NCBI GenBank assembly: GCA_009787405.1 | Contig: WRGA01000118.1 | Span: 1 to 63,583, forward strand | Direction: 5' to 3' | DNA: 63,583 bases | DNA from: Candidatus Azobacteroides sp. | GTDB taxonomy: Bacteria; Bacteroidota; Bacteroidia; Bacteroidales; WRGA01 | Shown here: positions 1 through 63,583 of the stretch, one piece after another | Position numbering within the stretch: position 1 is the stretch's first letter | Layout of the letters: each line of letters begins with the position of its first letter | The notes under the pieces: generated by a model | Told to the model about the DNA's origin: nothing | Databases searched by the model: none | The model's input: only the letters and a program-made list of their open reading frames with translations | Position numbers and translations under genes: made by a program

Positions 1-97
1 TGCAAAGACACAAAGCCGCAAAGATTTTAAACTTCGCGTCTTTTCGCCTTTGCGACTTGGCGTTTAAAATATAAACTATTTTTTCCACCATACTTAT
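1..97 (-). repeat. Family 1 palindromic repeat, copy A (cut by window start)
   Basis: Alternating caaag / ctttg modules around a cgtttaaaat arm, ending in the diagnostic outer end 'catacttata'. It is in the same orientation as copy B immediately downstream. The left half lies outside the window. Strand is given relative to copies at 29126 and 58523, which I call forward. Confidence 0.75.
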
Positions 98-239
98 AAC
101 AATTGTGTATCTGCGGAATTGACCTCGAAGAAGTCGCATATTTATAGCGTCGGGAGTGATTCATACATTGAAAGATCGCACCGTGTACCGTTCATCGGAC
201 ATTGTTGTCTGTTATCCGGTGATTGACATGTGATTTTAC

Positions 240-247
240 TACCTTTG
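240..247 (+). promoter_or_regulatory. -7 box (TACCTTTG) abutting repeat copy B
   Basis: This is an exact match to the Bacteroidota -7 consensus TAnnTTTG. No well-spaced -33 TTG is obvious. The expected +1 (about 7 nt downstream) falls almost exactly on the first base of family 1 copy B, so the whole 5' leader of the methyltransferase at 407 would be the repeat. Confidence 0.5.
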
Positions 248-253
248 CAACGA

Positions 254-395
254 TTAAGTACATGACAGTATTTAATTTATATTATTTTAAACGCGAAGGC
301 ACAAAGTCACAACGACACAAAGATTTTAAACTTTGCGTCTTTCCGTCTTTGTGACTTGGCGTTTAAAGTATAAATTATTTTTTGCGACATACTTA
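254..395 (-). repeat. Family 1 palindromic repeat, copy B (full length)
   Basis: About 142 bp, running from 'taagtacatgacag' to 'tgcgacatactta'. Internal inverted arms (taaacgcgaag / cttggcgttta) enclose shorter caaag/ctttg repeats, so the RNA could fold into a long imperfect hairpin. It ends 11 bp before the ATG at 407. It does not encode a conserved protein; the small reading frames in it are by-products of the repeat. Confidence 0.85.
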
Positions 396-406
396 CCCGC
401 AAACAG

Positions 407-1606
407 ATGACATTAAATCCCGAAACGCAACAATTTATAAAGGAGAACATCAATAAAGATGTCAATGCGTTATTGTTGATGAAAAATACTCCTCCGGGAG
501 TGGATATCAAATTCGCTGTACAACAGATTGAGGCGAGAAAGAAGGCTGTGACGAAACTTCCGTCTTTGTGCGCAAACGAACGGTTTATTTTTCCGTCGAG
601 GTTGTCGATGGAACAATGTTCATCCGAGCCGGCGGCAAAATACAAATCACGGTTTGTTACCGGCGGGAAAGTCGCGGATATAACGGGCGGGTTCGGAATC
701 GATGCGATTTATATGTCGGAACGGGCGGAGCATCTGGTGTATATCGAACAAAATGAAGCATTGGCAGAAATGGCGGCATACAATTTTTCACTGCTGGATA
801 AGCGGAATGTCACCATCGTTTGCGATGACAGTTTACATTATCTTGAGCATAATACGGAATCTGATTTTGATTGCATTTATGTCGATCCGGCCCGGAGAAA
901 CAACCGGCAACACAAAACCGTGCTTTTTGCCGATTGTACGCCCGATGTCAAAGCACATCGCCGGTTGTTGTTATCGCGGGCAAAAACCGTTTTGATCAAA
1001 GCATCGCCGATGCTCGACATCACACAAGCCGTAAAAGATTTGGAGTACGGAGTTGTCGAAATACACATCGTTTCGGTGAAAAACGAATGCAAAGAGCTGT
1101 TGTTTCTTTGCCGGAAAGGTGAATTTTCGCCTGATGTTCATTGCGTAAATCTTTTCAACGACAGAGAGCCGGAGATTTTTTCCTTTTCCTTTCGGGAAGA
1201 ATCGGAATCGGAAGCAAGATATGCCCGGGAAGTGCAATCTTATATCTATGAACCGAATGCATCGGTGATGAAATCGGGTGCGTTTAAATTAGTGTGTAAA
1301 CGGTTCGATCTCCGGAAACTGCATCCGAATACGCACTTGTACACCGGTAACGAACTTCATGAAAATTTTCCGGGACGCATATTCGAAACAACGGACATTT
1401 TCTCACCTTCGGATGCCGCATTCCGGCATCACCTTCCTCTGAAACAGGCTGACATAACGGTCAGAAATTATCCTCTTTCGGTCAGTCAAATCAGGAACAA
1501 ATATAAAATAAAAGAAGGAGGAAACATTTATCTTTTTGCTGTCACCACAGCCGATGATAAAAAAGCGATGATAAAATGCGGAAAAGTAAAACGGGATAAA
1601 GGATAG
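407..1606 (+). CDS. THUMP-like domain class I SAM methyltransferase (PG_1098 family)
   Basis: A 399-residue cytoplasmic protein. A Rossmann methyltransferase core carries motif I 'VADITGGFGIDA' (89-100) and a catalytic-loop motif 'YVDPARR' (158-164) in the place of the NPPY/DPPY motif of RNA and DNA N-methyltransferases. The C-terminal third (about 260-399) corresponds to the ferredoxin-like plus THUMP-like region of the Porphyromonas PG_1098 family. The family is probably an RNA methyltransferase, but the substrate is not established. The gene stands alone; its leader is family 1 copy B, and a 12-bp inverted repeat overlaps its 3' end. The start at 407 is the first ATG and gives the expected family length. 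Confidence 0.85.
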   Translation: MTLNPETQQFIKENINKDVNALLLMKNTPPGVDIKFAVQQIEARKKAVTKLPSLCANERFIFPSRLSMEQCSSEPAAKYKSRFVTGGKVADITGGFGIDAIYMSERAEHLVYIEQNEALAEMAAYNFSLLDKRNVTIVCDDSLHYLEHNTESDFDCIYVDPARRNNRQHKTVLFADCTPDVKAHRRLLLSRAKTVLIKASPMLDITQAVKDLEYGVVEIHIVSVKNECKELLFLCRKGEFSPDVHCVNLFNDREPEIFSFSFREESESEARYAREVQSYIYEPNASVMKSGAFKLVCKRFDLRKLHPNTHLYTGNELHENFPGRIFETTDIFSPSDAAFRHHLPLKQADITVRNYPLSVSQIRNKYKIKEGGNIYLFAVTTADDKKAMIKCGKVKRDKG

Positions 1607-1637
1607 GGCTTCCCCCGGCATTTATCCCGTTTATAAT
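1589..1637. terminator. Bidirectional terminator between convergent genes
   Basis: A perfect 12-bp stem, aaacgggataaa (1589-1600) with tttatcccgttt (1621-1632), closes a 20-nt loop. It overlaps the last codons of the methyltransferase and lies just before the stop of the lipoprotein gene on the other strand. A/T-rich tracts flank both sides. Confidence 0.65.
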
Positions 1638-1638
1638 C

Positions 1639-3336
1639 TTATTTTACCAACGCTTGGAAAGCGGGAGATTGAGCGAATTTGTAAAATTCTTTGTCGTCAA
1701 GGGCTTTTTGCGCCATGGAACGATCTTTGGCGATGGCGCTTTTCAGGTTGTCGAACACCATCGAAGCGTTGTTGGTTCTTGCACCCACAATGGCCGACAA
1801 ATAAGCGGTCATAGCATCGGGATTCGGAATTTCCGTCAGTGTGGATTTAGCTTTGTTGTAATCTTTCGTCAAAATTTGAGCGACAGCCGCATTGTTGTTT
1901 TTGGTGTCTCCGAACATATTCACGGCTTGCGTATAATTTCCGCTTTGTGTGTATAAAACCCCCATGGCTCCGTTTAATTCGGGAACGCCCGAAGACTTTC
2001 CGAAATACTGTTGCGCTTTGGCCGCGTCGCCGTTTACCAAAGCCATCAGTCCGGCATTCATATTTACTTCGGGAGCATTCGGATTGAGTTGCAATGCCTT
2101 GGCGTACATTTGCGACGCTTCTTTCATGTCGCCGTTTCCGAAAAGCAGCGCACCCAAGTTGTTGTATGCCCGGTAATCGTCGGGATAAATCTCCATCGCC
2201 GTCCGATACGCCATCGCCCGGTCGTCGACTGTTTTTTCCAGTGTTGCGGCGTACAATAATTCTTCGATGGTCAGCGCCTTGGGATTGGATGCGGCCAGCG
2301 AAGAAATCTGTTCATCCGATTTACCGATGATTTCGATGGTTGCGATCAGGCGCGAACGACGAAGTTGCGGAAGAATGTCATCGGACAGTTTTTTATACGT
2401 GGCCGAAATATTTTTGATTTCCTGTTCTCTGCGTTCGGGATCGGAATACATCGACAATACGCGAAGAATCAGGTCTTTATCCTGAATATTCGATTTTTGT
2501 ACTAATTCACTGAATCCTTCCCAGTCCTGAGCGGTGAAATGAGCGTCGACCGGTGCATTGACGGCATTTTTCGACATTTCTTTGTTTAAATAGCCGACTG
2601 TATTTTTTTCTCTTGCGGAGGCTAACTTTTCATTCAGTTCCGGGCCGCCGTCGGGCGAAGCATATGAAGCGACTTCAATGCCGGCAATCCGTTGGTTTTC
2701 GGTGCTTGCCGCTTTTTGCATGGATTCTTGTAAATCCTGAACTTCCGATTTGTTCAATTCGGTCGGACGTAAATTGGCTTGTTCGATGAGGAACATGATG
2801 TCTGCATTGCGTTTTTCTTTGATGATTCTTTGAAATGCGTCGGGTGCGATTGCAGGAGTTGCCGATGCCGCACTGCTGAGGGTTGCCGTGGCAATGGTTC
2901 CTTCCCCGATTTTGATCATGGGCATTTCGATGATATTCCCTTTGATGGTGCTTTTCACCATCAAGTACAATTCGCACGATGCCAATTCGGGCTTGTAATT
3001 AAATGACGTGGACATTTTGATGTTTCCTCCGTTTTCGTAAGAAATGGTTTGATCATTGCCTTGAATGTTCTCACCTTGATAAACAAAAGTATCGCCCGCA
3101 ATTTCTCCGTAACCGTATCTTAAAATGGGAGTAATGGATAATTTGGCGTTTTTCGGGAAATATTTGGGGGGAATATTACCCGAAATACTGACCGGAATTT
3201 TGTTTCCGACTACTTCCAAAAGTTGCGGAGTTGCCGTAAAGTAATCTGATGTAAGCGGATTCATTTTTTTACTGCAGGAAGATAAAACTCCCGTAATAAA
3301 AACAATCGATAGTAGATAAGCTGTTCTTTTAATCAT
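1639..3336 (-). CDS. TPR-repeat lipoprotein with OmpA-like segment
   Basis: 565 residues. The N-terminus is a lipoprotein signal with lipobox L18-S-S-C21, so the mature protein should be anchored in the outer membrane or periplasmic face of the inner membrane. Residues about 220-260 ('GIEVASYASPDGGPELNEKL' followed by 'SAREKNTVGYL') resemble the OmpA/MotB peptidoglycan-binding helix-strand motif with its N..LS..RA signature. Residues about 385-460 contain consecutive TPR units ('YRAYNNLGALLFGNGDMKEA', then 'MYAKALQLNPNAPEVNMNAG'). This architecture is common in Bacteroidales envelope lipoproteins. The role is inferred to be a peptidoglycan-associated scaffold; no enzyme motif is visible. Confidence 0.8.
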   Translation of the reverse strand: MIKRTAYLLSIVFITGVLSSCSKKMNPLTSDYFTATPQLLEVVGNKIPVSISGNIPPKYFPKNAKLSITPILRYGYGEIAGDTFVYQGENIQGNDQTISYENGGNIKMSTSFNYKPELASCELYLMVKSTIKGNIIEMPMIKIGEGTIATATLSSAASATPAIAPDAFQRIIKEKRNADIMFLIEQANLRPTELNKSEVQDLQESMQKAASTENQRIAGIEVASYASPDGGPELNEKLASAREKNTVGYLNKEMSKNAVNAPVDAHFTAQDWEGFSELVQKSNIQDKDLILRVLSMYSDPERREQEIKNISATYKKLSDDILPQLRRSRLIATIEIIGKSDEQISSLAASNPKALTIEELLYAATLEKTVDDRAMAYRTAMEIYPDDYRAYNNLGALLFGNGDMKEASQMYAKALQLNPNAPEVNMNAGLMALVNGDAAKAQQYFGKSSGVPELNGAMGVLYTQSGNYTQAVNMFGDTKNNNAAVAQILTKDYNKAKSTLTEIPNPDAMTAYLSAIVGARTNNASMVFDNLKSAIAKDRSMAQKALDDKEFYKFAQSPAFQALVK

Positions 3337-3408
3337 AAGGGTAAAAATTTATGTGATCAAATTTTTAATGATACAATGTGTTATGTATATCAGGGAAAAC
3401 AGATTTAA

Positions 3409-3438
3409 CAAAGGTAGTCGAATTTTAAGTTTTTTCAA
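3409..3438 (-). promoter_or_regulatory. Promoter of the TPR lipoprotein gene
   Basis: Reading the minus strand, a -33 TTG (3436-3438), a 19-nt spacer and a -7 TACCTTTG (3409-3416) match the Bacteroidota primary sigma consensus. The box is 73 nt upstream of the ATG at 3336. The rest of 3337-3702 is an A/T-rich divergent intergenic region; I see no exact TAnnTTTG for the yqgE side. Confidence 0.65.
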
Positions 3439-3702
3439 TAAAAAAACGGACTTTTTTCGTCAATGTTTTCTTTTTCATTCAAAATCCGGATTTAATTGTC
3501 GTCTGTTTTCCTCCGGCATTATAAACCGGTAATCCATTTCTGTACATCGCTCAAAATTATAACTATCTTATAATTAATTATTTATAAAATATTTGAAATT
3601 TTAATGCGGTTGAATTGTTTTTATTTGATATATTTTTTGTAAATTGCTTCACTTTTAGGATGTAGATGTGACAAATTGTGACAAAAAATAAAATGTACTA
3701 TA

Positions 3703-4302
3703 ATGAATGCAAATACGGAAAACGACAGATTTAGAATTTTACATAACGGGATAATGCCGCAAAAAGGTTCTGTTCTTATTTCTGAACCGTTTTTAAACGA
3801 TGCGTATTTTCAACGTGCGGTGATATTTTTATCCGGCTGTGACAAAGACGGGGCGATGGGATTTGTATTGAACAAAGAAACCGGACTCGTTTTGGGCGAT
3901 TTAACCGATAGTATTACATCAGAACGACAAACGCCGGTATTTTTGGGAGGCCCGGTGGACGGCGATAAATTATTTTTTCTGCATTCTTTGGGCGAGTTTT
4001 TGCCCGGCGCACTTTATATCCGCGATGATATTTATTTGAACGGGGATTTTGATGTGCTTCAAAGTTACATGAATCAGGGAAATCCGATCGCCGGCAAAAT
4101 AAAATTCTTTTTGGGATATTCGGGTTGGAGTCCCGGACAATTGGACGAAGAAATCAAATCCAATACTTGGCTGGTCGGTAACTTGGACTTCCAAAGCATT
4201 ATGTCGGGAGAAAGAGAAGAATTATGGCGAAAAGCGTTGTCCGGACTCGGCAAGCAATACAAGGTTTGGTTGAATTACCCGAAAGAACCTTATTTGAATT
4301 GA
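3703..4302 (+). CDS. YqgE/AlgH family protein
   Basis: 199 residues, the usual length of the UPF0301/AlgH family. Diagnostic stretches include 'GSVLISEPFLNDAYFQRAVI' (22-41), 'GAMGFVLNKETG' (52-63) and 'FLGGPVDGDKLFFLHS' (85-100), all typical of the family fold. It is cytoplasmic with no signal peptide. AlgH is named for an effect on alginate genes in Pseudomonas, but the biochemical function is unknown. It is monocistronic here, with 840 bp of gene-free sequence after it. Confidence 0.9.
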   Translation: MNANTENDRFRILHNGIMPQKGSVLISEPFLNDAYFQRAVIFLSGCDKDGAMGFVLNKETGLVLGDLTDSITSERQTPVFLGGPVDGDKLFFLHSLGEFLPGALYIRDDIYLNGDFDVLQSYMNQGNPIAGKIKFFLGYSGWSPGQLDEEIKSNTWLVGNLDFQSIMSGEREELWRKALSGLGKQYKVWLNYPKEPYLN

Positions 4303-4349
4303 GTATAAAATTTAAAGTTCCATTTGTCATTATTAAACAGGTATAAGCA

Positions 4350-4430
4350 TAAATATATCGTAAAAAACAATTTATATTTTAAACGCAAGTCGCAAAGCTT
4401 AAATTCTTTGCGACTTTGTGTTTAATGCCG
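4350..4430 (+). repeat. Family 1 palindromic repeat, copy C (shortened)
   Basis: It keeps the outer end 'taaatatatcgtaaaaaaca' and the arms 'ttaaacgcaagtcgcaaag' / 'ctttgcgactttgtgttta', but lacks about 40 bp of the centre and the ATTAAAT...GTACTTAT end. It looks like an internal-deletion derivative. Confidence 0.6.
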
Positions 4431-5031
4431 GATTTTATTTTCTACCGCAAACTTAAGATTATCCGGGTTTTACGCCTACAGACTCCACAATAACAGGATA
4501 CCATCGGAGGATATATATTTTGAAAAATGACCGGTTATAAATATAACCGGGTGAATATCAGATTAATAATAATATACCCGAAATTAAATCGATCAATAGT
4601 GAATTAAATATGATAAGGTTATTCAAAAGTTAAAAATCGGATGATGTTTTTGGATTGTTTTTTGTAAATTTTTTTACTAAAAAGAGAATTGGATTTAACG
4701 TTATTGCGTATAATTTTTGTTAAAATAAACATTTTATCATCCTTTTTTGTGTAAAATCGTTAAAAAATGACTATAAGTTGGAAACAAAATGCCGACATTT
4801 CCGTTATATTATATAAAATAGATTTAAAAAAGGCAGATGAAAAGCAGTATTCTTATTCAAATTATAACAATATTTTTATTTTATTTATGGGTGTTGTAAC
4901 AACATTTTAAAATAAAATAGGTTTTTTTTAGATAAAAAATTTTAAAAGTCTGATTTATAAGTCTTTTAGAGCTTGATTTTTGTTTTATTCAGAATAATCG
5001 TTAATTTTTAAGTAAAAAATTAATGTTAATA

Positions 5032-5063
5032 TTGAGGAATATTAAAACAATATGTTAATTTTG
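5032..5063 (+). promoter_or_regulatory. Promoter of the histidine kinase/regulator operon
   Basis: TTG at 5032-5034, a 21-nt spacer and TAATTTTG (5056-5063) fit the TTG / TAnnTTTG promoter type. The start codon at 5146 is 82 nt downstream of the -7 box. Confidence 0.55.
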
Positions 5064-5145
5064 TAAGAGATTTGATATGATTCGGTGATTGCCGGTTTTA
5101 TGAGTATGATTTCTTATAAAAAGGAAGGGGAGTGTTGTTTTTGCA

Positions 5146-6672
5146 ATGAAAAAATCCACGATATGGTTATTGGTATTAATTATGGCGGTGGCCTTTGGGG
5201 GGTTATTGTATTTGCAGATATTTTACGTAACCTCAATGGGGGGGATGAGAGATTCTCAGTTTGAGGAGTCTGTAAAAAGAGTTCTTTATGAGGTTTCAAA
5301 AAATTTGGAATACGACGAAGCTCGTCAAGCCTTGGAAACAGACTTGGATAAAAAAAGCAAATCTTATATTCCGAAGCAACAGGAAATCATTAAACAGGAT
5401 CGGCAAAAGATAACCATGGCAGCGCCTGACGGCAGTACGATTGCGACAATGGATATTCAATCATACAGTTCCCGTGCCGTGAATCCGAAAATTCTTTCGC
5501 AGCAACAGGGAAGTATCACGAAGGCTTCGAAAGAGTTTCAGGAAAATTTGAGGAAAAGATATTTATATCAAAAGGACATCATGGATGATGTCATTCTCGA
5601 AATGGTTTATCAATCTTCCAACAAGCCGATCAATGAGCGGATTGATTTTAAAAAGTTGGATGGGTATATTAAAGCGGAGTTGATTAATGAAGGATTGAAT
5701 CTCCCGTATTATTTTTCGGTGATCAACAGTAACGGGGAAAGCGTCTATAAGTCGTCTGATTACGACAATATCAAAAGCGATGACCATTACACGCAAATTC
5801 TTTTTAAAAATGATCCTCCCAACAAATTGAGTTATTTGGATGTCGTATTTCCTACGAAGCAAGATTACATATACAGTTCTTTGAAATTTATTGTGCCGTC
5901 TTTAATATTTACGGTCGTTTTATTGGTAACGTTTGTTATTACGGCCAGTCTGGCGTTCCGGCAAAAACGTCTGACCGAAATGAAAAACAATTTTATCAAT
6001 AATATGACGCATGAATTTAAAACGCCCATATCCACGATCTCGCTGGCGTCGCAGATGTTGAAGGATTCGGCCGTAACCAAGACTCCGGCCATGTTTAGTC
6101 ATATATCCGGTGTGATCAATGATGAGACCAAACGGTTGAGTTTTCAGGTGGATAAAGTGTTGCAAATGTCGTTATTCGATAAAAAGACGACTTCGTTGAA
6201 ATTTAAAGAGATGGATATCAACCGGCTGATTGTCGGTGTGGTCGATACGTTTAAAATTAAAGTCGAAAATTTCGGCGGAAAAATAGTGACAGATCTTTCA
6301 GCGGCGGATCCTTTCGCCATGATTGATGAAATGCACTTTACCAATGTGATATTCAATCTGTTGGATAATGCGGTGAAATATAAAAAAGAAGACAAGCCGT
6401 TGTTGTTGCAGGTCAAAACCTGGAATGAATCCGAAAGATTGATGATTTCCATTCAAGATAACGGAATCGGAATCAAAAAAGATGATTTGAGGAAAATATT
6501 TGAAAAATTTTACCGGGTTTCCACCGGAAACGTGCATGATGTCAAAGGATTCGGACTGGGACTTGCGTATGTGAAAAAAATGGTCGAAGACCATAATGGC
6601 ACGATTCGCGCCGAAAGCGAATCGAAAATCGGAACAAGGTTTATTATTACTTTACCACAAACTAAAAAATAA
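5146..6672 (+). CDS. Sensor histidine kinase, RprX-like
   Basis: 508 residues. A transmembrane helix near the N-terminus (about 5-28) and a second at about 247-271 bracket a periplasmic sensor region of about 215 residues with no recognised ligand domain. The cytoplasmic half has a HisKA block with the phosphorylated histidine H289 in 'NNMTHEFKTPISTI', then the ATPase N box ('NVIFNLLDNAVKYK'), the G1 box ('DNGIGI') and the G2 box ('GFGLGLAYV'). The response regulator gene follows after 5 bp, so they form one operon. The pair resembles RprX/RprY of Bacteroides, but the inducing signal cannot be read from the sequence. Confidence 0.88.
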   Translation: MKKSTIWLLVLIMAVAFGGLLYLQIFYVTSMGGMRDSQFEESVKRVLYEVSKNLEYDEARQALETDLDKKSKSYIPKQQEIIKQDRQKITMAAPDGSTIATMDIQSYSSRAVNPKILSQQQGSITKASKEFQENLRKRYLYQKDIMDDVILEMVYQSSNKPINERIDFKKLDGYIKAELINEGLNLPYYFSVINSNGESVYKSSDYDNIKSDDHYTQILFKNDPPNKLSYLDVVFPTKQDYIYSSLKFIVPSLIFTVVLLVTFVITASLAFRQKRLTEMKNNFINNMTHEFKTPISTISLASQMLKDSAVTKTPAMFSHISGVINDETKRLSFQVDKVLQMSLFDKKTTSLKFKEMDINRLIVGVVDTFKIKVENFGGKIVTDLSAADPFAMIDEMHFTNVIFNLLDNAVKYKKEDKPLLLQVKTWNESERLMISIQDNGIGIKKDDLRKIFEKFYRVSTGNVHDVKGFGLGLAYVKKMVEDHNGTIRAESESKIGTRFIITLPQTKK

Positions 6673-6677
6673 GACTT

Positions 6678-7382
6678 ATGGAAGACAAATTAAGCATTAT
6701 GTTATGTGAAGATGATGAAAATCTTGGCATGCTGCTGAGGGAGTATTTACAGGCAAAAGGATATGCCGTGGATTTGCTGCCTGACGGGGATGCAGGATAT
6801 AAATCTTTTCTGAAAAATAATTATGATTTGTGCGTATTGGATGTCATGATGCCTAAAAAAGACGGATTGACGCTGGCGCAAGAAATCAGGGCGGTTAATT
6901 CGGAAGTGCCGATTATCTTCTTGACTGCCAAATCGTTGAAAGAAGATATTCTCGATGGATTTAAAATCGGAGCCGATGATTACATCACCAAGCCTTTCAG
7001 TATGGAAGAGTTATTGTTCAGGATTGAAGCGATTTTGCGCCGTGTAAAAGGTAAAAGAGGAAAAGAAGCGACCAGTTATAAAATAGGAGAGTTTACGTTT
7101 GATACTCAAAAACAATTATTAATATTGGGGGATAAGCTTACCAAACTTACGACAAAAGAGTCTGAACTGCTGAGCCTTTTGTGTTTGCACGCCAATGAAA
7201 TTTTGGAGCGTAATTATGCGCTGAAATCTATCTGGATCGATGATAATTATTTCAATGCCCGCAGTATGGATGTATACATCACTAAATTACGAAAACATTT
7301 GAAAATTGACCCATCCATCGAAATTATCAATATTCACGGGAAGGGCTATAAGTTAATTATTCCTGAACCGATACAACCTTAA
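6678..7382 (+). CDS. OmpR-family response regulator, RprY-like
   Basis: 234 residues. The receiver domain has the acidic pocket E11-D12-D13, phospho-acceptor D55 in 'LCVLDVMMP', the conserved T/A region 'FLTAKS' and K105 in 'YITKPF'. The C-terminal winged helix (about 135-230) ends with 'SMDVYITKLRKHL' and 'NIHGKGYKLI', typical of OmpR/PhoB DNA-binding domains. It is the cognate partner of the kinase 5 bp upstream and the last gene of the operon; a strong hairpin follows at 7486. Confidence 0.9.
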   Translation: MEDKLSIMLCEDDENLGMLLREYLQAKGYAVDLLPDGDAGYKSFLKNNYDLCVLDVMMPKKDGLTLAQEIRAVNSEVPIIFLTAKSLKEDILDGFKIGADDYITKPFSMEELLFRIEAILRRVKGKRGKEATSYKIGEFTFDTQKQLLILGDKLTKLTTKESELLSLLCLHANEILERNYALKSIWIDDNYFNARSMDVYITKLRKHLKIDPSIEIINIHGKGYKLIIPEPIQP

Positions 7383-7485
7383 TTGAAAGATTAAGAATCG
7401 GAAGGATAAAAGGTTGTTTAAATTTTGTATTGACGCCGAAGGCTGATAACCAAGACGGACTCTGATTGAATTTTAAACAGTTTCT

Positions 7486-7527
7486 AAGAGTTAAGAGTTG
7501 TGAGGTCAATTCTTGACTCTTTTTTTA
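7486..7527 (+). terminator. Intrinsic terminator after the two-component operon
   Basis: A stem of 15 bp with two non-Watson-Crick positions (aagagttaagagttg, 7486-7500, with caattcttgactctt, 7507-7521), a 6-nt loop and a T7 tract. Confidence 0.75.
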
Positions 7528-7544
7528 TTTTCATTTAGATTGTG

Positions 7545-7552
7545 TATGTTTG
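7545..7552 (+). promoter_or_regulatory. -7 box (TATGTTTG) of fhs
   Basis: An exact TAnnTTTG match 27 bp upstream of the ATG at 7579. It lies downstream of the alternative upstream ATG at 7513, so it argues for the shorter start. No well-spaced -33 TTG is seen. Confidence 0.5.
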
Positions 7553-7578
7553 TAACCGTTATGAATTTGATTGTATTT

Positions 7579-9246
7579 ATGAAGTCTGATATTCAAACAG
7601 CAAGAGAAACTCCTCTGAAAAAAATAAACGAAATTGCCGCCGAAATGGGAATTTCCGACGATGATGTATGGAATTACGGAAAATATATGGCTAAAATACC
7701 TTGTCGGCTGATCGATGAGAATAAAGTCGGGAAAAGTCATCTGATTTTGGTGACGGCCATCACTCCGACAAAAGCCGGCATCGGGAAAACAACCGTTTCC
7801 ATCGGACTTGCATTGGGATTGCAAAAAATAGGCAAAAAAGCGATCGTTGCACTGAGAGAACCGTCGTTGGGGCCTTGCTTCGGGATGAAAGGAGGTGCGG
7901 CAGGCGGCGGTTATGCTCAGGTTTTACCCATGGAAAATATAAATTTGCATTTCACGGGTGATTTTCATGCGGTAACGGTTGCTCATAACATGATTGCCGC
8001 TTTGCTGGATAATTATCTTTATCAAAACAAAGGGACGGGCAAGGGGTTGAAAGAAGTGTTATGGAAAAGGGTATTGGACATAAACGACCGGAGTTTGAGA
8101 AAAATAGTGACCGGATTGGGAGGGCCCGGATTCGGAATCCCTTCCGAATCGAGTTTTGATATTACTCCGGCTTCCGAAATCATGGCGATTCTTTGTTTGT
8201 CGACAAGCTTGGATGATTTACGGCGAAGAATCGAAAAAATTTTATTGGGATATGATTATCAAGGAAATCCTTTTACGGTAAAAGATTTGGATGTTGCCGG
8301 CGCCATTCTCGTTTTATTGAAAGATGCCGTAAATCCGAATCTGGTGCAAACCACGGAAAATACTCCGGCGTTTATACACGGCGGCCCTTTCGCCAACATT
8401 GCCCACGGGTGTAATTCTACGTCGGCCACCAAAATGGCTTTGACGTATGCCGATTATGTGGTGACTGAAGCCGGATTCGGAGCTGATTTGGGTGCTGAAA
8501 AGTTTTTCAACATCAAATGCCGCAAGTCGGGATTAAATCCACGATTGACGGTGATCGTTGCTACAGCGCAAGGGTTGAAAATGCATGGGGGAGTACCTTT
8601 GTCTGATATTGATAAGCCTGATCCGGAAGGTTTGAAAAACGGATTGGGCAATTTAAAAAAACATTTAAGAAATTTGAGAAATTTTTCTCAATCGGTGGTC
8701 GTCGCTTTCAATAAATATGAAACCGATTCGGAGGAGGAAATCCTGGCCGTTCGTGATTTTTGCGTTTCCGAAAAGGTGTTTTTTGCCGTAAACACTGCGT
8801 ACAGTGAAGGCGGGAAAGGGGCTGTAAATCTTGCCGAAATTGTGGTGAAGGCGATAGAAGAAAATCCTTCCGGGCCGGTGATGTTTACCTATCAGGATGA
8901 AGACAGCATTCCGTTGAAAATCGAAAAGGTGGCAAAAAGCATTTATGGCGCTTCCGGCATTATATTCAGTGAAAAAGCCCGGAAGATGTTAAAACATGTT
9001 TCCGAAATGGGAATTTCTCATTATCCGGTCTGTATTGCAAAAACTCAATTTTCTTTTTCGGCGGATGAACGTGCGTACGGAGTGGCGGAAAACTTTGAGT
9101 TTAAAATCAATAATATTGTGATTAACAACGGCGCCGAATTTATTGTGGCCATTGCCGGCGAAATTATGCGAATGCCCGGATTGCCGAAAAATCCTCAAGC
9201 GCTCAAGATTGATTTGGTCGACGGGAAAATCGACGGTTTATCTTGA
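7579..9246 (+). CDS. fhs: Formate--tetrahydrofolate ligase
   Basis: 555 residues from the chosen ATG, beginning [10 protein letters not shown] as in the family. It catalyses ATP-dependent formation of 10-formyl-THF from formate and THF in one-carbon metabolism. The ATP-binding loop '[20 protein letters not shown]' lies near residue 60; other conserved blocks are '[20 protein letters not shown]', '[12 protein letters not shown]', '[16 protein letters not shown]' and '[15 protein letters not shown]'. A longer reading frame extends to 7513, but it would begin inside the preceding terminator and upstream of the -7 box, so I reject it. The gene is monocistronic. Confidence 0.96.
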
Positions 9247-9335
9247 TGGTTTTTATGATCTTCGGATTTTACGGAAAGCAGTGATCGTACATCCGACATC
9301 GGAATTTTTATTAATAATTTGAACGTGAATTAGTT

Positions 9336-10859
9336 ATGAGAGATAATCAGAATCAGGCCTATATTGCTCGGGCGAAGGATAAAGAGTTGTTTATTTTGCC
9401 GCAAATGGCAAACCGTCACGGATTGATTGCCGGGGCTACGGGTACGGGAAAAACCGTTTCTCTTCAAAATCTGGCCGAAACATTCAGCCAATACGGAGTT
9501 CCTGTTTTTATGACAGACATAAAAGGGGATCTTTCCGGCATTTCCAAACAAGGCGGCGGAAATCCCAATGTGACCGAACGGGTGGATGATTTTAAATTGA
9601 TCGATAAAGGATTTCAATATCAAGGTTTTCCGGTTCGTTTCTGGGATGTTTTCGGTGAAGCAGGCCACCCGTTTCGTGCTACCATTTCACAGATGGGGCC
9701 GTTGCTTCTTTCTCGTTTGTTTGATCTGAATGATACGCAATCGGGGGTATTGTCGTTAATTTTTAAAATTGCCGATGATAACGGTTTGTTATTGATCGAT
9801 ATGAAAGATTTACGGGAAATGGTGAAATATGTCGGTGATAATCGTACTCGGTTTACGACTCGGTACGGCAATATATCGACGGCAAGTATCGGCGCCATTC
9901 AACGGGTTTTGCTGCAATTGGAAGAGCAGGGGGCCGATAAATTTTTCATGGAGCCGTCGCTTGATATTCGGGATTTGTTGCAGATCGATATTTCGGGAAA
10001 AGGATTGATCAATATTTTAACCGCTGACCGGTTGATGCGATCTCCCCGCCTGTATTCCACGTTGTTGTTGTGGCTGTTGTCGGAACTGTTTGAAGTGTTG
10101 CCGGAAGTCGGAGATTTGGATAAACCGAAGCTGGTATTCTTTTTCGATGAAGCTCATTTGTTGTTTAACGGGGCGCCCAAAGCCTTGCTCGAAAAAATAG
10201 AGCAAGTGGTGCGGTTGATTCGTTCGAAAGGAGTCGGCGTTTATTTTGTCACGCAAAATCCCGTCGATGTTCCCGATGTGGTGTTGGGACAGTTGGGTAA
10301 CCGGATACAACATGCTTTGAGGGCTTTCACTCCCAGAGACCAAAAAGCCGTGAAATCGGCTGCGGAAACATTTCGGGAGAATCCTGCGGTCAATGTGAAA
10401 AAAGAGATCACCGAGTTGGGGGTAGGCGAAGCATTGGTGTCGTTTTTGGATGCGAAAGGCATTCCGATGCCGGTCGAAAGAGCGTTTGTTTTGCCGCCTC
10501 AAAGCCGTATCGGGCCGATTACCGACGATGAACGGCAGGAACTGATCCGTAAGTCGGCGGTTTTCGGTGTTTATGAAAAGGAAATTGATCGGGAATCGGC
10601 GTATGAGATTTTACAGGCACAAATCGATCAACGGAATCAGGAATTGCAGGCGCAACAGCGGCAAAAAGAAGCCGGGAAAGCCGCAAAGCCGCAAAGAACA
10701 TCGTCCGGTCGCGCCGGATTCGGCGGAGGAATTTTGGGCGATATCTTCGGAGAAGTAGCCAAACAAACCGAACGCAGCATTACCCGGAATATCGGGAATC
10801 AGGTCGGAAGACAAATTGTGAGGGGGATCTTGGGCGGTATTTTCGGAGGAAAGAAATGA
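9336..10859 (+). CDS. HerA-like ATPase (DUF853 family)
   Basis: 507 residues. It is a FtsK/HerA-superfamily ATPase with Walker A 'GATGTGKT' (33-40) and Walker B '[12 protein letters not shown]' (about residues 266-277). The C-terminal 60 residues are low-complexity: a Gln/Lys-rich segment followed by repeated GGI-LG-IFGEV/GGIFGG glycine-rich units, usual for this family. It is expected to be cytoplasmic. The family (COG0433) is widespread, and its physiological role is not established. No NurA-like nuclease gene is adjacent, which distinguishes it from the archaeal HerA-NurA pair. Confidence 0.85.
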
Positions 10860-10891
10860 CCGGTAACGCAAAAAACAAATAACTGATTTTG

Positions 10892-11800
10892 ATGTTTTTA
10901 GAAGCAAAGAACGTTACAAAGCAATTTGCGAATCATTTAGCTTTAGACGGGGTTGACATTCAAGTGTTCCGCAACCGTATTTTCGGATTGTTGGGGCCTA
11001 ACGGCGCGGGAAAAACGACATTCATCCGCATCGTCAATCAAATCATGGCGCCGGATTCCGGTGAGTTGTTGATTGAGGGTCGGCCTGTCACGGAAAACGA
11101 TGTTTACCGGATTGGTTATCTGCCTGAAGAACGCGGATTATACAAAAAAATGAAAGTCGGGGAACAGGCATTGTATTTGTCTCAACTGAAAGGACTTTCC
11201 CGTCAAGAAGCAAAGAAAAGACTGACGGAATGGTTTGAAAAGCTGGACATCATGAGTTGGTGGAATAAACGGCTTGAAGCATTATCGAAAGGCATGCAGC
11301 AAAAAGTACAATTTGTGACGACGGTTGTTCATAATCCCGAGCTGCTCATCTTTGACGAACCTTTCAGCGGGTTTGATCCGGTCAATGCCGAATTGTTGAA
11401 AAAAGAAATTCTTGAGCTGAAAAAGAAGGGGGCGACCATTATTTTTTCTACCCACAACATGAGTTCCGTGGAGGAACTTTGCGATGATATTGCATTAATC
11501 AATGATTCTAAAGTCGTTTTAAGCGGAAATGTCGAGGAAATCAGGAACAATTTCAAAACAAACATGGTCCGGTTGCAAATCAAATCTTCCGGAAACCTTT
11601 CTTTTGAGGAGAATGAGTCGTATTCGGTTTTATCCGTCGTACCAAAGTTGTCCGGATGGGAAGTGCGCATCTTGAAAAAAGAAAATATTTCATATAAAGA
11701 ATTGATATGTATGCTGTTGGAACGATATGATGTTTTTTCCTTTGAGGAAGAGCTTCCTTCCATGAAGGATATTTTTATTAAGACGGTTCGAAATGAATAA
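10892..11800 (+). CDS. ABC transporter ATP-binding protein, NatA-like
   Basis: 302 residues from the ATG at 10892 (the TTG one codon earlier is unlikely). Walker A is 'GLLGPNGAGKTT' (32-43), the signature is 'LSKGMQQKVQF', Walker B is 'LLIFDEPFSGFDP', and the switch histidine is in 'IIFSTHNMSSVE'. The C-terminal 70 residues form the accessory domain common in ABC-2 exporters. The gene overlaps the permease gene by 8 bp, so the two are translationally coupled. Substrate unknown; sodium or drug export is a family-level guess. Confidence 0.9.
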   Translation: MFLEAKNVTKQFANHLALDGVDIQVFRNRIFGLLGPNGAGKTTFIRIVNQIMAPDSGELLIEGRPVTENDVYRIGYLPEERGLYKKMKVGEQALYLSQLKGLSRQEAKKRLTEWFEKLDIMSWWNKRLEALSKGMQQKVQFVTTVVHNPELLIFDEPFSGFDPVNAELLKKEILELKKKGATIIFSTHNMSSVEELCDDIALINDSKVVLSGNVEEIRNNFKTNMVRLQIKSSGNLSFEENESYSVLSVVPKLSGWEVRILKKENISYKELICMLLERYDVFSFEEELPSMKDIFIKTVRNE

Positions 11801-13109
11801 GATATATCTGATAATACGCCGGGAATATTGGACACGGGTCAATAAAAAATCTTTTATTATTCTCACCTTTTTGACTCCCGTCCTTTTTGCCGCCCTGATC
11901 TTTGTCCCGTTATGGCTTGCAACGATCAAGGATAATGAGCAAAAAGTGTTTGTGATACTTGACGATACCGGCAAATACGCTCCGGTTTTTCAGGATGTCG
12001 ACCATTACGTTTTCAAATATCAATCCGGAAAAATGGATGTTCCGGATCAAAAATGGAGCCTGAATAAAGAAATTTATGCATTCATCCATATCAAAGAGGA
12101 TTTGTCAAACAATCCGAATGCCATGAGCATTTATTCCGAAAAAACAGTCAGCATGCCCGAAGTGAATATGGTGCGGAGCGTGATGGAAAAATATCTGGAG
12201 AATGAGAAGTTAGCCTCATTTAATATCCCGAATATTAAGGAGATGATTCGGCAATCGCAAATTAAACTGAATATCGACACCATTAAAATAGGAAAAGACG
12301 GTACCGAAAAAGAAAGTTCGGGGGAGATTGCGGCAGCTGTTTCTCTTGTCGTATCGTTGTTGATCTATATGTTTATTTTTATGTATGGAGCACAAGTCAT
12401 GAACAGCGTATCGGAAGAGAAAACGAATCGCATCGTCGAAGTCATCATTTCTTCGGTAAAACCGTTTCATTTAATGATGGGAAAGATTCTCGGTACGGTT
12501 TTGGTCGGATTGACTCAATTTTTTTTATGGATTGTGTTTACGGGAATCATTGTGACGATTGTTAATCTGATTCTCGGAGTGTCATTATTTTCTTCTCCGG
12601 ATACGACATTGCCGGGTGCGGGAATAGACGGCCTTTTTTCTCCGGGTAATGAAGCGACGGCTGTGATGAAGAAACTGTCGGGGATCGATTGGGGGACGTT
12701 GTTTGTTTGTTTTATCATTTATTTTTTGGGAGGATATTTATTGTATTCTTCATTTTTTGCGGCAATAGGCGCTGCCGTTGACACTTCTTCCGAATCTCAG
12801 CAATTTGTATTGCCGGTCACTCTTCCGTTGATTTTTGCGTTGTATGTGGTTATTTACGGAATCCGGAATCCGGAAGGCCCGTTGTTTTTTTGGTGTTCGT
12901 TCATTCCCTTTACGTCTCCGATTGTCATGATGGCCCGTATTCCTTTTGAAGTGCCGGTGTGGCAGATTTTGTTGTCGGTTGCATTATTGATCATGTCATT
13001 TATTGTTTTTACGTGGATTTCGGGAAAAATCTATAAAACAGGCATTTTGATGTACGGGAAAAAAGTGAGTTATCATGAAATTTGGAAATGGCTGAAATAC
13101 AGGAGCTGA
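11793..13109 (+). CDS. ABC-2 type transporter permease, NatB-like
   Basis: 438 residues. One transmembrane helix lies near residue 30 ('TFLTPVLFAALIFVPLWLATI'), followed by an extracytoplasmic domain of about 150 residues and a cluster of five helices from about 185 to the C-terminus. The segment 'NSVSEEKTNRIVEVIISSVK' is the hallmark of NatB/ABC2_membrane_3 permeases. It forms the membrane half of the exporter with the overlapping upstream ATPase. Confidence 0.88.
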   Translation: MNKIYLIIRREYWTRVNKKSFIILTFLTPVLFAALIFVPLWLATIKDNEQKVFVILDDTGKYAPVFQDVDHYVFKYQSGKMDVPDQKWSLNKEIYAFIHIKEDLSNNPNAMSIYSEKTVSMPEVNMVRSVMEKYLENEKLASFNIPNIKEMIRQSQIKLNIDTIKIGKDGTEKESSGEIAAAVSLVVSLLIYMFIFMYGAQVMNSVSEEKTNRIVEVIISSVKPFHLMMGKILGTVLVGLTQFFLWIVFTGIIVTIVNLILGVSLFSSPDTTLPGAGIDGLFSPGNEATAVMKKLSGIDWGTLFVCFIIYFLGGYLLYSSFFAAIGAAVDTSSESQQFVLPVTLPLIFALYVVIYGIRNPEGPLFFWCSFIPFTSPIVMMARIPFEVPVWQILLSVALLIMSFIVFTWISGKIYKTGILMYGKKVSYHEIWKWLKYRS

Positions 13110-13193
13110 ACCTTGATATAATCTTAATTATCTCAGTAGGATGTGATTGTTGTGTGCCGTGAAATAAACATTTTTAATAATTTTATTATATAA

Positions 13194-13228
13194 TTGTCTT
13201 ATTATTCTTTTAAAAAAGAGTACCTTTG
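13194..13228 (+). promoter_or_regulatory. Putative promoter of the tyrosine kinase gene
   Basis: A perfect -7 TACCTTTG (13221-13228) is preceded by TTG at 13194-13196 with a 24-nt spacer, slightly long for the consensus. It leaves a 160-nt untranslated leader before the ATG at 13389. Confidence 0.45.
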
Positions 13229-13388
13229 CATTTTCATTTTTTTGTAAGGTTGTATCGTCGGTGGTCGCGTTGATTTTATTGTTTTGTATTCGGTCACTGT
13301 TTCAGGTATAAAAGCGGAAAAATATCGGGATAAAAATGTCCCTCTTTGAAATAAAATTTTTTACACTTAAAATGATTGTTATTGAGTC

Positions 13389-15695
13389 ATGAGCATGTAT
13401 AATGATCTTGTCATTACAGAAAAAGACCAGCAAGAGGAAGATAGTATCAATTTGAAGCAACTATTTTACAAGTATTTGTCTTATTGGAAATGGATTGTTG
13501 CATCTTTCATTTTATTTGTTTTGTTGGGTTTTTTGTATACTAAAATTACAACTCCCATTTATGAGGTGCAATCCAGCGTCTTAATAAAGAAGAATGATTC
13601 CGGCGCCGGCGCGAACGATTTGATGGCGCAACTGAATTTATTCTCCGGATCCAAGGAAACAGATAATGAAGTTGAGATATTTAAGTCTTATACGTTGATG
13701 GAGCGGGTTGTCGAAGACTTGAATCTGAATGTCCGTTACTATAAAAAAGAAGGATTGAGAAAGAGGGAACTGTATAAAGATTCTCCGATCAGGGTTGAAA
13801 TTATTACACCAAACGATACGTTGTTTCAGAAACCGTTAAAAATGAAATTAACGGGCGAAAACAATATCAAGATAAATGGAGAGACCTGTCCTTTGAATGC
13901 GCCTGTTCGTCAATTTTCAGGAGCTTTTAAGGTCATGTTGATTGATTCTGTTGCAAAAACTTGGGATAAAGATGAGGAGTTGACCGTTGCTTTGTCAAAT
14001 AAAAAAGCCATGGTGAAAAACATGCAAGAGGCTCTTTCCGTAACAACACCGACTAAAGGGAATGCCACGGTTTTGTATTTGAATCTTCAAGTACCGAATC
14101 GGGATATGGGAATCGATATTTTGACGAAGTTGATTCAGAAATATAATCAAGCCAATGTCGAGGATAAAAATACCGTTGCCGCAAATACGATGGCATTTAT
14201 TCAAGAACGGATAACGTTGTTGTCGGAAGAACTCAATAATGCGGAAAAAGATGTCGAACGATTTAAATCTGCAAATCAAATAACGGATATCAGCGCCCAA
14301 TCCCAATTATTTTTGCAAAGTGTGCAATCTAAAGATGCCCAATTGAGTCAAGTGAATATCCAACTCGGAGTGTTGGGAAATATAGAGCAGTATGTTTTGA
14401 ATAAAAATAATGAGGCGACTTCTGCTCCCGCAACTTTGGGGATAGGAGATCCTACTTTGCTTGGATTGATCGCACAACTTACGTCCTTGGAAACCGAACG
14501 GGCTAAAGCTTTAAAGACAGTTCGTCCGGATAACCCGATTGTTGCTGCGTATGACGATCAGATTTCGAATTTGAAACAGAGTATTTATGCTAATATTCAG
14601 ACATTAAAAAAAGGATTGGAGATTACAAGACGGAGTATTCAGAACGAGAACAACCAGTTGGAATCGATGATCAGATCAATCCCGCAAAAAGAACGGGAAT
14701 TGGTTGATATTACCCGTCAACAATCCATTAAGAATGAACTTTATGTTTTCTTGTTGTCTAAAAAAGAAGAAGTGGCACTCTCTTATGCTGCGACGGTTTC
14801 CGACAGCCGCATAATCGATTATCCGATAAGCACCGACATTCCGGTGAAACCGGTCAAACGGAATATCCTTTTGATTTTCGGATTGTTGGGCTTAATTATT
14901 CCGGTCGGCGTGATTTACCTGAAAGAATTGATATACAATAAGGTTGAAAATAAGTCTGACGTGCATAAAGAAACATCGATACCGATTATCGGAGAAATTT
15001 CTTTCTTAGAGAATAATTCGGCCCCGATTATTATTTCTCTAAAAGAGAGAAACAGGCAGGGAGAGCAGTTCAGATCGTTAAGAACCAACCTGCAGTTTTT
15101 ATGGAAAAATGACGGTAATGCCAATATTGTATTGATAACATCTGATACCAGCGGGGAGGGTAAGTCGTTCGTAGCATTGAATTTGGGGGCCGGATTAGCC
15201 TTGACCGGCAAAAAAACGGTTCTTCTCGGGTTTGATATGCGTCATCCTCAGTTGCAAAAAAGATTGAATATTAAAAACAGTATCGGATTAAGCGGTTATT
15301 TGTCGAAACAAGCCGAATTGGACGATATTATTTACTCTATTCCCGAATATGCCGGTTATTTCTTCATTCCCGGCGGCCCTATTCCTCCGAACCCGATAGA
15401 GCTGATGATGGGTGAAAAAATGCCGCTGTTGTTTGAGGAATTAGGGAAAAGATTTGATTATATCGTAATTGACAGTCCTCCCGTCGGGTTGGTCAGTGAT
15501 GCATTGATTTTGGAAAAATATACTGATATTACCTTATACGTTGTTCGCCACAATTATACTACTAAAGAAAGTTTGAAGAATATAGAGAATCTACATAAAA
15601 ACGATCGATTCAAAAAGATGAATATTGTCATTAACGGGGTAAAAGATGATACGTTGTATTATGGATACAAATACAAGAACACATATTATGACTAA
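13389..15695 (+). CDS. Polysaccharide biosynthesis tyrosine autokinase (Wzc/ExoP type)
   Basis: 768 residues. The N-terminal Wzz chain-length domain has a transmembrane helix at about 35-55, a long periplasmic coiled-coil region, and a second helix at about 495-515. The cytoplasmic BY-kinase domain has Walker A 'SDTSGEGKSF' (about 584-593), Walker A' 'GFDMRHPQL' (about 613) and Walker B 'YIVIDSPP' (about 695). The C-terminal tail is a tyrosine cluster (seven Tyr within the last 14 residues) used for autophosphorylation. It is expected to control export or length of capsule/exopolysaccharide. No wza or polysaccharide cluster is next to it, so it is an orphan here. Confidence 0.93.
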   Translation: MSMYNDLVITEKDQQEEDSINLKQLFYKYLSYWKWIVASFILFVLLGFLYTKITTPIYEVQSSVLIKKNDSGAGANDLMAQLNLFSGSKETDNEVEIFKSYTLMERVVEDLNLNVRYYKKEGLRKRELYKDSPIRVEIITPNDTLFQKPLKMKLTGENNIKINGETCPLNAPVRQFSGAFKVMLIDSVAKTWDKDEELTVALSNKKAMVKNMQEALSVTTPTKGNATVLYLNLQVPNRDMGIDILTKLIQKYNQANVEDKNTVAANTMAFIQERITLLSEELNNAEKDVERFKSANQITDISAQSQLFLQSVQSKDAQLSQVNIQLGVLGNIEQYVLNKNNEATSAPATLGIGDPTLLGLIAQLTSLETERAKALKTVRPDNPIVAAYDDQISNLKQSIYANIQTLKKGLEITRRSIQNENNQLESMIRSIPQKERELVDITRQQSIKNELYVFLLSKKEEVALSYAATVSDSRIIDYPISTDIPVKPVKRNILLIFGLLGLIIPVGVIYLKELIYNKVENKSDVHKETSIPIIGEISFLENNSAPIIISLKERNRQGEQFRSLRTNLQFLWKNDGNANIVLITSDTSGEGKSFVALNLGAGLALTGKKTVLLGFDMRHPQLQKRLNIKNSIGLSGYLSKQAELDDIIYSIPEYAGYFFIPGGPIPPNPIELMMGEKMPLLFEELGKRFDYIVIDSPPVGLVSDALILEKYTDITLYVVRHNYTTKESLKNIENLHKNDRFKKMNIVINGVKDDTLYYGYKYKNTYYD

Positions 15696-15712
15696 ATTGT
15701 TTTGAAAAAATT

Positions 15713-15750
15713 AAATGCCGGTTCCATTGTAAAGGATACCGGCATTTTTT
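15713..15750 (+). terminator. Intrinsic terminator of the tyrosine kinase gene
   Basis: A perfect 10-bp stem (aaatgccggt 15713-15722 / accggcattt 15738-15747), a 15-nt loop and a T6 tract. It argues against translation of the next gene from the upstream TTG at 15702, which lies before the hairpin. Confidence 0.85.
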
Positions 15751-15764
15751 GTCATTTATCGGAA

Positions 15765-16526
15765 ATGAAGAAAATAGTGTCGTTGCTTTTCTTTTTGATC
15801 GTTTTTGTTGACGGGCATGCTCAACAGAAGGTCATTCATGTGTTGGTTGCTCTTTGTGATAATAAGAATCAAGGTATTATACCGGTGCCGGCTAAGATCG
15901 GAAACGGACAGGAGCCCGCCGATAATCTTTACTGGGGATGCGCTTACGGAGTCAAAAGTTTTTTAAAGGCACAATCGGATTGGAAGTTAGTGAGACAAAT
16001 AAATAAAGTTGATGCCTGTATTCTCGAAAGAGTGGTGTTTAAGCATACGAAAGCGGATGTTTATTTAGTTGCCGATGCGTACGACGGAGCCTGGATAAAG
16101 GAAGCGATAAACGACTTTTTAAATTATTCGGCCGGTTTAAACAGGCAGATTATTTATGTTAATTCAACGGAGTTGAAAATCGGAGGAAATTCTGCGTTGA
16201 TCTGCTACATCGGGCATAACGGATTAATGGATTTCTCGTTGTCGTCATATCCGGAGGGCGTTGATGGGGAAAGACGCGATATCGCTGTTTTTGCTTGTGC
16301 GAGCAAGCCGTATTTCAGTGCTCCCGTGAAACAAACCGGGGCCAATCCTTTGATTTGGACGACGCATTTAATGTGCCCCGAAGCATATACATTAACGGCG
16401 ATGGTCGATTCCTGGATTAAGAATGAAAAACCCGAAACGATAAGAGAAAAAGTGGCTCAGGCTTACAATAAATACCAAAAATGTGGAATTAGAGGCGCTC
16501 GTAACCTTTTCGTAACCGGATGGTGA
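15765..16526 (+). CDS. Exported protein of unknown function, candidate clan CD cysteine-peptidase-like fold
   Basis: 253 residues from the ATG at 15765, which lies after the terminator and opens a clean signal peptide (1-19, cleavage after GHA). I do not recognise a named family. Visible features: a motif 'VALCDNKNQGIIPVPAKIGN' (28-47) followed by 'NLYWGCAYGVKSFL', then 'ICYIGHNGLMDF' with H151-N-G, and 'DIAVFACAS' with A177-C178. A hydrophobic strand ending in H-x-G, followed 27 residues later by a hydrophobic strand ending in A-C, is the arrangement of the catalytic dyad in clan CD peptidases (caspase, gingipain, clostripain). This assignment is inference. The protein should be periplasmic, and its gene is isolated. 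Confidence 0.6.
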   Translation: MKKIVSLLFFLIVFVDGHAQQKVIHVLVALCDNKNQGIIPVPAKIGNGQEPADNLYWGCAYGVKSFLKAQSDWKLVRQINKVDACILERVVFKHTKADVYLVADAYDGAWIKEAINDFLNYSAGLNRQIIYVNSTELKIGGNSALICYIGHNGLMDFSLSSYPEGVDGERRDIAVFACASKPYFSAPVKQTGANPLIWTTHLMCPEAYTLTAMVDSWIKNEKPETIREKVAQAYNKYQKCGIRGARNLFVTGW

Positions 16527-16591
16527 CCGGGTTCTTTTTATTGCGCGGAGAAAATATTCAGATAAGTCATCCGGATCATTTGTTTTTTTAT

Positions 16592-16599
16592 TACCTTTG
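16592..16599 (+). promoter_or_regulatory. -7 box (TACCTTTG) of rplS
   Basis: An exact TAnnTTTG match 88 bp before the ATG at 16688. No correctly spaced -33 TTG is seen. Confidence 0.5.
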
Positions 16600-16687
16600 C
16601 AGCTGCTTTCACGTAATCTCTTACAAAATCAAGATGTTTGTAATATTGCGTTTTCAAGTAAATCAATAAAAAAGCTGTATAACCATC

Positions 16688-17035
16688 ATGGACTTAATTA
16701 AAATTGCAGAGCAGTCTTTTGCTACGGGTAAAGTACATCCCAAATTTAAAAGCGGCGATACCGTAACAGTCGCTTATCGTATTGTTGAAGGGAATAAGGA
16801 ACGTATTCAAAATTATCGCGGTGACGTTATTAAAATCTCGGGTCATGGGGATAAAAAGCGATTTACGGTGCGTAAAAACTCAAACGGAGTAGGGGTTGAA
16901 CGGATTTTTCCTATAGAATCTCCCTATATCGAAAGCATTACGGTGAATAAAGTCGGTAAAGTACGCAGGGCAAAATTGTATTATTTGCGTAGCCTTACCG
17001 GTAAAAAAGCCAAGATTAAAGAAAAAAGAGTATAA
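16688..17035 (+). CDS. rplS: 50S ribosomal protein L19 (bL19)
   Basis: 115 residues, the normal length. Family motifs include '[20 protein letters not shown]' (20-39), '[12 protein letters not shown]' and '[15 protein letters not shown]', ending in '[20 protein letters not shown]'. It binds at the interface of the two ribosomal subunits. It stands alone rather than in the rpsP-rimM-trmD-rplS operon of Proteobacteria, which is usual for Bacteroidota. A strong terminator follows. Confidence 0.98.
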
Positions 17036-17054
17036 TTTTGTCGATATCAGACAA

Positions 17055-17096
17055 AAAAACAGAGGTTGCATGGAAATGTAAACTCTGTTTTTGTTT
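17055..17096 (+). terminator. Intrinsic terminator of rplS
   Basis: A perfect 10-bp stem aaaaacagag (17055-17064) / ctctgttttt (17083-17092) with an 18-nt loop and a T-rich end. Confidence 0.8.
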
Positions 17097-17103
17097 GATA
17101 AAG

Positions 17104-17132
17104 TTTGTTTTTTGTTTAAAACTATATCTTTG
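17104..17132 (+). promoter_or_regulatory. Promoter of the acyltransferase gene
   Basis: TTTG (17104-17107), a 17-nt spacer and TATCTTTG (17125-17132), immediately after the rplS terminator and 100 bp before the start codon at 17233. Confidence 0.6.
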
Positions 17133-17232
17133 TCCGGATTTAAAATATGATCTTCCGATTAACGTTGTTTTTCCATATATTTAGATTTTGGTGAGTATCA
17201 TTTTATTTTCGGGAAAATTTATTGGTGAATGA

Positions 17233-18423
17233 ATGGAAATTCGAAATTTATTGAAGGTTGATATTGCTCCGAACAGAGTTTATGGTCTTGATATTTTGAG
17301 AGCTGTTGCTATTTTGTCGGTAATATTTCTTCATGGATGCTTGATTACTCCTTCTTTTTTATCGGAAAAGGTTGAGAAGGTTATTCCGGACGGTGTTTCT
17401 ATATTTTTTGTATTGAGCGGTTTTTTGATAGGAGGAATTCTTATCAAAATATTGGAGAGAGAAAAACCGAATTTTACAACTTTACTCGGATTTTGGAAAC
17501 GGAGATGGTATCGGACAATTCCCAATTATTATCTTATTTTGATTATTCACACGTTAATTGCCGTTGTGTTTTGGCCGGGCTTTAATGTTTCCGAAATTAT
17601 TCGTTCCTTCTTTTTCCTTCAAAATTTTGCATGGCTGCAACCCTGGTTTTTTGCCGAATCATGGAGTTTAAGCGTGGAAGAATGGTTTTATCTGCTCATT
17701 CCCGTTTTATTATTTTTGGTGATAAATATCGCCTCAATCAGCAGCAAAAGAGCGGTGCCAGTGATTTCGATCCTTATCATTTTGATGGTGACTGCTTTTC
17801 GATTCGGGAAATATATTTGGTACATTGAAAATGCTCCGGAACAATTGGTTCATCGAGAGGAATTGTTCGGAAAAGAAGTGATTACTCGATTAGACTGTTT
17901 GATGTATGGCGTGATTGCCGCTTATATTTCTTTTTATTTTAAATCGCTTTTTTTGCGCTATAAAGTTCCGCTTTTGTTTGTCGGGATACTGCTATTTTTA
18001 ATTTTAAAAATTGTTCCGAGTGCGAATAATGATCTTTTTGTATGTGTTTTCTCTTATTCGGTGATTTCCTTGGGCACCGCTTTTACATTACCCTTTTTAT
18101 CGGATTATAAAACCGGAAGCGGGCCGGTTTATAAAGCTCTGACTTGCACCAGCCTGATATCCTATTCCATGTATGTATTGCATCTTTCTTTTATTAAATG
18201 GTTTATCATTGATTTTTGTTTGAAAGATGTTTTTTTGTCAATATCAGATTCTTTTTCTCCGACAGCTTTTTGGATATCGCAATATACCTTTTATTGGGTA
18301 TTGACGATTGTTTTATCCATTTTGCTGTATAAATATTTCGAACATCCGTTCATGAGTCTCAGGGATAAGAAGCAGCGTAAAAGAGATTGTCTCAAAAGTC
18401 ACTCGTTTATTCTTGAGCGTTGA
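17233..18423 (+). CDS. Acyltransferase 3 (OafA/YrhL type)
   Basis: 396 residues. It is a polytopic membrane protein of about ten helices. The N-terminal 'LDILRAVAILSVIFLHG' contains the R-x10-H pair (R23, H34) that is essential in this family, and 'FAESWSLSVEEWFYLLIPV' is the second conserved block. Members O-acylate lipopolysaccharide, peptidoglycan or exopolysaccharide; the acceptor here is unknown. The last 13 codons and the stop lie inside the inverted-repeat element at 18383, so the native C-terminus may have been replaced by that insertion. Confidence 0.88.
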   Translation: MEIRNLLKVDIAPNRVYGLDILRAVAILSVIFLHGCLITPSFLSEKVEKVIPDGVSIFFVLSGFLIGGILIKILEREKPNFTTLLGFWKRRWYRTIPNYYLILIIHTLIAVVFWPGFNVSEIIRSFFFLQNFAWLQPWFFAESWSLSVEEWFYLLIPVLLFLVINIASISSKRAVPVISILIILMVTAFRFGKYIWYIENAPEQLVHREELFGKEVITRLDCLMYGVIAAYISFYFKSLFLRYKVPLLFVGILLFLILKIVPSANNDLFVCVFSYSVISLGTAFTLPFLSDYKTGSGPVYKALTCTSLISYSMYVLHLSFIKWFIIDFCLKDVFLSISDSFSPTAFWISQYTFYWVLTIVLSILLYKYFEHPFMSLRDKKQRKRDCLKSHSFILER

Positions 18424-18491
18424 ACATTTGAAATCAAATTCAGATAAGTACCCGAATAAATTAGTGTTAAAAATACTTTTGAGACAGCCTC
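18383..18491. mobile_element. MITE-like element (109 bp) forming the 3' end of the acyltransferase gene
   Basis: 17-bp terminal inverted repeats with 15 matches: gagattgtctcaaaagt at 18383-18399 and acttttgagacagcctc at 18475-18491. The sequence between them shows no coding content. The left end lies within the acyltransferase reading frame, and the right end touches the stop region of hisS (18490). The long loop (75 nt) and missing T tract make a terminator unlikely. No clear target duplication is visible. Confidence 0.55.
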
Positions 18492-19857
18492 ATCTTTGTA
18501 TCTTCTCGACGATTTCTTCCGGGTGAATTGACAACTGTTCTCCTGTGGTCATATTTTTGAGCGTGACTTTATGATCGGCCATTTCATTTTCTCCGGCGAT
18601 GATGACAAACGGTATTTTTTTACTGTCGGCGTAAGCCATTTGTTTTTTCATTTTTGCGGCTTCGGGGTATAATTCCGTCGAAATTCCCGATTGACGTAAT
18701 TTTGAAACAAACGGCAGGCAATATTCTATTTCCTTTTCGCCGAAATTTGCCACCATGACCATGGTGGAGGATAAAAGTTCTTTCGGATACAGGTTCAATT
18801 GATTAAGAACATCGAAGATGCGGTCGGCCCCGAAAGAAATGCCTACTCCCGAAACATCCGGTAATCCGAATCCGCCGGTCAAATTGTCGTAACGTCCTCC
18901 TCCCGAGATGCTGCCCATTTCAACGTCCGATGCTTTAACTTCGAATATCGCACCGGTATAATAATTTAACCCACGTGCCAACGTTAAATCCAGTTCGACG
19001 GTTGATCGTACCGGCAACAGTTCCGTTTTATTCAGAATGAATTCCAGTTCGTCGATTCCTTTTTGTCCGATTTCCGATTTTGACAGGATATGACGAAGCG
19101 TCGCGATTTTTTCTTTGTTCGCGCCTTCAAGCAAAATAATGGGCTGCAGCAGTTCTACGGCTTCCCGGGAAATGCCTTTGAATGCAAGTTCTTCGTTTAC
19201 TTTTTCGAGGCCGATTTTATCGAGTTTGTCGATGGCGACGGTAATGTCGATGATTTTGTCGCTTTCCCCGATAACTTCGGCGATTCCGTTCAGAATTTTC
19301 CGGTTGTTGATTTTGATGCAGACGTTGATGCCGAACCGACGATATACTTCGTCGATGATTTGTACGAGTTCCACTTCGTTCAACAGCGAATCGCTACCGA
19401 CCACATCGGCATCGCATTGGAAAAATTCGCGATAACGACCTTTTTGCGGACGGTCGGCTCGCCATACAGGTTGAATTTGATAGCGCTTGAACGGGAAACT
19501 GATTTCGTTTCGGTGTTGCGCCACAAATCGGGCGAAAGGCACGGTGAGATCATATCGCAATCCTTTTTCGGATATTTTTCCGGTCAGTCTTTGAAGATTC
19601 CGTGAATGAAGATTTTCGTCGCTTACTTCGGATAAATAATCGCCCGAGTTTAATATTTTGAACAACAATTTGTCTCCTTCATCTCCGTATTTGCCCAATA
19701 AAGTGGAAAGATTTTCCATGGCCGGAGTTTCAATCTGCTCGAATCCGAACAATTTAAAAACATCCGAAATCGTGTTGAATATATAGTTTCGTTTTGCGGT
19801 TTCTTGCGGCAGAAAATCCCGGGTTCCTTTGGGTATGGACGGCTTTTGCATGTTCAT
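18490..19857 (-). CDS. hisS: Histidine--tRNA ligase
   Basis: 455 residues, a class II aminoacyl-tRNA synthetase that charges tRNA-His. Motif 1 lies near '[19 protein letters not shown]', motif 2 is '[20 protein letters not shown]', the histidine-binding signature is '[15 protein letters not shown]', and motif 3 is '[15 protein letters not shown]'. The C-terminal anticodon-binding domain covers about 360-455. It uses the ATG at 19857; a minus-strand TAAGTTTG (19874-19881) sits only 17 bp upstream and may be the -7 box. The neighbours are unrelated. Confidence 0.97.
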
Positions 19858-19959
19858 TTTGTTTTTGGGACTGCAAACTTACAAAAACCCGCTTATATTT
19901 TATGCAGTGAAAACTCGATTTTGGAAAATAAATGCGTAAGTTTGCCTTGTTGTTTGTTT

Positions 19960-20390
19960 TAAGTATATTGCAAAAAACGGTTTACATATTAAACGCCAAG
20001 TCGCAAAGACGGGAAGATGCGAAGTTTAAATTTTTTATGGGTTTGTATTTTTGCATCTTCGCGTTTAATATAGTAGATTATCTGATGTTATACCCGGCTC
20101 TCCCTGCAGAGGAAATGTAAAAAATGTGTCAATGTTTCAAAAATATTCGTTCTTTTGTTCCGTCAGGGACATTATATTGGTAGAAAAATATCATCCTCCT
20201 TCACCCCCTGTCCCGTCAGGGACAAAATGGTTACGCCCCTGATGGGACAGGAAACGACATTTTTTAGAACGTAATTTTCAAAAAAACGGATATTATATTT
20301 TTACATCCCATTTATAATAGGGAGAACCGGGTATAACATCCGATAGTCATAATATAATATAATATAAATTAAATTCTGCCGGGTCCTTAT
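19960..20390 (+). repeat. Family 1 palindromic repeat, copy D, interrupted by a family 2 element
   Basis: The left part (19960-20077) runs from 'ttaagtatattgc' through 'aaacgccaagtcgcaaagac' to 'gcgtttaatatagtagat'. The normal right end of the family ('attaaattctgccgggtccttat') reappears at about 20368-20390, after the family 2 copy. Removing the insertion restores a full-length family 1 copy. The outer end faces the hisS start codon, 103 bp away. Confidence 0.7.
20077..20352. mobile_element. Family 2 palindromic element, copy a (nested in family 1 copy D)
   Basis: It is bounded by 'attatctgatgttatacccg' and 'gggtataacatccgatagtc', inverted versions of each other, and contains the family modules 'gttccgtcagggacattata', 'tgtcccgtcagggacaaaat' and 'cccctgatgggac'. 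An AT-rich (taata)n stretch follows the right end. The duplication at the insertion point is not resolved. It has no coding capacity. Confidence 0.7.
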
Positions 20391-20419
20391 TTAAATTTAA
20401 CTTTTATATCTTTTGTAAA

Positions 20420-20713
20420 ATGAAAGCCTTATTTGTTGTATATAATCAGACGCATGTTGAAGAAGTGGAGACGATCATTGCCCGTTCGGGGGAACGCGGG
20501 TTTACCCGCTGGGAAGATGTTCAGGGAGCCGGAAGTAAAGGCGGTGAACCACATTTGGGGTCTCATGCGTGGCCGGGTAAAAATATGGCCAGTTTGATGA
20601 TCGTCGAGGATTTTCATGTTGATAAAATTCTGAAAGAATTAAAAGAATTGGACCGGAGTGCCGAAATGCAAGGTCTCAGAGCTTTTGTATGGAATATCGA
20701 GGATATGATTTGA
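20420..20713 (+). CDS. PG0541-like transporter-associated protein (PII-like fold)
   Basis: 97 residues. 'MKALFVVYNQTHVEEVETII' followed by a glycine-rich T-loop-like region 'GAGSKGGEPHLGSHAWPGKN' (36-55) and 'ASLMIVEDFHVDKILKELKE' is the small PII-like protein family seen beside RND or other transporters in Bacteroidales. These proteins are thought to sense a small ligand and modulate a transporter. No transporter gene is adjacent here; the nearest membrane gene is the opposite-strand DUF454 gene. It lies downstream of the nested repeats. Confidence 0.75.
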   Translation: MKALFVVYNQTHVEEVETIIARSGERGFTRWEDVQGAGSKGGEPHLGSHAWPGKNMASLMIVEDFHVDKILKELKELDRSAEMQGLRAFVWNIEDMI

Positions 20714-20729
20714 TTTTTTGTCGCACGAT

Positions 20730-21110
20730 TCATTTGTTTTGCCTTCGATCATTAAAAGACAATATATGTATGGTGACTCCAAGAGCTGTGAAAGATAGGA
20801 AAAACCGGAGCGGGAACTGATCGGCCATAAAATAAATGCAATAAATTATAGAGGCCCAAAGCAAAGTCAAAGACATGATTTTGGCGCGCGGAGGAATAAC
20901 TTTATATTCCCGGTAATCAATAATGTATTTTCCTAAACGGGGCTGATTGATTAACCATCGGTAAAGTCGGGGTGAACCTTTGAAGTAGCAGTAGGCCGTC
21001 AGTAACAAAAAAGAAGTCGTCGGCAACAAAGGAACTAAAATGCCGATTATTCCCAATCCCAAACAAATTGAGCCCGAAAAAATCCAAAAATACCGAAAAA
21101 AAGAACTCAT
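20730..21110 (-). CDS. DUF454 (YbaN-like) inner membrane protein
   Basis: 126 residues with three to four hydrophobic helices. The block 'GIIGILVPLLPTTSFLLLTAY' with 'YCYFKGSPRLYRWL' is the DUF454 signature. Function is unknown. It is separated from the upstream C69 peptidase gene by 22 bp on the same strand, so they are probably co-transcribed. Confidence 0.85.
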   Translation of the reverse strand: MSSFFRYFWIFSGSICLGLGIIGILVPLLPTTSFLLLTAYCYFKGSPRLYRWLINQPRLGKYIIDYREYKVIPPRAKIMSLTLLWASIIYCIYFMADQFPLRFFLSFTALGVTIHILSFNDRRQNK

Positions 21111-21132
21111 AATCTTAATTGACGATTAACTT

Positions 21133-22773
21133 TTAATCTTTCAATTTTAATTTGTCTCCCGTTTCTTCGACGATTTGCCGATAAAAATTTTTTGAATATC
21201 CGGGTTGAAGGGGAGTTACGGGTGAGCCGTTTTTATCGGTTTCGAACTTGCCGTCTTTTTCTTTCTTGATATTTCCGTCGATGTATTTCACCAATAAGTA
21301 TTCATCTAATTTTTGCCATTGATCGAACGTTAATTCCGCTTGTTCAGCAGAATATCGGGTCAAAAATGCGACAGCCGAATTTTTGTCTTTCAAATACATC
21401 TCCGAGGCCGTTTTTTCGACGGATAATTGATTGTCGACAAAGGACATTTCGAGTTGTTGCTGGATTTTGCGGATGTCTTTTATCATGTAATTGTATTTTC
21501 CGTAGGCCATATTAGCAACCCGGTTGAAAATCCAAAATGCCGAAGTCGGAGAATAGTTCAACAAATCGCCGTTGCCTTGGCGGAAACAAATCGGAATTTC
21601 GGTTATGGAGCAATACATAGGCACATACACATTGCTTGCTGCATCGTCGACGCCGAACCACAAGATGCCGCCGATTTCGTTCGGCAGCCACTCGCGCATT
21701 TGTGCGACAAGAGTGAATCCGGTTTGTTGCGTGGCAATGGCCCTCTCATTGAAGTATTCGGCACCGTTTACTTTGTAGGTCAACGGGCGCCAGCGGTACG
21801 GACATTCAAACGGTCCCGCTCCGGGATCTTTCGTCATGTCCAATTCGGTTCCTTCGTAATGATCGCGCATCGCATTTTGTATATCTTGCACGGAGACTTT
21901 TTTGTCGGGTTTTATCCACAACGGCAGCCGGTTTTTATTTTCGCCTTCCAAATAAGGAAGATACTGATCCATATCGGTGTTGTATCTTCTGAAGAAACTC
22001 CAGACGCGGGCTTCGCAAAATCGTACGGCTTCAAAATCTTCGGGTGCATATGTGTCGGAAAAACTGAATTCAGAATCTTTTCCCGAAAAGTATCCTTTTT
22101 CCCGTGCAAAAGAGATGACATCGGGTGAATAAATGCAGTTGTTTTTATCTTTCAACGGGAATGTACGGATGCGCGATTGATTGGCATGTGCGGAAATGCA
22201 ATCGTCGGGAATTCGTACAGCCACCCATACGGCGCCTTTTTTACCCGTACCTTTTCCGATCATTTCCAAAATCCAGATTTCTTTCGGGTCGGCTACGGAA
22301 AAACTTTCTCCGGCACTGCAATATCCGTATTCATCAACCAGATTTGTCATGATCTGTAATGCTTCGCGGGCGGTTTTGGAACGTTGCAATGCAAGGTACA
22401 TCAAGCTGCCGTAATCGACGATGCTGGTGGTGTCTTGCAATTCAGGTCGACCGCCGAACGTGGTTTCCCCGATGCTTACTTGATATTCGTTGATGTTGCC
22501 GACGACATGATACGTTTGTTCGGCTTGAGCAATTTTTCCCAAGTATTTTCCCGAATCCCATTCCCGAATATCGACCATGGTTCCCTTTGGGTAGGCGTTG
22601 GCGGGCCAATGGTACAATTCTCCGTATAAAACATGAGAATCGGCGGAATAAGAAATGATGGTTGATCCGTCAGCGGAGGCAGATTTTCCGACCAATAAAC
22701 CGGTGCAGGCGTTTATCTGTCCGGGGAATAAAAAAAGCAGTAGGATCAATGATAAAATGATATTTTTTTTCAT
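21133..22773 (-). CDS. C69 family dipeptidase (secreted)
   Basis: 546 residues. The signal peptide (1-22) ends in INA and is followed by C23-T-G-L-L-V-G, so maturation would expose Cys23 as the N-terminal nucleophile, as expected for Ntn-hydrolase dipeptidases of the PepD/C69 family. Further family stretches are 'DGSTIISYSADSH', 'QVSIGETTFGGRPEL' and 'SFSVADPKEIWILEMIGKG'. It is likely periplasmic and involved in peptide catabolism. A minus-strand TATCTTTG (22793-22800) 20 bp upstream of the ATG could be the -7 box. DUF454 follows in the same direction. Confidence 0.88.
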   Translation of the reverse strand: MKKNIILSLILLLFLFPGQINACTGLLVGKSASADGSTIISYSADSHVLYGELYHWPANAYPKGTMVDIREWDSGKYLGKIAQAEQTYHVVGNINEYQVSIGETTFGGRPELQDTTSIVDYGSLMYLALQRSKTAREALQIMTNLVDEYGYCSAGESFSVADPKEIWILEMIGKGTGKKGAVWVAVRIPDDCISAHANQSRIRTFPLKDKNNCIYSPDVISFAREKGYFSGKDSEFSFSDTYAPEDFEAVRFCEARVWSFFRRYNTDMDQYLPYLEGENKNRLPLWIKPDKKVSVQDIQNAMRDHYEGTELDMTKDPGAGPFECPYRWRPLTYKVNGAEYFNERAIATQQTGFTLVAQMREWLPNEIGGILWFGVDDAASNVYVPMYCSITEIPICFRQGNGDLLNYSPTSAFWIFNRVANMAYGKYNYMIKDIRKIQQQLEMSFVDNQLSVEKTASEMYLKDKNSAVAFLTRYSAEQAELTFDQWQKLDEYLLVKYIDGNIKKEKDGKFETDKNGSPVTPLQPGYSKNFYRQIVEETGDKLKLKD

Positions 22774-22854
22774 GTGTTTATTTTTTATTGTCCAAAGATA
22801 CTATAAAGTCGGGATTTTCGGGAAAGATCGCAGCAATTTCCTTGTTTTTCTGAT

Positions 22855-22885
22855 TTTGCCGGCTTGCTCAAAATCCGTAAGTTTG
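22855..22885 (+). promoter_or_regulatory. Promoter of recF
   Basis: TTTG (22855-22858), a 19-nt spacer and TAAGTTTG (22878-22885), 65 bp before the ATG at 22950. Spacing and boxes match the Bacteroidota consensus. Confidence 0.65.
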
Positions 22886-22949
22886 TGCCGGTGTTTTATG
22901 CTCCGGTGCATAAAATGGTAAACAGTAAATTGTCCGATTGTAAATTAAA

Positions 22950-24062
22950 ATGTTTTTACAAAAACTTTCCGTCATCAATTATAAAAGTCTGAAACAGATC
23001 GAACTTGATTTGTCGCCGAAAATGAATTGCTTTTTCGGTGATAACGGCATGGGGAAGACGAATCTGTTGGATGCGGTTTTTTATCTTTCGTTTTGTAAAA
23101 GCCATACGAATCCGGTCGATACGCAAAATATCCGGCACGACGAGGAATTTTTTGTTATTCAGGGATTTTATGTTGACGGAGAAAGACCGGAGGAAATTTA
23201 TTGCGGCTTCAAACGTCGTCAGAAAAAACATTTCAGGCGGAACAAAAAAGAATATGAACGTCTTTCCGACCACATCGGCCTGATTCCTTTAGTGCTGGTT
23301 TCCCCTGCCGATAATGAATTGATTCAGGGCGGAAGCGAAGAGCGCCGGAAGTTTATGGATATGGTTGTTTCTCAATACGACAGGGAATATCTTGATGCTT
23401 TGATCCGATATAACAAGGCGTTGATGCAACGCAATGCTTTGTTGAAAGAAACGGCTTATTCCGACGATACGTTGTTTGATATTTGGGAGGAACAAATGAC
23501 CGAAACAGGAGCGGTTATTTATGAAAAGAGATGCCGGTTCGTAGATGAGTTTACACCCGGATTCCGGGAATATTACGATTACATTTGTCGTTCGAGCGAA
23601 CAGGTTTCGTTGTGTTACGAGTCGCACTTGAAACATGATGACTTGTCCGTTTTATTGAAAAATTCCCGGGAAAAGGACCGGATCATCGGGTTTACCCGTA
23701 AAGGAGTTCATAAAGATGATTTGACGATGCTGTTGGGAGAATACCCCATCAAACGGATCGGTTCGCAAGGGCAGAACAAAACTTATTTAATCGCATTGAA
23801 GCTGGCTCAATTTAATTTTTTGAAAAAAACGAGCGCCCGGACTCCGATTCTTTTGTTGGATGATATTTTTGACAAGTTGGACGCCAAACGGGTGGAGCAG
23901 ATTATTCAACTGGTTGCTCAAGATACTTTCGGACAAATTTTTATCACTGATACCAATCGGGAACATTTGCTCGAAATTCTGAACAAAATAGGATCGGATT
24001 ATAAGATATTTCAGATGAAAGACGGAGAAGTGAAGAAGTTGACGAGTGAACGAGACGGGTAG
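22950..24062 (+). CDS. recF: DNA replication/repair protein RecF
   Basis: 370 residues. It is an SMC-like ATPase that loads RecA on gapped DNA. Walker A is 'GDNGMGKTN' (30-38), the ABC-type signature is 'GSQGQNKTYLIALKLAQF' (a RecF variant of SxGQ), and Walker B is 'PILLLDDIFDKLDAKR'. It begins 'MFLQKLSVINYKSLKQIELD' as usual. The DUF721 gene follows after 30 bp; this recF-DUF721 pairing is typical in Bacteroidota. Confidence 0.95.
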   Translation: MFLQKLSVINYKSLKQIELDLSPKMNCFFGDNGMGKTNLLDAVFYLSFCKSHTNPVDTQNIRHDEEFFVIQGFYVDGERPEEIYCGFKRRQKKHFRRNKKEYERLSDHIGLIPLVLVSPADNELIQGGSEERRKFMDMVVSQYDREYLDALIRYNKALMQRNALLKETAYSDDTLFDIWEEQMTETGAVIYEKRCRFVDEFTPGFREYYDYICRSSEQVSLCYESHLKHDDLSVLLKNSREKDRIIGFTRKGVHKDDLTMLLGEYPIKRIGSQGQNKTYLIALKLAQFNFLKKTSARTPILLLDDIFDKLDAKRVEQIIQLVAQDTFGQIFITDTNREHLLEILNKIGSDYKIFQMKDGEVKKLTSERDG

Positions 24063-24092
24063 ACATGAGATAAGAAAATTAAAAATATATAC

Positions 24093-24383
24093 ATGAAAAA
24101 AACAAACACGCAAAGTTTGGGAGATGTGCTCCGGCAGGTATTAAAAGAACAGAATCTGTCGGAAAAACTGAATGAGCAGCGTCTGATCGATGCTTGGCGA
24201 CCGGTGTTGGGCGTCGGTGTCGCGCAATATACGACACGGCTTTACATTAAAAATAAGGTGTTGAATGTGCAAATTTCCTCTGCCGTGTTGCGTGCCGAAT
24301 TGATGATGTCGCGCGGAAAACTGATGCAGGCGCTGAATAACTATGTCGGTGAGCAAGTGATCGTTGATATTATGTTTCGATGA
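24093..24383 (+). CDS. DUF721 domain protein
   Basis: 96 residues. It has the family pattern 'LGDVLRQVLKEQNLSEKLNE', 'W' in 'DAWRPVLG' and the C-terminal strand-helix 'LRAELMMSRGKLMQALNNYV'. Members lie next to recF or dnaA-region genes, and a nucleic-acid-related role is suspected but unproved. It is probably co-transcribed with recF. Confidence 0.88.
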   Translation: MKKTNTQSLGDVLRQVLKEQNLSEKLNEQRLIDAWRPVLGVGVAQYTTRLYIKNKVLNVQISSAVLRAELMMSRGKLMQALNNYVGEQVIVDIMFR

Positions 24384-24510
24384 TCGGTATGGTCTAAAAT
24401 AAATTCTTTCCGGTATACAAAAAATCGGTTTTTTGCGTTTAAATAATTCGCACTGTTATCAAAAGTACCGATATAGAAACTTGTAAATCGTGTGAATGTA
24501 AATTATATTT

Positions 24511-26925
24511 ATGGGTAAAAGAAAATATTTTCTTCTTTTTTTCTTGATGTTGTCCGGCATGCTTCTTGCTCAAAAAAGGATCACTATTTCCGGAACCGTT
24601 TCCGACGGGGAAGGAAAACCGTTGGATTTGGCCACGGTGTATGTCGAAAAAACAATTATCGGTACCATTACGAATGAGAAAGGATTTTATTCGGTAAATG
24701 TTCCTGTCCGGGATTCGGTCGGGATTGTTTTTTCTTGTTTGGGCTATAAATCGCTTCGACGGGTGGTGGTTGCTCCCGAAAGTGATTTTGTGTTGAGCGT
24801 GAGGCTTCGTTCGACGGAATGGACATTGGATGAAGTGACCGTAACTTCCACCCGTAAACAAACATCTTCCATGCAGCGGGTTTCGACGGATAAAATTCGT
24901 TTGATGCCCGATGCTTCGGGCGGAAATATCGAATCGATTATTTCCACCTTTGCCGGCGTAAGTTCCAACAATGAATTAAGCTCTCAATATTCAGTGCGCG
25001 GAGGTAATTTCGACGAAAACATGGTGTATGTCAACGGCATTGAAGTATATCGTCCGTTATTGGTGAGGTCGGGACAACAGGAAGGATTGAGCTTTATCAA
25101 TTCGGATATGGTGGCGGAGGTCGGTTTTTCTTCCGGCGGATTCGAAGCCCGATACGGCGATAAAATGTCGTCGGTGCTGGACATTACCTACAAAAAGCCC
25201 GAACATTCGTTGGAAGGTTCTGTGTCTGCGAGTTTTTTGGGCGCTACGGCTTATGTCGGACAAAAATCCCGCAAGTTTTCCCAAATTCACGGGTTTCGCT
25301 ATAAAACGTCCTCTTCTTTATTGGGAACGTTGGATACGAAAGGGGAATATAATCCGAACTTTTTGGATTATCAATTGTACATGACCTATGATTTTCTGCC
25401 GAAATGGGAAATCAGTTTGTTGGGAAATATTTCACGGAATCAGTATAATTTTGTTCCGCAGGAGCGATCGACCTCTTTCGGAACGCTTGCCGACGCCAAG
25501 CAATTTGTGGTGTACTTCGACGGGCAGGAACGGGATCAGTTTCTGACAGAATTCGGAGCCTTGTCCTTATCGACGAAAGCAATCAAAAACACCGAATTGT
25601 CATTTACGGCATCCGCTTTCAATACCAACGAAACGGAAACGTATGATATTACCGGAGAATATTGGTTGAGCGAATTGAACATGGACTCCGGATCGCAAGC
25701 AGCGAGCGAAGGTCAAACACTGGCTGTGGGGGCTTATCACGAACATGCCCGGGACAGGCTGAATGCTGACGTTGCTGCTTTTGCTCATAACGGATTAATC
25801 CGTTTTATCGGAAATGAGCTGCGTTGGGGAGTTTCTTATCAACGGGAGAAAATAGACGACCGCATCCGGGAGTGGGAAAGGAGAGATTCTGCCGGATATA
25901 ACTGGCCGCATTCGGAAAAAGCGGTGAATATGGTTTATAATTTGTTTTCCCGCAATCAGATGAATACCAACCGGTTTAATGCATATTTTCAAGATACTTA
26001 TAAAGTCAGATCCACCAAAGGCTTGTTTGCGATAACCGGAGGTGTCAGAGCCGGTTATTGGAGTTTTAATGATGAATGGATTATCAGTCCCCGTTTCAAT
26101 TTTGCGTTTATTCCCAACTGGAAGCAGGATTTTACATTTCGTCTGGCTGCCGGGGTTTATTATCAAACACCTTTTTATAAAGAAATGCGGGATACTGTAA
26201 CGACGCAAGAACAAAATACGGTTGTTTTGTTGAATAAGGAAATCAAATCGCAACGTTCGGTTCAGGTTGTTGCCGGAATGGATTACAGTTTTCGCGCCGT
26301 CGATCGTCCGTTTAAATTTACGACGGAGGTGTATTATAAGAAACTGACGGATTTGATTCCGTATACCGTTGATAATGTACAAATACGGTATGCCGGAAAG
26401 AATCTGTCTCACGGATATGCCATGGGACTCGACATGAAATTTTTCGGAGAGTTTGTAAAGGGCACCGATTCTTGGTTAAGCATATCGTTCATGAAATCGG
26501 AGGAAACCATTAACGGAGTCACGGTCCCTCGTCCGACCGATCAGTTGTATAATATTTCGTTGTTTTTCCAGGATTATTTCCCGGGATATCCGAAATGGAA
26601 GATGCAGCTTAAAGCAAGCTTAGCCGACGGTCTTCCTTTCAGTCCGCCTAATTCGGGGTATGAAGACCGCGTATTTCGTACTTCTCCTTACCGGCGTCTC
26701 GACATCGGGATGTCCCGACAATTGATCGGTGACGATAATCGGAAAAATTCTTCGATTTTGCGGTATCTCAGAAATATGTGGATCGGAATTGATGTATTCA
26801 ATTTGTTGGACATTAAAAACGTAAACTCGTATTATTGGATTACCGACGTTTACGATCAACAATATGCCGTTCCCAACTATTTGACCGGCCGACAAATCAA
26901 TTTGAGATTAATTGCCGACTTTTAA
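24511..26925 (+). CDS. TonB-dependent outer membrane receptor
   Basis: 804 residues. Signal peptide 1-20 (ending LLAQ), then a carboxypeptidase-regulatory-like domain (about 24-105, 'SGTVSDGEGKPLDLATVYVE'), a plug domain (about 115-225) including 'GGNIESIISTFAGVSSNNEL' and 'YSVRGGNFDENMVYVNGIEV', then a 22-strand-type barrel ending in the aromatic 'LRLIADF'. It imports an unknown substrate across the outer membrane with TonB energy. No SusD-like gene follows, so it is not a classic SusCD pair; the moderate length also fits a siderophore, cobalamin or peptide receptor better than a glycan SusC. It is monocistronic. Confidence 0.9.
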   Translation: MGKRKYFLLFFLMLSGMLLAQKRITISGTVSDGEGKPLDLATVYVEKTIIGTITNEKGFYSVNVPVRDSVGIVFSCLGYKSLRRVVVAPESDFVLSVRLRSTEWTLDEVTVTSTRKQTSSMQRVSTDKIRLMPDASGGNIESIISTFAGVSSNNELSSQYSVRGGNFDENMVYVNGIEVYRPLLVRSGQQEGLSFINSDMVAEVGFSSGGFEARYGDKMSSVLDITYKKPEHSLEGSVSASFLGATAYVGQKSRKFSQIHGFRYKTSSSLLGTLDTKGEYNPNFLDYQLYMTYDFLPKWEISLLGNISRNQYNFVPQERSTSFGTLADAKQFVVYFDGQERDQFLTEFGALSLSTKAIKNTELSFTASAFNTNETETYDITGEYWLSELNMDSGSQAASEGQTLAVGAYHEHARDRLNADVAAFAHNGLIRFIGNELRWGVSYQREKIDDRIREWERRDSAGYNWPHSEKAVNMVYNLFSRNQMNTNRFNAYFQDTYKVRSTKGLFAITGGVRAGYWSFNDEWIISPRFNFAFIPNWKQDFTFRLAAGVYYQTPFYKEMRDTVTTQEQNTVVLLNKEIKSQRSVQVVAGMDYSFRAVDRPFKFTTEVYYKKLTDLIPYTVDNVQIRYAGKNLSHGYAMGLDMKFFGEFVKGTDSWLSISFMKSEETINGVTVPRPTDQLYNISLFFQDYFPGYPKWKMQLKASLADGLPFSPPNSGYEDRVFRTSPYRRLDIGMSRQLIGDDNRKNSSILRYLRNMWIGIDVFNLLDIKNVNSYYWITDVYDQQYAVPNYLTGRQINLRLIADF

Positions 26926-26927
26926 AA

Positions 26928-26957
26928 GTTAAGAGTTAAGAATTACGAGTTAAGAGT
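26928..26957 (+). repeat. TTAAGAG-type short tandem motif
   Basis: An imperfect array of 'agttaagagttaagaattac', immediately after the TonB receptor stop. The same array occurs at 36367, 36449 (inverted), 37340 (inverted) and 44027. Confidence 0.6.
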
Positions 26958-27117
26958 TGGATGGATGAAATGTGGTGATTGAGCAAACGCATCTTCATAA
27001 CATATTTTATGAAAATTTTCGAGAAAATCACCATTATTATCAAAAAAAATTTCAACTGTAATTTTCTTCAAGTGGATTTAGAACATAATTATAAAAATTT
27101 TTGCTTATGTTCTATAT

Positions 27118-27510
27118 CTACAGATTTGCTTTGATTTTGTCGGCGATTTCCGTAAATTCTTCGGGTGAAAGTTTCAGTCTTTCTCCGGAAAAAGACATGT
27201 CTTTTTCGCTTTGAATGGGAATCAGATGGATGTGTACGTGCGGAACGTCCAAGCCGATGACGGCAACGCCCACACGTTTGCAGGGAACAGCTTTTTCAAC
27301 GGCATGGGCAATCTGTTTGGAAAATACGATCATTTCCTGCAACATTTCGTCGGAAAGATCAAAAATATAGTCTGTTTCTTGTTTGGGAATCACCAACGTA
27401 TGACCTTCCGTCATCGGATTGATATCCAAAAAGGCGAAGAATTTGTCGTTTTCCGCAATTTTGTACGACGGTATTTCTCCTGCTGCTATACGACTGAATA
27501 AGGTTGCCAT
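27118..27510 (-). CDS. HIT family protein
   Basis: 130 residues. The histidine triad is 'HVHIHLIPI' with H91, H93 and H95; the N-terminal 'LFSRIAAGEIPSYKIAENDK' and 'AFLDINPMTEGHTLVIPK' are typical of the HinT/Hit branch. It is a nucleotide hydrolase or transferase acting on AMP conjugates. It lies 87 bp downstream of greA on the same strand and is probably in the same transcript. A 10-bp inverted repeat (27079-27088 / 27105-27114) sits just after its stop. Confidence 0.92.
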   Translation of the reverse strand: MATLFSRIAAGEIPSYKIAENDKFFAFLDINPMTEGHTLVIPKQETDYIFDLSDEMLQEMIVFSKQIAHAVEKAVPCKRVGVAVIGLDVPHVHIHLIPIQSEKDMSFSGERLKLSPEEFTEIADKIKANL

Positions 27511-27597
27511 AATAGTTGATTTTACAATTGGACGATTTACAATTTATTTTTTGATCGTTGAAAATATTTGGATATTCCGTCAATTTCGTGTACCATT

Positions 27598-28068
27598 TTA
27601 TATGGAAATGTCGATCACTTCGAAGGTCATCACTCCCGACGGAACGGTAATTTCCACGACATCACCGACTTTTTTCCCCAACAGTCCTTTGCCGATGGGA
27701 GTGTTGACGGCTATTTTCCCTTCTTTCAGATTCGCTTCCGTTTCCGAAACAAGGGTGTATTGCATGATTTGATTGTTTTTGGTGTTGCGGATTTTGACTT
27801 TGTTGAGAATTTGAATACTGTCGGTATTCAGTTTGCTTTCATCGATTAAGCGTGCACCGGCCAATACGTCTTTTAATTGGGCGATTTTCATCTCCAACAA
27901 ACCCTGGGCCTCTTTGGCTGCATCGTATTCTGCATTTTCCGACAAATCTCCTTTGTCCCGGGCTTCTGCGATTTGACGCGAAATTTCGGGACGCTTTACG
28001 GTTTCCAGATAGGTAATCTCTTCCGATAACTTCTTATACCCTTCCTCTGTCATATAGGTTGCTGCCAT
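27598..28068 (-). CDS. greA: Transcription elongation factor GreA
   Basis: 156 residues. The N-terminal coiled coil carries 'MTEEGYKKLSEEITYLETVK' and the acidic tip 'GDLSENAEYDAAKEAQG'; the C-terminal FKBP-like domain has 'TPIGKGLLGKKVGDVVEI' and ends 'VMTFEVIDISI'. It stimulates transcript cleavage by backtracked RNA polymerase. A good promoter lies at 28193-28222, leaving a 125-nt leader. Confidence 0.97.
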   Translation of the reverse strand: MAATYMTEEGYKKLSEEITYLETVKRPEISRQIAEARDKGDLSENAEYDAAKEAQGLLEMKIAQLKDVLAGARLIDESKLNTDSIQILNKVKIRNTKNNQIMQYTLVSETEANLKEGKIAVNTPIGKGLLGKKVGDVVEITVPSGVMTFEVIDISI

Positions 28069-28192
28069 AATCAGTAATCCTCCGTTTATTTAATGATCTG
28101 TTTAACTTGGTAGACAAAAAATAATTCCGACCGAAGCCGGAACTTGATCTATGTTGCATGTTTGTTACAAAAATCCTGCTGAAATATTACTA

Positions 28193-28222
28193 CAAAGGTA
28201 GCCGTTTTTTTTTACCGGCAAA
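28193..28222 (-). promoter_or_regulatory. greA: Promoter of greA-HIT
   Basis: On the minus strand, TTTG (28219-28222), an 18-nt spacer and TACCTTTG (28193-28200) form a near-ideal Bacteroidota promoter. Confidence 0.7.
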
Positions 28223-28340
28223 AATTTTAAGAAAATATAAGAAATCTAACGGTGGTGTTCTAAAAAGTATGCTTATTTAACATCCTGTAAAATAATAATT
28301 TACAAGAGAATTAATGCGTATTTAACAATTATAAATCATT

Positions 28341-28373
28341 ATTGATTATCAATATATATAATTGATAATCAAT
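28341..28373. promoter_or_regulatory. Pair of palindromes, operator-like or cruciform
   Basis: attgattatcaat (28341-28353) and attgataatcaat (28361-28373) are 13-mers with 7 nt between. Each is itself palindromic (ATTGAT-n-ATCAAT), and the two are inverted copies of each other. They lie about 120 bp upstream of the greA promoter in a 438-bp gene-free stretch. Two dimeric sites one helical turn-pair apart (20 bp centre to centre) look like an operator, but the regulator is unknown. Confidence 0.45.
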
Positions 28374-28506
28374 GCATTAAAATTTTTATGATGCCAAATG
28401 ATATAGCGATGCATTCAATAAAAAAATAATATAATAATTTGAATATCAATTAATTATAGCAGCATACTTTGTATAACACCACCAATCTGTTTTCAATGTT
28501 CAATCT

Positions 28507-29091
28507 TCAACGCATCAAAAGCAATTCCCGATACAATCGTTGCACCGGCAGTCCCATGACATTGAAATAAGAACCTTTGATGTTTTCCACCCCGATGTAA
28601 CCGATCCACTCCTGTACGCCATAAGCGCCTGCTTTATCCAGCGGAGCATATTTTTCGACATAATAATCGATTTCTTCGTTACTTAGGGTCGTGAAGGTAA
28701 CTTCGGAAAAAACCGAAAAAATGCGTTGTTGACGTTTGGTCGTCAAGCAAACGCCGGTGATGACTTCATGCGTTTTGCCCGACAGGTTGTGCAGCATCCC
28801 GGCGGCATCCTTTTTACTTGCGGGTTTTCCGTACACCTTCCCGTTCAGCCAAACAATCGTATCTGCCGTAATGACCAGCGTTTTATCGTCAATCAGCGAA
28901 GAATAGGCATCGGCCTTTTTCCGGGAAAGGTATTCGGGAATTTCTTTGCCTTTTAATTCTTCCGGATAGTCTTCGTCGATGTCGGGAAGAACTTTGACTT
29001 CATACGGTAAATCCAATCCGGCCAGCAGTTCCTTTCTACGGGGGGAATTGGATGCCAGGATGATGCGGTATTTTTTTAAATTTTCGAGCAT
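28507..29091 (-). CDS. maf: Maf-family nucleoside triphosphate pyrophosphatase
   Basis: 194 residues. The nucleotide-binding start 'IILASNSPRRKELL' (11-24), the catalytic 'VITADTIVWLNGKVYGKPAS' and the late block 'DKAGAYGVQEWIGYIGVENI' place it in the Maf/YhdE branch, which hydrolyses dTTP/UTP or modified nucleotides. The family 1 repeat E fills the space between serB (upstream) and this gene, with its outer end 34 bp from the ATG. Confidence 0.94.
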   Translation of the reverse strand: MLENLKKYRIILASNSPRRKELLAGLDLPYEVKVLPDIDEDYPEELKGKEIPEYLSRKKADAYSSLIDDKTLVITADTIVWLNGKVYGKPASKKDAAGMLHNLSGKTHEVITGVCLTTKRQQRIFSVFSEVTFTTLSNEEIDYYVEKYAPLDKAGAYGVQEWIGYIGVENIKGSYFNVMGLPVQRLYRELLLMR

Positions 29092-29125
29092 GGTTGCCGG
29101 TTATTATTTCAATTGTGCCTTGCGT

Positions 29126-29260
29126 TAAGTGTGTCGCGAAAAATAATTTATATTTTAAACGCCAAGACGCAAAGGCGGAAAGACGCGAAGTTTAAATTCT
29201 TTGTGTCTTTGCATCTTCGCGTTTAAAATAGCAGATATTAAATGCTGCCGGGTACTTATC
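29126..29260 (+). repeat. Family 1 palindromic repeat, copy E (full length)
   Basis: It runs from 'taagtgtgtcgcgaaaaata' to 'aaatgctgccgggtacttat' with internal arms 'ttaaacgccaagacgcaaag' and 'ctttgcatcttcgcgttta'. It occupies nearly all of the serB-maf gap (16 bp from the serB stop, 34 bp from the maf start), so a serB-maf transcript would contain it entire. Confidence 0.85.
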
Positions 29261-29275
29261 AGCCTTCGGCATTAA

Positions 29276-30502
29276 TCAATAGTTTTTTTTATCTTCCAGA
29301 TACGAATCTTTAAATCCGAGGAAATAAAGCACACCGTCGATTCCGATGGTGGAAATGGATTGTTGAGCACTTTCTTTTACCTTCGGTTTGGCGTGGAAAG
29401 CAATACCCAACCCTGCAACATTCAACATCGGCAAATCGTTGACTCCGTCACCTACGGCAATGGTTTGAGCGATATCGACATTTTCCACCTGAGCGATCAG
29501 GCGGAAAAGTTCGGCTTTGCGTTTTCCGTCGACAATATCGCCGAGATAATTTCCCGTCAGTTTTTCGTCTTTGATTTCCAATTCATTGGCATACACATAA
29601 TCAATCCCGTATTTTTGTTTGAGGAAATTTCCGAAATACGTGAATCCTCCCGAAAGAATGGCGATTTTAAATCCGACCGTTTTCAACACGCGCATCAATC
29701 GATCCACTCCTTCAGTAATCGGCAGATTTTCAGCAATTTCATGCATTACCGAAGCATCCAATCCTTTCAGTAAAGCGACCCGGCGTTTGAAACTTTCGGT
29801 AAAATCGATTTCGCCCTTCATGGCCGCCTCGGTGATTCCCCTGACTTGAGCGCCCACCCCCGCCCGTTCGGCCAATTCATCAATCACTTCGGTTTCGATC
29901 AGCGTAGAATCCATGTCGAAACAGATCAACCGGCGCATCCGGCGGTACATATTGTCTTCCTGAAAAGAAATATCCATTCCGAGGCTTGTCGATAAGTTCA
30001 CAAACTCAGACTGCATTTCTTCTTTATTGACGGGCGTTCCCCTTACCGAAAATTCCACGCAGGCTTTAGGGCTTTGTTCATTTTCATCCAACGGAATACG
30101 TCCTGTGAGACGCTGGATTCCGTCGATATTTAATCCCTGATTTGTAATGATTTTCGTCACTTTCGCAATTTGCTGTGCGGAAAGCTTTCGTCCCATAATC
30201 GTGATGATATATCGGTTTTTGCCCTGTTTTTTCACCCATTCGGTATATTCTTCCCGGCTGATCGGTTTAAACTTAATGGCAATATCCAATTCATACGCCC
30301 TGAACAAAAGATCTTTCATGATATCGCCGGAATTTTCGTCGGAAGTTTTAAACATGATCCCCAACGACAATGTTTGATGAATATCCGCCTGACCGATATC
30401 CAAAATCGTGGCATCATAACGAGCCAGAATTTCAGCCAAAGAAGAAGTTACGCCGGGACGGTCATCTCCGGCAATGCCGATCAAAATAATTTCATCTTTC
30501 AT
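29276..30502 (-). CDS. serB: Phosphoserine phosphatase
   Basis: 408 residues, the last step of serine synthesis. Two N-terminal ACT-like regulatory domains (about 1-85 and 95-180) precede the HAD domain with 'ICFDMDSTLIETEVIDELA' (nucleophile D196, acid/base D198), 'KIAILSGGFTYFG' and 'TIAVGDGVNDLPMLNVAGLG'. The long ACT-fused form is the usual one in Bacteroidales. A glycosyltransferase gene ends 31 bp upstream on the same strand; a functional link is not evident. Confidence 0.95.
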   Translation of the reverse strand: MKDEIILIGIAGDDRPGVTSSLAEILARYDATILDIGQADIHQTLSLGIMFKTSDENSGDIMKDLLFRAYELDIAIKFKPISREEYTEWVKKQGKNRYIITIMGRKLSAQQIAKVTKIITNQGLNIDGIQRLTGRIPLDENEQSPKACVEFSVRGTPVNKEEMQSEFVNLSTSLGMDISFQEDNMYRRMRRLICFDMDSTLIETEVIDELAERAGVGAQVRGITEAAMKGEIDFTESFKRRVALLKGLDASVMHEIAENLPITEGVDRLMRVLKTVGFKIAILSGGFTYFGNFLKQKYGIDYVYANELEIKDEKLTGNYLGDIVDGKRKAELFRLIAQVENVDIAQTIAVGDGVNDLPMLNVAGLGIAFHAKPKVKESAQQSISTIGIDGVLYFLGFKDSYLEDKKNY

Positions 30503-30533
30503 ATTTATAATTTCACCATTAACAATTTACAAT

Positions 30534-31664
30534 TCAGTCAAAAAGGCTTGAATATACATTCATTACGTCGTCGGCAATCCGATCGGGCAAAAAACGTTCG
30601 GTGTATTGTTTTCCGCCGGCAATCATTTTATGTTGCAAATCAGGATCGTACAATATGACATTAATCATCCGCGCCAATTCTTTTTCGTCGTTCGGATCGA
30701 CATAAGCGGAACCGGGCCCGCCGGCTTCTTCCAAACAAGATCCGGTTGCGGCAATGACGGGTATTCCGGAATTTAATGCTTCAATGACGGGAATCCCGAA
30801 TCCTTCGAAAAAAGACGGATAAATGAACAACCGCGCCGAATGATAAAGAACGGGCAAATCGGAAAAAGAGACCTCATGAAGAAGATGAACGCGATGCTGC
30901 AAGTTATTGTCGTTCACATATTTCATTACATCGTGAACATACGGAGTCGATTTTCCCGCCGCAACCAAATGAATGTCCGGATCAATCTCTTTCAACGCTT
31001 TTACAATCAGCAGCAGATTTTTCCGTTCTTCCATGCTGCCTACATTCAACAAAAATTTGTCGGGCAACCGGTATTTTTCCTTGATTTCCGATTTCCGTTC
31101 CCCGGAATATGTTTTCGAAAAACTCTCCCGGCAACTTTGATACACCACTTTTATTTTTTCTTCCGGAATATTGAAAAAAGACACGATATCCCGTTTGGTA
31201 CATTCGCTGACGGCAATGATTACATCACTGTTTCGACATGCGTATAAAAATTTCGACCGGTATATTTTCCGGTCAATCGGACGATATAAATGCGGATAGC
31301 GAAGGAAGATCAGATCATGGATGCTTACCGCTGTTTTGATGCCTGTTTTTTGAATGCCGACGGGAATCTCATTGCTCAACCCGTGAAACACATCAATCCG
31401 ATCCCGTTGCAAATCACGAATCATCCCGCGGCTTCTCCAATAGGAACCGAAAAGCTTTCCGAAAGCGGTTTGAGGATAAACAAACCGGATATTCTCCCGT
31501 GAACGGATTTCCTTTAATCGCGGATTTTCTTTCGGCTTCGGGACATACAACAAATATTCGTTATCGGGAAACCGCGTCGAAAGCGCTTCGATAAGGGATC
31601 GACTGTAGTTCCCCAATCCGGTATTATTGGCTGCCGCCCTTTTTGCATCAAAACCTGCCCGCAT
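30534..31664 (-). CDS. Glycosyltransferase family 4 (GT-B fold)
   Basis: 376 residues. The N-terminal domain has the donor-independent pattern 'RAAANNTGLGNYSRSLIEAL' and 'AVSIHDLIFLRYPHLY'; the C-terminal domain contains 'FLLNVGSMEERKNLLLIVKAL' and the EX7E-type motif 'PSFFEGFGIPVIEALNSGIPVIA'. It resembles mannosyl- or glucosyltransferases of surface polysaccharide synthesis. It sits upstream of serB rather than in a polysaccharide cluster. A minus-strand TATCTTTG box (31694-31701) is 30 bp upstream of the ATG. Confidence 0.9.
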   Translation of the reverse strand: MRAGFDAKRAAANNTGLGNYSRSLIEALSTRFPDNEYLLYVPKPKENPRLKEIRSRENIRFVYPQTAFGKLFGSYWRSRGMIRDLQRDRIDVFHGLSNEIPVGIQKTGIKTAVSIHDLIFLRYPHLYRPIDRKIYRSKFLYACRNSDVIIAVSECTKRDIVSFFNIPEEKIKVVYQSCRESFSKTYSGERKSEIKEKYRLPDKFLLNVGSMEERKNLLLIVKALKEIDPDIHLVAAGKSTPYVHDVMKYVNDNNLQHRVHLLHEVSFSDLPVLYHSARLFIYPSFFEGFGIPVIEALNSGIPVIAATGSCLEEAGGPGSAYVDPNDEKELARMINVILYDPDLQHKMIAGGKQYTERFLPDRIADDVMNVYSSLFD

Positions 31665-31775
31665 CGCAAAAATGTTGAATTTTATTATCCGGACAAAGAT
31701 ACGGATATAAAATAAAAAGGTGAAATCATCAGCCGTGCAACTTCTCTGGTTCTACCTTTTATCATTTATTTTTAC

Positions 31776-31803
31776 TTGTTGCTTTAAAATTTGATTATAT
31801 TTG
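31776..31803 (+). promoter_or_regulatory. sppA: Promoter of sppA
   Basis: TTG (31776-31778), a 17-nt spacer and TATATTTG (31796-31803), 44 bp before the ATG at 31848. Confidence 0.6.
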
Positions 31804-31847
31804 CCATTCTTTTCATTAATTTCGCCATACGCTAAATTTAATCAAAT

Positions 31848-33608
31848 ATGAAACAATTTTTTAAATTCACATTCGCCTCCATACTCGGAGTATTTGTTGC
31901 CGGAATCATCCTGATGATTCTCTTCTTCGTGATTATATCAGGCATTGCTTATTCATCATCGAAAGCTGGTTATACTGCTCAACCCAAAACCGTTCTTCAT
32001 CTCAAACTGAAAGGAGAATTGGTGGAACGGTCGCAAGACAACCCGTTAGACGCCATTTTGGGTAATTATGTCGATAAAGACACTCAAATCGGGTTGGACG
32101 ATATTCTCGCCGCCGTCAAAAATGCGAAAGAAGACAAAAACATCGAAGGGATTTATATCGAAAGCGGACTGTTTTCGGCTTCACCGGCTTCTATTCAAGA
32201 AATAAGGAATGCTTTGACCGACTTTAAAAAAAGTAATAAATTCATTATTGCCTACGGCGGCGTTTTTATGCAAAGCGCTTATTACCTGTCGGCTTTGGCG
32301 GATAAAATCATTTTAAATCCGCAAGGGATAGTGGATTTCCGCGGATTATCGGCCCGGCCGATGTTTTTGAAGAATACCTTCGACAAGCTGGGCATCGACA
32401 TGCAGATCTTTAAAGTGGGAACATTCAAATCAGCTACCGAAATGTTTTCGGAAAACAAAATGAGTGACGCAAGCCGCGAGCAAATCACCGAATACGTCCA
32501 TTCGATCTGGAATCAAATATTGAATGATATTTCCGCCGACCGGAAAATTCCCGTCGACAGCTTAAACTCATACGCCGACCGGATGATGACTTTCCGGCAG
32601 GCAGAGGTATCGCTGAAATGCGGATTGGTTGACACGTTGATGTATCCGAATGACGTGATCGATATGTTGAAAGAAAAAACAGGAACGAAAAAAAAGGATA
32701 ATCTGAATTTGGCGAGTATTTCCGAAGCGGCAAGTATTCCGCAAAAAAAGAAATCGGAAAAAGAAAAAATCGCCATCGTCTATGCGGCGGGAGATATCGA
32801 CAACGGCACTTCATCGGACGGAATCGTATCGTCGGATTTAATCAAAGATTTAAAAGACGTGCGGGAAGATGAAAATGTAAAGGCCGTGGTGTTGCGGGTC
32901 AATTCTCCCGGAGGCAGCGCCTACGGTTCCGAGCAAATCTGGAAAGAAGTGGAAGCCATCAAAGCGGTTAAACCGATTGTGGTATCCATGGGCGATTATG
33001 CGGCTTCCGGCGGATATTATATTTCCTGCGCCGCCGATTATATCATTGCTCAACCGACGACATTAACGGGATCCATCGGCATTTTCGGAATCATACCGAA
33101 CATGTCGGGACTTTTAAATAAAATCGGCGTTTCCTTCGACCGGGTCAACACCAATAAATTCTCGGACATGCCGAATACCACCCGTCCGATGACCGCGGAT
33201 GAAAAAGTGATTATACAATCGTACATCAATGCGGGGTATGATACGTTTGTCACCCGTTGCGCCGACGGAAGAAAAAAGACGAAAGAAGAGATCGATAACA
33301 TCGGGCAGGGACATGTATGGACCGGTGAAAAGGCGCTCCGGCTGGGATTGATCGATGCACTCGGCAATCTTTCCGATGCGGTTGCCAAAGCCGCCGAATT
33401 AGCCGAAATCGAAAAATACGGACTCGAAAAATACCCCAAGAAAAAGAGTTTCTTCGATGCGTTGATAGAAGACTTCAGCGCCGATATGAGAACCGCCTTG
33501 TTGAAAAATTTCCTCGGTGAAAATTACAAACAATATGATTACCTGCAGCGCATTCAATCGTTGAATTACATGCAGGCGCGGTTGCCGTTTGAATTGGATG
33601 TCAAATAA
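31848..33608 (+). CDS. sppA: Signal peptide peptidase SppA (67K type)
   Basis: 586 residues, long form with two tandem ClpP-like domains. A single N-terminal membrane anchor spans about 7-33. The catalytic lysine is K194 in 'VGTFKSATEMF', and the nucleophilic serine is S387 in 'GDYAASGGYYIS', matching the Lys/Ser dyad of Escherichia coli SppA; 'LRVNSPGGSAYGSEQIW' supplies the oxyanion region. It degrades signal peptides left in the inner membrane. The gene is monocistronic, followed by a convergent terminator shared with pfkA. Confidence 0.95.
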   Translation: MKQFFKFTFASILGVFVAGIILMILFFVIISGIAYSSSKAGYTAQPKTVLHLKLKGELVERSQDNPLDAILGNYVDKDTQIGLDDILAAVKNAKEDKNIEGIYIESGLFSASPASIQEIRNALTDFKKSNKFIIAYGGVFMQSAYYLSALADKIILNPQGIVDFRGLSARPMFLKNTFDKLGIDMQIFKVGTFKSATEMFSENKMSDASREQITEYVHSIWNQILNDISADRKIPVDSLNSYADRMMTFRQAEVSLKCGLVDTLMYPNDVIDMLKEKTGTKKKDNLNLASISEAASIPQKKKSEKEKIAIVYAAGDIDNGTSSDGIVSSDLIKDLKDVREDENVKAVVLRVNSPGGSAYGSEQIWKEVEAIKAVKPIVVSMGDYAASGGYYISCAADYIIAQPTTLTGSIGIFGIIPNMSGLLNKIGVSFDRVNTNKFSDMPNTTRPMTADEKVIIQSYINAGYDTFVTRCADGRKKTKEEIDNIGQGHVWTGEKALRLGLIDALGNLSDAVAKAAELAEIEKYGLEKYPKKKSFFDALIEDFSADMRTALLKNFLGENYKQYDYLQRIQSLNYMQARLPFELDVK

Positions 33609-33618
33609 AATTAAACAA

Positions 33619-33660
33619 ATACCTTGCATCCGACATTTCATCGAGTGCAAGGTATATTTT
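33619..33660. terminator. Terminator between convergent sppA and pfkA
   Basis: A perfect 10-bp stem ataccttgca (33619-33628) / tgcaaggtat (33646-33655) with a 17-nt loop and A/T-rich flanks on both sides (TTTT downstream). Confidence 0.65.
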
Positions 33661-33685
33661 CTACATGATTAAAAGACCGAAATGG

Positions 33686-34672
33686 TCAGATAGACAAAAT
33701 CCGTAACATTTCGAGTAGATCCCGGTTGATCGGTTTATCGTTTTTGATCGCTTTGGAGAACGGAACATATACGATTTCATCATCCTGAATTCCCGTCATG
33801 ACATTTCGTTGTCCGTCGAGAAGCGCATCAACTGCGGCGGCACCCATACGGCTGGCCAAGATGCGGTCGTTGGCCGTCGGAGAACCTCCCCGTTGAATGT
33901 GTCCGAGAATCGTTACGCGCACGTCATACTGCGGATATTCGATTTGTACACGGTTGGCAAGCCCCATGGCGCCTCCCGTGCTTTCACTTTCGGCCACCAA
34001 AACGATACTGCTGTTTTTGGATTTGCGGAATCCGTTTTTGATCAACAATTCCAATTGATCGTCCTTCGTTGCAATTTCCGGAATAATGGCAGCTTCCGCA
34101 CCTGAAGCAATAGCTCCGTTCAATGCCAGAAATCCGGCATCGCGTCCCATCACTTCAATAAAAAACAAACGATCGTGCGAAGTGGCTGTATCCCTGATTT
34201 TATCGACCGCCTGCATAATCGTATTCAACGCCGTGTCGTAACCGATAGTGGTATCAGTGCCGAACAAATCGTTATCGATGGTGCCGGGTATCCCCACAAT
34301 CGGGAAGTTAAATTCTTCGCTGAAAATACGCGCACCGGTTAAAGTGCCGTCACCACCGATCACCACCAATGCGTCGATTTCTTCTTTCTGCAAAGCACCG
34401 TAGGCATACTCACGCCCTTCCGGTGTTGTAAATTCTTTGCAACGCGCCGTTTTTAAAATCGTTCCGCCTTGTTGAATAATATTGCTTACGTTTTGCGTCT
34501 TGAAAAGTTCAATTTCATTGATGATCAGTCCGCGATAACCGCGGTAAATGGCTTTTACTTCAAGCCCGTTGTAAATAGCCGTGCGCGTAACGGCGCGAAT
34601 GGCGGCATTCATTCCCGGAGCATCGCCCCCGGATGTTAATACACCTATGCATTTAATTTTTCTTTCAGTCAT
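33686..34672 (-). CDS. pfkA: ATP-dependent 6-phosphofructokinase
   Basis: 328 residues. It phosphorylates fructose 6-phosphate in glycolysis. Key motifs are '[16 protein letters not shown]' (13-28), '[11 protein letters not shown]' (104-114) for ATP, '[14 protein letters not shown]' with catalytic D133, and '[15 protein letters not shown]'. Glycine at G107-D108-G109 indicates ATP rather than PPi as donor. A minus-strand TACCTTTG (34707-34714) lies 35 bp upstream of the ATG. Confidence 0.97.
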
Positions 34673-34786
34673 AATTTATAAAAACATTAAAAAATAAAAA
34701 TTGGTGCAAAGGTAAGAAATAAATCCCGGGCCGATGAATAAAAAAAGGAAAAAGTACAAGTAAAAAGAATGTGGGAAAGACATCTT

Positions 34787-36361
34787 TCACCCGTTACTTT
34801 TTTTCGGATAATCAATCGTGTAATGAAGTCCGCGACTTTCTTTCCGTAGCATGGCTTGAGAAATGATCAGGTAACCGACATTGATGATATTCCGCAACTC
34901 ACATATTTCAGGAGTGACAATCGAACGTTGAAATAAATCTTCCGTTTCCCGGTAAAGAATTTCCAAGCGGTCGAAAGCCCTTTTAAGCCGCAAATCGGAA
35001 CGAACAATGCCGACATAAGCGCCCATAATCTGCTCGACTTCTTTCAAGCTTTGAGTAATCAACACCATTTCTTCGGGAGAACGGGTGCCTTCATCATTCC
35101 AAGCGGGAATTTCTTCTTTGTATTCAATCGAATGAATGATGCTGAAGGTATGCTTTGCGGCTGCATCGGCATATACCACGGCCTCGATGAGAGAATTGGA
35201 CGCCAGCCGGTTGGCTCCGTGCAATCCCGTGCATGCACATTCGCCGAGCGCATATAACCGGTGAATGGAAGAAGCGCCGTTCAGATCGACCGCGATTCCT
35301 CCGCACAGATAATGGGCCGCCGGTGCAACGGGTATATAATCGGTGGTAATATCAATCCCGTATCCCAAACATTTTTGATAAATATTGGGAAAATGATTGC
35401 GGGTTTCATCCGCATTTTTATGCGTCACGTCCAAATAAACAAAATCATCCCCCCGGTTCTTCATTTCGTTGTCGATGGCGCGGGCAACAATATCGCGGGG
35501 CGCCAGATCTTTCCGTTCGTCGTATTTGCTCATGAATGCTTTTCCGTCTTTCGTCCGTAAAATGCCGCCGTATCCGCGCATGGCTTCGGTAATCAGGAAA
35601 GAAGGACGATCGCCCGGATGATACAATGCCGTAGGATGAAACTGAATAAACTCCATATCTTTTACCGTCCCTTTCGCACGATATACCATGGCGATTCCGT
35701 CGCCTGTGGCAATCTCCGGATTAGTCGTCGTTTGATAAACATTTCCGATGCCGCCGGTCGCCATCATGGTAATTCTAGACAAAAACGTATCAATCCGGCC
35801 GGTATTTTCATTCAAAATATATGCGCCGTAACATTCGATGTTCTTGTTGTGGCGGGTCACCTTGACGCCCAAATGATGCTGGGTTAAAATTTCGACGGCG
35901 AAATGATGTTCGAAAACCGTGATATTAGGATGCGATTTGATGGCGCGAATCAGACTCAACTGGATTTCGGCGCCGGTATTGTCTTTATGATGAAGAATGC
36001 GGAACTCCGAATGACCGCCTTCGCGATGCAAATCAAAATTCCCTTTTTCGTCTTTATCGAAATCAACTCCCCATCGAATCAATTCTTCGATTTGGGCAGG
36101 CGCTTCTTTCACCACTTTTTCGACGGCCTCGACATTGCAAAGTCCGTCGCCCGAAATCAACGTATCTTCGATATGTTTCTGAAAATTATCGACCAGATGA
36201 TTGGTGACGGAAGCGATTCCACCCTGTGCCAAAAACGTATTGGCATCTTCCAAAGCCGTTTTGCAGATAATGGCGACCCGTCCTTTTTTTGCCACTTTCA
36301 ACGCAAAACTCATCCCGGCAATTCCCGAGCCGATAACCAAATAGTCAAAATGTTTCATCAT
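34787..36361 (-). CDS. nadB: L-aspartate oxidase
   Basis: 524 residues. It is a flavoprotein catalysing the first step of NAD biosynthesis (aspartate to iminoaspartate). FAD-binding 'YLVIGSGIAGMSFALKVAKK' is at the N-terminus; 'EFIQFHPTALYHPG' and 'CGGIAVDLNGASSIHRLYALG' are typical of the fumarate reductase/NadB superfamily, and the C-terminal helical domain is present. The first codons ATG-ATG give two possible starts one codon apart. nadA and nadC are not adjacent. Confidence 0.95.
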   Translation of the reverse strand: MMKHFDYLVIGSGIAGMSFALKVAKKGRVAIICKTALEDANTFLAQGGIASVTNHLVDNFQKHIEDTLISGDGLCNVEAVEKVVKEAPAQIEELIRWGVDFDKDEKGNFDLHREGGHSEFRILHHKDNTGAEIQLSLIRAIKSHPNITVFEHHFAVEILTQHHLGVKVTRHNKNIECYGAYILNENTGRIDTFLSRITMMATGGIGNVYQTTTNPEIATGDGIAMVYRAKGTVKDMEFIQFHPTALYHPGDRPSFLITEAMRGYGGILRTKDGKAFMSKYDERKDLAPRDIVARAIDNEMKNRGDDFVYLDVTHKNADETRNHFPNIYQKCLGYGIDITTDYIPVAPAAHYLCGGIAVDLNGASSIHRLYALGECACTGLHGANRLASNSLIEAVVYADAAAKHTFSIIHSIEYKEEIPAWNDEGTRSPEEMVLITQSLKEVEQIMGAYVGIVRSDLRLKRAFDRLEILYRETEDLFQRSIVTPEICELRNIINVGYLIISQAMLRKESRGLHYTIDYPKKSNG

Positions 36362-36366
36362 AGTTC

Positions 36367-36481
36367 TTGAAGTTAAGAGTTAAGAGTTAAGAATTAAGAG
36401 TTGAAAGTCAAAAATCTAAAAGCAGGCCGCATCCATCAATTTTCATAAATTCTTAACTCTTAATTCTTAACTCTTAACTTA
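36367..36481. repeat. Inverted pair of TTAAGAG-type arrays
   Basis: 'gttaagagttaagagttaag' at 36371 and its inverse 'ttaactcttaattcttaac' at about 36453-36478 face each other across about 45 bp in the nadB-argB gap. They could pair over some 25-30 bp in RNA of either strand. Confidence 0.6.
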
Positions 36482-36485
36482 ATAT

Positions 36486-37274
36486 TTATATTCTGATTCT
36501 TGTTCCTGCATCTTTTTTGTGAATATCGGAAGCGCGGGTGATCACGACATGTTTCACGCCGGCATCAATTGCTTCGAACGCATTTTCGAGTTTGGGAATC
36601 ATTCCGCCTTGAATTATTCCTTCGGAAACATATTGATCGAACAATGCTTTTGTTATTTGCGGAATAACACTGTCATCGTTGCTTTCGTCCGAAAGAACCC
36701 CCTTTTTCTCGAAACAAAACATCAAAGTGACCTCAAAATAGCCGGCCAACGCTTTTGCTGTTTCTCCGGCAATCGTATCGGCATTGGTATTGAGCATATT
36801 TCCTTTTTTGTCGTGCGTAAGCGGCGCCAATACAGGAACAATGTCTTTTTTAATCAGTTCGGACAATAACTTTCCGTCAACTGCTTTTACATCCCCCACC
36901 AGTCCGTAATCGACCTCTTTGACGGGACGAATTTCCGACCGGATGATATTCATATCGGCACCCGTAAGTCCCAACGCATTGACATTCAATGCCTGCAAGC
37001 CCGCGACAATATTTTTATTGACCAATCCGCCGTACACCATGGTTACGACGCGCAAGGTATCTTCGTCCGTAATGCGGCGTCCGTTCACCATTTTACTTTC
37101 AATGCCCAACCGGTCGGCCAATTTCGTGGCAGAACGCCCGCCGCCGTGCACCAACACTTTATATCCTTGAATCATCGAAAAATCCGACAACAATTTTTTC
37201 AATGTTTCGGGTTCCTCAACTATTTTTCCTCCTACTTTGATAATGGTCAGTTTTTCCATTGTTTTGTCATTCAT
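36486..37274 (-). CDS. argB: Acetylglutamate kinase
   Basis: 262 residues (257 if translation starts at the internal ATG at 37259, which gives the more family-like MEKLTIIKVGGKI). It is the second enzyme of arginine synthesis and phosphorylates N-acetylglutamate. Motifs are 'KVGGKIVEEPETL', 'VLVHGGGRSATKLADRLGI' and 'LNTNADTIAGETAKALAG', with the C-terminal 'GGMIPKLENAFEAIDAGVKH'. Other arg genes are not in the window. Upstream is a radical SAM gene on the same strand, with a TTAAGAG array between. Confidence 0.95.
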   Translation of the reverse strand: MNDKTMEKLTIIKVGGKIVEEPETLKKLLSDFSMIQGYKVLVHGGGRSATKLADRLGIESKMVNGRRITDEDTLRVVTMVYGGLVNKNIVAGLQALNVNALGLTGADMNIIRSEIRPVKEVDYGLVGDVKAVDGKLLSELIKKDIVPVLAPLTHDKKGNMLNTNADTIAGETAKALAGYFEVTLMFCFEKKGVLSDESNDDSVIPQITKALFDQYVSEGIIQGGMIPKLENAFEAIDAGVKHVVITRASDIHKKDAGTRIRI

Positions 37275-37339
37275 GTTGCGTTAAATATTCCGCCCCACAT
37301 TATTTGCCTCCGATCATCAATCCCCGTAACCTAACCTTA

Positions 37340-37379
37340 CAACTCTTAACTCTTAATTCTTAATTCTTAACTCTTACCT
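37340..37379 (-). repeat. TTAAGAG-type short motif array (inverted)
   Basis: 'aactcttaactcttaattct' and continuing copies between argB and the radical SAM gene. Confidence 0.6.
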
Positions 37380-37387
37380 TTTAACTT

Positions 37388-38167
37388 TCACCCCGAAACA
37401 CTGACCTTCAATCCCGCATTTCTCACGTTATCGGCGATTCGGTTCAACTCTTTCACACCGACTTTGTGCAATCCTTTGGTAGGCGTATCACGTTCGATGG
37501 TGTAAATCATCACGGATTCGGGATTAATTTCCCGTACCACCTTCAACCATGCGTCGATTTGTTCCGGCGTTGTATTATCCACGACTCTACCGGCGTATTC
37601 TCCGCGAATGAACATGGTTTGAATGATCAGTTTGCCGTTGAAACGTTTCAACCTTTCGATTAATTTTTCAAGATTAAACGAACCTGATTGAGGCCGGTCG
37701 ACCCGGCAGATGAAATCATAATCGACGCTGTCCAGCTTCAAAATATTGTTGTCCACTTTATTTAACGCATCAAACACATCGGGTTTATCAATCATCGAGG
37801 CATTGGACAAAACACTGACTTTCGCGGCGGGGAAGTATTGGTTTCTCAGTTCGAGCGTATCGTCGATGATTCCGGCAAATTGAGGATGAATCGTAGGCTC
37901 TCCGTTTCCGGCAAACGTTATGACGTCGGGCGTCTGATCTTCGGATTTCATTTTCTTCAACTTGTCTTCCAATGCCTTTTTAACTTCGTCACGGGATGGA
38001 ATTTTCGACTTTCCTCTGCCCTGTGCATTAAATCCGCATTCACAATAAATACAATCGAAAGAGCACAATTTACCGTCGACCGGAAGCAGATTTATTCCCA
38101 AGGACACACCCAAACGACGACTTTTAACGGGTCCGAAAACTATTTCGTCGAATAAAAAAACAGCCAT
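37388..38167 (-). CDS. Radical SAM protein
   Basis: 259 residues. Near the N-terminus 'CSFDCIYCECGF' supplies the CxxxCxxC ligands of the 4Fe-4S/SAM cluster, followed by 'VITFAGNGEPTIHP' (SAM-binding GGE-like region) and 'VSVLSNASMIDKPDVFDALN'. The start at 38167 is chosen because aaggag lies 9 nt upstream of it, whereas the upstream ATG at 38176 would directly touch that ribosome-binding site. The family is common in Bacteroidales with no assigned reaction; no accessory domain or obvious substrate gene is nearby. Confidence 0.88.
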   Translation of the reverse strand: MAVFLFDEIVFGPVKSRRLGVSLGINLLPVDGKLCSFDCIYCECGFNAQGRGKSKIPSRDEVKKALEDKLKKMKSEDQTPDVITFAGNGEPTIHPQFAGIIDDTLELRNQYFPAAKVSVLSNASMIDKPDVFDALNKVDNNILKLDSVDYDFICRVDRPQSGSFNLEKLIERLKRFNGKLIIQTMFIRGEYAGRVVDNTTPEQIDAWLKVVREINPESVMIYTIERDTPTKGLHKVGVKELNRIADNVRNAGLKVSVSG

Positions 38168-38364
38168 AATCAACATCTCCTTGTAAAAGAGACGACAAAA
38201 GTAATTATTAAGATTTACAATTTCACGATTTGCAATTTACAAATTCACGATTTACAATCGGCATTGATATTTAACCGTTTTTTTTAATTTTTTTGCTTAT
38301 TTTTGTTAGCGAAAAACAACAACCGAAAATTATACGTTATTGATCTGACTTTTACTTTAAAATT

Positions 38365-40671
38365 ATGACGCAAAAAAATAAAAGCTGGCTGTTTTATGTC
38401 ATCATGTTGGTTGTTTTTATTCTTTCGGCTTATCTGCTCATCAAAAGCGGAGACCGTTTCCATCCGAAAGGTGCGAACACCTTGTCCGACACGGCGATAT
38501 TAAATGATAATCTTTCAAATGCAAGCGATTGGAAATTATTTGTACAATCGATTATTCATAACATCGGAGAACCGTTTGCCGTTTTGTTGATGCAAATCAT
38601 TGCCATTCTTTTTGTGGCACGAATATTCGGATTTTTATTCATCAAAATAGGACAACCCACCGTCATCGGAGAAATTCTCGCCGGAATCGTGTTGGGGCCG
38701 TCTCTTCTCGGATATTTTTACCCGGATATTTTCGAATTTCTTTTTCCCGAAAAATCAATGGGAAACTTGAGCTTATTAAGCCAGATCGGCCTGATTCTTT
38801 TTATGTTCGTCATCGGGATGGAATTGGAATTGGAGGAACTGAAAAAACGGTTGAACGAGACATTCGTCATCAGCCATGCCAGCATTATAGTCCCGTTTTT
38901 CCTCGGAATGGTACTCTCTTATTTTGTTTATGAGAATTATGCGATCGGAAACACCTCATTTTTATCTTTCTCGTTGTTTATCGGCATTTCTATGAGCATA
39001 ACGGCTTTTCCCGTGTTGGCCCGCATCGTACAGGAAAAAAATCTGACCAAGACTCATCTGGGAATTTTGTCCATTGCATCCGCCGCCAACAACGATGCGA
39101 CCGCATGGTGTCTTTTGGCGGTTATCATTGCCCTTGCCAAAACGGGAACCGCCATAAGCGCATTATACACCATCGGTTTTTCCATCGGATATGTATTGTT
39201 CATGTTTGGCGTCGTGAAACCGTTTTTGACAAAAGTAGGAAATGCGTATCAAAACAAAGAAGTGATCAATAAAGGAATTGTCGCCTTTATCTTTCTGATC
39301 CTGATCCTCTCGTCCTTCACCACCCAGATGATCGGGATTCACGCCCTTTTCGGCGCTTTTCTGGCCGGAGTGATCATGCCGGCAAACTTGAACTTCCGCA
39401 AAATCATGACCGAAAAAATAGAAGACATTTCATTGGTCATGCTCTTACCCCTGTTTTTCGTATTCACGGGATTACGGACCAACGTCGGATTATTAAACAG
39501 TGTGGAGTTATGGGAACTGTGCGGGCTGTTCATCGCCGTTGCCATTATCGGAAAATTTTTCGGCAGCGCCGTCCCCGCAAAAATAATCGGAGAATCATGG
39601 CGCGACAGCCTGTCCCTCGGCGCTCTGATGAATGCGCGCGGGTTAATGGAACTGATCGTATTGAATATCGGATACGAAATGAAAATTCTTCCCCCCACCT
39701 TATTTGCCATATTGGTTTTGATGGCACTGGTCACCACCTTTATGACAACACCCACCATATCGCTGATTAATCTCTTGTTTCCGGAAAAAGTTGAATCGGA
39801 TGAATTTTATCGCGACATGCGGAAGAAATTCAACATTCTTCTTTCGTTCGGGCGACTCGAAAGCGGCCGGAAATTACTTGATGTAGCCAAAGCCGTGTTC
39901 GGCAATAACGAAGAAGAAACGAGCATCACGGCATTGCACCTGACAGTCGGAACGGATATGAATCCGATTCTTGTCGAAAAATATATAGAAGAAGGATTCA
40001 AACCGATTCTTCATGAAGCGGAAAGATTAAAAATGAATATCAAAACCCGATACGGAGTGACGGATGATGTCGGAAGAGAAATCGTGAACATGGTAAACGA
40101 CGAAAAATACGATTTCCTGTTGGTGGGAGCCGGCATTTCAATCTTTCAAAAAAGCCTGTTCAAAGAAAATCCCGTTTCCGGAAAATTCGGCTGGCTGAAT
40201 ACGATGTTAAACAAATTGAACCGTCAACGGCTCATTTTTTATCCCGGAGAATTACTGAAAGACAAAACCAAATATTTTATCGAACAAACCGGCGTACCTG
40301 TAGGGGTTTTCGTCGACCGGGATTTTGCCGGAATAACATCGCTGATGGTTTTATTGTACCATCCGGTAGATATCCACCTGCTCGAATATGCCGATTCGAT
40401 ATTGAATAACAATCCGGCTGCGACAGTCACCATTTCGGATGCTAACGGACTGATCACAAGTTCCCCGTTAGTAAGGCAACATATCCGTTCTTTTTCCGAT
40501 AAATTCGAAAAAAGAACGACGCTTTTGCACAAAAAGCGGATCACGGCGGAACTGCTTTCAAAACAAAACTTTATGCTGGTCGACTACGAAAGCTGGAACA
40601 TCATTTCCGGTATTTACGGGGATGCTCTGCAAAAAATTCCGTCGACGTTGATCATCAGCAAAACCAAGTAA
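38365..40671 (+). CDS. Cation:proton antiporter (CPA2/Kef type) with C-terminal USP-like domain
   Basis: 768 residues. One N-terminal helix (about 10-28) is followed by a gap and then the Na_H_exchanger domain (about 65-475) with 'GQPTVIGEILAGIVLGPSLL', 'FVIGMELELEELKKRL', 'SITAFPVLARIV' and 'NNDATAWCLLAVI'. The C-terminal 290 residues are cytoplasmic with two segments resembling universal-stress-protein folds ('ITALHLTVGTDMNP', 'YDFLLVGAG'). Likely exports Na+ or K+ in exchange for H+. A TATTTTTG box lies at 38298-38305. Confidence 0.9.
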   Translation: MTQKNKSWLFYVIMLVVFILSAYLLIKSGDRFHPKGANTLSDTAILNDNLSNASDWKLFVQSIIHNIGEPFAVLLMQIIAILFVARIFGFLFIKIGQPTVIGEILAGIVLGPSLLGYFYPDIFEFLFPEKSMGNLSLLSQIGLILFMFVIGMELELEELKKRLNETFVISHASIIVPFFLGMVLSYFVYENYAIGNTSFLSFSLFIGISMSITAFPVLARIVQEKNLTKTHLGILSIASAANNDATAWCLLAVIIALAKTGTAISALYTIGFSIGYVLFMFGVVKPFLTKVGNAYQNKEVINKGIVAFIFLILILSSFTTQMIGIHALFGAFLAGVIMPANLNFRKIMTEKIEDISLVMLLPLFFVFTGLRTNVGLLNSVELWELCGLFIAVAIIGKFFGSAVPAKIIGESWRDSLSLGALMNARGLMELIVLNIGYEMKILPPTLFAILVLMALVTTFMTTPTISLINLLFPEKVESDEFYRDMRKKFNILLSFGRLESGRKLLDVAKAVFGNNEEETSITALHLTVGTDMNPILVEKYIEEGFKPILHEAERLKMNIKTRYGVTDDVGREIVNMVNDEKYDFLLVGAGISIFQKSLFKENPVSGKFGWLNTMLNKLNRQRLIFYPGELLKDKTKYFIEQTGVPVGVFVDRDFAGITSLMVLLYHPVDIHLLEYADSILNNNPAATVTISDANGLITSSPLVRQHIRSFSDKFEKRTTLLHKKRITAELLSKQNFMLVDYESWNIISGIYGDALQKIPSTLIISKTK

Positions 40672-40724
40672 GCGCTCGGCCAATGTCATTAAGTAAGAAG
40701 TAAAGGTTTACAAATCAGAATGAT

Positions 40725-40925
40725 AAAGGAGATACAAATGATGTTATTCAGATCCCGGAGAGGATCTAATATCGGTAGAAAAAATAATATTCCACCTCTC
40801 TCGCACCGTCCCGGCAGGGACGGGATATGAAATTTTGGCCCCACGGGACAATAAGCGGATGAGAATTGCATTTTTCTACCAATATAACAGGTTAATAACC
40901 AATGATTTTATCTTCTTAGTTTGAT
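40725..40925. repeat. Degenerate family 2 element
   Basis: Short family 2 pieces: 'taatatcggtagaaaaaat', 'cgtcccggcagggacg', 'ccccacgggac' and the inverted 'tttttctaccaatat'. The terminal repeats are not recognisable. Confidence 0.5.
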
Positions 40926-40951
40926 GGCTGTGGGTGGATTGTAAAAAATGT

Positions 40952-41254
40952 AAATGATTATCGGATGTTGCACCTATCTATCCCCCAAGTGGGATGTAAA
41001 AATGTAATATTCGTTTTTTTGTCCCGCCGGGGACAACATATCGGTAGAAAGGAAAATTCAGCCGGAGACCAAAGTCCCGTCAGGGACGTAATGTGAAGAA
41101 AAATGTCCCTGACGGGACAAGGGGTGAAGGGATGTGGTGTTTTCTACCGATATAATGTCCCCGACGGGACAAAAAAGACGAATATTTTGAAACATTGACA
41201 CATTTTTTGCATCTCCCTGCAGGGAGAGCCGGGCATAGCATCCGATAATCATTA
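40952..41254. mobile_element. Family 2 palindromic element, copy b
   Basis: About 303 bp. The ends 'aaatgattatcggatgttgc' and 'gcatagcatccgataatcat' are inverted repeats. Between them are four GTCC(C/T)-G(T/C)C-GGGAC modules in mirrored order and mirrored 'cggtagaaa' / 'tttctaccg' words, so the whole element can fold on itself. No coding capacity is evident. Confidence 0.75.
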
Positions 41255-41295
41255 AAATGTAATATTTACATAAAAAACTTTGTATTCTTTTTTAT

Positions 41296-41449
41296 TAATC
41301 TTATTTTAGAGAGTTCCCTTAATAGCAGGGGATAGCACAAGCAACCCTTCTTTATGCCCTTATTAATTGATTGAAAATAAGGAGATAAGAGAGGATGTCG
41401 AGAGGGATGTCAAGGCTACTGAGGGAACTGTCAAAAATAAGGAAGATAT
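41296..41449. repeat. Family 3 element core, copy 1
   Basis: 'aatcttattttagagagttc' with 'ccttaatag' on the left mirrors 'ctactgagggaactgtcaaa' with 'aataaggaagat' on the right. It is related to the core of the complete copy at 52591-52827 (shared 'gctact-aggga---caaaaataagg') but lacks the outer GGyATTGTTAA ends. Confidence 0.5.
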
Positions 41450-41645
41450 AATTTGAACGTATTTCCTAAAAGAATTTAACCATCTTTTCCCCGTCCTTAC
41501 GACCCGGCGTTTAAAACAGATACCGGATTTTTCACATTTTTTTTGATAAAAACGATCGGATTAAGTAAAAAATAGCGACCTTTGCACCATTCTTTTTTCA
41601 AATGACAAATTAAAAACATATCTATAGTATTTAAATTAAGATAAC

Positions 41646-42944
41646 ATGGAAAAGATTCAAGTCAAAGACGCCAAAGGCAAATTAGGCGTTTTGGTTGTAG
41701 GAGTGGGAGGAGCAGTTGCTTCTACATTTATTGTCGGCACATTATCTGTTCGCAAAGGACTGTCCAAGCCCATCGGTTCGATTACCCAATTAGCCACCAT
41801 GCGTTTGGGTAAAAGAAATGAAAACCGTTTTCCTAAAATAAAAGACATAGTACCTTTGGCAGATCTTAACGACATTGTTTTCGGAGGTTGGGATATTTTT
41901 GAAGACAATGTATATGAAGCCGCAAAACACGCCGAAGTGTTGGATATGAAAGATGTGGACGGAGTTAAGGGAGAATTGGTTCAAATTAAACCGATGAAAG
42001 CCGTTTTTGATCAAAATTTCGTAAAACGTTTGCACGGCACTTGGGTAAAAGAGGGCAAAACCAAATGGGATTTTGTGGCACAAGTAAGGCAAGATATTCG
42101 CGATTTCAAAGCAAAAAACAACTGCGATCGCATGATCGTAATCTGGTGCGGAAGTACCGAAGTCTATTTGCCGATGGGAGAGGTTCACAAAGATTTGGCG
42201 AAATTGGAACAAGCCATGAAAGACAACAGCGATCAAATCGCACCGTCTATGGTTTATGCTTACGCCACCGTTTCCGAAGGGATCCCTTACATCAACGGAG
42301 CGCCCAATCTTACGGTCGATATGCCGGCAATATGGGATTTGAGCAAACAAAAGAATGTTCCGATCTGCGGTAAAGACTTCAAAACCGGGCAAACCATGTT
42401 GAAGACCGTACTTTCTCCGATGATCAAAACCCGTATGTTGGGATTGAGCGGATGGTTTTCGACCAACATTCTCGGTAATCGCGACGGAGAAGTGCTCGAC
42501 GATCCGGGTTCATTCAAAACAAAAGAAGAAAGTAAACTTTCCGTCATCGGAAATATTCTTCAACCCGAATTGTACCCCGAACTTTACGGAGATGTTTATC
42601 ACAAAGTGCGCATCAATTATTATCCTCCCCGCAAAGACAACAAAGAGGGTTGGGACAACATCGATATTTTCGGTTGGATGGGTTACCCGATGCAATTGAA
42701 AGTGGATTTCCTTTGTCGCGACTCCATTCTTGCCGCGCCGCTTTGTCTCGATTTGGTGTTATTCACCGATTTGGCTCAACGTTGCGGGTTTTCAGGCATT
42801 CAAACGTGGTTGTCGTTCTATTTCAAAAGCCCGATGACCGATTTTCAAACCGTGGCCGAACATGATTTATTCATTCAATATATAAAATTGAAAAATACGC
42901 TTCGTCAAATCATCGGTGAAGATACCGTAGATTTCATTGATTGA
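41646..42944 (+). CDS. myo-Inositol-1-phosphate synthase
   Basis: 432 residues. It converts glucose 6-phosphate to inositol 1-phosphate with NAD+. The Rossmann loop 'GVLVVGVGGAVASTFIVGTL' (13-32) is at the N-terminus; 'DFKTGQTMLKTVLSPMIKTR' and 'MLGLSGWFSTNILGNRDGEV' match the catalytic/lysine-containing region of MIPS, and 'SIL' to 'LVLFTDLAQR' the C-terminal NAD domain. In Bacteroides, MIPS feeds inositol phospho- and sphingolipids. The rest of that lipid cluster is not here, but a lysophospholipid acyltransferase gene lies 259 bp downstream and an inositol monophosphatase gene is at 61.5 kb. Two tandem terminators follow the gene. Confidence 0.92.
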   Translation: MEKIQVKDAKGKLGVLVVGVGGAVASTFIVGTLSVRKGLSKPIGSITQLATMRLGKRNENRFPKIKDIVPLADLNDIVFGGWDIFEDNVYEAAKHAEVLDMKDVDGVKGELVQIKPMKAVFDQNFVKRLHGTWVKEGKTKWDFVAQVRQDIRDFKAKNNCDRMIVIWCGSTEVYLPMGEVHKDLAKLEQAMKDNSDQIAPSMVYAYATVSEGIPYINGAPNLTVDMPAIWDLSKQKNVPICGKDFKTGQTMLKTVLSPMIKTRMLGLSGWFSTNILGNRDGEVLDDPGSFKTKEESKLSVIGNILQPELYPELYGDVYHKVRINYYPPRKDNKEGWDNIDIFGWMGYPMQLKVDFLCRDSILAAPLCLDLVLFTDLAQRCGFSGIQTWLSFYFKSPMTDFQTVAEHDLFIQYIKLKNTLRQIIGEDTVDFID

Positions 42945-42964
42945 TCGGAGCGAAAAGTTTAAGT

Positions 42965-43060
42965 CACAAATCACGCGCATGACAACCGAAACATTTCGGT
43001 GTAATTTGTGTTTTTTTGAAAAAGTACGAGATTGTATTTCACGACGATCTCGTACTTTTT
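42965..43060 (+). terminator. Tandem terminators of the inositol phosphate synthase gene
   Basis: Hairpin 1: cacaaatcac / gtaatttgtg (9 of 10 pairs) followed by T7 at about 43010-43017. Hairpin 2: a 12-14-bp perfect stem (aaaaagtacgagat 43019-43032 / atctcgtacttttt 43047-43060) with a 14-nt loop and T tail. Confidence 0.8.
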
Positions 43061-43084
43061 AATTGACAATAAATACAATACAGT

Positions 43085-43185
43085 ATTTAAAGTCTGTTAT
43101 TTCGATCGCGAAGAAGCAATGACGCAAAGACGCAAAGTCTCTGAGGATCAGATCTTCGCGTTTTTCTGTTTTTGCAATATAATAT
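43085..43185. repeat. Degenerate family 1 repeat (F)
   Basis: Family words 'cagtatttaaagtctg', 'cgcgaag', 'gacgcaaagacgcaaag' and 'cttcgcgttttt' occur in order but with poor overall match. It lies immediately before the acyltransferase start. Confidence 0.45.
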
Positions 43186-43203
43186 TGTAAGTTTACCTTG
43201 AGA

Positions 43204-44031
43204 ATGGAAAAAAAAGAAGTGCTGGGAGTTGACGACATTAAAAAGTTTCACCCTATATTTAAAGGAAAATTCGGAACATTCTTGGCCAAAGCGTTGATAA
43301 AAATTTCCGGATTGGATAAAGTCAATTGGATTTACGGGCGTTCGGTGGAATATGAAGGTACCGAATTTACCGAACGGTTGTTGAAGGATGCCGGTGTCAG
43401 TTATTCGGTGGATAATCCGGACATTTTGGATCATCTTCCCGAAGGAGCTTTCATCACGGTGTCGAACCATGTTTACGGAGCGTTGGACGGCATTATTGCC
43501 ATATGCATCCTCGCCGGAAAACGTCCGGATTATAAAATGATGGTGAACTGGATGTTAAACTTGATCAAGAACATGTCGCCCAATTTTATCGGCGTAAATC
43601 CATACGACGGAAAAGTCAAAGGCAAATTCTCCAGCCTCGGAGGTGTGAAGCAGTGCATCTCACATTTGCGCGAAGGACATCCGCTGGGTTTTTTCCCGGC
43701 CGGAGCCGTATCCAAATACAACCACAAACTAAAAATTGTAGACCGGGAATGGCAACCGTCGGTGATGCGTTTAATTCAAAAAGCGGAAGTTCCTGTTGTC
43801 CCGATGTATTTTCACGGACATAATTCCCTTTTTTACAATATCTTGGGAATATTCAGTTGGCGAATCAGAACCGTCCGTTTGTGTCACGAAGTATTCAACA
43901 AACGCGGAAAAACCATCCGCATCACCTTCGGCAATCCGATTTCTCCGGAAGAACAATCGAAATACAAAAGTTTGGAAGAGTATACCCGCTTTTTACGGGA
44001 GAAAACGTATTTCTTGGCAGGAGAAAGTTAA
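43204..44031 (+). CDS. Lysophospholipid acyltransferase family protein (PlsC-like)
   Basis: 275 residues from the ATG at 43204. The acyltransferase motif I is 'SNHVYGALDG' (H-x5-D, as in the hemolysin/COG3176-like branch rather than the canonical H-x4-D); 'FFPAGAVSKY' is the phosphate-binding block III, and 'VVPMYFHGHNS' follows. It is probably membrane-associated and acylates a lysophospholipid or aminolipid. It lies downstream of MIPS but beyond two terminators, so joint transcription is doubtful. Confidence 0.85.
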   Translation: MEKKEVLGVDDIKKFHPIFKGKFGTFLAKALIKISGLDKVNWIYGRSVEYEGTEFTERLLKDAGVSYSVDNPDILDHLPEGAFITVSNHVYGALDGIIAICILAGKRPDYKMMVNWMLNLIKNMSPNFIGVNPYDGKVKGKFSSLGGVKQCISHLREGHPLGFFPAGAVSKYNHKLKIVDREWQPSVMRLIQKAEVPVVPMYFHGHNSLFYNILGIFSWRIRTVRLCHEVFNKRGKTIRITFGNPISPEEQSKYKSLEEYTRFLREKTYFLAGES

Positions 44032-44060
44032 GAGTTAAGAATTAAGAATTAAGAGTTAAA
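44027..44060 (+). repeat. TTAAGAG-type array overlapping a stop codon
   Basis: 'agttaagagttaagaattaa' and continuing. The TAA stop of the acyltransferase (44029-44031) is the first TAA of the array. Confidence 0.6.
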
Positions 44061-44108
44061 TGCGCCTATCGGAGATGATCTGAAAGAGTAAAATCAATAG
44101 CGCAGGCA
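44061..44108 (+). repeat. Short dispersed repeat, family 5 copy 1
   Basis: 'gatctgaaagagtaaaatca' plus 'atagcgcaggc' match 'gctctgaaagagcaaaatca' plus 'atagcgtgaggc' at 63237-63288 in the same orientation. Confidence 0.5.
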
Positions 44109-44154
44109 TCGCCCGGTCATGTTCTGAAAATTTTAATCATTCCTTAAAAACCTT

Positions 44155-44500
44155 AAATGATTATCGGATGTTGTACCCGGCTATCCCTGCAGGCGGGGTG
44201 TGAAAATGTGTTAATGCTTCAAAAAAACATTCGTTCTTTTCCGTCCCGTCAGGGACATTATATTGGTAGAAAAACACCATCCCTTCACCCTTTGTCCCGT
44301 CAGGGACAACATGTTTTCTTCTTCACATTACGTCCCTGACGGGACTTTGGTCACCGGCGGAATTCTCCTTTCTACCAATATGTTGTCCCTGACGGGACGG
44401 AAGGCAATATTTTTTAGAATGGATTTTTCAAAAAAAACGAATATTACATTTTTACGCCCCATTTGGGGGATAGCCCGGCATAACATCCGAATAATCATTT
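44155..44500. mobile_element. Family 2 palindromic element, copy c
   Basis: About 346 bp, bounded by 'aaatgattatcggatgttgt' and 'cataacatccgaataatcat'. It has five GTCCCGTCAGGGAC-like or GTCCCTGACGGGAC modules and mirrored 'ttggtagaaa' / 'tttctaccaa' words. Family 1 copy G begins at the next base, whose distal end is missing at that junction. Confidence 0.75.
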
Positions 44501-44620
44501 TAAATTATTTCAACCGTGAAGATGCAAAGACACAAAGTCGCAAAGGATTTAAACTTTGCGTCTTTCCGTCTTTGCGACTTGGCGTTTAAAATAGAAATTA
44601 TTTTTTGCGATATATTTATA
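44501..44620 (-). repeat. Family 1 palindromic repeat, copy G
   Basis: 'gatgcaaagacacaaagtcg' to 'gcgtttaaaatagaaattat' and 'tgcgatatatttata'. The distal end is replaced by the abutting family 2 element. The proximal end stops 3 bp from the stop codon of the opposite-strand sulfatase-fold gene, so here it does not face a start codon. Confidence 0.75.
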
Positions 44621-44622
44621 TA

Positions 44623-46572
44623 TCATTTTATTTGATTGTTTTTTATCAAATAATCGGCGGTTACCATCATCGAAACGGCATATTTTTTGAGCGCATCGCC
44701 TGCCTTACTTTCTTGTTGTATGATATTTTCGCTCCCGCTGCTGTGTAAATCATATAGAATATCGGTTTTGGTGGTCAGGTTGCGAACGTACAGATAATTT
44801 TCGTTAATACAACCCAACTGATTATCATTGACAAAATACATACAAGGCCGTTTCGGGTCTTTCAGTAAATCTACTCCCAATGAATTGTTGATATAGGGAA
44901 TATTCAACAATCCCATCACTGTGGGAAACACATCAATCTGTCCGCCGAATTGAGCAAATTGTCGGGGTGCATCGTCAAAAGACGGCGAATAAATAATGAG
45001 CGGTATATGGTTGAAAGTGAGTTGCATATCATATTTACCGGCCCCGAATGACTTGCCGTGATCGCCCAAGAAAACAAAAATGGTATGGTTGTACCACGCC
45101 TGCTCTGCGGCACTTTCCATAAAATCTTTGACGGCTTTATCTACAAATCCGGTAATTCTTTTATCATCTGTGTCGGCCCGGTTTTTAAATTCTTCGGGAA
45201 TGACATAAGGTTTATGATTGCTCACCGTTAAAAAGACGGCAAAAAACGGGTTATCTTTTTCTCCGGCTTCATTCAGACGTTCCAGTCCATAAGAAAATAA
45301 ATAGTCGTCTTGAACGCCGAAGTTATTGACTATTTTCTCCTTGGGATAATCGTATTGAGAATAAATGCGGTCAAAACCATTTTCGTAAAGGAACGAATTC
45401 ATATTGTCATATTGCGGGTTGCCGCCTACGAAAAACATGGTTTGATACCCGTTTTTTTTCAGCGTTATCGGCAACCCTCCGTTATACCTTGCTTCCAAAC
45501 TTATCGAGGGTTTGTCAAACAAAGCCGGGTAGCCGTAAAGTGTGGAAACAATGCCGTTGTTGGTATGAACACCCGCCGAATAAAAATTCTCAAAAAAATA
45601 CGATTCGGAAATCAGCCGGTTAAGATAAGGAGTCAGCGATTTCCCGTTGTACTCATATTTCAAATATTCAAGCGCCATTGATTCCAACAAAACAATCACT
45701 ACATTACTTGGTTTCCGGCTGCTTGAAATATCCTGCCTTTCTCTGTAAAGAGGAAAGTCTTTTGACGTAGAATTTATACCTAATTCACTTTGTACCGATT
45801 CAACAGCTTCCTGTATCGTCATCAGGTCGTTTACATTGTTGCCCTTATGTTTCTGTTGTTCTGCCATATTTTTCAACAAGAAAAAAACAGGATTGACTCC
45901 CACCTGATTGAAAAAAGAATTACCGGAAAAATAGGCAAACCCCACTCGCAACGGGTAACGCTGCAAAGAGCCGCGCATTCCGAGAAAACACAAGCCGTAG
46001 AGCAAAACGACGAACGGAATCACCCGGTTCAAGTTTGTTTTTTCGCGAACTTCCACGAATGATTGCCGGAATCGTTTTCCGAAACGACAGATACAAAAAG
46101 AAAACGCCGGAATAAAAACAAGCATCAAGGCGAAGTAAGGATAATTGGAGATGTCCCGGAAAATCAGTCCGGCAGTTTCTCCGCCGAACCGGAACCATCC
46201 GAAGGCAGATACCCCGATGTGGGCAAAGAAGTAAGAAAAATAGGGAATATCGGCAATGGCAATTATAAATGCAAGGGAATATAAAACGGAAAAGAAAATA
46301 TTGCATCCGATAATCAACCGGTTTGGAATTTTACCGGAAAAAGCGGCAATAGTCAACACAAGCAAAGGCAACGACGTAATATAAGAAGCCACAAAATTAT
46401 CAAATTGCAACCCTTTCAGCAGCGCTTGCGCAAGCATCGGTAATTTATCGCCGACATCGCCGGCATAACCCATATTTACATAATACAGTACAAGTCGAAA
46501 AATCGTGAAAAAACAAATTCCCGATAGATGAACAGAAAATAAGTAGTAAAAAATGAATAGAAATTTTTTCAT
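44623..46572 (-). CDS. LTA synthase family protein (sulfatase-fold phosphotransferase)
   Basis: 649 residues. Five N-terminal transmembrane helices (within about 1-195) precede a periplasmic alkaline-phosphatase/sulfatase-fold domain (about 285-600) with metal-site motif 'NVVIVLLESMALEYLKYEYN', a nucleophile threonine in 'GVHTNNGIVSTLYGYPAL' and 'FVFLGDHGKSFG'. The fold is that of LtaS, OpgB/MdoB and phosphoethanolamine transferases. Bacteroidales lack lipoteichoic acid, so transfer of phosphoglycerol or phosphoethanolamine to lipid A, glycan or glycolipid is more likely (inference). Monocistronic. Confidence 0.87.
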   Translation of the reverse strand: MKKFLFIFYYLFSVHLSGICFFTIFRLVLYYVNMGYAGDVGDKLPMLAQALLKGLQFDNFVASYITSLPLLVLTIAAFSGKIPNRLIIGCNIFFSVLYSLAFIIAIADIPYFSYFFAHIGVSAFGWFRFGGETAGLIFRDISNYPYFALMLVFIPAFSFCICRFGKRFRQSFVEVREKTNLNRVIPFVVLLYGLCFLGMRGSLQRYPLRVGFAYFSGNSFFNQVGVNPVFFLLKNMAEQQKHKGNNVNDLMTIQEAVESVQSELGINSTSKDFPLYRERQDISSSRKPSNVVIVLLESMALEYLKYEYNGKSLTPYLNRLISESYFFENFYSAGVHTNNGIVSTLYGYPALFDKPSISLEARYNGGLPITLKKNGYQTMFFVGGNPQYDNMNSFLYENGFDRIYSQYDYPKEKIVNNFGVQDDYLFSYGLERLNEAGEKDNPFFAVFLTVSNHKPYVIPEEFKNRADTDDKRITGFVDKAVKDFMESAAEQAWYNHTIFVFLGDHGKSFGAGKYDMQLTFNHIPLIIYSPSFDDAPRQFAQFGGQIDVFPTVMGLLNIPYINNSLGVDLLKDPKRPCMYFVNDNQLGCINENYLYVRNLTTKTDILYDLHSSGSENIIQQESKAGDALKKYAVSMMVTADYLIKNNQIK

Positions 46573-46685
46573 GTGTTTATTTTTTACTTATTTAATTATG
46601 GACACATGGAATGTCCCTAATAATCATTTTGCTTGGTGATACATTTGTATCATGGACATTTCATAAAATAAAGATACAATAGGTG

Positions 46686-46716
46686 CAAAAGTAACGGTTT
46701 TCCTGTTTTTCCGCAA
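46686..46716 (-). promoter_or_regulatory. Promoter of the LTA-synthase-like gene
   Basis: On the minus strand, TTG (46714-46716), a 20-nt spacer and TACTTTTG (46686-46693), about 114 nt upstream of the ATG at 46572. Confidence 0.55.
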
Positions 46717-46965
46717 TAAGATTAACCTTGTTTTTTATCCCGCCGCGGCGGGGTCAATTGCGCACTGTTTATCGTTTGCCGATGCAGCCGATTTTTTACG
46801 TTTTTTAAAATTAACAAAAAATATATGCATATTTGAATACAAGCTTTATAAAAACGGTAACCCGAAATCTTTTCTTCCGCCTGTTCTTCTATTATTCACC
46901 TGTTGATTTTATTCCTTCATTTTTCTACAGACACGGCTGCCACGTGTTTTTACAATCTTTCCGGG

Positions 46966-47012
46966 AATTGTTTAAATCCGGAAAAAAATGTTTTTTCCGG
47001 ATTTAAACAATT
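46966..47012. terminator. Perfect 22-bp hairpin with 3-nt loop
   Basis: Left arm 46966-46987 (aattgtttaaatccgg plus six A) and right arm 46991-47012 (six T plus ccggatttaaacaatt) are perfectly complementary around the loop ATG. It stands in a 777-bp gene-free gap between the divergently transcribed LTA-synthase-like gene and the T9SS cargo gene. A run of about 16 T follows near 47034-47050. It is too far from any gene end for a simple terminator of a listed gene; a small RNA or a palindromic repeat is possible. Confidence 0.6.
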
Positions 47013-47173
47013 ATCTGTATTTTTAACATTTCTTATTTTTTTTTTTTTTTGTTTAAGATTAAAGACTTTACCTTTACGGTGAAAATACCGATACCCCGAT
47101 TAAGAGGAATCGGGAGGCCTCACCGGTTGCCGTGTACCGGGTAAAAACGGTTTTTGAAAGGACAGCAATTTTA

Positions 47174-47300
47174 AGCGTGAAAAATACAAAGACACAAAGA
47201 CGACCCGCAAAGGAAAACAGATCCCGGGTATACAGAAAAACAGGATGGTAACCTTTGCGACGTCTTTGAACCTTCGCACCCCGGCGTTTAATCTTATATT
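47174..47300. repeat. Degenerate family 1 repeat (H)
   Basis: 'gcgtgaaaaatacaaagaca' with 'caaagacgac', and 'cctttgcgacgtctttgaac' with 'cttcgcaccccggcgttta' keep the family order but enclose an unrelated 50-bp centre. It lies 50 bp upstream of the T9SS cargo gene. Confidence 0.5.
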
Positions 47301-47349
47301 TTCTATATTTTTTTAATTTATTAATTAACAACTTAACACAATTAAAATC

Positions 47350-48498
47350 ATGAAAAAACTGATTACTTTTCTTTTAATGGCATGGATGTGCGGAAGCGCA
47401 ATGAATGCTCAAACGAAACAATTGTATGTGGACGTGTCCCAAGCGCAAGGCTGGATGGACGCCAATGCTGCTCTTCAGGCTTGGGTATGGGGAGATGGTT
47501 TCGACGACCAATGGTCGCCTGTATTTACGCCGGTTCAGGATGCGTGCGGGAGGAGTGTTTATGTGACAACGATTCCTTCAGGGGCAACAGCCTTCGTTCT
47601 TGTTCGTAGAGATCCTTCCGATGTCCAACCTGGAGGAGGAAATACGTGGGGGATTGTATGGAATCAAATTCCTCTCTCAGGTGGTTTCCTCCTTAATGGG
47701 GATGAGGGGGGCAACTGTTTAAAGGTAACGGGCGATCCCGGATCGCCGTCAGGTTCTATGACAACTTACACATCATCGGCTTCGGCAACGCCACTCGATC
47801 CGATAACGATAAGATTATGTGATCCGACAGTATTAGAGCCCTGTGGGAATCAGGGAGAAGAAGGTATCGGAACAGCAAATGTCTGGACTCCCGAAACCGA
47901 TGATCTTACTAATTCGGGTGATCATAATAATGTCCACTTCTATTATTGGTATTATGATGCTTGCGGTGTTAAGATTGACGGGTGTGTGAAACCAGATGTA
48001 GTGAACAAGTATGGTATTTGGTGGTATGAATATACTTTTGAGGATGTGATCGGATCATTAAATCTTGTTTTCTTACGGAAACTGGATCCGGCGGGTGGTT
48101 CTTGCGGTTTCCCGACAGTATGGAAGGGAGATCAAACAATGGATATTCCGAGAGCGGGGGATCCTCTTATAACCGAAGATGCGAATTTTATAATCGAATG
48201 TATGACGTTCGATGGAGAGGGGAATCGTGGTGTAAGACCAATGACATTTGAAGAGGAAGAGACAATTTTTAACCCCACCGGATTAGCCCAAACAACCATA
48301 GGCGATTATACGGTGACAAGCGGTAGCGGCATGATCCGGGCTCAATTTGAAGGTACTGCGGCTGTCGAACTTTACACCGTTTCCGGCGTATTGTTGAAAA
48401 AAACCGCTGCCGTCGGTTCGTTTGAACAAACCGGTTTGGCTCCCGGCTTGTACATTGTCAAAATCAATGGCGAAGCAAGCAAAGTGGCGGTGAAATAA
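47350..48498 (+). CDS. Secreted protein with two starch-binding-like modules and type IX sorting tail
   Basis: 382 residues. Signal peptide 1-20 (AMNA|Q). Residues about 24-127 ('LQAWVWGDGFDDQWSPVFTP', 'AFVLVRRDPS', 'WGIVWNQI') and about 151-275 ('VHFYYWYYDACGVKIDGC', 'WWYEYTFEDV', 'LNLVFLRKLDP', 'VWKGDQTMDI') each have the Trp-rich beta-sandwich pattern of CBM25/26-type starch-binding modules. Residues about 310-382 form a Por secretion tail ending 'QTGLAPGLYIVKINGEASKV' plus AVK. The protein should cross the outer membrane by T9SS and bind glycan; no catalytic domain is present. Carbohydrate specificity is inference. The gene is flanked by repeats and has no operon partner. Confidence 0.75.
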   Translation: MKKLITFLLMAWMCGSAMNAQTKQLYVDVSQAQGWMDANAALQAWVWGDGFDDQWSPVFTPVQDACGRSVYVTTIPSGATAFVLVRRDPSDVQPGGGNTWGIVWNQIPLSGGFLLNGDEGGNCLKVTGDPGSPSGSMTTYTSSASATPLDPITIRLCDPTVLEPCGNQGEEGIGTANVWTPETDDLTNSGDHNNVHFYYWYYDACGVKIDGCVKPDVVNKYGIWWYEYTFEDVIGSLNLVFLRKLDPAGGSCGFPTVWKGDQTMDIPRAGDPLITEDANFIIECMTFDGEGNRGVRPMTFEEEETIFNPTGLAQTTIGDYTVTSGSGMIRAQFEGTAAVELYTVSGVLLKKTAAVGSFEQTGLAPGLYIVKINGEASKVAVK

Positions 48499-48577
48499 TA
48501 CAAGCCTGCAAGTCTCCTTCTCCCCGTAATAAGGGGATAGGCGGGGCTTGCTTACGGCAAAGGCTGAAAGCTTTAAA

Positions 48578-48621
48578 TAAATCAAAGAGCGCAGGGTAAC
48601 AACTCTGCGCTCTTTGATTTA
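48578..48621 (+). terminator. 17-bp perfect hairpin after the T9SS cargo gene
   Basis: Stem 48578-48594 (taaatcaaagagcgcag) with 48605-48621, loop ggtaacaact. It is the front part of the 93-bp direct repeat and is followed by a second small hairpin (aagggc-ttc-gccctt). Confidence 0.6.
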
Positions 48622-48679
48622 AAGGGCTTCGCCCTTGTTCCGCCGGGAACAGCATATTGATAAAATGATGCATATCTTG
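48587..48679 (+). repeat. 93-bp direct repeat, copy 1
   Basis: It is 90/93 identical without gaps to 49600-49692. It contains three hairpins: gagcgcag/ctgcgctc, aagggc/gccctt and gttcc/ggaac. Confidence 0.9.
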
Positions 48680-48797
48680 GTAATCCCGCCGTGACGGACA
48701 TGTTACCTGCCCGCTGTTCTATTTGAAAGGACATGTTGTCCGATAAAAAGAATATGCTTCAATTAAAACAAAAATCAATTCTTTGTTTATTGTTTTT

Positions 48798-49110
48798 AAT
48801 GATTATCGGATGTTGTACCTACCTATCCCCGTGAAGGAGGGCGTAAAAAATATTTCAATATTCAAAAAATATTCGTTCTTTTTGTCCCGTCAGGGACGTT
48901 ATATTGGTAGAAAAACACCATCCCTTCATCCCTTGTCCCGCCGGGGACAAAATATTTTCCTTCCCGCATTACGTCCCTGACGGGACTTTGGTCACCGGAG
49001 AAATTTTCCTTTCTACCAATATGTTGTCCCCGGCGGGACAAAAAAACGAATATTACATTTTTTATACCTCACCTGCAGGGAGAGCCGGGCATAACATCCG
49101 ATAATCATTT
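48798..49110. mobile_element. Family 2 palindromic element, copy d
   Basis: About 313 bp, bounded by 'aatgattatcggatgttgta' and 'gcataacatccgataatcat'. Modules: gtcccgtcagggac, gtcccgccggggac, gtccctgacgggac and gtccccggcgggac, with mirrored ttggtagaaa / tttctaccaa. It is the best example of the family in the window. Confidence 0.8.
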
Positions 49111-49121
49111 TGTTTTTTTAA

Positions 49122-49203
49122 GAAAGGTATTTTGTAAAAACCGGACTGCAAGTCCTTTTGAATAAAGAGGCAGACGGACAACATGTCCGCTGCGACGGAG
49201 TAA
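49122..49203 (+). repeat. Short dispersed repeat, family 4 copy 1
   Basis: 'ccggactgcaagtccttttg' plus 'aataaagaggcagacgg' and 'atgtccgctgcgacggagta' recur inverted at 63350-63435 with most bases shared. Confidence 0.7.
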
Positions 49204-49279
49204 CATGTCCAAAATGGTGAGGAATAAATATAGATATAGACAACCCTTGTCCTGACTTTGACAATGCGTCACCCTAAAA

Positions 49280-49500
49280 AAGTCCGTATGGACTTTAACA
49301 TGGATAACCCAGGCAAACGTAGTGCAGCCTGGGGTTGTTAATGTACCTCTCACTCCTTGGAACTGCGTAGCAGTTCCAAGGAGTGATGTATATCAACGCA
49401 TTGCATTGAACTCCGTTCGGAGTTCCGTACTCGCGGGGACTTCCTTGCCTCGCATTGCACTACGCTTGTACGAGGTTATCCATGTTTCACGCCTGCGGTG
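49280..49500. repeat. Cluster of consecutive hairpins (gene-free)
   Basis: At least four stem-loops in series: aagtccgtatggactt (about 49281-49296); aacccaggc/gcctggggtt (about 49307-49336); a perfect 17-bp stem 49350-49366/49370-49386 with loop GTA; gaactccg-tt-cggagttc (49408-49425). I see no coding sequence. The block resembles multi-hairpin repeats of other Bacteroidota, but I cannot name it. Confidence 0.6.
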
Positions 49501-49599
49501 TTATTTCATGCCGGGTCACCCAAATTGATGTCGCAAAATTTATAAACCATGGATTATTATCCAATTAGAAAATCGCACTTTTTAAAGTGTCAAAGTCGG

Positions 49600-49692
49600 G
49601 AGCGCAGGGTAACAACTCTGCGCTCTTTGATTTAAAGGGCTTCACCCTTGTTCCGCCGGGAACAACATATTGATAGAATGATGCATATCTTG
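49600..49692 (+). repeat. 93-bp direct repeat, copy 2
   Basis: 90/93 identical to 48587-48679. The sequence outside differs (the longer 17-bp stem of copy 1 is lost), so the repeat boundary is sharp. It ends 20 bp from the stop of the glycosyltransferase at 49712. Confidence 0.9.
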
Positions 49693-49711
49693 ATCACCGG
49701 CAAAGTATATT

Positions 49712-50689
49712 TCAGTCCGCCATGGTCAAGAGTGTTTCATTATTCTTCTGAGAATAGGGATGGGATAAATGCAATGATTCGCCATTCAATACCTTTTCGT
49801 ATAGTGAAACATATCTTCCGGCCATGACGCTTGAGCAGAATTCGGAAACCGCGTAATCGTGACAGTATTGCCGGTTATAATCCGATGCTTTGATTGCTTT
49901 TGCCAACTCACTTTTGCTGTTGCTTAAAAAACCTGTTTCTTTCGTAACCAATTCGGGTAAAGAACCATACGGGGTACCGAACACAGGGCAGCCGAAATAT
50001 AAACTTTCGATAATGGCCAGTCCGAAAGGTTCATGCCACAATACCGGAAAAAGCAATCCTCCGGACGATTGCAAGTATCGGGATTTTTTCCGGTTGTCGA
50101 CCATTCCTTTAAAGCGGACATGGAGATCGGGATAAAAACGGATGCCCATTTTAAGATTCAACCGGCAACCGCCCAAAACATACAATTTTTCTCCCGCTTG
50201 CCGGGCTATCTCAATGGCGCCTTTTACGTTTTTCACTTTCCACGCCGCATTTCCCAGAAAATGAAGATATTCCCGCCGTGCGTCCCGACCGGGCCGGTCA
50301 TATTCGTCCCAATCCAATCCGTTGTAAACAAACACATTCCCGTGATGACGGTCGGCATGATTTTTCGAGATGAATACCGTATTTTTATCTAAAGTCCGTT
50401 CATCGCCGCAATTCCCGTGTAAAGTGTACACATACGGCTTTTTCAACGGTTTTCGAAAGAAATGAAGGTGAACGACGTCGATAAAATCGGGAATCTGATC
50501 ATCAAGATCTTTCGCCGGGTCATACGCATACATCGCTTTTGCAAAAGGGGAATACGCCCCCTTCCGTGCAAGGTAATATACCCCATGTCCCATCCGGCTC
50601 AACGCTTTTCCCAATCCCCAAACGACACGCTCCGTTCCGCCGTATTTCACCGCGGGGATCATCGAATCGGCAACAATTAAAATATTCAT
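49712..50689 (-). CDS. Glycosyltransferase family 4 (GT-B)
   Basis: 325 residues. N-terminal 'ADSMIPAVKYGGTERVVWGL' with 'GKALSRMGHGVYYLARKG' is the acceptor-domain signature; the donor side has 'WHEPFGLAIIESLYFGCPVF', corresponding to the E-x7-E motif. It is the last gene of a five-gene minus-strand operon for cell-surface (probably LPS core) glycans; it starts 3 bp after the stop of the GT2 gene. The compact size (325 versus about 370) is within the range of this subgroup. Confidence 0.88.
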   Translation of the reverse strand: MNILIVADSMIPAVKYGGTERVVWGLGKALSRMGHGVYYLARKGAYSPFAKAMYAYDPAKDLDDQIPDFIDVVHLHFFRKPLKKPYVYTLHGNCGDERTLDKNTVFISKNHADRHHGNVFVYNGLDWDEYDRPGRDARREYLHFLGNAAWKVKNVKGAIEIARQAGEKLYVLGGCRLNLKMGIRFYPDLHVRFKGMVDNRKKSRYLQSSGGLLFPVLWHEPFGLAIIESLYFGCPVFGTPYGSLPELVTKETGFLSNSKSELAKAIKASDYNRQYCHDYAVSEFCSSVMAGRYVSLYEKVLNGESLHLSHPYSQKNNETLLTMAD

Positions 50690-50692
50690 CGT

Positions 50693-51475
50693 TCAATGCA
50701 CTGATTTCAGTTCTTCATCCATATCACTTTCTTTTATCTTTGATTCAATGACCTTGGAAACCGTTATAAATTTATTAATCGCCGATAAAAAAGCCCAAAT
50801 CAATCCCGGCTTGCCATCCTTGAAACCGCCTTTGACAATGTAAAAACGAAAAAAACGAACGAACGGATGAAAAATAAGGGCAAAATAACCATAATTTCTG
50901 TCTTTACGCCTGTTCAACTCAAATCCGGTGTATCGATTCGATTTTTGCATCCATTCGGTAATCGAGTCGTTGGCCAAATGAATAAAAGCCAAATCCTTCC
51001 GTTTTCCGGGAATCGTAAAAACTTCACCTTCGACACGAGGAACGGCATGAATGTCCGGCTCCCATGTGGTAAGATCCTTTTTGAAAAAACGCAAAATATG
51101 ATTCGGATATGACGAACGCATAAAGCGTCCCATGAAATAATTTTTTCTCGGTATCCTTATTCCGGCCGGCCGGTTCTCCCGTTTAATTTGTTCATACAAA
51201 AAATCTTTCAACGCTTCCGGAACGCATTCATCGGCATCTACGACAAGCACCCATTCATGCGAAGCCGCTTCGATCGCAAAAGTTCTTGCCGGCTCGACAA
51301 ATCCCGTTAATTCATGGAAAATAATACGACAATTATATTTTCGCGCTGTTTCAACTGTTCCGTCAGTACTGTACATATCACACAGTACGATTTCGTCAAA
51401 GTCTTTCACCGTTTCCAACACCCGTTCCAAGTATGTTGCGGCATTGTATGTATTAATTACAACTGATATTTTCAT
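50693..51475 (-). CDS. Glycosyltransferase family 2, LPS core type (WaaE/KdtX-like)
   Basis: 260 residues. 'ISVVINTYNAATYLERVLET' opens the GT-A fold; 'SHEWVLVVDADECVP' provides the DxD-like metal site (D-A-D-E), and 'RNYFMGRFMRSSYPNHILRF' with 'DIHAVPRVEGEV' is characteristic of the WaaE beta-1,4-glucosyltransferase-like group. The Lys/Arg-rich amphipathic C-terminal part (about 205-240) suggests membrane association. Fourth gene of the operon. Confidence 0.88.
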   Translation of the reverse strand: MKISVVINTYNAATYLERVLETVKDFDEIVLCDMYSTDGTVETARKYNCRIIFHELTGFVEPARTFAIEAASHEWVLVVDADECVPEALKDFLYEQIKRENRPAGIRIPRKNYFMGRFMRSSYPNHILRFFKKDLTTWEPDIHAVPRVEGEVFTIPGKRKDLAFIHLANDSITEWMQKSNRYTGFELNRRKDRNYGYFALIFHPFVRFFRFYIVKGGFKDGKPGLIWAFLSAINKFITVSKVIESKIKESDMDEELKSVH

Positions 51476-51527
51476 ATTCCGACAAATAGAATAATTGACA
51501 ACTGTTTGTTATTTTCATCCGATCCGG

Positions 51528-52567
51528 TCATTCAAAAAGAAACCGCAAATATCGGTTTGATTGATATTCAAATGTCCATTTTTCATTCCGGTAAAACCGG
51601 TGATGATTTTCATTTTGCGAAGCCGATGAATTGATGACATCAATCATATTTTGCCGGTGATAAAAAATTCCGTTTTCACGAAAATCTTCAAACACGGAAA
51701 ATTTCTCCTCGCAAATCAACGGTTTTTTATATGCAAATGCCAGATTGAAACTACCCGATACTTTATTTTCATAAAGTGAAAAATCGGCCAACGGCATGAT
51801 ATAATCACACTTTTGCAAATAAGAGTGAAACAATGAATTATCGACAAACCGGTCGAAAAGAACAAACCGGTTTTCCGAATGGAGCGCTGTTATCCGGGAT
51901 CGGATATTTTTCCGTTTTCGCTCTCCGGATTACATTTTCTCAAAAGAATAAATTTTATCCGGGCATCCGGAACTTTCTGTTCAAGAGCGGAAAACAAGCT
52001 CACGTAATTTCTCCGATTGAAATCGACGGGACCGGGAATACAGATCCAAACTTCATCCGGTTCTTTTGACAAGGGAATTACTTCCACTTGCGGGAAAAAT
52101 ACGGGATAATACGATTCAACTTCAAATCCGGCCGGCCGGACAGCCTCTTTCAGATAATCGTTCAACACAAAATACTTTTTGATTTTCCGCGTAATCAACT
52201 TTTGCCGAAGGCTTGTCTGTAATTTTTTCGGATTATGAATCGTTCCGGCAAACCCGGTTTTTTTCGGAAAAGGAAATCCTAAAAAGTTCTGTACGATTTT
52301 ATTTTGGGCTTTATTAAATATAATTTTATCAAAATTATTTTTCACTAAAAAGCGCCACAGTTTAAACAACAACATCATCCGGGAAAATCCTTTCTTATAA
52401 AAAGGATAAAAACGGATTTCATCAGCCTCGGAAAACGGCTCGACCTGTTTTTTCAGTTCTTCACTGCAAACCAACGTCACCTCATGTCCTTTTTCTTTTA
52501 AAAATAAAAGTTGAGAATACAAGCACTCGTCATGAGAATTTCCAAATTCGATGATTACCGTTTTCAT
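51528..52567 (-). pseudogene. Glycosyltransferase gene broken by a frameshift
   Basis: Two reading frames form one protein. The upstream part (52567-51890, 225 aa) begins 'MKTVIIEFGNSHDECLYSQL' and ends '...GKISDPG*'. In the -1 frame, translation continues 'IRSRITALHSENRFVLFDRF' then 'VDNSLFHSYLQKCDYIMPLA' through to 51528, with no start codon of its own (only a TTG at 51833). Rejoined at about 51893-51910, the product would be about 345 residues, a normal GT-B size. A single missing base explains it: a true inactivation, a phase-variable site or a sequencing error. Its ATG directly abuts family 1 copy I. Confidence 0.75.
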
Positions 52568-52955
52568 TTAAGTATGTCGTAAAAAATAATGGTATTGTTA
52601 ATCTTATATAGATTTAAAATAAAAACCTTATCTTCTAAAAGCTCCTTTAGTAGCTTAGCAGTCGATACAATGCAACCAATCTCACCCTTATTTCCCTTAT
52701 TTATAAATATAATAAATGTCAATAAAATCCCCTGAAATAAGCGAATGAGGGACGGAGATCAGATATATTCCCGAGCTACTAAGGGATCCGCAAAAATAAG
52801 GGTTATCTATACCTGTTTAACAATGCCAAAATAATTTATACTTTAAACGCCAAGTCACAAAGACGGAAAGACGCGAAGTTTAAAACCTTTGTGTCGTTGT
52901 GACTTTGTGTCTTCGCGTTTAAAATAATAGATATTAAATACTGTCATGTACTTAT
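52568..52955 (+). repeat. Family 1 palindromic repeat, copy I, interrupted by a family 3 element
   Basis: Left part 52568-52590 ('ttaagtatgtcgtaaaaaat' and aat). The remainder, 52828-52955, continues 'ttatactttaaacgccaagt' to 'taaatactgtcatgtactta'. Deleting 52591-52827 and one copy of the 8-bp duplication restores the family consensus exactly. The outer end abuts the ATG (52565-52567, minus strand) of the frameshifted glycosyltransferase. Confidence 0.85.
52591..52827. mobile_element. Family 3 MITE-like element, complete copy (237 bp) with target duplication
   Basis: Terminal inverted repeats ggtattgttaa... / ...ttaacaatgcc, with 18 of the first 23 positions matching, and an inner inverted core around 'tagtagctt' / 'gagctacta'. 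AAAATAAT is duplicated at both flanks (52583-52590 and 52828-52835). There is no coding capacity, so it must have been mobilised in trans. A related core is at 41296-41449. Confidence 0.8.
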
Positions 52956-52989
52956 GCCTCTTTGCCTACAATCAACTAAACACGAAATC

Positions 52990-53946
52990 TTACTTTTCGG
53001 CAAGACTGTTTTTTTTAAACCGGCCTATTTGCTTATAATTTTTAAACCCGCCGATTCTTCTTCCACCCAAAATTTGATGTTCAATCCAATTCAGAATCCG
53101 ATATTTCAGACCGAATTTTTTACCCATATTCGGCTTCTTCCCCGTAAAACGCAAGTATTTGCTCCAATTCATTTTGCTGATTCTGTCGTTCATGACTTGA
53201 GGATGCGTCCCTTTAAACACAGGCATATAAGACAGATTTCCATAATCGAAATACGGCTTTTGAGGTTGAATGCCGGCGTCTCCCGAATGCATTTTTTCTT
53301 GTTCTTCCTGTTTTTTTACCATACAAAAAGGATTTCTTGCCCACCCGTAATGAAACATATAAGCATTCAACAAAATGCAATTTAACTTCCGGGCGCCTTC
53401 TTCCTGCCAATAATTTTTTTTATCGAAATTTTCGATGACACGAAACGATTGGGCATCGCGCCAGGAATGAATATCGGGAATGTTTCGGACAATCCGGATT
53501 TCCTTGGGATAAGCAAAATGCATGGCATCGATGTAATGGTCGTAATCACCGTAAAAATGAACGTACTTCAGCAAAAAGCCTTCCACATCGGTATTATTCA
53601 AGTACTTTTCGCAAGCCGCCCGAATGGTCGGGATGCCGGATTCATGCAACACTTCGTCTCCCTGCAAATACAAGCACCAGTCGCCCGAACAAGTATGAAG
53701 TGCCTCATCCGTCTGGTGGGCATAAATCATGCCGTCTTTATTATACGTGGAAGTATCCCAATCGGAATACAATATTTTGACCTTCGGAGAATCGATCGAT
53801 TTGACTAATTCCTCCGTCCCGTCGGAACTGTCGCCCAACGACACGATAAATTCATCAACCAGCGGCAAAGCCGACAAAATACATTCCACAACCGGAAAAT
53901 CATATTGAACCGCATTTCTGATAATGGTGAATCCGCTTATTTTCAT
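52990..53946 (-). CDS. Glycosyltransferase, GT2-like (GT-A fold)
   Basis: 318 residues from the ATG at 53946, which overlaps the stop of the upstream gene (ATGA), indicating translational coupling. 'ISGFTIIRNAVQYDFPVVEC' and 'VDEFIVSLGDSSDGTEELVK' are typical of this branch; 'GDWCLYLQGDEVLHESGIP' replaces the DxD with a Q-G-D-E motif. The C-terminus is rich in Lys and Arg. Likely an LPS or surface-glycan transferase; second gene of the operon. Confidence 0.82.
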   Translation of the reverse strand: MKISGFTIIRNAVQYDFPVVECILSALPLVDEFIVSLGDSSDGTEELVKSIDSPKVKILYSDWDTSTYNKDGMIYAHQTDEALHTCSGDWCLYLQGDEVLHESGIPTIRAACEKYLNNTDVEGFLLKYVHFYGDYDHYIDAMHFAYPKEIRIVRNIPDIHSWRDAQSFRVIENFDKKNYWQEEGARKLNCILLNAYMFHYGWARNPFCMVKKQEEQEKMHSGDAGIQPQKPYFDYGNLSYMPVFKGTHPQVMNDRISKMNWSKYLRFTGKKPNMGKKFGLKYRILNWIEHQILGGRRIGGFKNYKQIGRFKKNSLAEK

Positions 53947-55028
53947 ACACATACATAAGAAGAGTTTTCCAAAAATTGAATGGTTGTCTGTAAATTTTTA
54001 TCGAAGTCAAATCTGTCTTGCGCCGTTTTCAGTCCCGCTTTTCCGAAAGACGCTCTTTTGCCGGCATTTCGAATCAAATCTTCCAATGCGTCGGCAAAAG
54101 CTTCTTTATCTTCAAAAGGAACTAAATAACCCGTCACCTTGTTCACAACCAATTCCGGATTGCTGCTGACATCAAATGCCACGACAGGCAGCTCACAAGC
54201 CATGGCTTCCGCAATCACGTATCCGAATCCTTCCCAACGGGAAGTGAGCGCGAAAATATCGATCGATTGCATAAAACGGGCCGGATCATCAACAAAACCC
54301 GAAAATTCGACCCTGTCCGAAAGTCCGAGCGATTCGGTCCGTTGTTTCAATTGTTCCGACAAAACGCCGTCACCGCCGATAATCAATTTAAAATCGACCC
54401 GGCGTTTTTTCAGAATCGCCGCAATCTCCAACAAAATATCCTGTCCCTTTTGGTATACACACCGGCCTAAATTTCCGATGACGGGAATTTTCCCGATTGT
54501 TTTTTCCGCCAGATGAAAACCCGACAAATCGATTCCGTTGTAAATCACTTTTATTTTTTCTTCGGGAAACAAATCCGGATTATTCTGCAATATAGTCTGT
54601 TTGGTTGCTTCCGAATTTGCGATTACGTCCGTCAGGCATTTTCCGAAAATAAACCGGTTCAACCAAGAATTTTTGATCGGAATGGCGCTTCCTCTCCGAT
54701 AAACAATCCGCTTGATCCCGGCTTTCTTCGCCTGAAAAGCGGCATTTTTCAAATCCTTGGAAAAATTAAAAATAACAACGTCAAACTGTTCTTTTTTAAA
54801 AAAAGAATATATCCGGTTCCATTTATACGGATTCAGAAAACTTAAATTGGACAGTTTAAATTCCTTTGTTTTCAAACCGATTTGTTTGGAACGACGAATC
54901 AATTCCCCATTCTTGTAAGAGACCACCGTAACGTCATGCCCCAAGCGGCAACAAGCGGAGGCAACGTCCAAATGCCATTTCTCGCCGCCTCCCCAAACTT
55001 TTGCCGTATTAAAAAAACAGATTTTCAT
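53943..55028 (-). CDS. Glycosyltransferase family 4 (GT-B)
   Basis: 361 residues. 'KVWGGGEKWHLDVASACCRL' with 'GHDVTVVSYKNG' is the N-terminal acceptor signature; 'VIGNLGRCVYQKGQDILLEI' and 'TSRWEGFGYVIAEAMACELP' (E-x7-E type) mark the donor domain. It is the first gene of the five-gene operon. No clear TAnnTTTG is visible upstream. The gene order GT4-GT2-GT-GT2-GT4 suggests core-oligosaccharide assembly. Confidence 0.9.
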   Translation of the reverse strand: MKICFFNTAKVWGGGEKWHLDVASACCRLGHDVTVVSYKNGELIRRSKQIGLKTKEFKLSNLSFLNPYKWNRIYSFFKKEQFDVVIFNFSKDLKNAAFQAKKAGIKRIVYRRGSAIPIKNSWLNRFIFGKCLTDVIANSEATKQTILQNNPDLFPEEKIKVIYNGIDLSGFHLAEKTIGKIPVIGNLGRCVYQKGQDILLEIAAILKKRRVDFKLIIGGDGVLSEQLKQRTESLGLSDRVEFSGFVDDPARFMQSIDIFALTSRWEGFGYVIAEAMACELPVVAFDVSSNPELVVNKVTGYLVPFEDKEAFADALEDLIRNAGKRASFGKAGLKTAQDRFDFDKNLQTTIQFLENSSYVCV

Positions 55029-55206
55029 CTATTTTTTATTTTTTTAAAATATTCATGCTGTTTTAACAACAAAACCAAAAAATTTCTCAAATGTAATAAA
55101 TACCCAGGTAATAATCCCAAAAAATTGAAAAAAGAGACATATCACCATTCTTGTGTTGAGGTATTTATGCATGAAGAAGAAAATATCTTAAACACAAAAT
55201 TTATAT

Positions 55207-55214
55207 TACCTTTG
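55207..55214 (+). promoter_or_regulatory. -7 box (TACCTTTG) of the acyltransferase at 55233
   Basis: An exact match 18 bp before the start codon, giving a very short leader. No -33 TTG is well placed. Confidence 0.5.
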
Positions 55215-55232
55215 CAGTGAAAAAATTAAGTC

Positions 55233-56282
55233 ATGTCTCATTCTCAAGCAACTTTTTCTCCTCCTGTTTCCGAAAAAAACAGTTTTGATTTTTTACGCCT
55301 TCTCTTTGCTTTTTCCGTATTTATTGCCCATTTCGGAGTCCTGACATCCATTCCGGTAAAATTCCCTATATCTTCGTCGATGGGGGTTGCCGGATTTTTC
55401 ATTATCAGCGGATTTTTAATCACGCAAAGCTATTATCGCAGTTCCGGTTTGCTTGATTACGGAAAGAAAAGAATCAGAAGGATTGTTCCGGCTTATGTTT
55501 TGATAGTCGTCGTTTGCGCAATTTTCCTCTCTTTGGTCAGCACTTTTTCTTTTAATGAATATTTCGGTTCAAAAACTTTTTTCAAATATGTCGCAGCCAA
55601 TTTGAGTTTTTTGAATTTTATACAGCCGGCTTTGCCCGGAGTATTTACCGCTAATTTATATCCGAACATTATTAACGGTTCTTTGTGGACAATCAAAGTA
55701 GAGTTGTCGCTATATATTTTTATCCCTTTTCTAACCTTATTTTTAAAGCGAAAGCCGATTTTTATTTTAACCGGTTTATATCTTGTCTCTTTTGTCTTTG
55801 TATATTATATGGAATCTCTTTATGATCGTTCGGGAAACAGAATTTATCCCATATTAAGCAGGCAGTTTTTAGGACAAATCCGTTATTTTACATCCGGAAT
55901 TATCTTATTGTTTTATTTTGATTTTTATCGCAAAAGTATAATATATTTTTTACTTCCTTCGGCAATTGTTTTTATTTTAAAATACTATATCGATTCTCCG
56001 GTTGTTGATGTTTTTTACCCTTTTTCTTTCGCTGTGTTGATCGTTTCTTTTGCTTATTATTTTAAGAATTTGGCTTGTTTTTCCAAATATGGAGACTTCT
56101 CGTATGGGATGTATTTGTTTCATTTCCCCGTTATTCAGCTGATTGTTTATTTCGGCTGGTTCAAAGAAAATCCGATACTATTGTTTTTAACCTGTTTTAT
56201 TATTGTTTTATCTCTTTCCATTCTCTCCTGGCATCTGTTGGAAAAACATTTTCTAAAGCGTAATCGACATCGTTTCGTATAA
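55233..56282 (+). CDS. Acyltransferase 3 (OafA type)
   Basis: 349 residues, polytopic. 'FDFLRLLFAFSVFIAHFG' holds the R-x10-H pair; 'NGSLWTIKVELSLYIFIPFL' is the second family block ('SLW-ik-E'), and the C-terminus ends in a basic cluster. It probably O-acetylates a surface glycan made by the adjacent, divergently transcribed glycosyltransferase operon. A terminator shared with the convergent YD-like gene follows. Confidence 0.88.
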   Translation: MSHSQATFSPPVSEKNSFDFLRLLFAFSVFIAHFGVLTSIPVKFPISSSMGVAGFFIISGFLITQSYYRSSGLLDYGKKRIRRIVPAYVLIVVVCAIFLSLVSTFSFNEYFGSKTFFKYVAANLSFLNFIQPALPGVFTANLYPNIINGSLWTIKVELSLYIFIPFLTLFLKRKPIFILTGLYLVSFVFVYYMESLYDRSGNRIYPILSRQFLGQIRYFTSGIILLFYFDFYRKSIIYFLLPSAIVFILKYYIDSPVVDVFYPFSFAVLIVSFAYYFKNLACFSKYGDFSYGMYLFHFPVIQLIVYFGWFKENPILLFLTCFIIVLSLSILSWHLLEKHFLKRNRHRFV

Positions 56283-56330
56283 TGCTGTTTTAATGTCACT
56301 ACAGACCGACCCGACTGAGACATCAGTCAA

Positions 56331-56370
56331 AAAAAGAAAGGTGTCGAACTTTTGACACCCCTTTCTTTTT
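56331..56370. terminator. Bidirectional terminator
   Basis: Stem aaaaagaaaggtgtc (56331-56345) pairs with gacac-ccc-tttcttttt (56354-56370) with a 2-nt bulge and an 8-nt loop. It is flanked by A and T tracts, so it can serve both convergent genes. Confidence 0.75.
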
Positions 56371-56399
56371 AAAATGCAAGCTTATCTTTTATTTTCAGA

Positions 56400-57395
56400 T
56401 CAATAATAACTGATCGTCCGTTTGATCGTAAAAACAGGAATTTGTCCTTCATAATCGATTTGTTGATAATAATTTCCCGTTCCGTCGTATGTCCGGTACG
56501 TTTTATCCAACAACTTATTGTCTCCGCCCCAAGTGAAGGATGCAATCATATTTTGAATTTTATCATAATCAAAATTCCTCCGCTGAATCAGTTTTCCGCC
56601 GGCATCATACCACCATTCCATTCGGAGGTTTCCTTTTCCGTTATACGAAAACTCCTTGCGATAATCCGGCACATCATCGCTTTTGAAAACCTTCACTCCC
56701 TGAAGCAGACCCTTTCTGTCGTAAGAATTGTAGGTCATTTCCTTTAAAATGCCGTTTGCATATTCGGCATTTTCGATTGCCCTTCCGTTATCATCGTATT
56801 TACAAGTCCATTTAGAAGTTGTCCGGTCATCGACAATCCAAGATTTTTCAGTCATATTACCTTGTACATCATATTTATAAACACTTTTCCAGGAAATTTG
56901 CCCGTTAGCGTCGGCCCAATATTCAGACAATAATTTTCCGTTTCCGTCGTATTGGTAATACCATGTTTTTTCCAAATTCTTGGTTGCACCTTTATACCAA
57001 ACTTTCTGAGTCAAATTATTCCCGCTATAGGTATATACAACTGTTTCATCCAACCCTTTGTCATTATACACGGCTTCTTCGATCATTCTATTTTGAGAAT
57101 CGTAAGTAAAAACCCAACGCTTGGATTCGCCCCCGATGTAACTGATCAAACTTTGATCGGTGATCAAACCATTTCTGTCATAATTTTTGATGGTTTCGTC
57201 CTGAATAGTGATCTTCTGATCTGTGATTTTCAGCTTCGGATCTCCGTTCACTATAATATACGTTGTTTCCGTCAAAGATTTGACTTTTCCTTTCAGGTCA
57301 GAATTATTCCAAACAGAACGTTCATCCGTTAACTGAGCAAAACACGCAAAAGTCGGCATCGCAAAAAATAGACACAATAATAGCTTCTGTTTCAT
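56400..57395 (-). CDS. Secreted YD/RHS-like repeat protein
   Basis: 331 residues from the ATG at 57395, which opens a signal peptide (MKQKLLLCLFFAMPTFACFA|Q); an upstream in-frame ATG at 57434 would bury it. Residues about 55-330 are successive 20-25-residue units such as 'KWVFTYDSQNRMIEEAVYND', 'YQYDGNGKLLSEYWADANGQ' and 'KYDVQGNMTEKSWIVDDRTT', the YD-type beta-hairpin pattern seen in RHS proteins, but with no toxin or core domain. Periplasmic or surface beta-solenoid is likely; role unknown. A minus-strand TATCTTTG (57424-57431) lies 28 bp upstream. Confidence 0.75.
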   Translation of the reverse strand: MKQKLLLCLFFAMPTFACFAQLTDERSVWNNSDLKGKVKSLTETTYIIVNGDPKLKITDQKITIQDETIKNYDRNGLITDQSLISYIGGESKRWVFTYDSQNRMIEEAVYNDKGLDETVVYTYSGNNLTQKVWYKGATKNLEKTWYYQYDGNGKLLSEYWADANGQISWKSVYKYDVQGNMTEKSWIVDDRTTSKWTCKYDDNGRAIENAEYANGILKEMTYNSYDRKGLLQGVKVFKSDDVPDYRKEFSYNGKGNLRMEWWYDAGGKLIQRRNFDYDKIQNMIASFTWGGDNKLLDKTYRTYDGTGNYYQQIDYEGQIPVFTIKRTISYY

Positions 57396-57448
57396 AATAC
57401 ATTCGTTTTTTTTAATAAGAGGACAAAGATACACAAGTATTTTATAAA

Positions 57449-58516
57449 TTACTTTATTCGCTTAAAATCTTTCTCCGAATAACCGAGGATAAGTTTGGGA
57501 AAAGCATATCGTTCCAAATCTTGGCGGGAAACTTTCATCAAGCCGTCGAAATAGTCATTACTCCCGAAAATACTGATGTCGTAAAATTCGGCATGAATGA
57601 TTTGATGCGAAAGAATATGCCTTCGGGAATACCCGTTCGGATTGATCGTCACTTCATCCAACCCGGAAAACATCTCTTTAAACCGGGACGAACGGGAAAC
57701 TTCCTCGAAAGTCGAGGATACCTTCGTTTCAATCAACGGAAATTCATACAACCCTTTCCAAATGTCATTGCCGATTCTTTTATTCAAATAAATAAAATCG
57801 CCCTGCCGAACCCGAAAATAGTTAAAATACCGGTCTTTGGATTTGAGTTTTCCTTGTTTTACCGGAAAGAACGAGACTTTATGTTGAAGAAAAGCCGCGC
57901 AACGGTCGCTTAAAGGACAAATTCCGCAATCGGGCGACTTGGGAACACACTGTAAAGCTCCAAATTCCATCAGTGCCTGGTTATAGTCTCCGGCCGACTC
58001 CGGATTTAACAATTCTCCGGCAAGTTGAGTAAACAGCTTTTTCCCCGGCCCGGAATCGATCGGCGTATCGACGGCAAACAAGCGGGACAGAACACGAAAA
58101 ACATTTCCGTCCACTGCCGGATACGGCTGATGATACGAAATAGAACATATTGCCGCCGCCGTGTATTCGCCGATACCTTTGAGCGACAACACCTCTTCAT
58201 ATTTTTCCGGAAAAACACCGCCAAAACGTTCCATGATATCTTTCGCCGCCCGGTGCAAATTTCGCGCCCGGCTGTAATAGCCCAATCCCTGCCAATACCT
58301 CATCACTTCGTCTTCATGAGCCGAAGCAAGAGATTTTACATCGGGAAACCGTCTGCTAAAATTCAAAAAATAGCTTGTTCCCTGTTCCACCCGGGTTTGT
58401 TGTAAAATGACTTCCGAGATCCAGATCATATAAGGATCGCGTGTTTCCCTCCAAGGCAACGGACGTTTATGGGTATCGTACCATTTCAGCAAAACACGAC
58501 TGACAAAATCATCCAT
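57449..58516 (-). CDS. mutY: A/G-specific adenine glycosylase
   Basis: 355 residues. It removes A opposite 8-oxoguanine. 'IWISEVILQQTRVEQG' contains catalytic E35, 'LKGIGEYTAAAICSI' is the helix-hairpin-helix, D136 in 'PAVDGNVFRVLSRLF' is the second catalytic residue, and 'CVPKSPDCGICPLSDRC' is the C-x6-C-x2-C-x5-C iron-sulfur loop. The C-terminal NUDIX-like MutT domain (about 230-350) recognises 8-oxoG. It is divergent from HU, with family 1 copy J between and only 6 bp from the ATG. Confidence 0.96.
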   Translation of the reverse strand: MDDFVSRVLLKWYDTHKRPLPWRETRDPYMIWISEVILQQTRVEQGTSYFLNFSRRFPDVKSLASAHEDEVMRYWQGLGYYSRARNLHRAAKDIMERFGGVFPEKYEEVLSLKGIGEYTAAAICSISYHQPYPAVDGNVFRVLSRLFAVDTPIDSGPGKKLFTQLAGELLNPESAGDYNQALMEFGALQCVPKSPDCGICPLSDRCAAFLQHKVSFFPVKQGKLKSKDRYFNYFRVRQGDFIYLNKRIGNDIWKGLYEFPLIETKVSSTFEEVSRSSRFKEMFSGLDEVTINPNGYSRRHILSHQIIHAEFYDISIFGSNDYFDGLMKVSRQDLERYAFPKLILGYSEKDFKRIK

Positions 58517-58522
58517 ATTGTT

Positions 58523-58660
58523 ATAAGTATGTCGTAAAAAAACGGTTTATATTCTAAACGCTAAATCGCAAAGACGGAAAGACGTGAAGCTTTAAATTCT
58601 TTGTGACTTTGTGTCTTTGCATCTTCGCGTTTAAAATAGTAGATATTAAATTCCGCCGCG
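58523..58660 (+). repeat. Family 1 palindromic repeat, copy J (full length)
   Basis: It runs from 'ataagtatgtcgtaaaaaaa' through 'ctaaacgctaaatcgcaaag' and 'tttgcatcttcgcgtttaaa' to 'agatattaaattccgccgcg'. Its outer end is 6 bp upstream of the mutY start codon. Confidence 0.85.
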
Positions 58661-58801
58661 TTTAAGCAAAGAATTATACGTTAAAAACAAAGATTGAAAG
58701 CAAAGGTTTTCAAAATCCGGCGAAATCCGGTCGAGCGGGTTTTTACCGCCCATATTTTTCAGAAAAAACGGTGTTTATTTCTTTTGGAGAAAAAAAACAT
58801 A

Positions 58802-58809
58802 TATATTTG
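58802..58809 (+). promoter_or_regulatory. -7 box (TATATTTG) of the HU-bS22 operon
   Basis: Preceded by TTTTG at 58782-58786 with a short 15-nt spacer. The ATG is at 58864. Confidence 0.5.
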
Positions 58810-58863
58810 CAAGCCAAAATTTTAAAACTCAAAATTACAAACTTTTTTAAATATCTTACAACA

Positions 58864-59142
58864 ATGACAAAGGCTGATATTGTTAACGAAATTTCGAAAA
58901 ACACAGGGATCGATAAAGCAACTGTACTTGCAGCTGTGGAATCTTTCATGGAATCCGTAAAGAAGTCATTATCTTCGGATGAAAATGTATATTTGAGAGG
59001 ATTCGGAAGCTTTATCGTGAAGAAAAGAGCTCAAAAAACCGCCCGAAATATTTCTAAAAACACCACCATCATCATACCGGAACACAGCATTCCGTCGTTC
59101 AAACCGGCCAGAACTTTCGTTGCAAAAGTATCAAAATTATAA
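58864..59142 (+). CDS. HU family DNA-binding protein
   Basis: 92 residues from the ATG at 58864 ('MTKADIVNEISKNTGIDKAT'); the longer frame to 58771 would include the promoter. The beta-arm region is 'LRGFGSFIVKKRAQKTARNI' and 'IPEHSIPSFKPARTFVAKV'. It bends DNA as a dimer in the nucleoid. A 30-codon bS22-like gene and rng follow, a conserved Bacteroidota order. Confidence 0.95.
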   Translation: MTKADIVNEISKNTGIDKATVLAAVESFMESVKKSLSSDENVYLRGFGSFIVKKRAQKTARNISKNTTIIIPEHSIPSFKPARTFVAKVSKL

Positions 59143-59175
59143 TTTACAATATTAATCTCTAAAAAAAAGAAAAAA

Positions 59176-59268
59176 ATGCCCAGCGGAAAAAAAAGAAAAA
59201 GACACAAGATGTCTACGCACAAAAGGAAGAAAAGACTTAGAAAAAACCGGCACAAGAAGAAGAAATAA
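59176..59268 (+). CDS. Small basic ribosomal protein, bS22/mS38 (AURKAIP1/COX24 domain) type
   Basis: 30 codons (ATG 59176, TAA 59266-59268). The product begins MPSGKKRKRHKMSTHKRKKR and continues LRKNRHKKKK, so about two thirds of residues are Lys, Arg or His. The 'KKRKRHKMSTHKRKKRLRKN' core is that of bacterial AURKAIP1/COX24-domain proteins, homologous to mycobacterial bS22 and mitochondrial mS38 in the small subunit. It lies 33 bp after HU and upstream of the terminator, so it is co-transcribed with HU. It is too short for usual gene-calling thresholds. Confidence 0.85.
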   Translation: MPSGKKRKRHKMSTHKRKKRLRKNRHKKKK

Positions 59269-59440
59269 AGGAAGCATGTTTCAGGTTTTTTCGTTTGTTT
59301 AAAAAAAAGAGGAGGATCCTTGACATTACAGTACAACATGACCGGTTTATCAAAACATCATTTATAAAACGGATGTCATTCGATATACTTCCCGAAAAAA
59401 TCTGACAAAGGATTTTTAAGTTTTTTGTAAGTTGATGATA

Positions 59441-59480
59441 GAACAAACTTGATCCGAATTAAGTTTGTTCTTTGTTTTTT
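59441..59480 (+). terminator. Hairpin with T-rich tail in the rng leader (terminator or attenuator)
   Basis: A perfect 10-bp stem gaacaaactt (59441-59450) / aagtttgttc (59461-59470), a 10-nt loop, then tttgtttttttt. It ends about 20 bp before the GTG of rng. It can terminate HU-bS22 transcripts or control read-through into rng. The right arm also contains a TAAGTTTG (59460-59467) that could act as a -7 box. Confidence 0.65.
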
Positions 59481-59499
59481 TATCATTAAAACCGTAACA

Positions 59500-61071
59500 G
59501 TGACAAGCGAACTCGTATTAGATGTTAAATCCCAGGAAGTCTCCATCGCATTTCTCGAAGGAAAAAGCCTCGTAGAATTGCAAAAGGAAGCCAGAAACAT
59601 TTCATTTTCTGTAGGAGACATTTACTTAGGTAAGGTCAAAAAGATCATGCCGGGATTAAATGCTGCATTCGTAGATGTCGGTTACGAAAAAGATGCTTTT
59701 TTACATTATTTGGATCTCGGCCCTCATTTCAATTCACTGAACAAATATGTTCGTTCGGGGTTGGAGGGCAAAAAAAAAATCGGATCGATTTCTAAAGTCC
59801 CTCTCGAAAAAGAATTAAACAAAGACGGACTGATTTCCGACGTACTGAAACCCGGTCAGGAAATTTTGGTACAAATTACGAAAGAACCGATTTCGACCAA
59901 AGGCCCGAGGCTTACTTCCGAAATTTCTTTAGCCGGACGGAATTTGGTTTTAATCCCCTTCGGAGACAAAGTCTCGGTGTCTCAAAAGATTAAATCGAAC
60001 GAAGAACGACTGCGCCTGAAACAATTGATGCAAAGCGTCAAACCTAAAAATTTCGGGGTAATCATTCGTACCGTCTCGGAAGGAAAAAAAGTCGCCGAGT
60101 TAGATACCGAACTCAAAGTACTTGTCAAACGGTGGGAAGAAACCGCAACCAAACTTTCCAAAGTGAAAATTCCTTCTCTCATCATGGAAGAAACAGGGCG
60201 GACGGTCGCTTTGTTGAGGGATATTTTCAATCCGTCGTTCAAACATATTTATGTTAATGACCTTGATGTTTTCAATGAAATCAAAGATTATGTCAGCCTC
60301 ATTGCTCCCGAACGCACCGATATTGTGCAATTGTATGAAGGGGATGAACCCATATTCGATCATTTCGGTGTTACCAAACAAATAAAATCTTCGTTCGGGA
60401 AAACAGTTTCTTTTAAAAGAGGCGCTTATCTCATCATCGAACATACCGAAGCCATGCACGTGATCGATGTAAACAGCGGCAACCGCAACAAAGGAAATAT
60501 CCAGCAGGAACAAAACGCATTGGAAGTAAATACCTCGGCAGCCGTTGAAATTGCACGTCAACTTCGTTTACGCGATATGGGAGGAATCATTGTCATTGAC
60601 TTCATCGATATGCAGGAAGCGGAACATCGTCAACAACTGTTTGAAAAAATGACGGCGGAAATGGAGGTCGACAGGGCGAAGCACAGTATTTTGCCGTTAA
60701 GCAAATTCGGATTGATGCAAATCACCCGTCAGCGGGTACGTCCGGTGCTTGACATCACCACAACCGAAGAATGTCCCAATTGTTTCGGAAAAGGTGTGAT
60801 CAGCCCGTCAATTTTATTTACGGACAGGTTGCAGGATAAAATCGATTATCTGATCAACACGCTGCACGTAAAAAATTTCAAGTTGTATGTGCATCCCTAT
60901 ATTCATGCATACATCAAAAAAGGCTTTTATTCTCTGTATTGGAAATGGAAAGTCAAATACAGTATGGCAATCAAAATTTCACCTGACCAAAATTTGGCTT
61001 TACTGGAATACCGTTTTTATGACAGTAACAAAGAGGAAATCGATTTAAAAGAAGAAATTGAGATAAAGTAA
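59500..61071 (+). CDS. rng: Ribonuclease E/G family protein (RNase G)
   Basis: 523 residues from GTG at 59500, giving MTSELVLDVKSQ as in the family; an upstream ATG at 59449 lies within the terminator. The S1-like domain (about 35-115, 'VGDIYLGKVKKIMPGLNAAF') is followed by the DNase I-like catalytic core with metal-binding Asp in 'MHVIDVNSG' and 'IIVIDFIDM', and the zinc-link 'CPNCFGKG'. It processes rRNA and decays mRNA. It sits downstream of HU-bS22, separated by a hairpin that may regulate it. Confidence 0.94.
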   Translation: MTSELVLDVKSQEVSIAFLEGKSLVELQKEARNISFSVGDIYLGKVKKIMPGLNAAFVDVGYEKDAFLHYLDLGPHFNSLNKYVRSGLEGKKKIGSISKVPLEKELNKDGLISDVLKPGQEILVQITKEPISTKGPRLTSEISLAGRNLVLIPFGDKVSVSQKIKSNEERLRLKQLMQSVKPKNFGVIIRTVSEGKKVAELDTELKVLVKRWEETATKLSKVKIPSLIMEETGRTVALLRDIFNPSFKHIYVNDLDVFNEIKDYVSLIAPERTDIVQLYEGDEPIFDHFGVTKQIKSSFGKTVSFKRGAYLIIEHTEAMHVIDVNSGNRNKGNIQQEQNALEVNTSAAVEIARQLRLRDMGGIIVIDFIDMQEAEHRQQLFEKMTAEMEVDRAKHSILPLSKFGLMQITRQRVRPVLDITTTEECPNCFGKGVISPSILFTDRLQDKIDYLINTLHVKNFKLYVHPYIHAYIKKGFYSLYWKWKVKYSMAIKISPDQNLALLEYRFYDSNKEEIDLKEEIEIK

Positions 61072-61107
61072 AAAATGCTTTTTCGTTATACCGAAACATG
61101 AAATAAG

Positions 61108-61140
61108 AAAGGAACTGTTTTTCAAGCAGTTCCTTTTTTT
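61108..61140 (+). terminator. rng: Intrinsic terminator of rng
   Basis: Stem aaaggaactg (61108-61117) / cagttccttt (61127-61136), a 9-nt loop and T7. The following 380 bp to 61521 hold no recognisable feature apart from a TATTTTTG (61432-61439) that may be the -7 box of the next gene. Confidence 0.85.
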
Positions 61141-61521
61141 AGGTTCACCAGTAAAAGTTGCGGGATTAAAATTATTTCTACTTTTTAACCCTTATTTTTT
61201 AAAGCACCCTCAATAGCTCCGGTGTTGCCATAGTGAGAAAATTTCATTGCATGCCGCATCCCCGACATTCCGGATGCAGGAATTTTTTGCTCGGGCACGA
61301 CAACAAATGATGCTCTATCCATTGGATCACAGACAGATAACCTGTTGATGCCGGGATTAAAATACTCAGGGTTATTCCGTTTGACTTTTATTATATATCT
61401 GTAAATGTAAAAAAGTTTATTCATTATTTGTATTTTTGTAAACCGAAAATCGGAAAATTTTGCTCCGAAGCCGGCCAGATTGTGGCGGCGGAGCGTTTGC
61501 AGTTGAAAATAAAGTCGAATT

Positions 61522-62331
61522 ATGACCATACCGGATCTCGAAAAAATAAGTGCCGAAGTTATTGTTCTTGCCAAAAAAACGGGTATTTTTCTCCTTAAAG
61601 AACAAAAAAACCTGAAATCTGACGGAATAGAGGAAAAAAGCGCCGGCAATTATGTGACTTATGTGGATAAAGAAGCTGAACGCAGATTGGTCGGCGGGTT
61701 GAAAAATATTTTTCCTTCGGCCGGATTTATCGCGGAGGAGGGAACTGCCGGAATGAACGGAGAATCTTATTCTTGGGTGATTGATCCGATTGACGGGACA
61801 AGTAATTTTATTCACGGATTGAATCCCTATTGCATCAGTATTGCCTTGGTCAAAGGACATGACATTTTGTCGGGGCTTATTTATGAACCGGCATTGGACG
61901 AATGTTTTTATGCATGGAAAGGCGGAAAGGCTTGTTTGAACGGAAAAGAAATAACAGTCAACCGAAATGTTTCGTTCGACCGGGCCATGATCGCCTATGA
62001 CATGCCTCATCATGAAAATCGTCGTTCGGATTTTCTGATGTCTGTATTGGACAAGTTGTTTGAACGGGGTTCTTGTCGTCAGCTCGGCAGCGCCGCCATA
62101 GCCATGGCGTATGTTGCGTGCGGTCGGCTCGACGGATATTTTCATTGTAAATTGAGTCCGTGGGATATGGCGGCCGGAGGTCTGATCATTCGCCAAGCCG
62201 GAGGAGTGGTCTCCGATTTTTCGGGGAATCCTGATTTTCTTTTCGGAAACAGCGTGATCGCCGCATCTCCCGAAGTGTATGAATCGTTGAAATCTATTGT
62301 TGATAAGTACACAGCAGAATTTAATGTCTGA
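61522..62331 (+). CDS. Inositol monophosphatase family protein
   Basis: 269 residues. Metal-binding motifs are 'IAEEGT' (E72-E73), 'WVIDPIDGTSNFIHG' (D88, D91) and 'SPWDMAAGGLI' (D215), as in Mg2+/Li+-sensitive IMPases. It hydrolyses inositol 1-phosphate or related sugar phosphates. A functional link to the MIPS gene at 41646 is plausible, although the family also includes 3'-phosphoadenosine and fructose bisphosphatases. The last nine codons (D-K-Y-T-A-E-F-N-V) and TGA lie within family 1 copy K, so its C-terminus was altered by that repeat. Confidence 0.88.
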   Translation: MTIPDLEKISAEVIVLAKKTGIFLLKEQKNLKSDGIEEKSAGNYVTYVDKEAERRLVGGLKNIFPSAGFIAEEGTAGMNGESYSWVIDPIDGTSNFIHGLNPYCISIALVKGHDILSGLIYEPALDECFYAWKGGKACLNGKEITVNRNVSFDRAMIAYDMPHHENRRSDFLMSVLDKLFERGSCRQLGSAAIAMAYVACGRLDGYFHCKLSPWDMAAGGLIIRQAGGVVSDFSGNPDFLFGNSVIAASPEVYESLKSIVDKYTAEFNV

Positions 62332-62442
62332 TATTTTAAACGCGAAGATGCAAAGACGCAAAGTCACAAAGATTCTAAATTTCGCGCCTTTCCGTTTTTG
62401 TGATTTGGCGTTTAAAATATAAATTATTTTACGACATGTTTA
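62302..62442 (-). repeat. Family 1 palindromic repeat, copy K, overlapping a gene end
   Basis: 'gataagtacacagcagaatt' (62302) is the counterpart of the reverse complement of copy E's end. It continues through 'tattttaaacgcgaagatgc' to 'aaattattttacgacatgtt' at 62440. The left 30 bp encode the end of the phosphatase, and the right end is 13 bp before the ATG of the next gene at 62456. Confidence 0.85.
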
Positions 62443-62455
62443 ATCCAAATTTTTT

Positions 62456-63109
62456 ATGATAAAAAAAATTAAACGCACCGGGTTTGTCCAATATCTCGCA
62501 CGAAAATATCGGGGACACAAAAAGATGATCATAAACGGTAAACGGAATAAAATAATCAATCACGGAAAATTCGGTGGGGTCAAATTCGATATAGAAGGCG
62601 ATGACAATCGGATTGAAATTGCAAAGGGTGCCGTTTTGGACGGGGTTAAAGTTCTTATCCGGGGAAATAATCACACCGTTATTTTGGATGAAAATTGTGC
62701 TTACAAAAACGGACAGATTTGGATGGAAGGTTCCGGATGCAGGATAAAACTCGGAAAAAACACGAGTATTGAATCTGCTTTTCTGGCTGCTTTAAAAACA
62801 GATAAAAGTATTGAAATCGGCGATAACTGCTTGATTTCCTATAATGTGGAAATAAGAACGGGGGATTCTCACAGCATTATCGATTCGGGTTCGAAAGAGA
62901 GGATTAATCCGGATCGGAATATCGTGATCGGAAATCATGTGTGGATCGGAAGTCATGTTTCCGTATTGAAAGGCGTTCACATTGCGGATAATGCTGTGAT
63001 CGGAACGTATTCCTTGGTGACGAAAGATGTTCCGCCGAATAGTGTCGTGGGCGGGTCTCCGGCAAAGGTGCTGAAAGAAAATATCAATTGGCTGCACGAG
63101 CAGATTTGA
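62456..63109 (+). CDS. Hexapeptide-repeat (LbH) acyltransferase
   Basis: 217 residues. The left-handed beta-helix is built from imperfect hexapeptides in about 95-205, including 'IEIGDNCLISYNVEIRTGDS', 'IVIGNHVWIGSHVSVLKGV' and 'NAVIGTYSLVTKDVPPNSVV', ending 'GGSPAKVLKENI' as in CatB/NodL/WbbJ-like acetyltransferases; the His of 'RTGDSH' is the probable catalytic residue. It uses acyl-CoA to acetylate a sugar, probably of a surface polysaccharide. Family 1 copy K provides its leader and possibly its promoter. Confidence 0.88.
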   Translation: MIKKIKRTGFVQYLARKYRGHKKMIINGKRNKIINHGKFGGVKFDIEGDDNRIEIAKGAVLDGVKVLIRGNNHTVILDENCAYKNGQIWMEGSGCRIKLGKNTSIESAFLAALKTDKSIEIGDNCLISYNVEIRTGDSHSIIDSGSKERINPDRNIVIGNHVWIGSHVSVLKGVHIADNAVIGTYSLVTKDVPPNSVVGGSPAKVLKENINWLHEQI

Positions 63110-63236
63110 TTCAGGCATGAGGAATAAATAAGTTATAATAGTTTTAAAACAGATATTGTGCCTAGGTGTGTTGTCTGACGGAATGTTTAAAAACGAAAAT
63201 ACGACAATTTGTAACAACTCCGACAGAGTCAGATGC

Positions 63237-63288
63237 ACCCGCCGGGATGCTCTGAAAGAGCAAAATCAATAGCGTGAGGCGATGTTTG
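63237..63288 (+). repeat. Short dispersed repeat, family 5 copy 2
   Basis: Matches 44061-44108 ('ctgaaagag-aaaatcaata' followed by 'gcg--ggc'). The region 63110-63583 contains no supportable gene. Confidence 0.5.
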
Positions 63289-63349
63289 CCGCCAACCCCA
63301 AAAACGGTAAACAAAGCTGATTTTATAACCTCCGAAACCCGTCAACTCG

Positions 63350-63435
63350 TTTACTCCGCCGCAGCGGACATCTTCTCCGTCTGCCTGTTTATTCAAAAGG
63401 ACTTGCAGTCCGGCTTCCACAAAAATACCTTTGGG
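63350..63435 (-). repeat. Short dispersed repeat, family 4 copy 2 (inverted)
   Basis: The reverse complement contains 'gccggactgcaagtcctttt' plus 'gaataaacaggcagacgg', matching 49122-49203. Confidence 0.7.
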
Positions 63436-63491
63436 TTAGGTAGCACGGCAACCGGTTTATCGACATTGTGACGCCACAACATGTAAAGACG

Positions 63492-63519
63492 TGGCATGCC
63501 GCGTCTCTACGGTGATGAA
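63492..63519. repeat. Palindromic motif (GTAAAGACGTGGCATGCC type)
   Basis: gtaaagacgtggca (63492) and tgccgcgtctctac (to 63519) form an imperfect 14-bp palindrome centred on GCATGC. It is a REP-like word with no gene beside it in the window. Confidence 0.5.
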
Positions 63520-63583
63520 CGATACATGGTGCATGGTAATTACCGCCCTGCAAATATTCCCTTAAAAAAAATCTGTGGAATCC

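Follow-up and report, generated by a model that had tools for sequence, protein, structure and literature searches.

A putative IS1-family miniature element nested within a second repeat family in a Candidatus Azobacteroides genome

Among the insertion sequences of Bacteroidota, ISCaa4 of Amoebophilus asiaticus is an IS1-family element of 732 bp with 22-bp inverted repeats (17/22), a -1 frameshift and, in 10 copies, 8-bp direct repeats (PMC3196728). For a short non-autonomous counterpart in another phylogenetic setting, MITEAba12, about 40% of the copies have intact duplications (PMC6382973). No described Bacteroidales IS1 MITE with the ends reported below was found in the open-access literature. 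Here, we analysed a 237-bp element (family 3) that interrupts a repeat of a different family (family 1) in a stretch of 63,583 nucleotides, hereafter called the window.

The interrupted family-1 repeat

Direct reading of the window showed that the family-3 element has the ends GGTATTGTTAA/GGCATTGTTAA, its left tip (52591-52601) being GGTATTGTTAA and its right tip (52817-52827) TTAACAATGCC. At both ends, GGYATTGTTAA is followed inward by 5 bases and then TATAGA, and the two exact occurrences of GGYATTGTTAA in the window are these tips. The element is short, has terminal inverted repeats and carries no transposase gene, as is typical of a MITE; its 237 bp contain no ORF of at least 90 aa. A search for a conserved RNA fold in the MITE was negative (consensus energy of -4.7 kcal/mol, double changes in 4 of 25 pairs), and we claim no RNA structure past the inverted ends.

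An exact 8-bp duplication, AAAATAAT, borders the element (Table 1). When the left flank up to 52590 is joined with the right flank from 52836, AAGTATGTCGTAAAAAATAATTTATACTTTAAACG... is restored, and the restored family-1 repeat aligns without gaps over the whole element with an uninterrupted minus-strand copy at about 255-400 of the window. Over the 119 bp to the right of the insertion, the identity with this uninterrupted copy is 95.8%. An earlier note on this DNA had given the coordinates, the ends, the 8-bp duplication and the restored junction, all of which proved correct by direct reading and alignment, and had read them as a non-autonomous element with inverted ends that transposed into a family-1 copy, a view supported by the duplication and the restored host. 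Its description can be refined in that the family-1 host extends from 52571 to 52952 and has TA duplications of its own. Between the host and the putative start codon of a 225-aa ORF (51890-52567, minus strand) the distance is 3 bp (window 52565-52571), so that the repeat, lying upstream, would form the upstream region of this gene.

Table 1 Features of the nested insertion, in window coordinates
Feature	Position	Strand	Basis or remark
TA duplication left of family-1 host	52569..52570	.	same TA pattern in L033, L051
Family-1 host, left part (AGTATGTCGTAAAAAATAAT)	52571..52590	+	alignment to window 255-400 (minus strand)
8-bp target duplication, left (AAAATAAT)	52583..52590	.	sequence and family-wide statistics
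Family-3 MITE, 237 bp, no notable ORF, IS1-type ends	52591..52827	+	
Left terminal inverted repeat GGTATTGTTAATCTTATATAGA, 22 bp	52591..52612	+	
Right terminal inverted repeat GGCATTGTTAAACAGGTATAGA, 22 bp, minus-strand reading	52806..52827	-	
8-bp target duplication, right (AAAATAAT)	52828..52835	.	sequence and family-wide statistics
Family-1 host, right part, ending CATGTACT	52836..52952	+	closest copy window 255-373, 95.8%
TA duplication right of family-1 host	52953..52954	.	sequence, alignment

It had also been pointed out that the 237 bp would belong to the original repeat if other family-1 copies contained them at the same position. The 237 bp are missing from the family-1 copies that were aligned over their full length. 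A single other copy with a family-3 insert at almost the same place in family 1 is obtained when contigs C8 and C29 are putatively joined through their 31-bp overlap within the insert; there the duplication is AAATAAGT/AAATAGGT. The uninterrupted family-1 copies closest to the C8/C29 host are not those closest to the window host, and its MITE also contains a different element; we therefore judge the two insertions to be independent, and family 1 to have been targeted repeatedly in its AT-rich start. Considering that the C8/C29 element also has the same orientation, one might propose that the 237 bp belonged from the outset to a longer family-1 variant, of which the shorter copies are deletions. 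However, family-3 copies lie at many unrelated sites, each with its own 8-bp duplication, the two hosts are closest to different uninterrupted copies with target 8-mers offset by about 1 base, and deletion leaves the 8-bp duplication unexplained, which makes this proposal extremely improbable.

An empty site in related strains, suggested earlier as a check, could not be read, as neither of two same-genus genomes offered a readable orthologous site. One had no match to the region at all. The other (G001) contains a relative of the downstream glycosyltransferase at 73.5% identity next to a different neighbouring gene, and therefore has no orthologous site there.

IS1-type ends and the candidate transposase

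In GTDB genomes, at least 113 stretches matched GGYATTGTTAANNNNNTATAGA. Among the matches listed from other genomes, the 22-bp end GGYATTGTTAA-N5-TATAGA adjoins IS1-family insA/insB in 43 of 123 occurrences, and where it adjoins insB, the insB match often stops 10-16 bp from the tip, inside the inverted repeat. The full-length insertion sequences with these ends are 729-784 bp long, with overlapping insA and insB frames and 22-bp ends. InsB matches Pfam PF03400 (E 1.8e-10), and the zinc ribbon of InsA gave a weak Pfam match below the cutoff. Only one of the nine full-length IS1 elements read (L172) has an exact 8-bp duplication, with GAAACAGC on both sides. Family 3 shares its ends with these IS1-coding elements and has an 8-bp duplication, as do the L172 element and ISCaa4. 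Given the IS1 genes adjoining such ends elsewhere, the full-length elements of 729-784 bp and the 8-bp duplication, family 3 is, as far as sequence can tell, an IS1-family MITE. For the transposase gene with these ends, which the earlier note had proposed to search for, the IS1 family was identified from other genomes, but no intact copy was found in the genome itself. A formerly anonymous repeat can now be placed in a named family and given a likely mover.

In other occurrences of the end, its inverted partner is only about 90-205 bp away, including in Altiarchaeales. Such close-set pairs, spaced 100-205 bp apart, were seen at L080, L112, L147 (Altiarchaeales MAG), L107, L171, L074, L076, L097, L152 and L084; the pair at L147 has a 7/8 duplication. 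These pairs, archaea included, are probably other IS1-type miniature elements, and the 22-bp motif recovers IS1-type elements and apparent miniature derivatives from Bacteroidota, other bacteria and archaea.

The 8-bp duplication by itself fits more than one family, as IS1595-family transposases also make duplications of this length. An intact-looking IS1595 transposase is present in the same genome (L044:1069-2067 on contig C70, 312 aa), and it could be asked whether it mobilised the MITE. We consider this highly improbable: the C70 element ends in GATTATCGGATRTTKYACCTAAA rather than GGYATTGTTAA, and it is IS1 genes that the MITE-type end adjoins in the 43 occurrences listed above. Family 3 was accordingly not placed in the IS1595 family (PF12762), whose resident member, with ends GATTATCGGAT..., does not have ends in common with it. 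The GATTATCGGATRTTKYACCTAAA ends do match another repeat family of the window (GATTATCGGATGTTGYACC..., at about 40960, 44160 and 48800), of which the C70 element is probably the mover.

The genome itself contains five IS1-type matches. One of them, at C111, is a fuller IS1-family element with other ends, GGTCGTGTCATAAATCAAATGGA. Considering that no intact matching partner was found, this or another resident IS1-family member might have mobilised the MITE, yet the C111 ends have little in common with those of the MITE beyond GG, and the C111 transposase falls outside the clade linked to MITE-type ends; its involvement is very unlikely. A second match, C123:90588-90920, is a frame-shifted, N-terminally truncated transposase relic near a contig end. 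The relic is 46% identical to InsB of L156 and groups with the transposases linked to MITE-type ends (97/98; long branch), while its own ends could not be recognised.

An intact IS1 with GGYATTGTTAA ends was not found in this genome, which is 91% complete in 125 contigs. Apart from two exact-end places, C122:14323 and C125:15561, the exact-end search for an autonomous copy returned MITE copies, fragments and apparent chance matches, and a search allowing one mismatch gave no autonomous copy among the matches listed. DDE_Tnp_1 (PF01609) was also searched for as a partner transposase, and none was found. A MITE usually shares its genome with an autonomous partner that has matching ends, but this is not a defining feature, as partners can be lost. 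Here, only relics of such a partner were found; the IS1 partner may have died out or may fall within an assembly gap.

Together, the comparison of ends and genes suggests that the 237-bp element is very probably an IS1-family MITE that was moved by the InsAB of a full-length IS1-family element in the same cell. The MITE would have kept the 22-bp IS1-type ends without the transposase gene, and InsAB acting in trans would have bound the ends of the 52591-52827 copy, excised or copied it and joined it to an AT-rich target within a family-1 repeat that was already in place. The staggered cut of 8 bp, once repaired, would have left the AAAATAAT duplication, and the partner IS1 would since have decayed or be missing from the assembly.

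Spread of family 3 and its nesting with other repeats

Besides the window copy, the 2.79 Mb of the genome contain more than 30 family-3 copies or fragments; a search with the 237 bp gave 46 matches, about 18 of them full length. The 11-mer GGYATTGTTAA occurs 35 times in the whole genome, compared to 3 times for the reversed control. Pairwise identity averages 82.5% among 18 full-length copies and is 94% between the window copy and its closest relative, indicating that family 3 has been spreading for some time. Both ends can be read in 22 copies, and in these the identity between left and right flanks peaks at exactly 8 bp (0.705 vs 0.381 shuffled). At this length, the flanks of 13 copies match in at least 7 of 8 positions, far more than by chance, as 5000 shuffles gave 0.74 such copies on average and 6 at most. 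Family 3 thus combines dispersed copies with target duplications, as a multicopy MITE should. A clear duplication is missing in 9 of the 22 copies, which is explicable by age and decay, albeit not proven. As the listed duplications contain 85% A+T compared to 59% for the window, family-3 targets are AT-rich. In 59 other genomes of the order, family 3 was not found except for two fragments of 31-37 bp. One and the same family-3 insertion, short flanks included, is present both at L009:1477-1793 (C117) and at L051:1078-1535 (C80), which suggests that the target there is itself another repeat or a small duplication.

Family 1 was found in at least 40 distinct copies. At three loci, L033 (C116), L051 (C80) and L027 (C7), it lies inside a family-3 element, and at L033 and L051 it splits ...AATCTTA/TATAG... 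with a TA duplication. At the related site L009, the short flanks and the family-3 insertion recur without family 1. These TA-flanked insertions inside family 3 argue that family 1 is an element in its own right, which duplicates TA and behaves like IS630; it has inverted ends, and the TA duplication of IS630-type MITEs is present both in the window and in the insertions into family 3. A search for an IS630 transposase gave only a weak, sub-threshold PF13358 fragment (C120:12534) without recognisable ends.

The MITE at 52591-52827 is younger than its family-1 host copy. To this extent the earlier dating of the element "after family 1" holds, but it does not extend to the families as a whole: each is found inserted in the other, so families 1 and 3 were active over overlapping periods. 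A single insertion cannot order repeat families in time within one genome that has nested copies, and the loci described here offer several natural before/after pairs for relative dating.

The nesting involves further families. The family with the resident IS1595 ends lies inside or against family 3 at L056, L031 and L060. A ATRCGAATYACGGGTTGA-ended miniature element occupies the middle of family-3 copies at L022 (C69), L029 (C115), L019 (C92) and in C8/C29 (L017 and L020, respectively); it has a GTCCCGTCAGGGAC-type interior and apparently 5-bp duplications. In L022 and L029, which lie at unrelated sites, the internal junction is identical and so is a variant base near the left end (GATTC); the duplication at L029 is 8/8. 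The simplest reading for this pair would be a MITE carrying another MITE that moved as one unit, with gene conversion as the alternative. That compound MITEs transpose as units in this way, in a genome with at least four interlocking miniature families and with families 1 and 3 alternately hosting and invading, is a proposition to which we give even odds. The window insertion is a well-preserved but ordinary event, in which bacterial genome parasites nest in each other.

Relation to described elements

The window element resembles MITEAba12 of Acinetobacter in being short and non-autonomous, with IS-like ends, duplications and AT-rich targets. In contrast, MITEAba12 is 111-114 bp long, is mobilised by ISAba12, makes 9-bp duplications, has GGCTTTGTTGCACAAA-type ends and does not belong to the IS1 family (PMC6382973). 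The Sulfolobus elements SMN1 and SM3A are likewise MITEs with assigned IS transposases acting on them in trans, but in other hosts and with other IS partners, ISC1733 and ISC1058 (PMC3718332). Compared by description and not by end sequence, ISCaa4, which like the window element is from Bacteroidota, is close to the full-length elements that have the ends of the MITE: both belong to the IS1 family, and the latter, at 729-784 bp, also have 22-bp ends. The difference is that ISCaa4 is autonomous and encodes its transposase, whereas the window element has 237 bp and no transposase.
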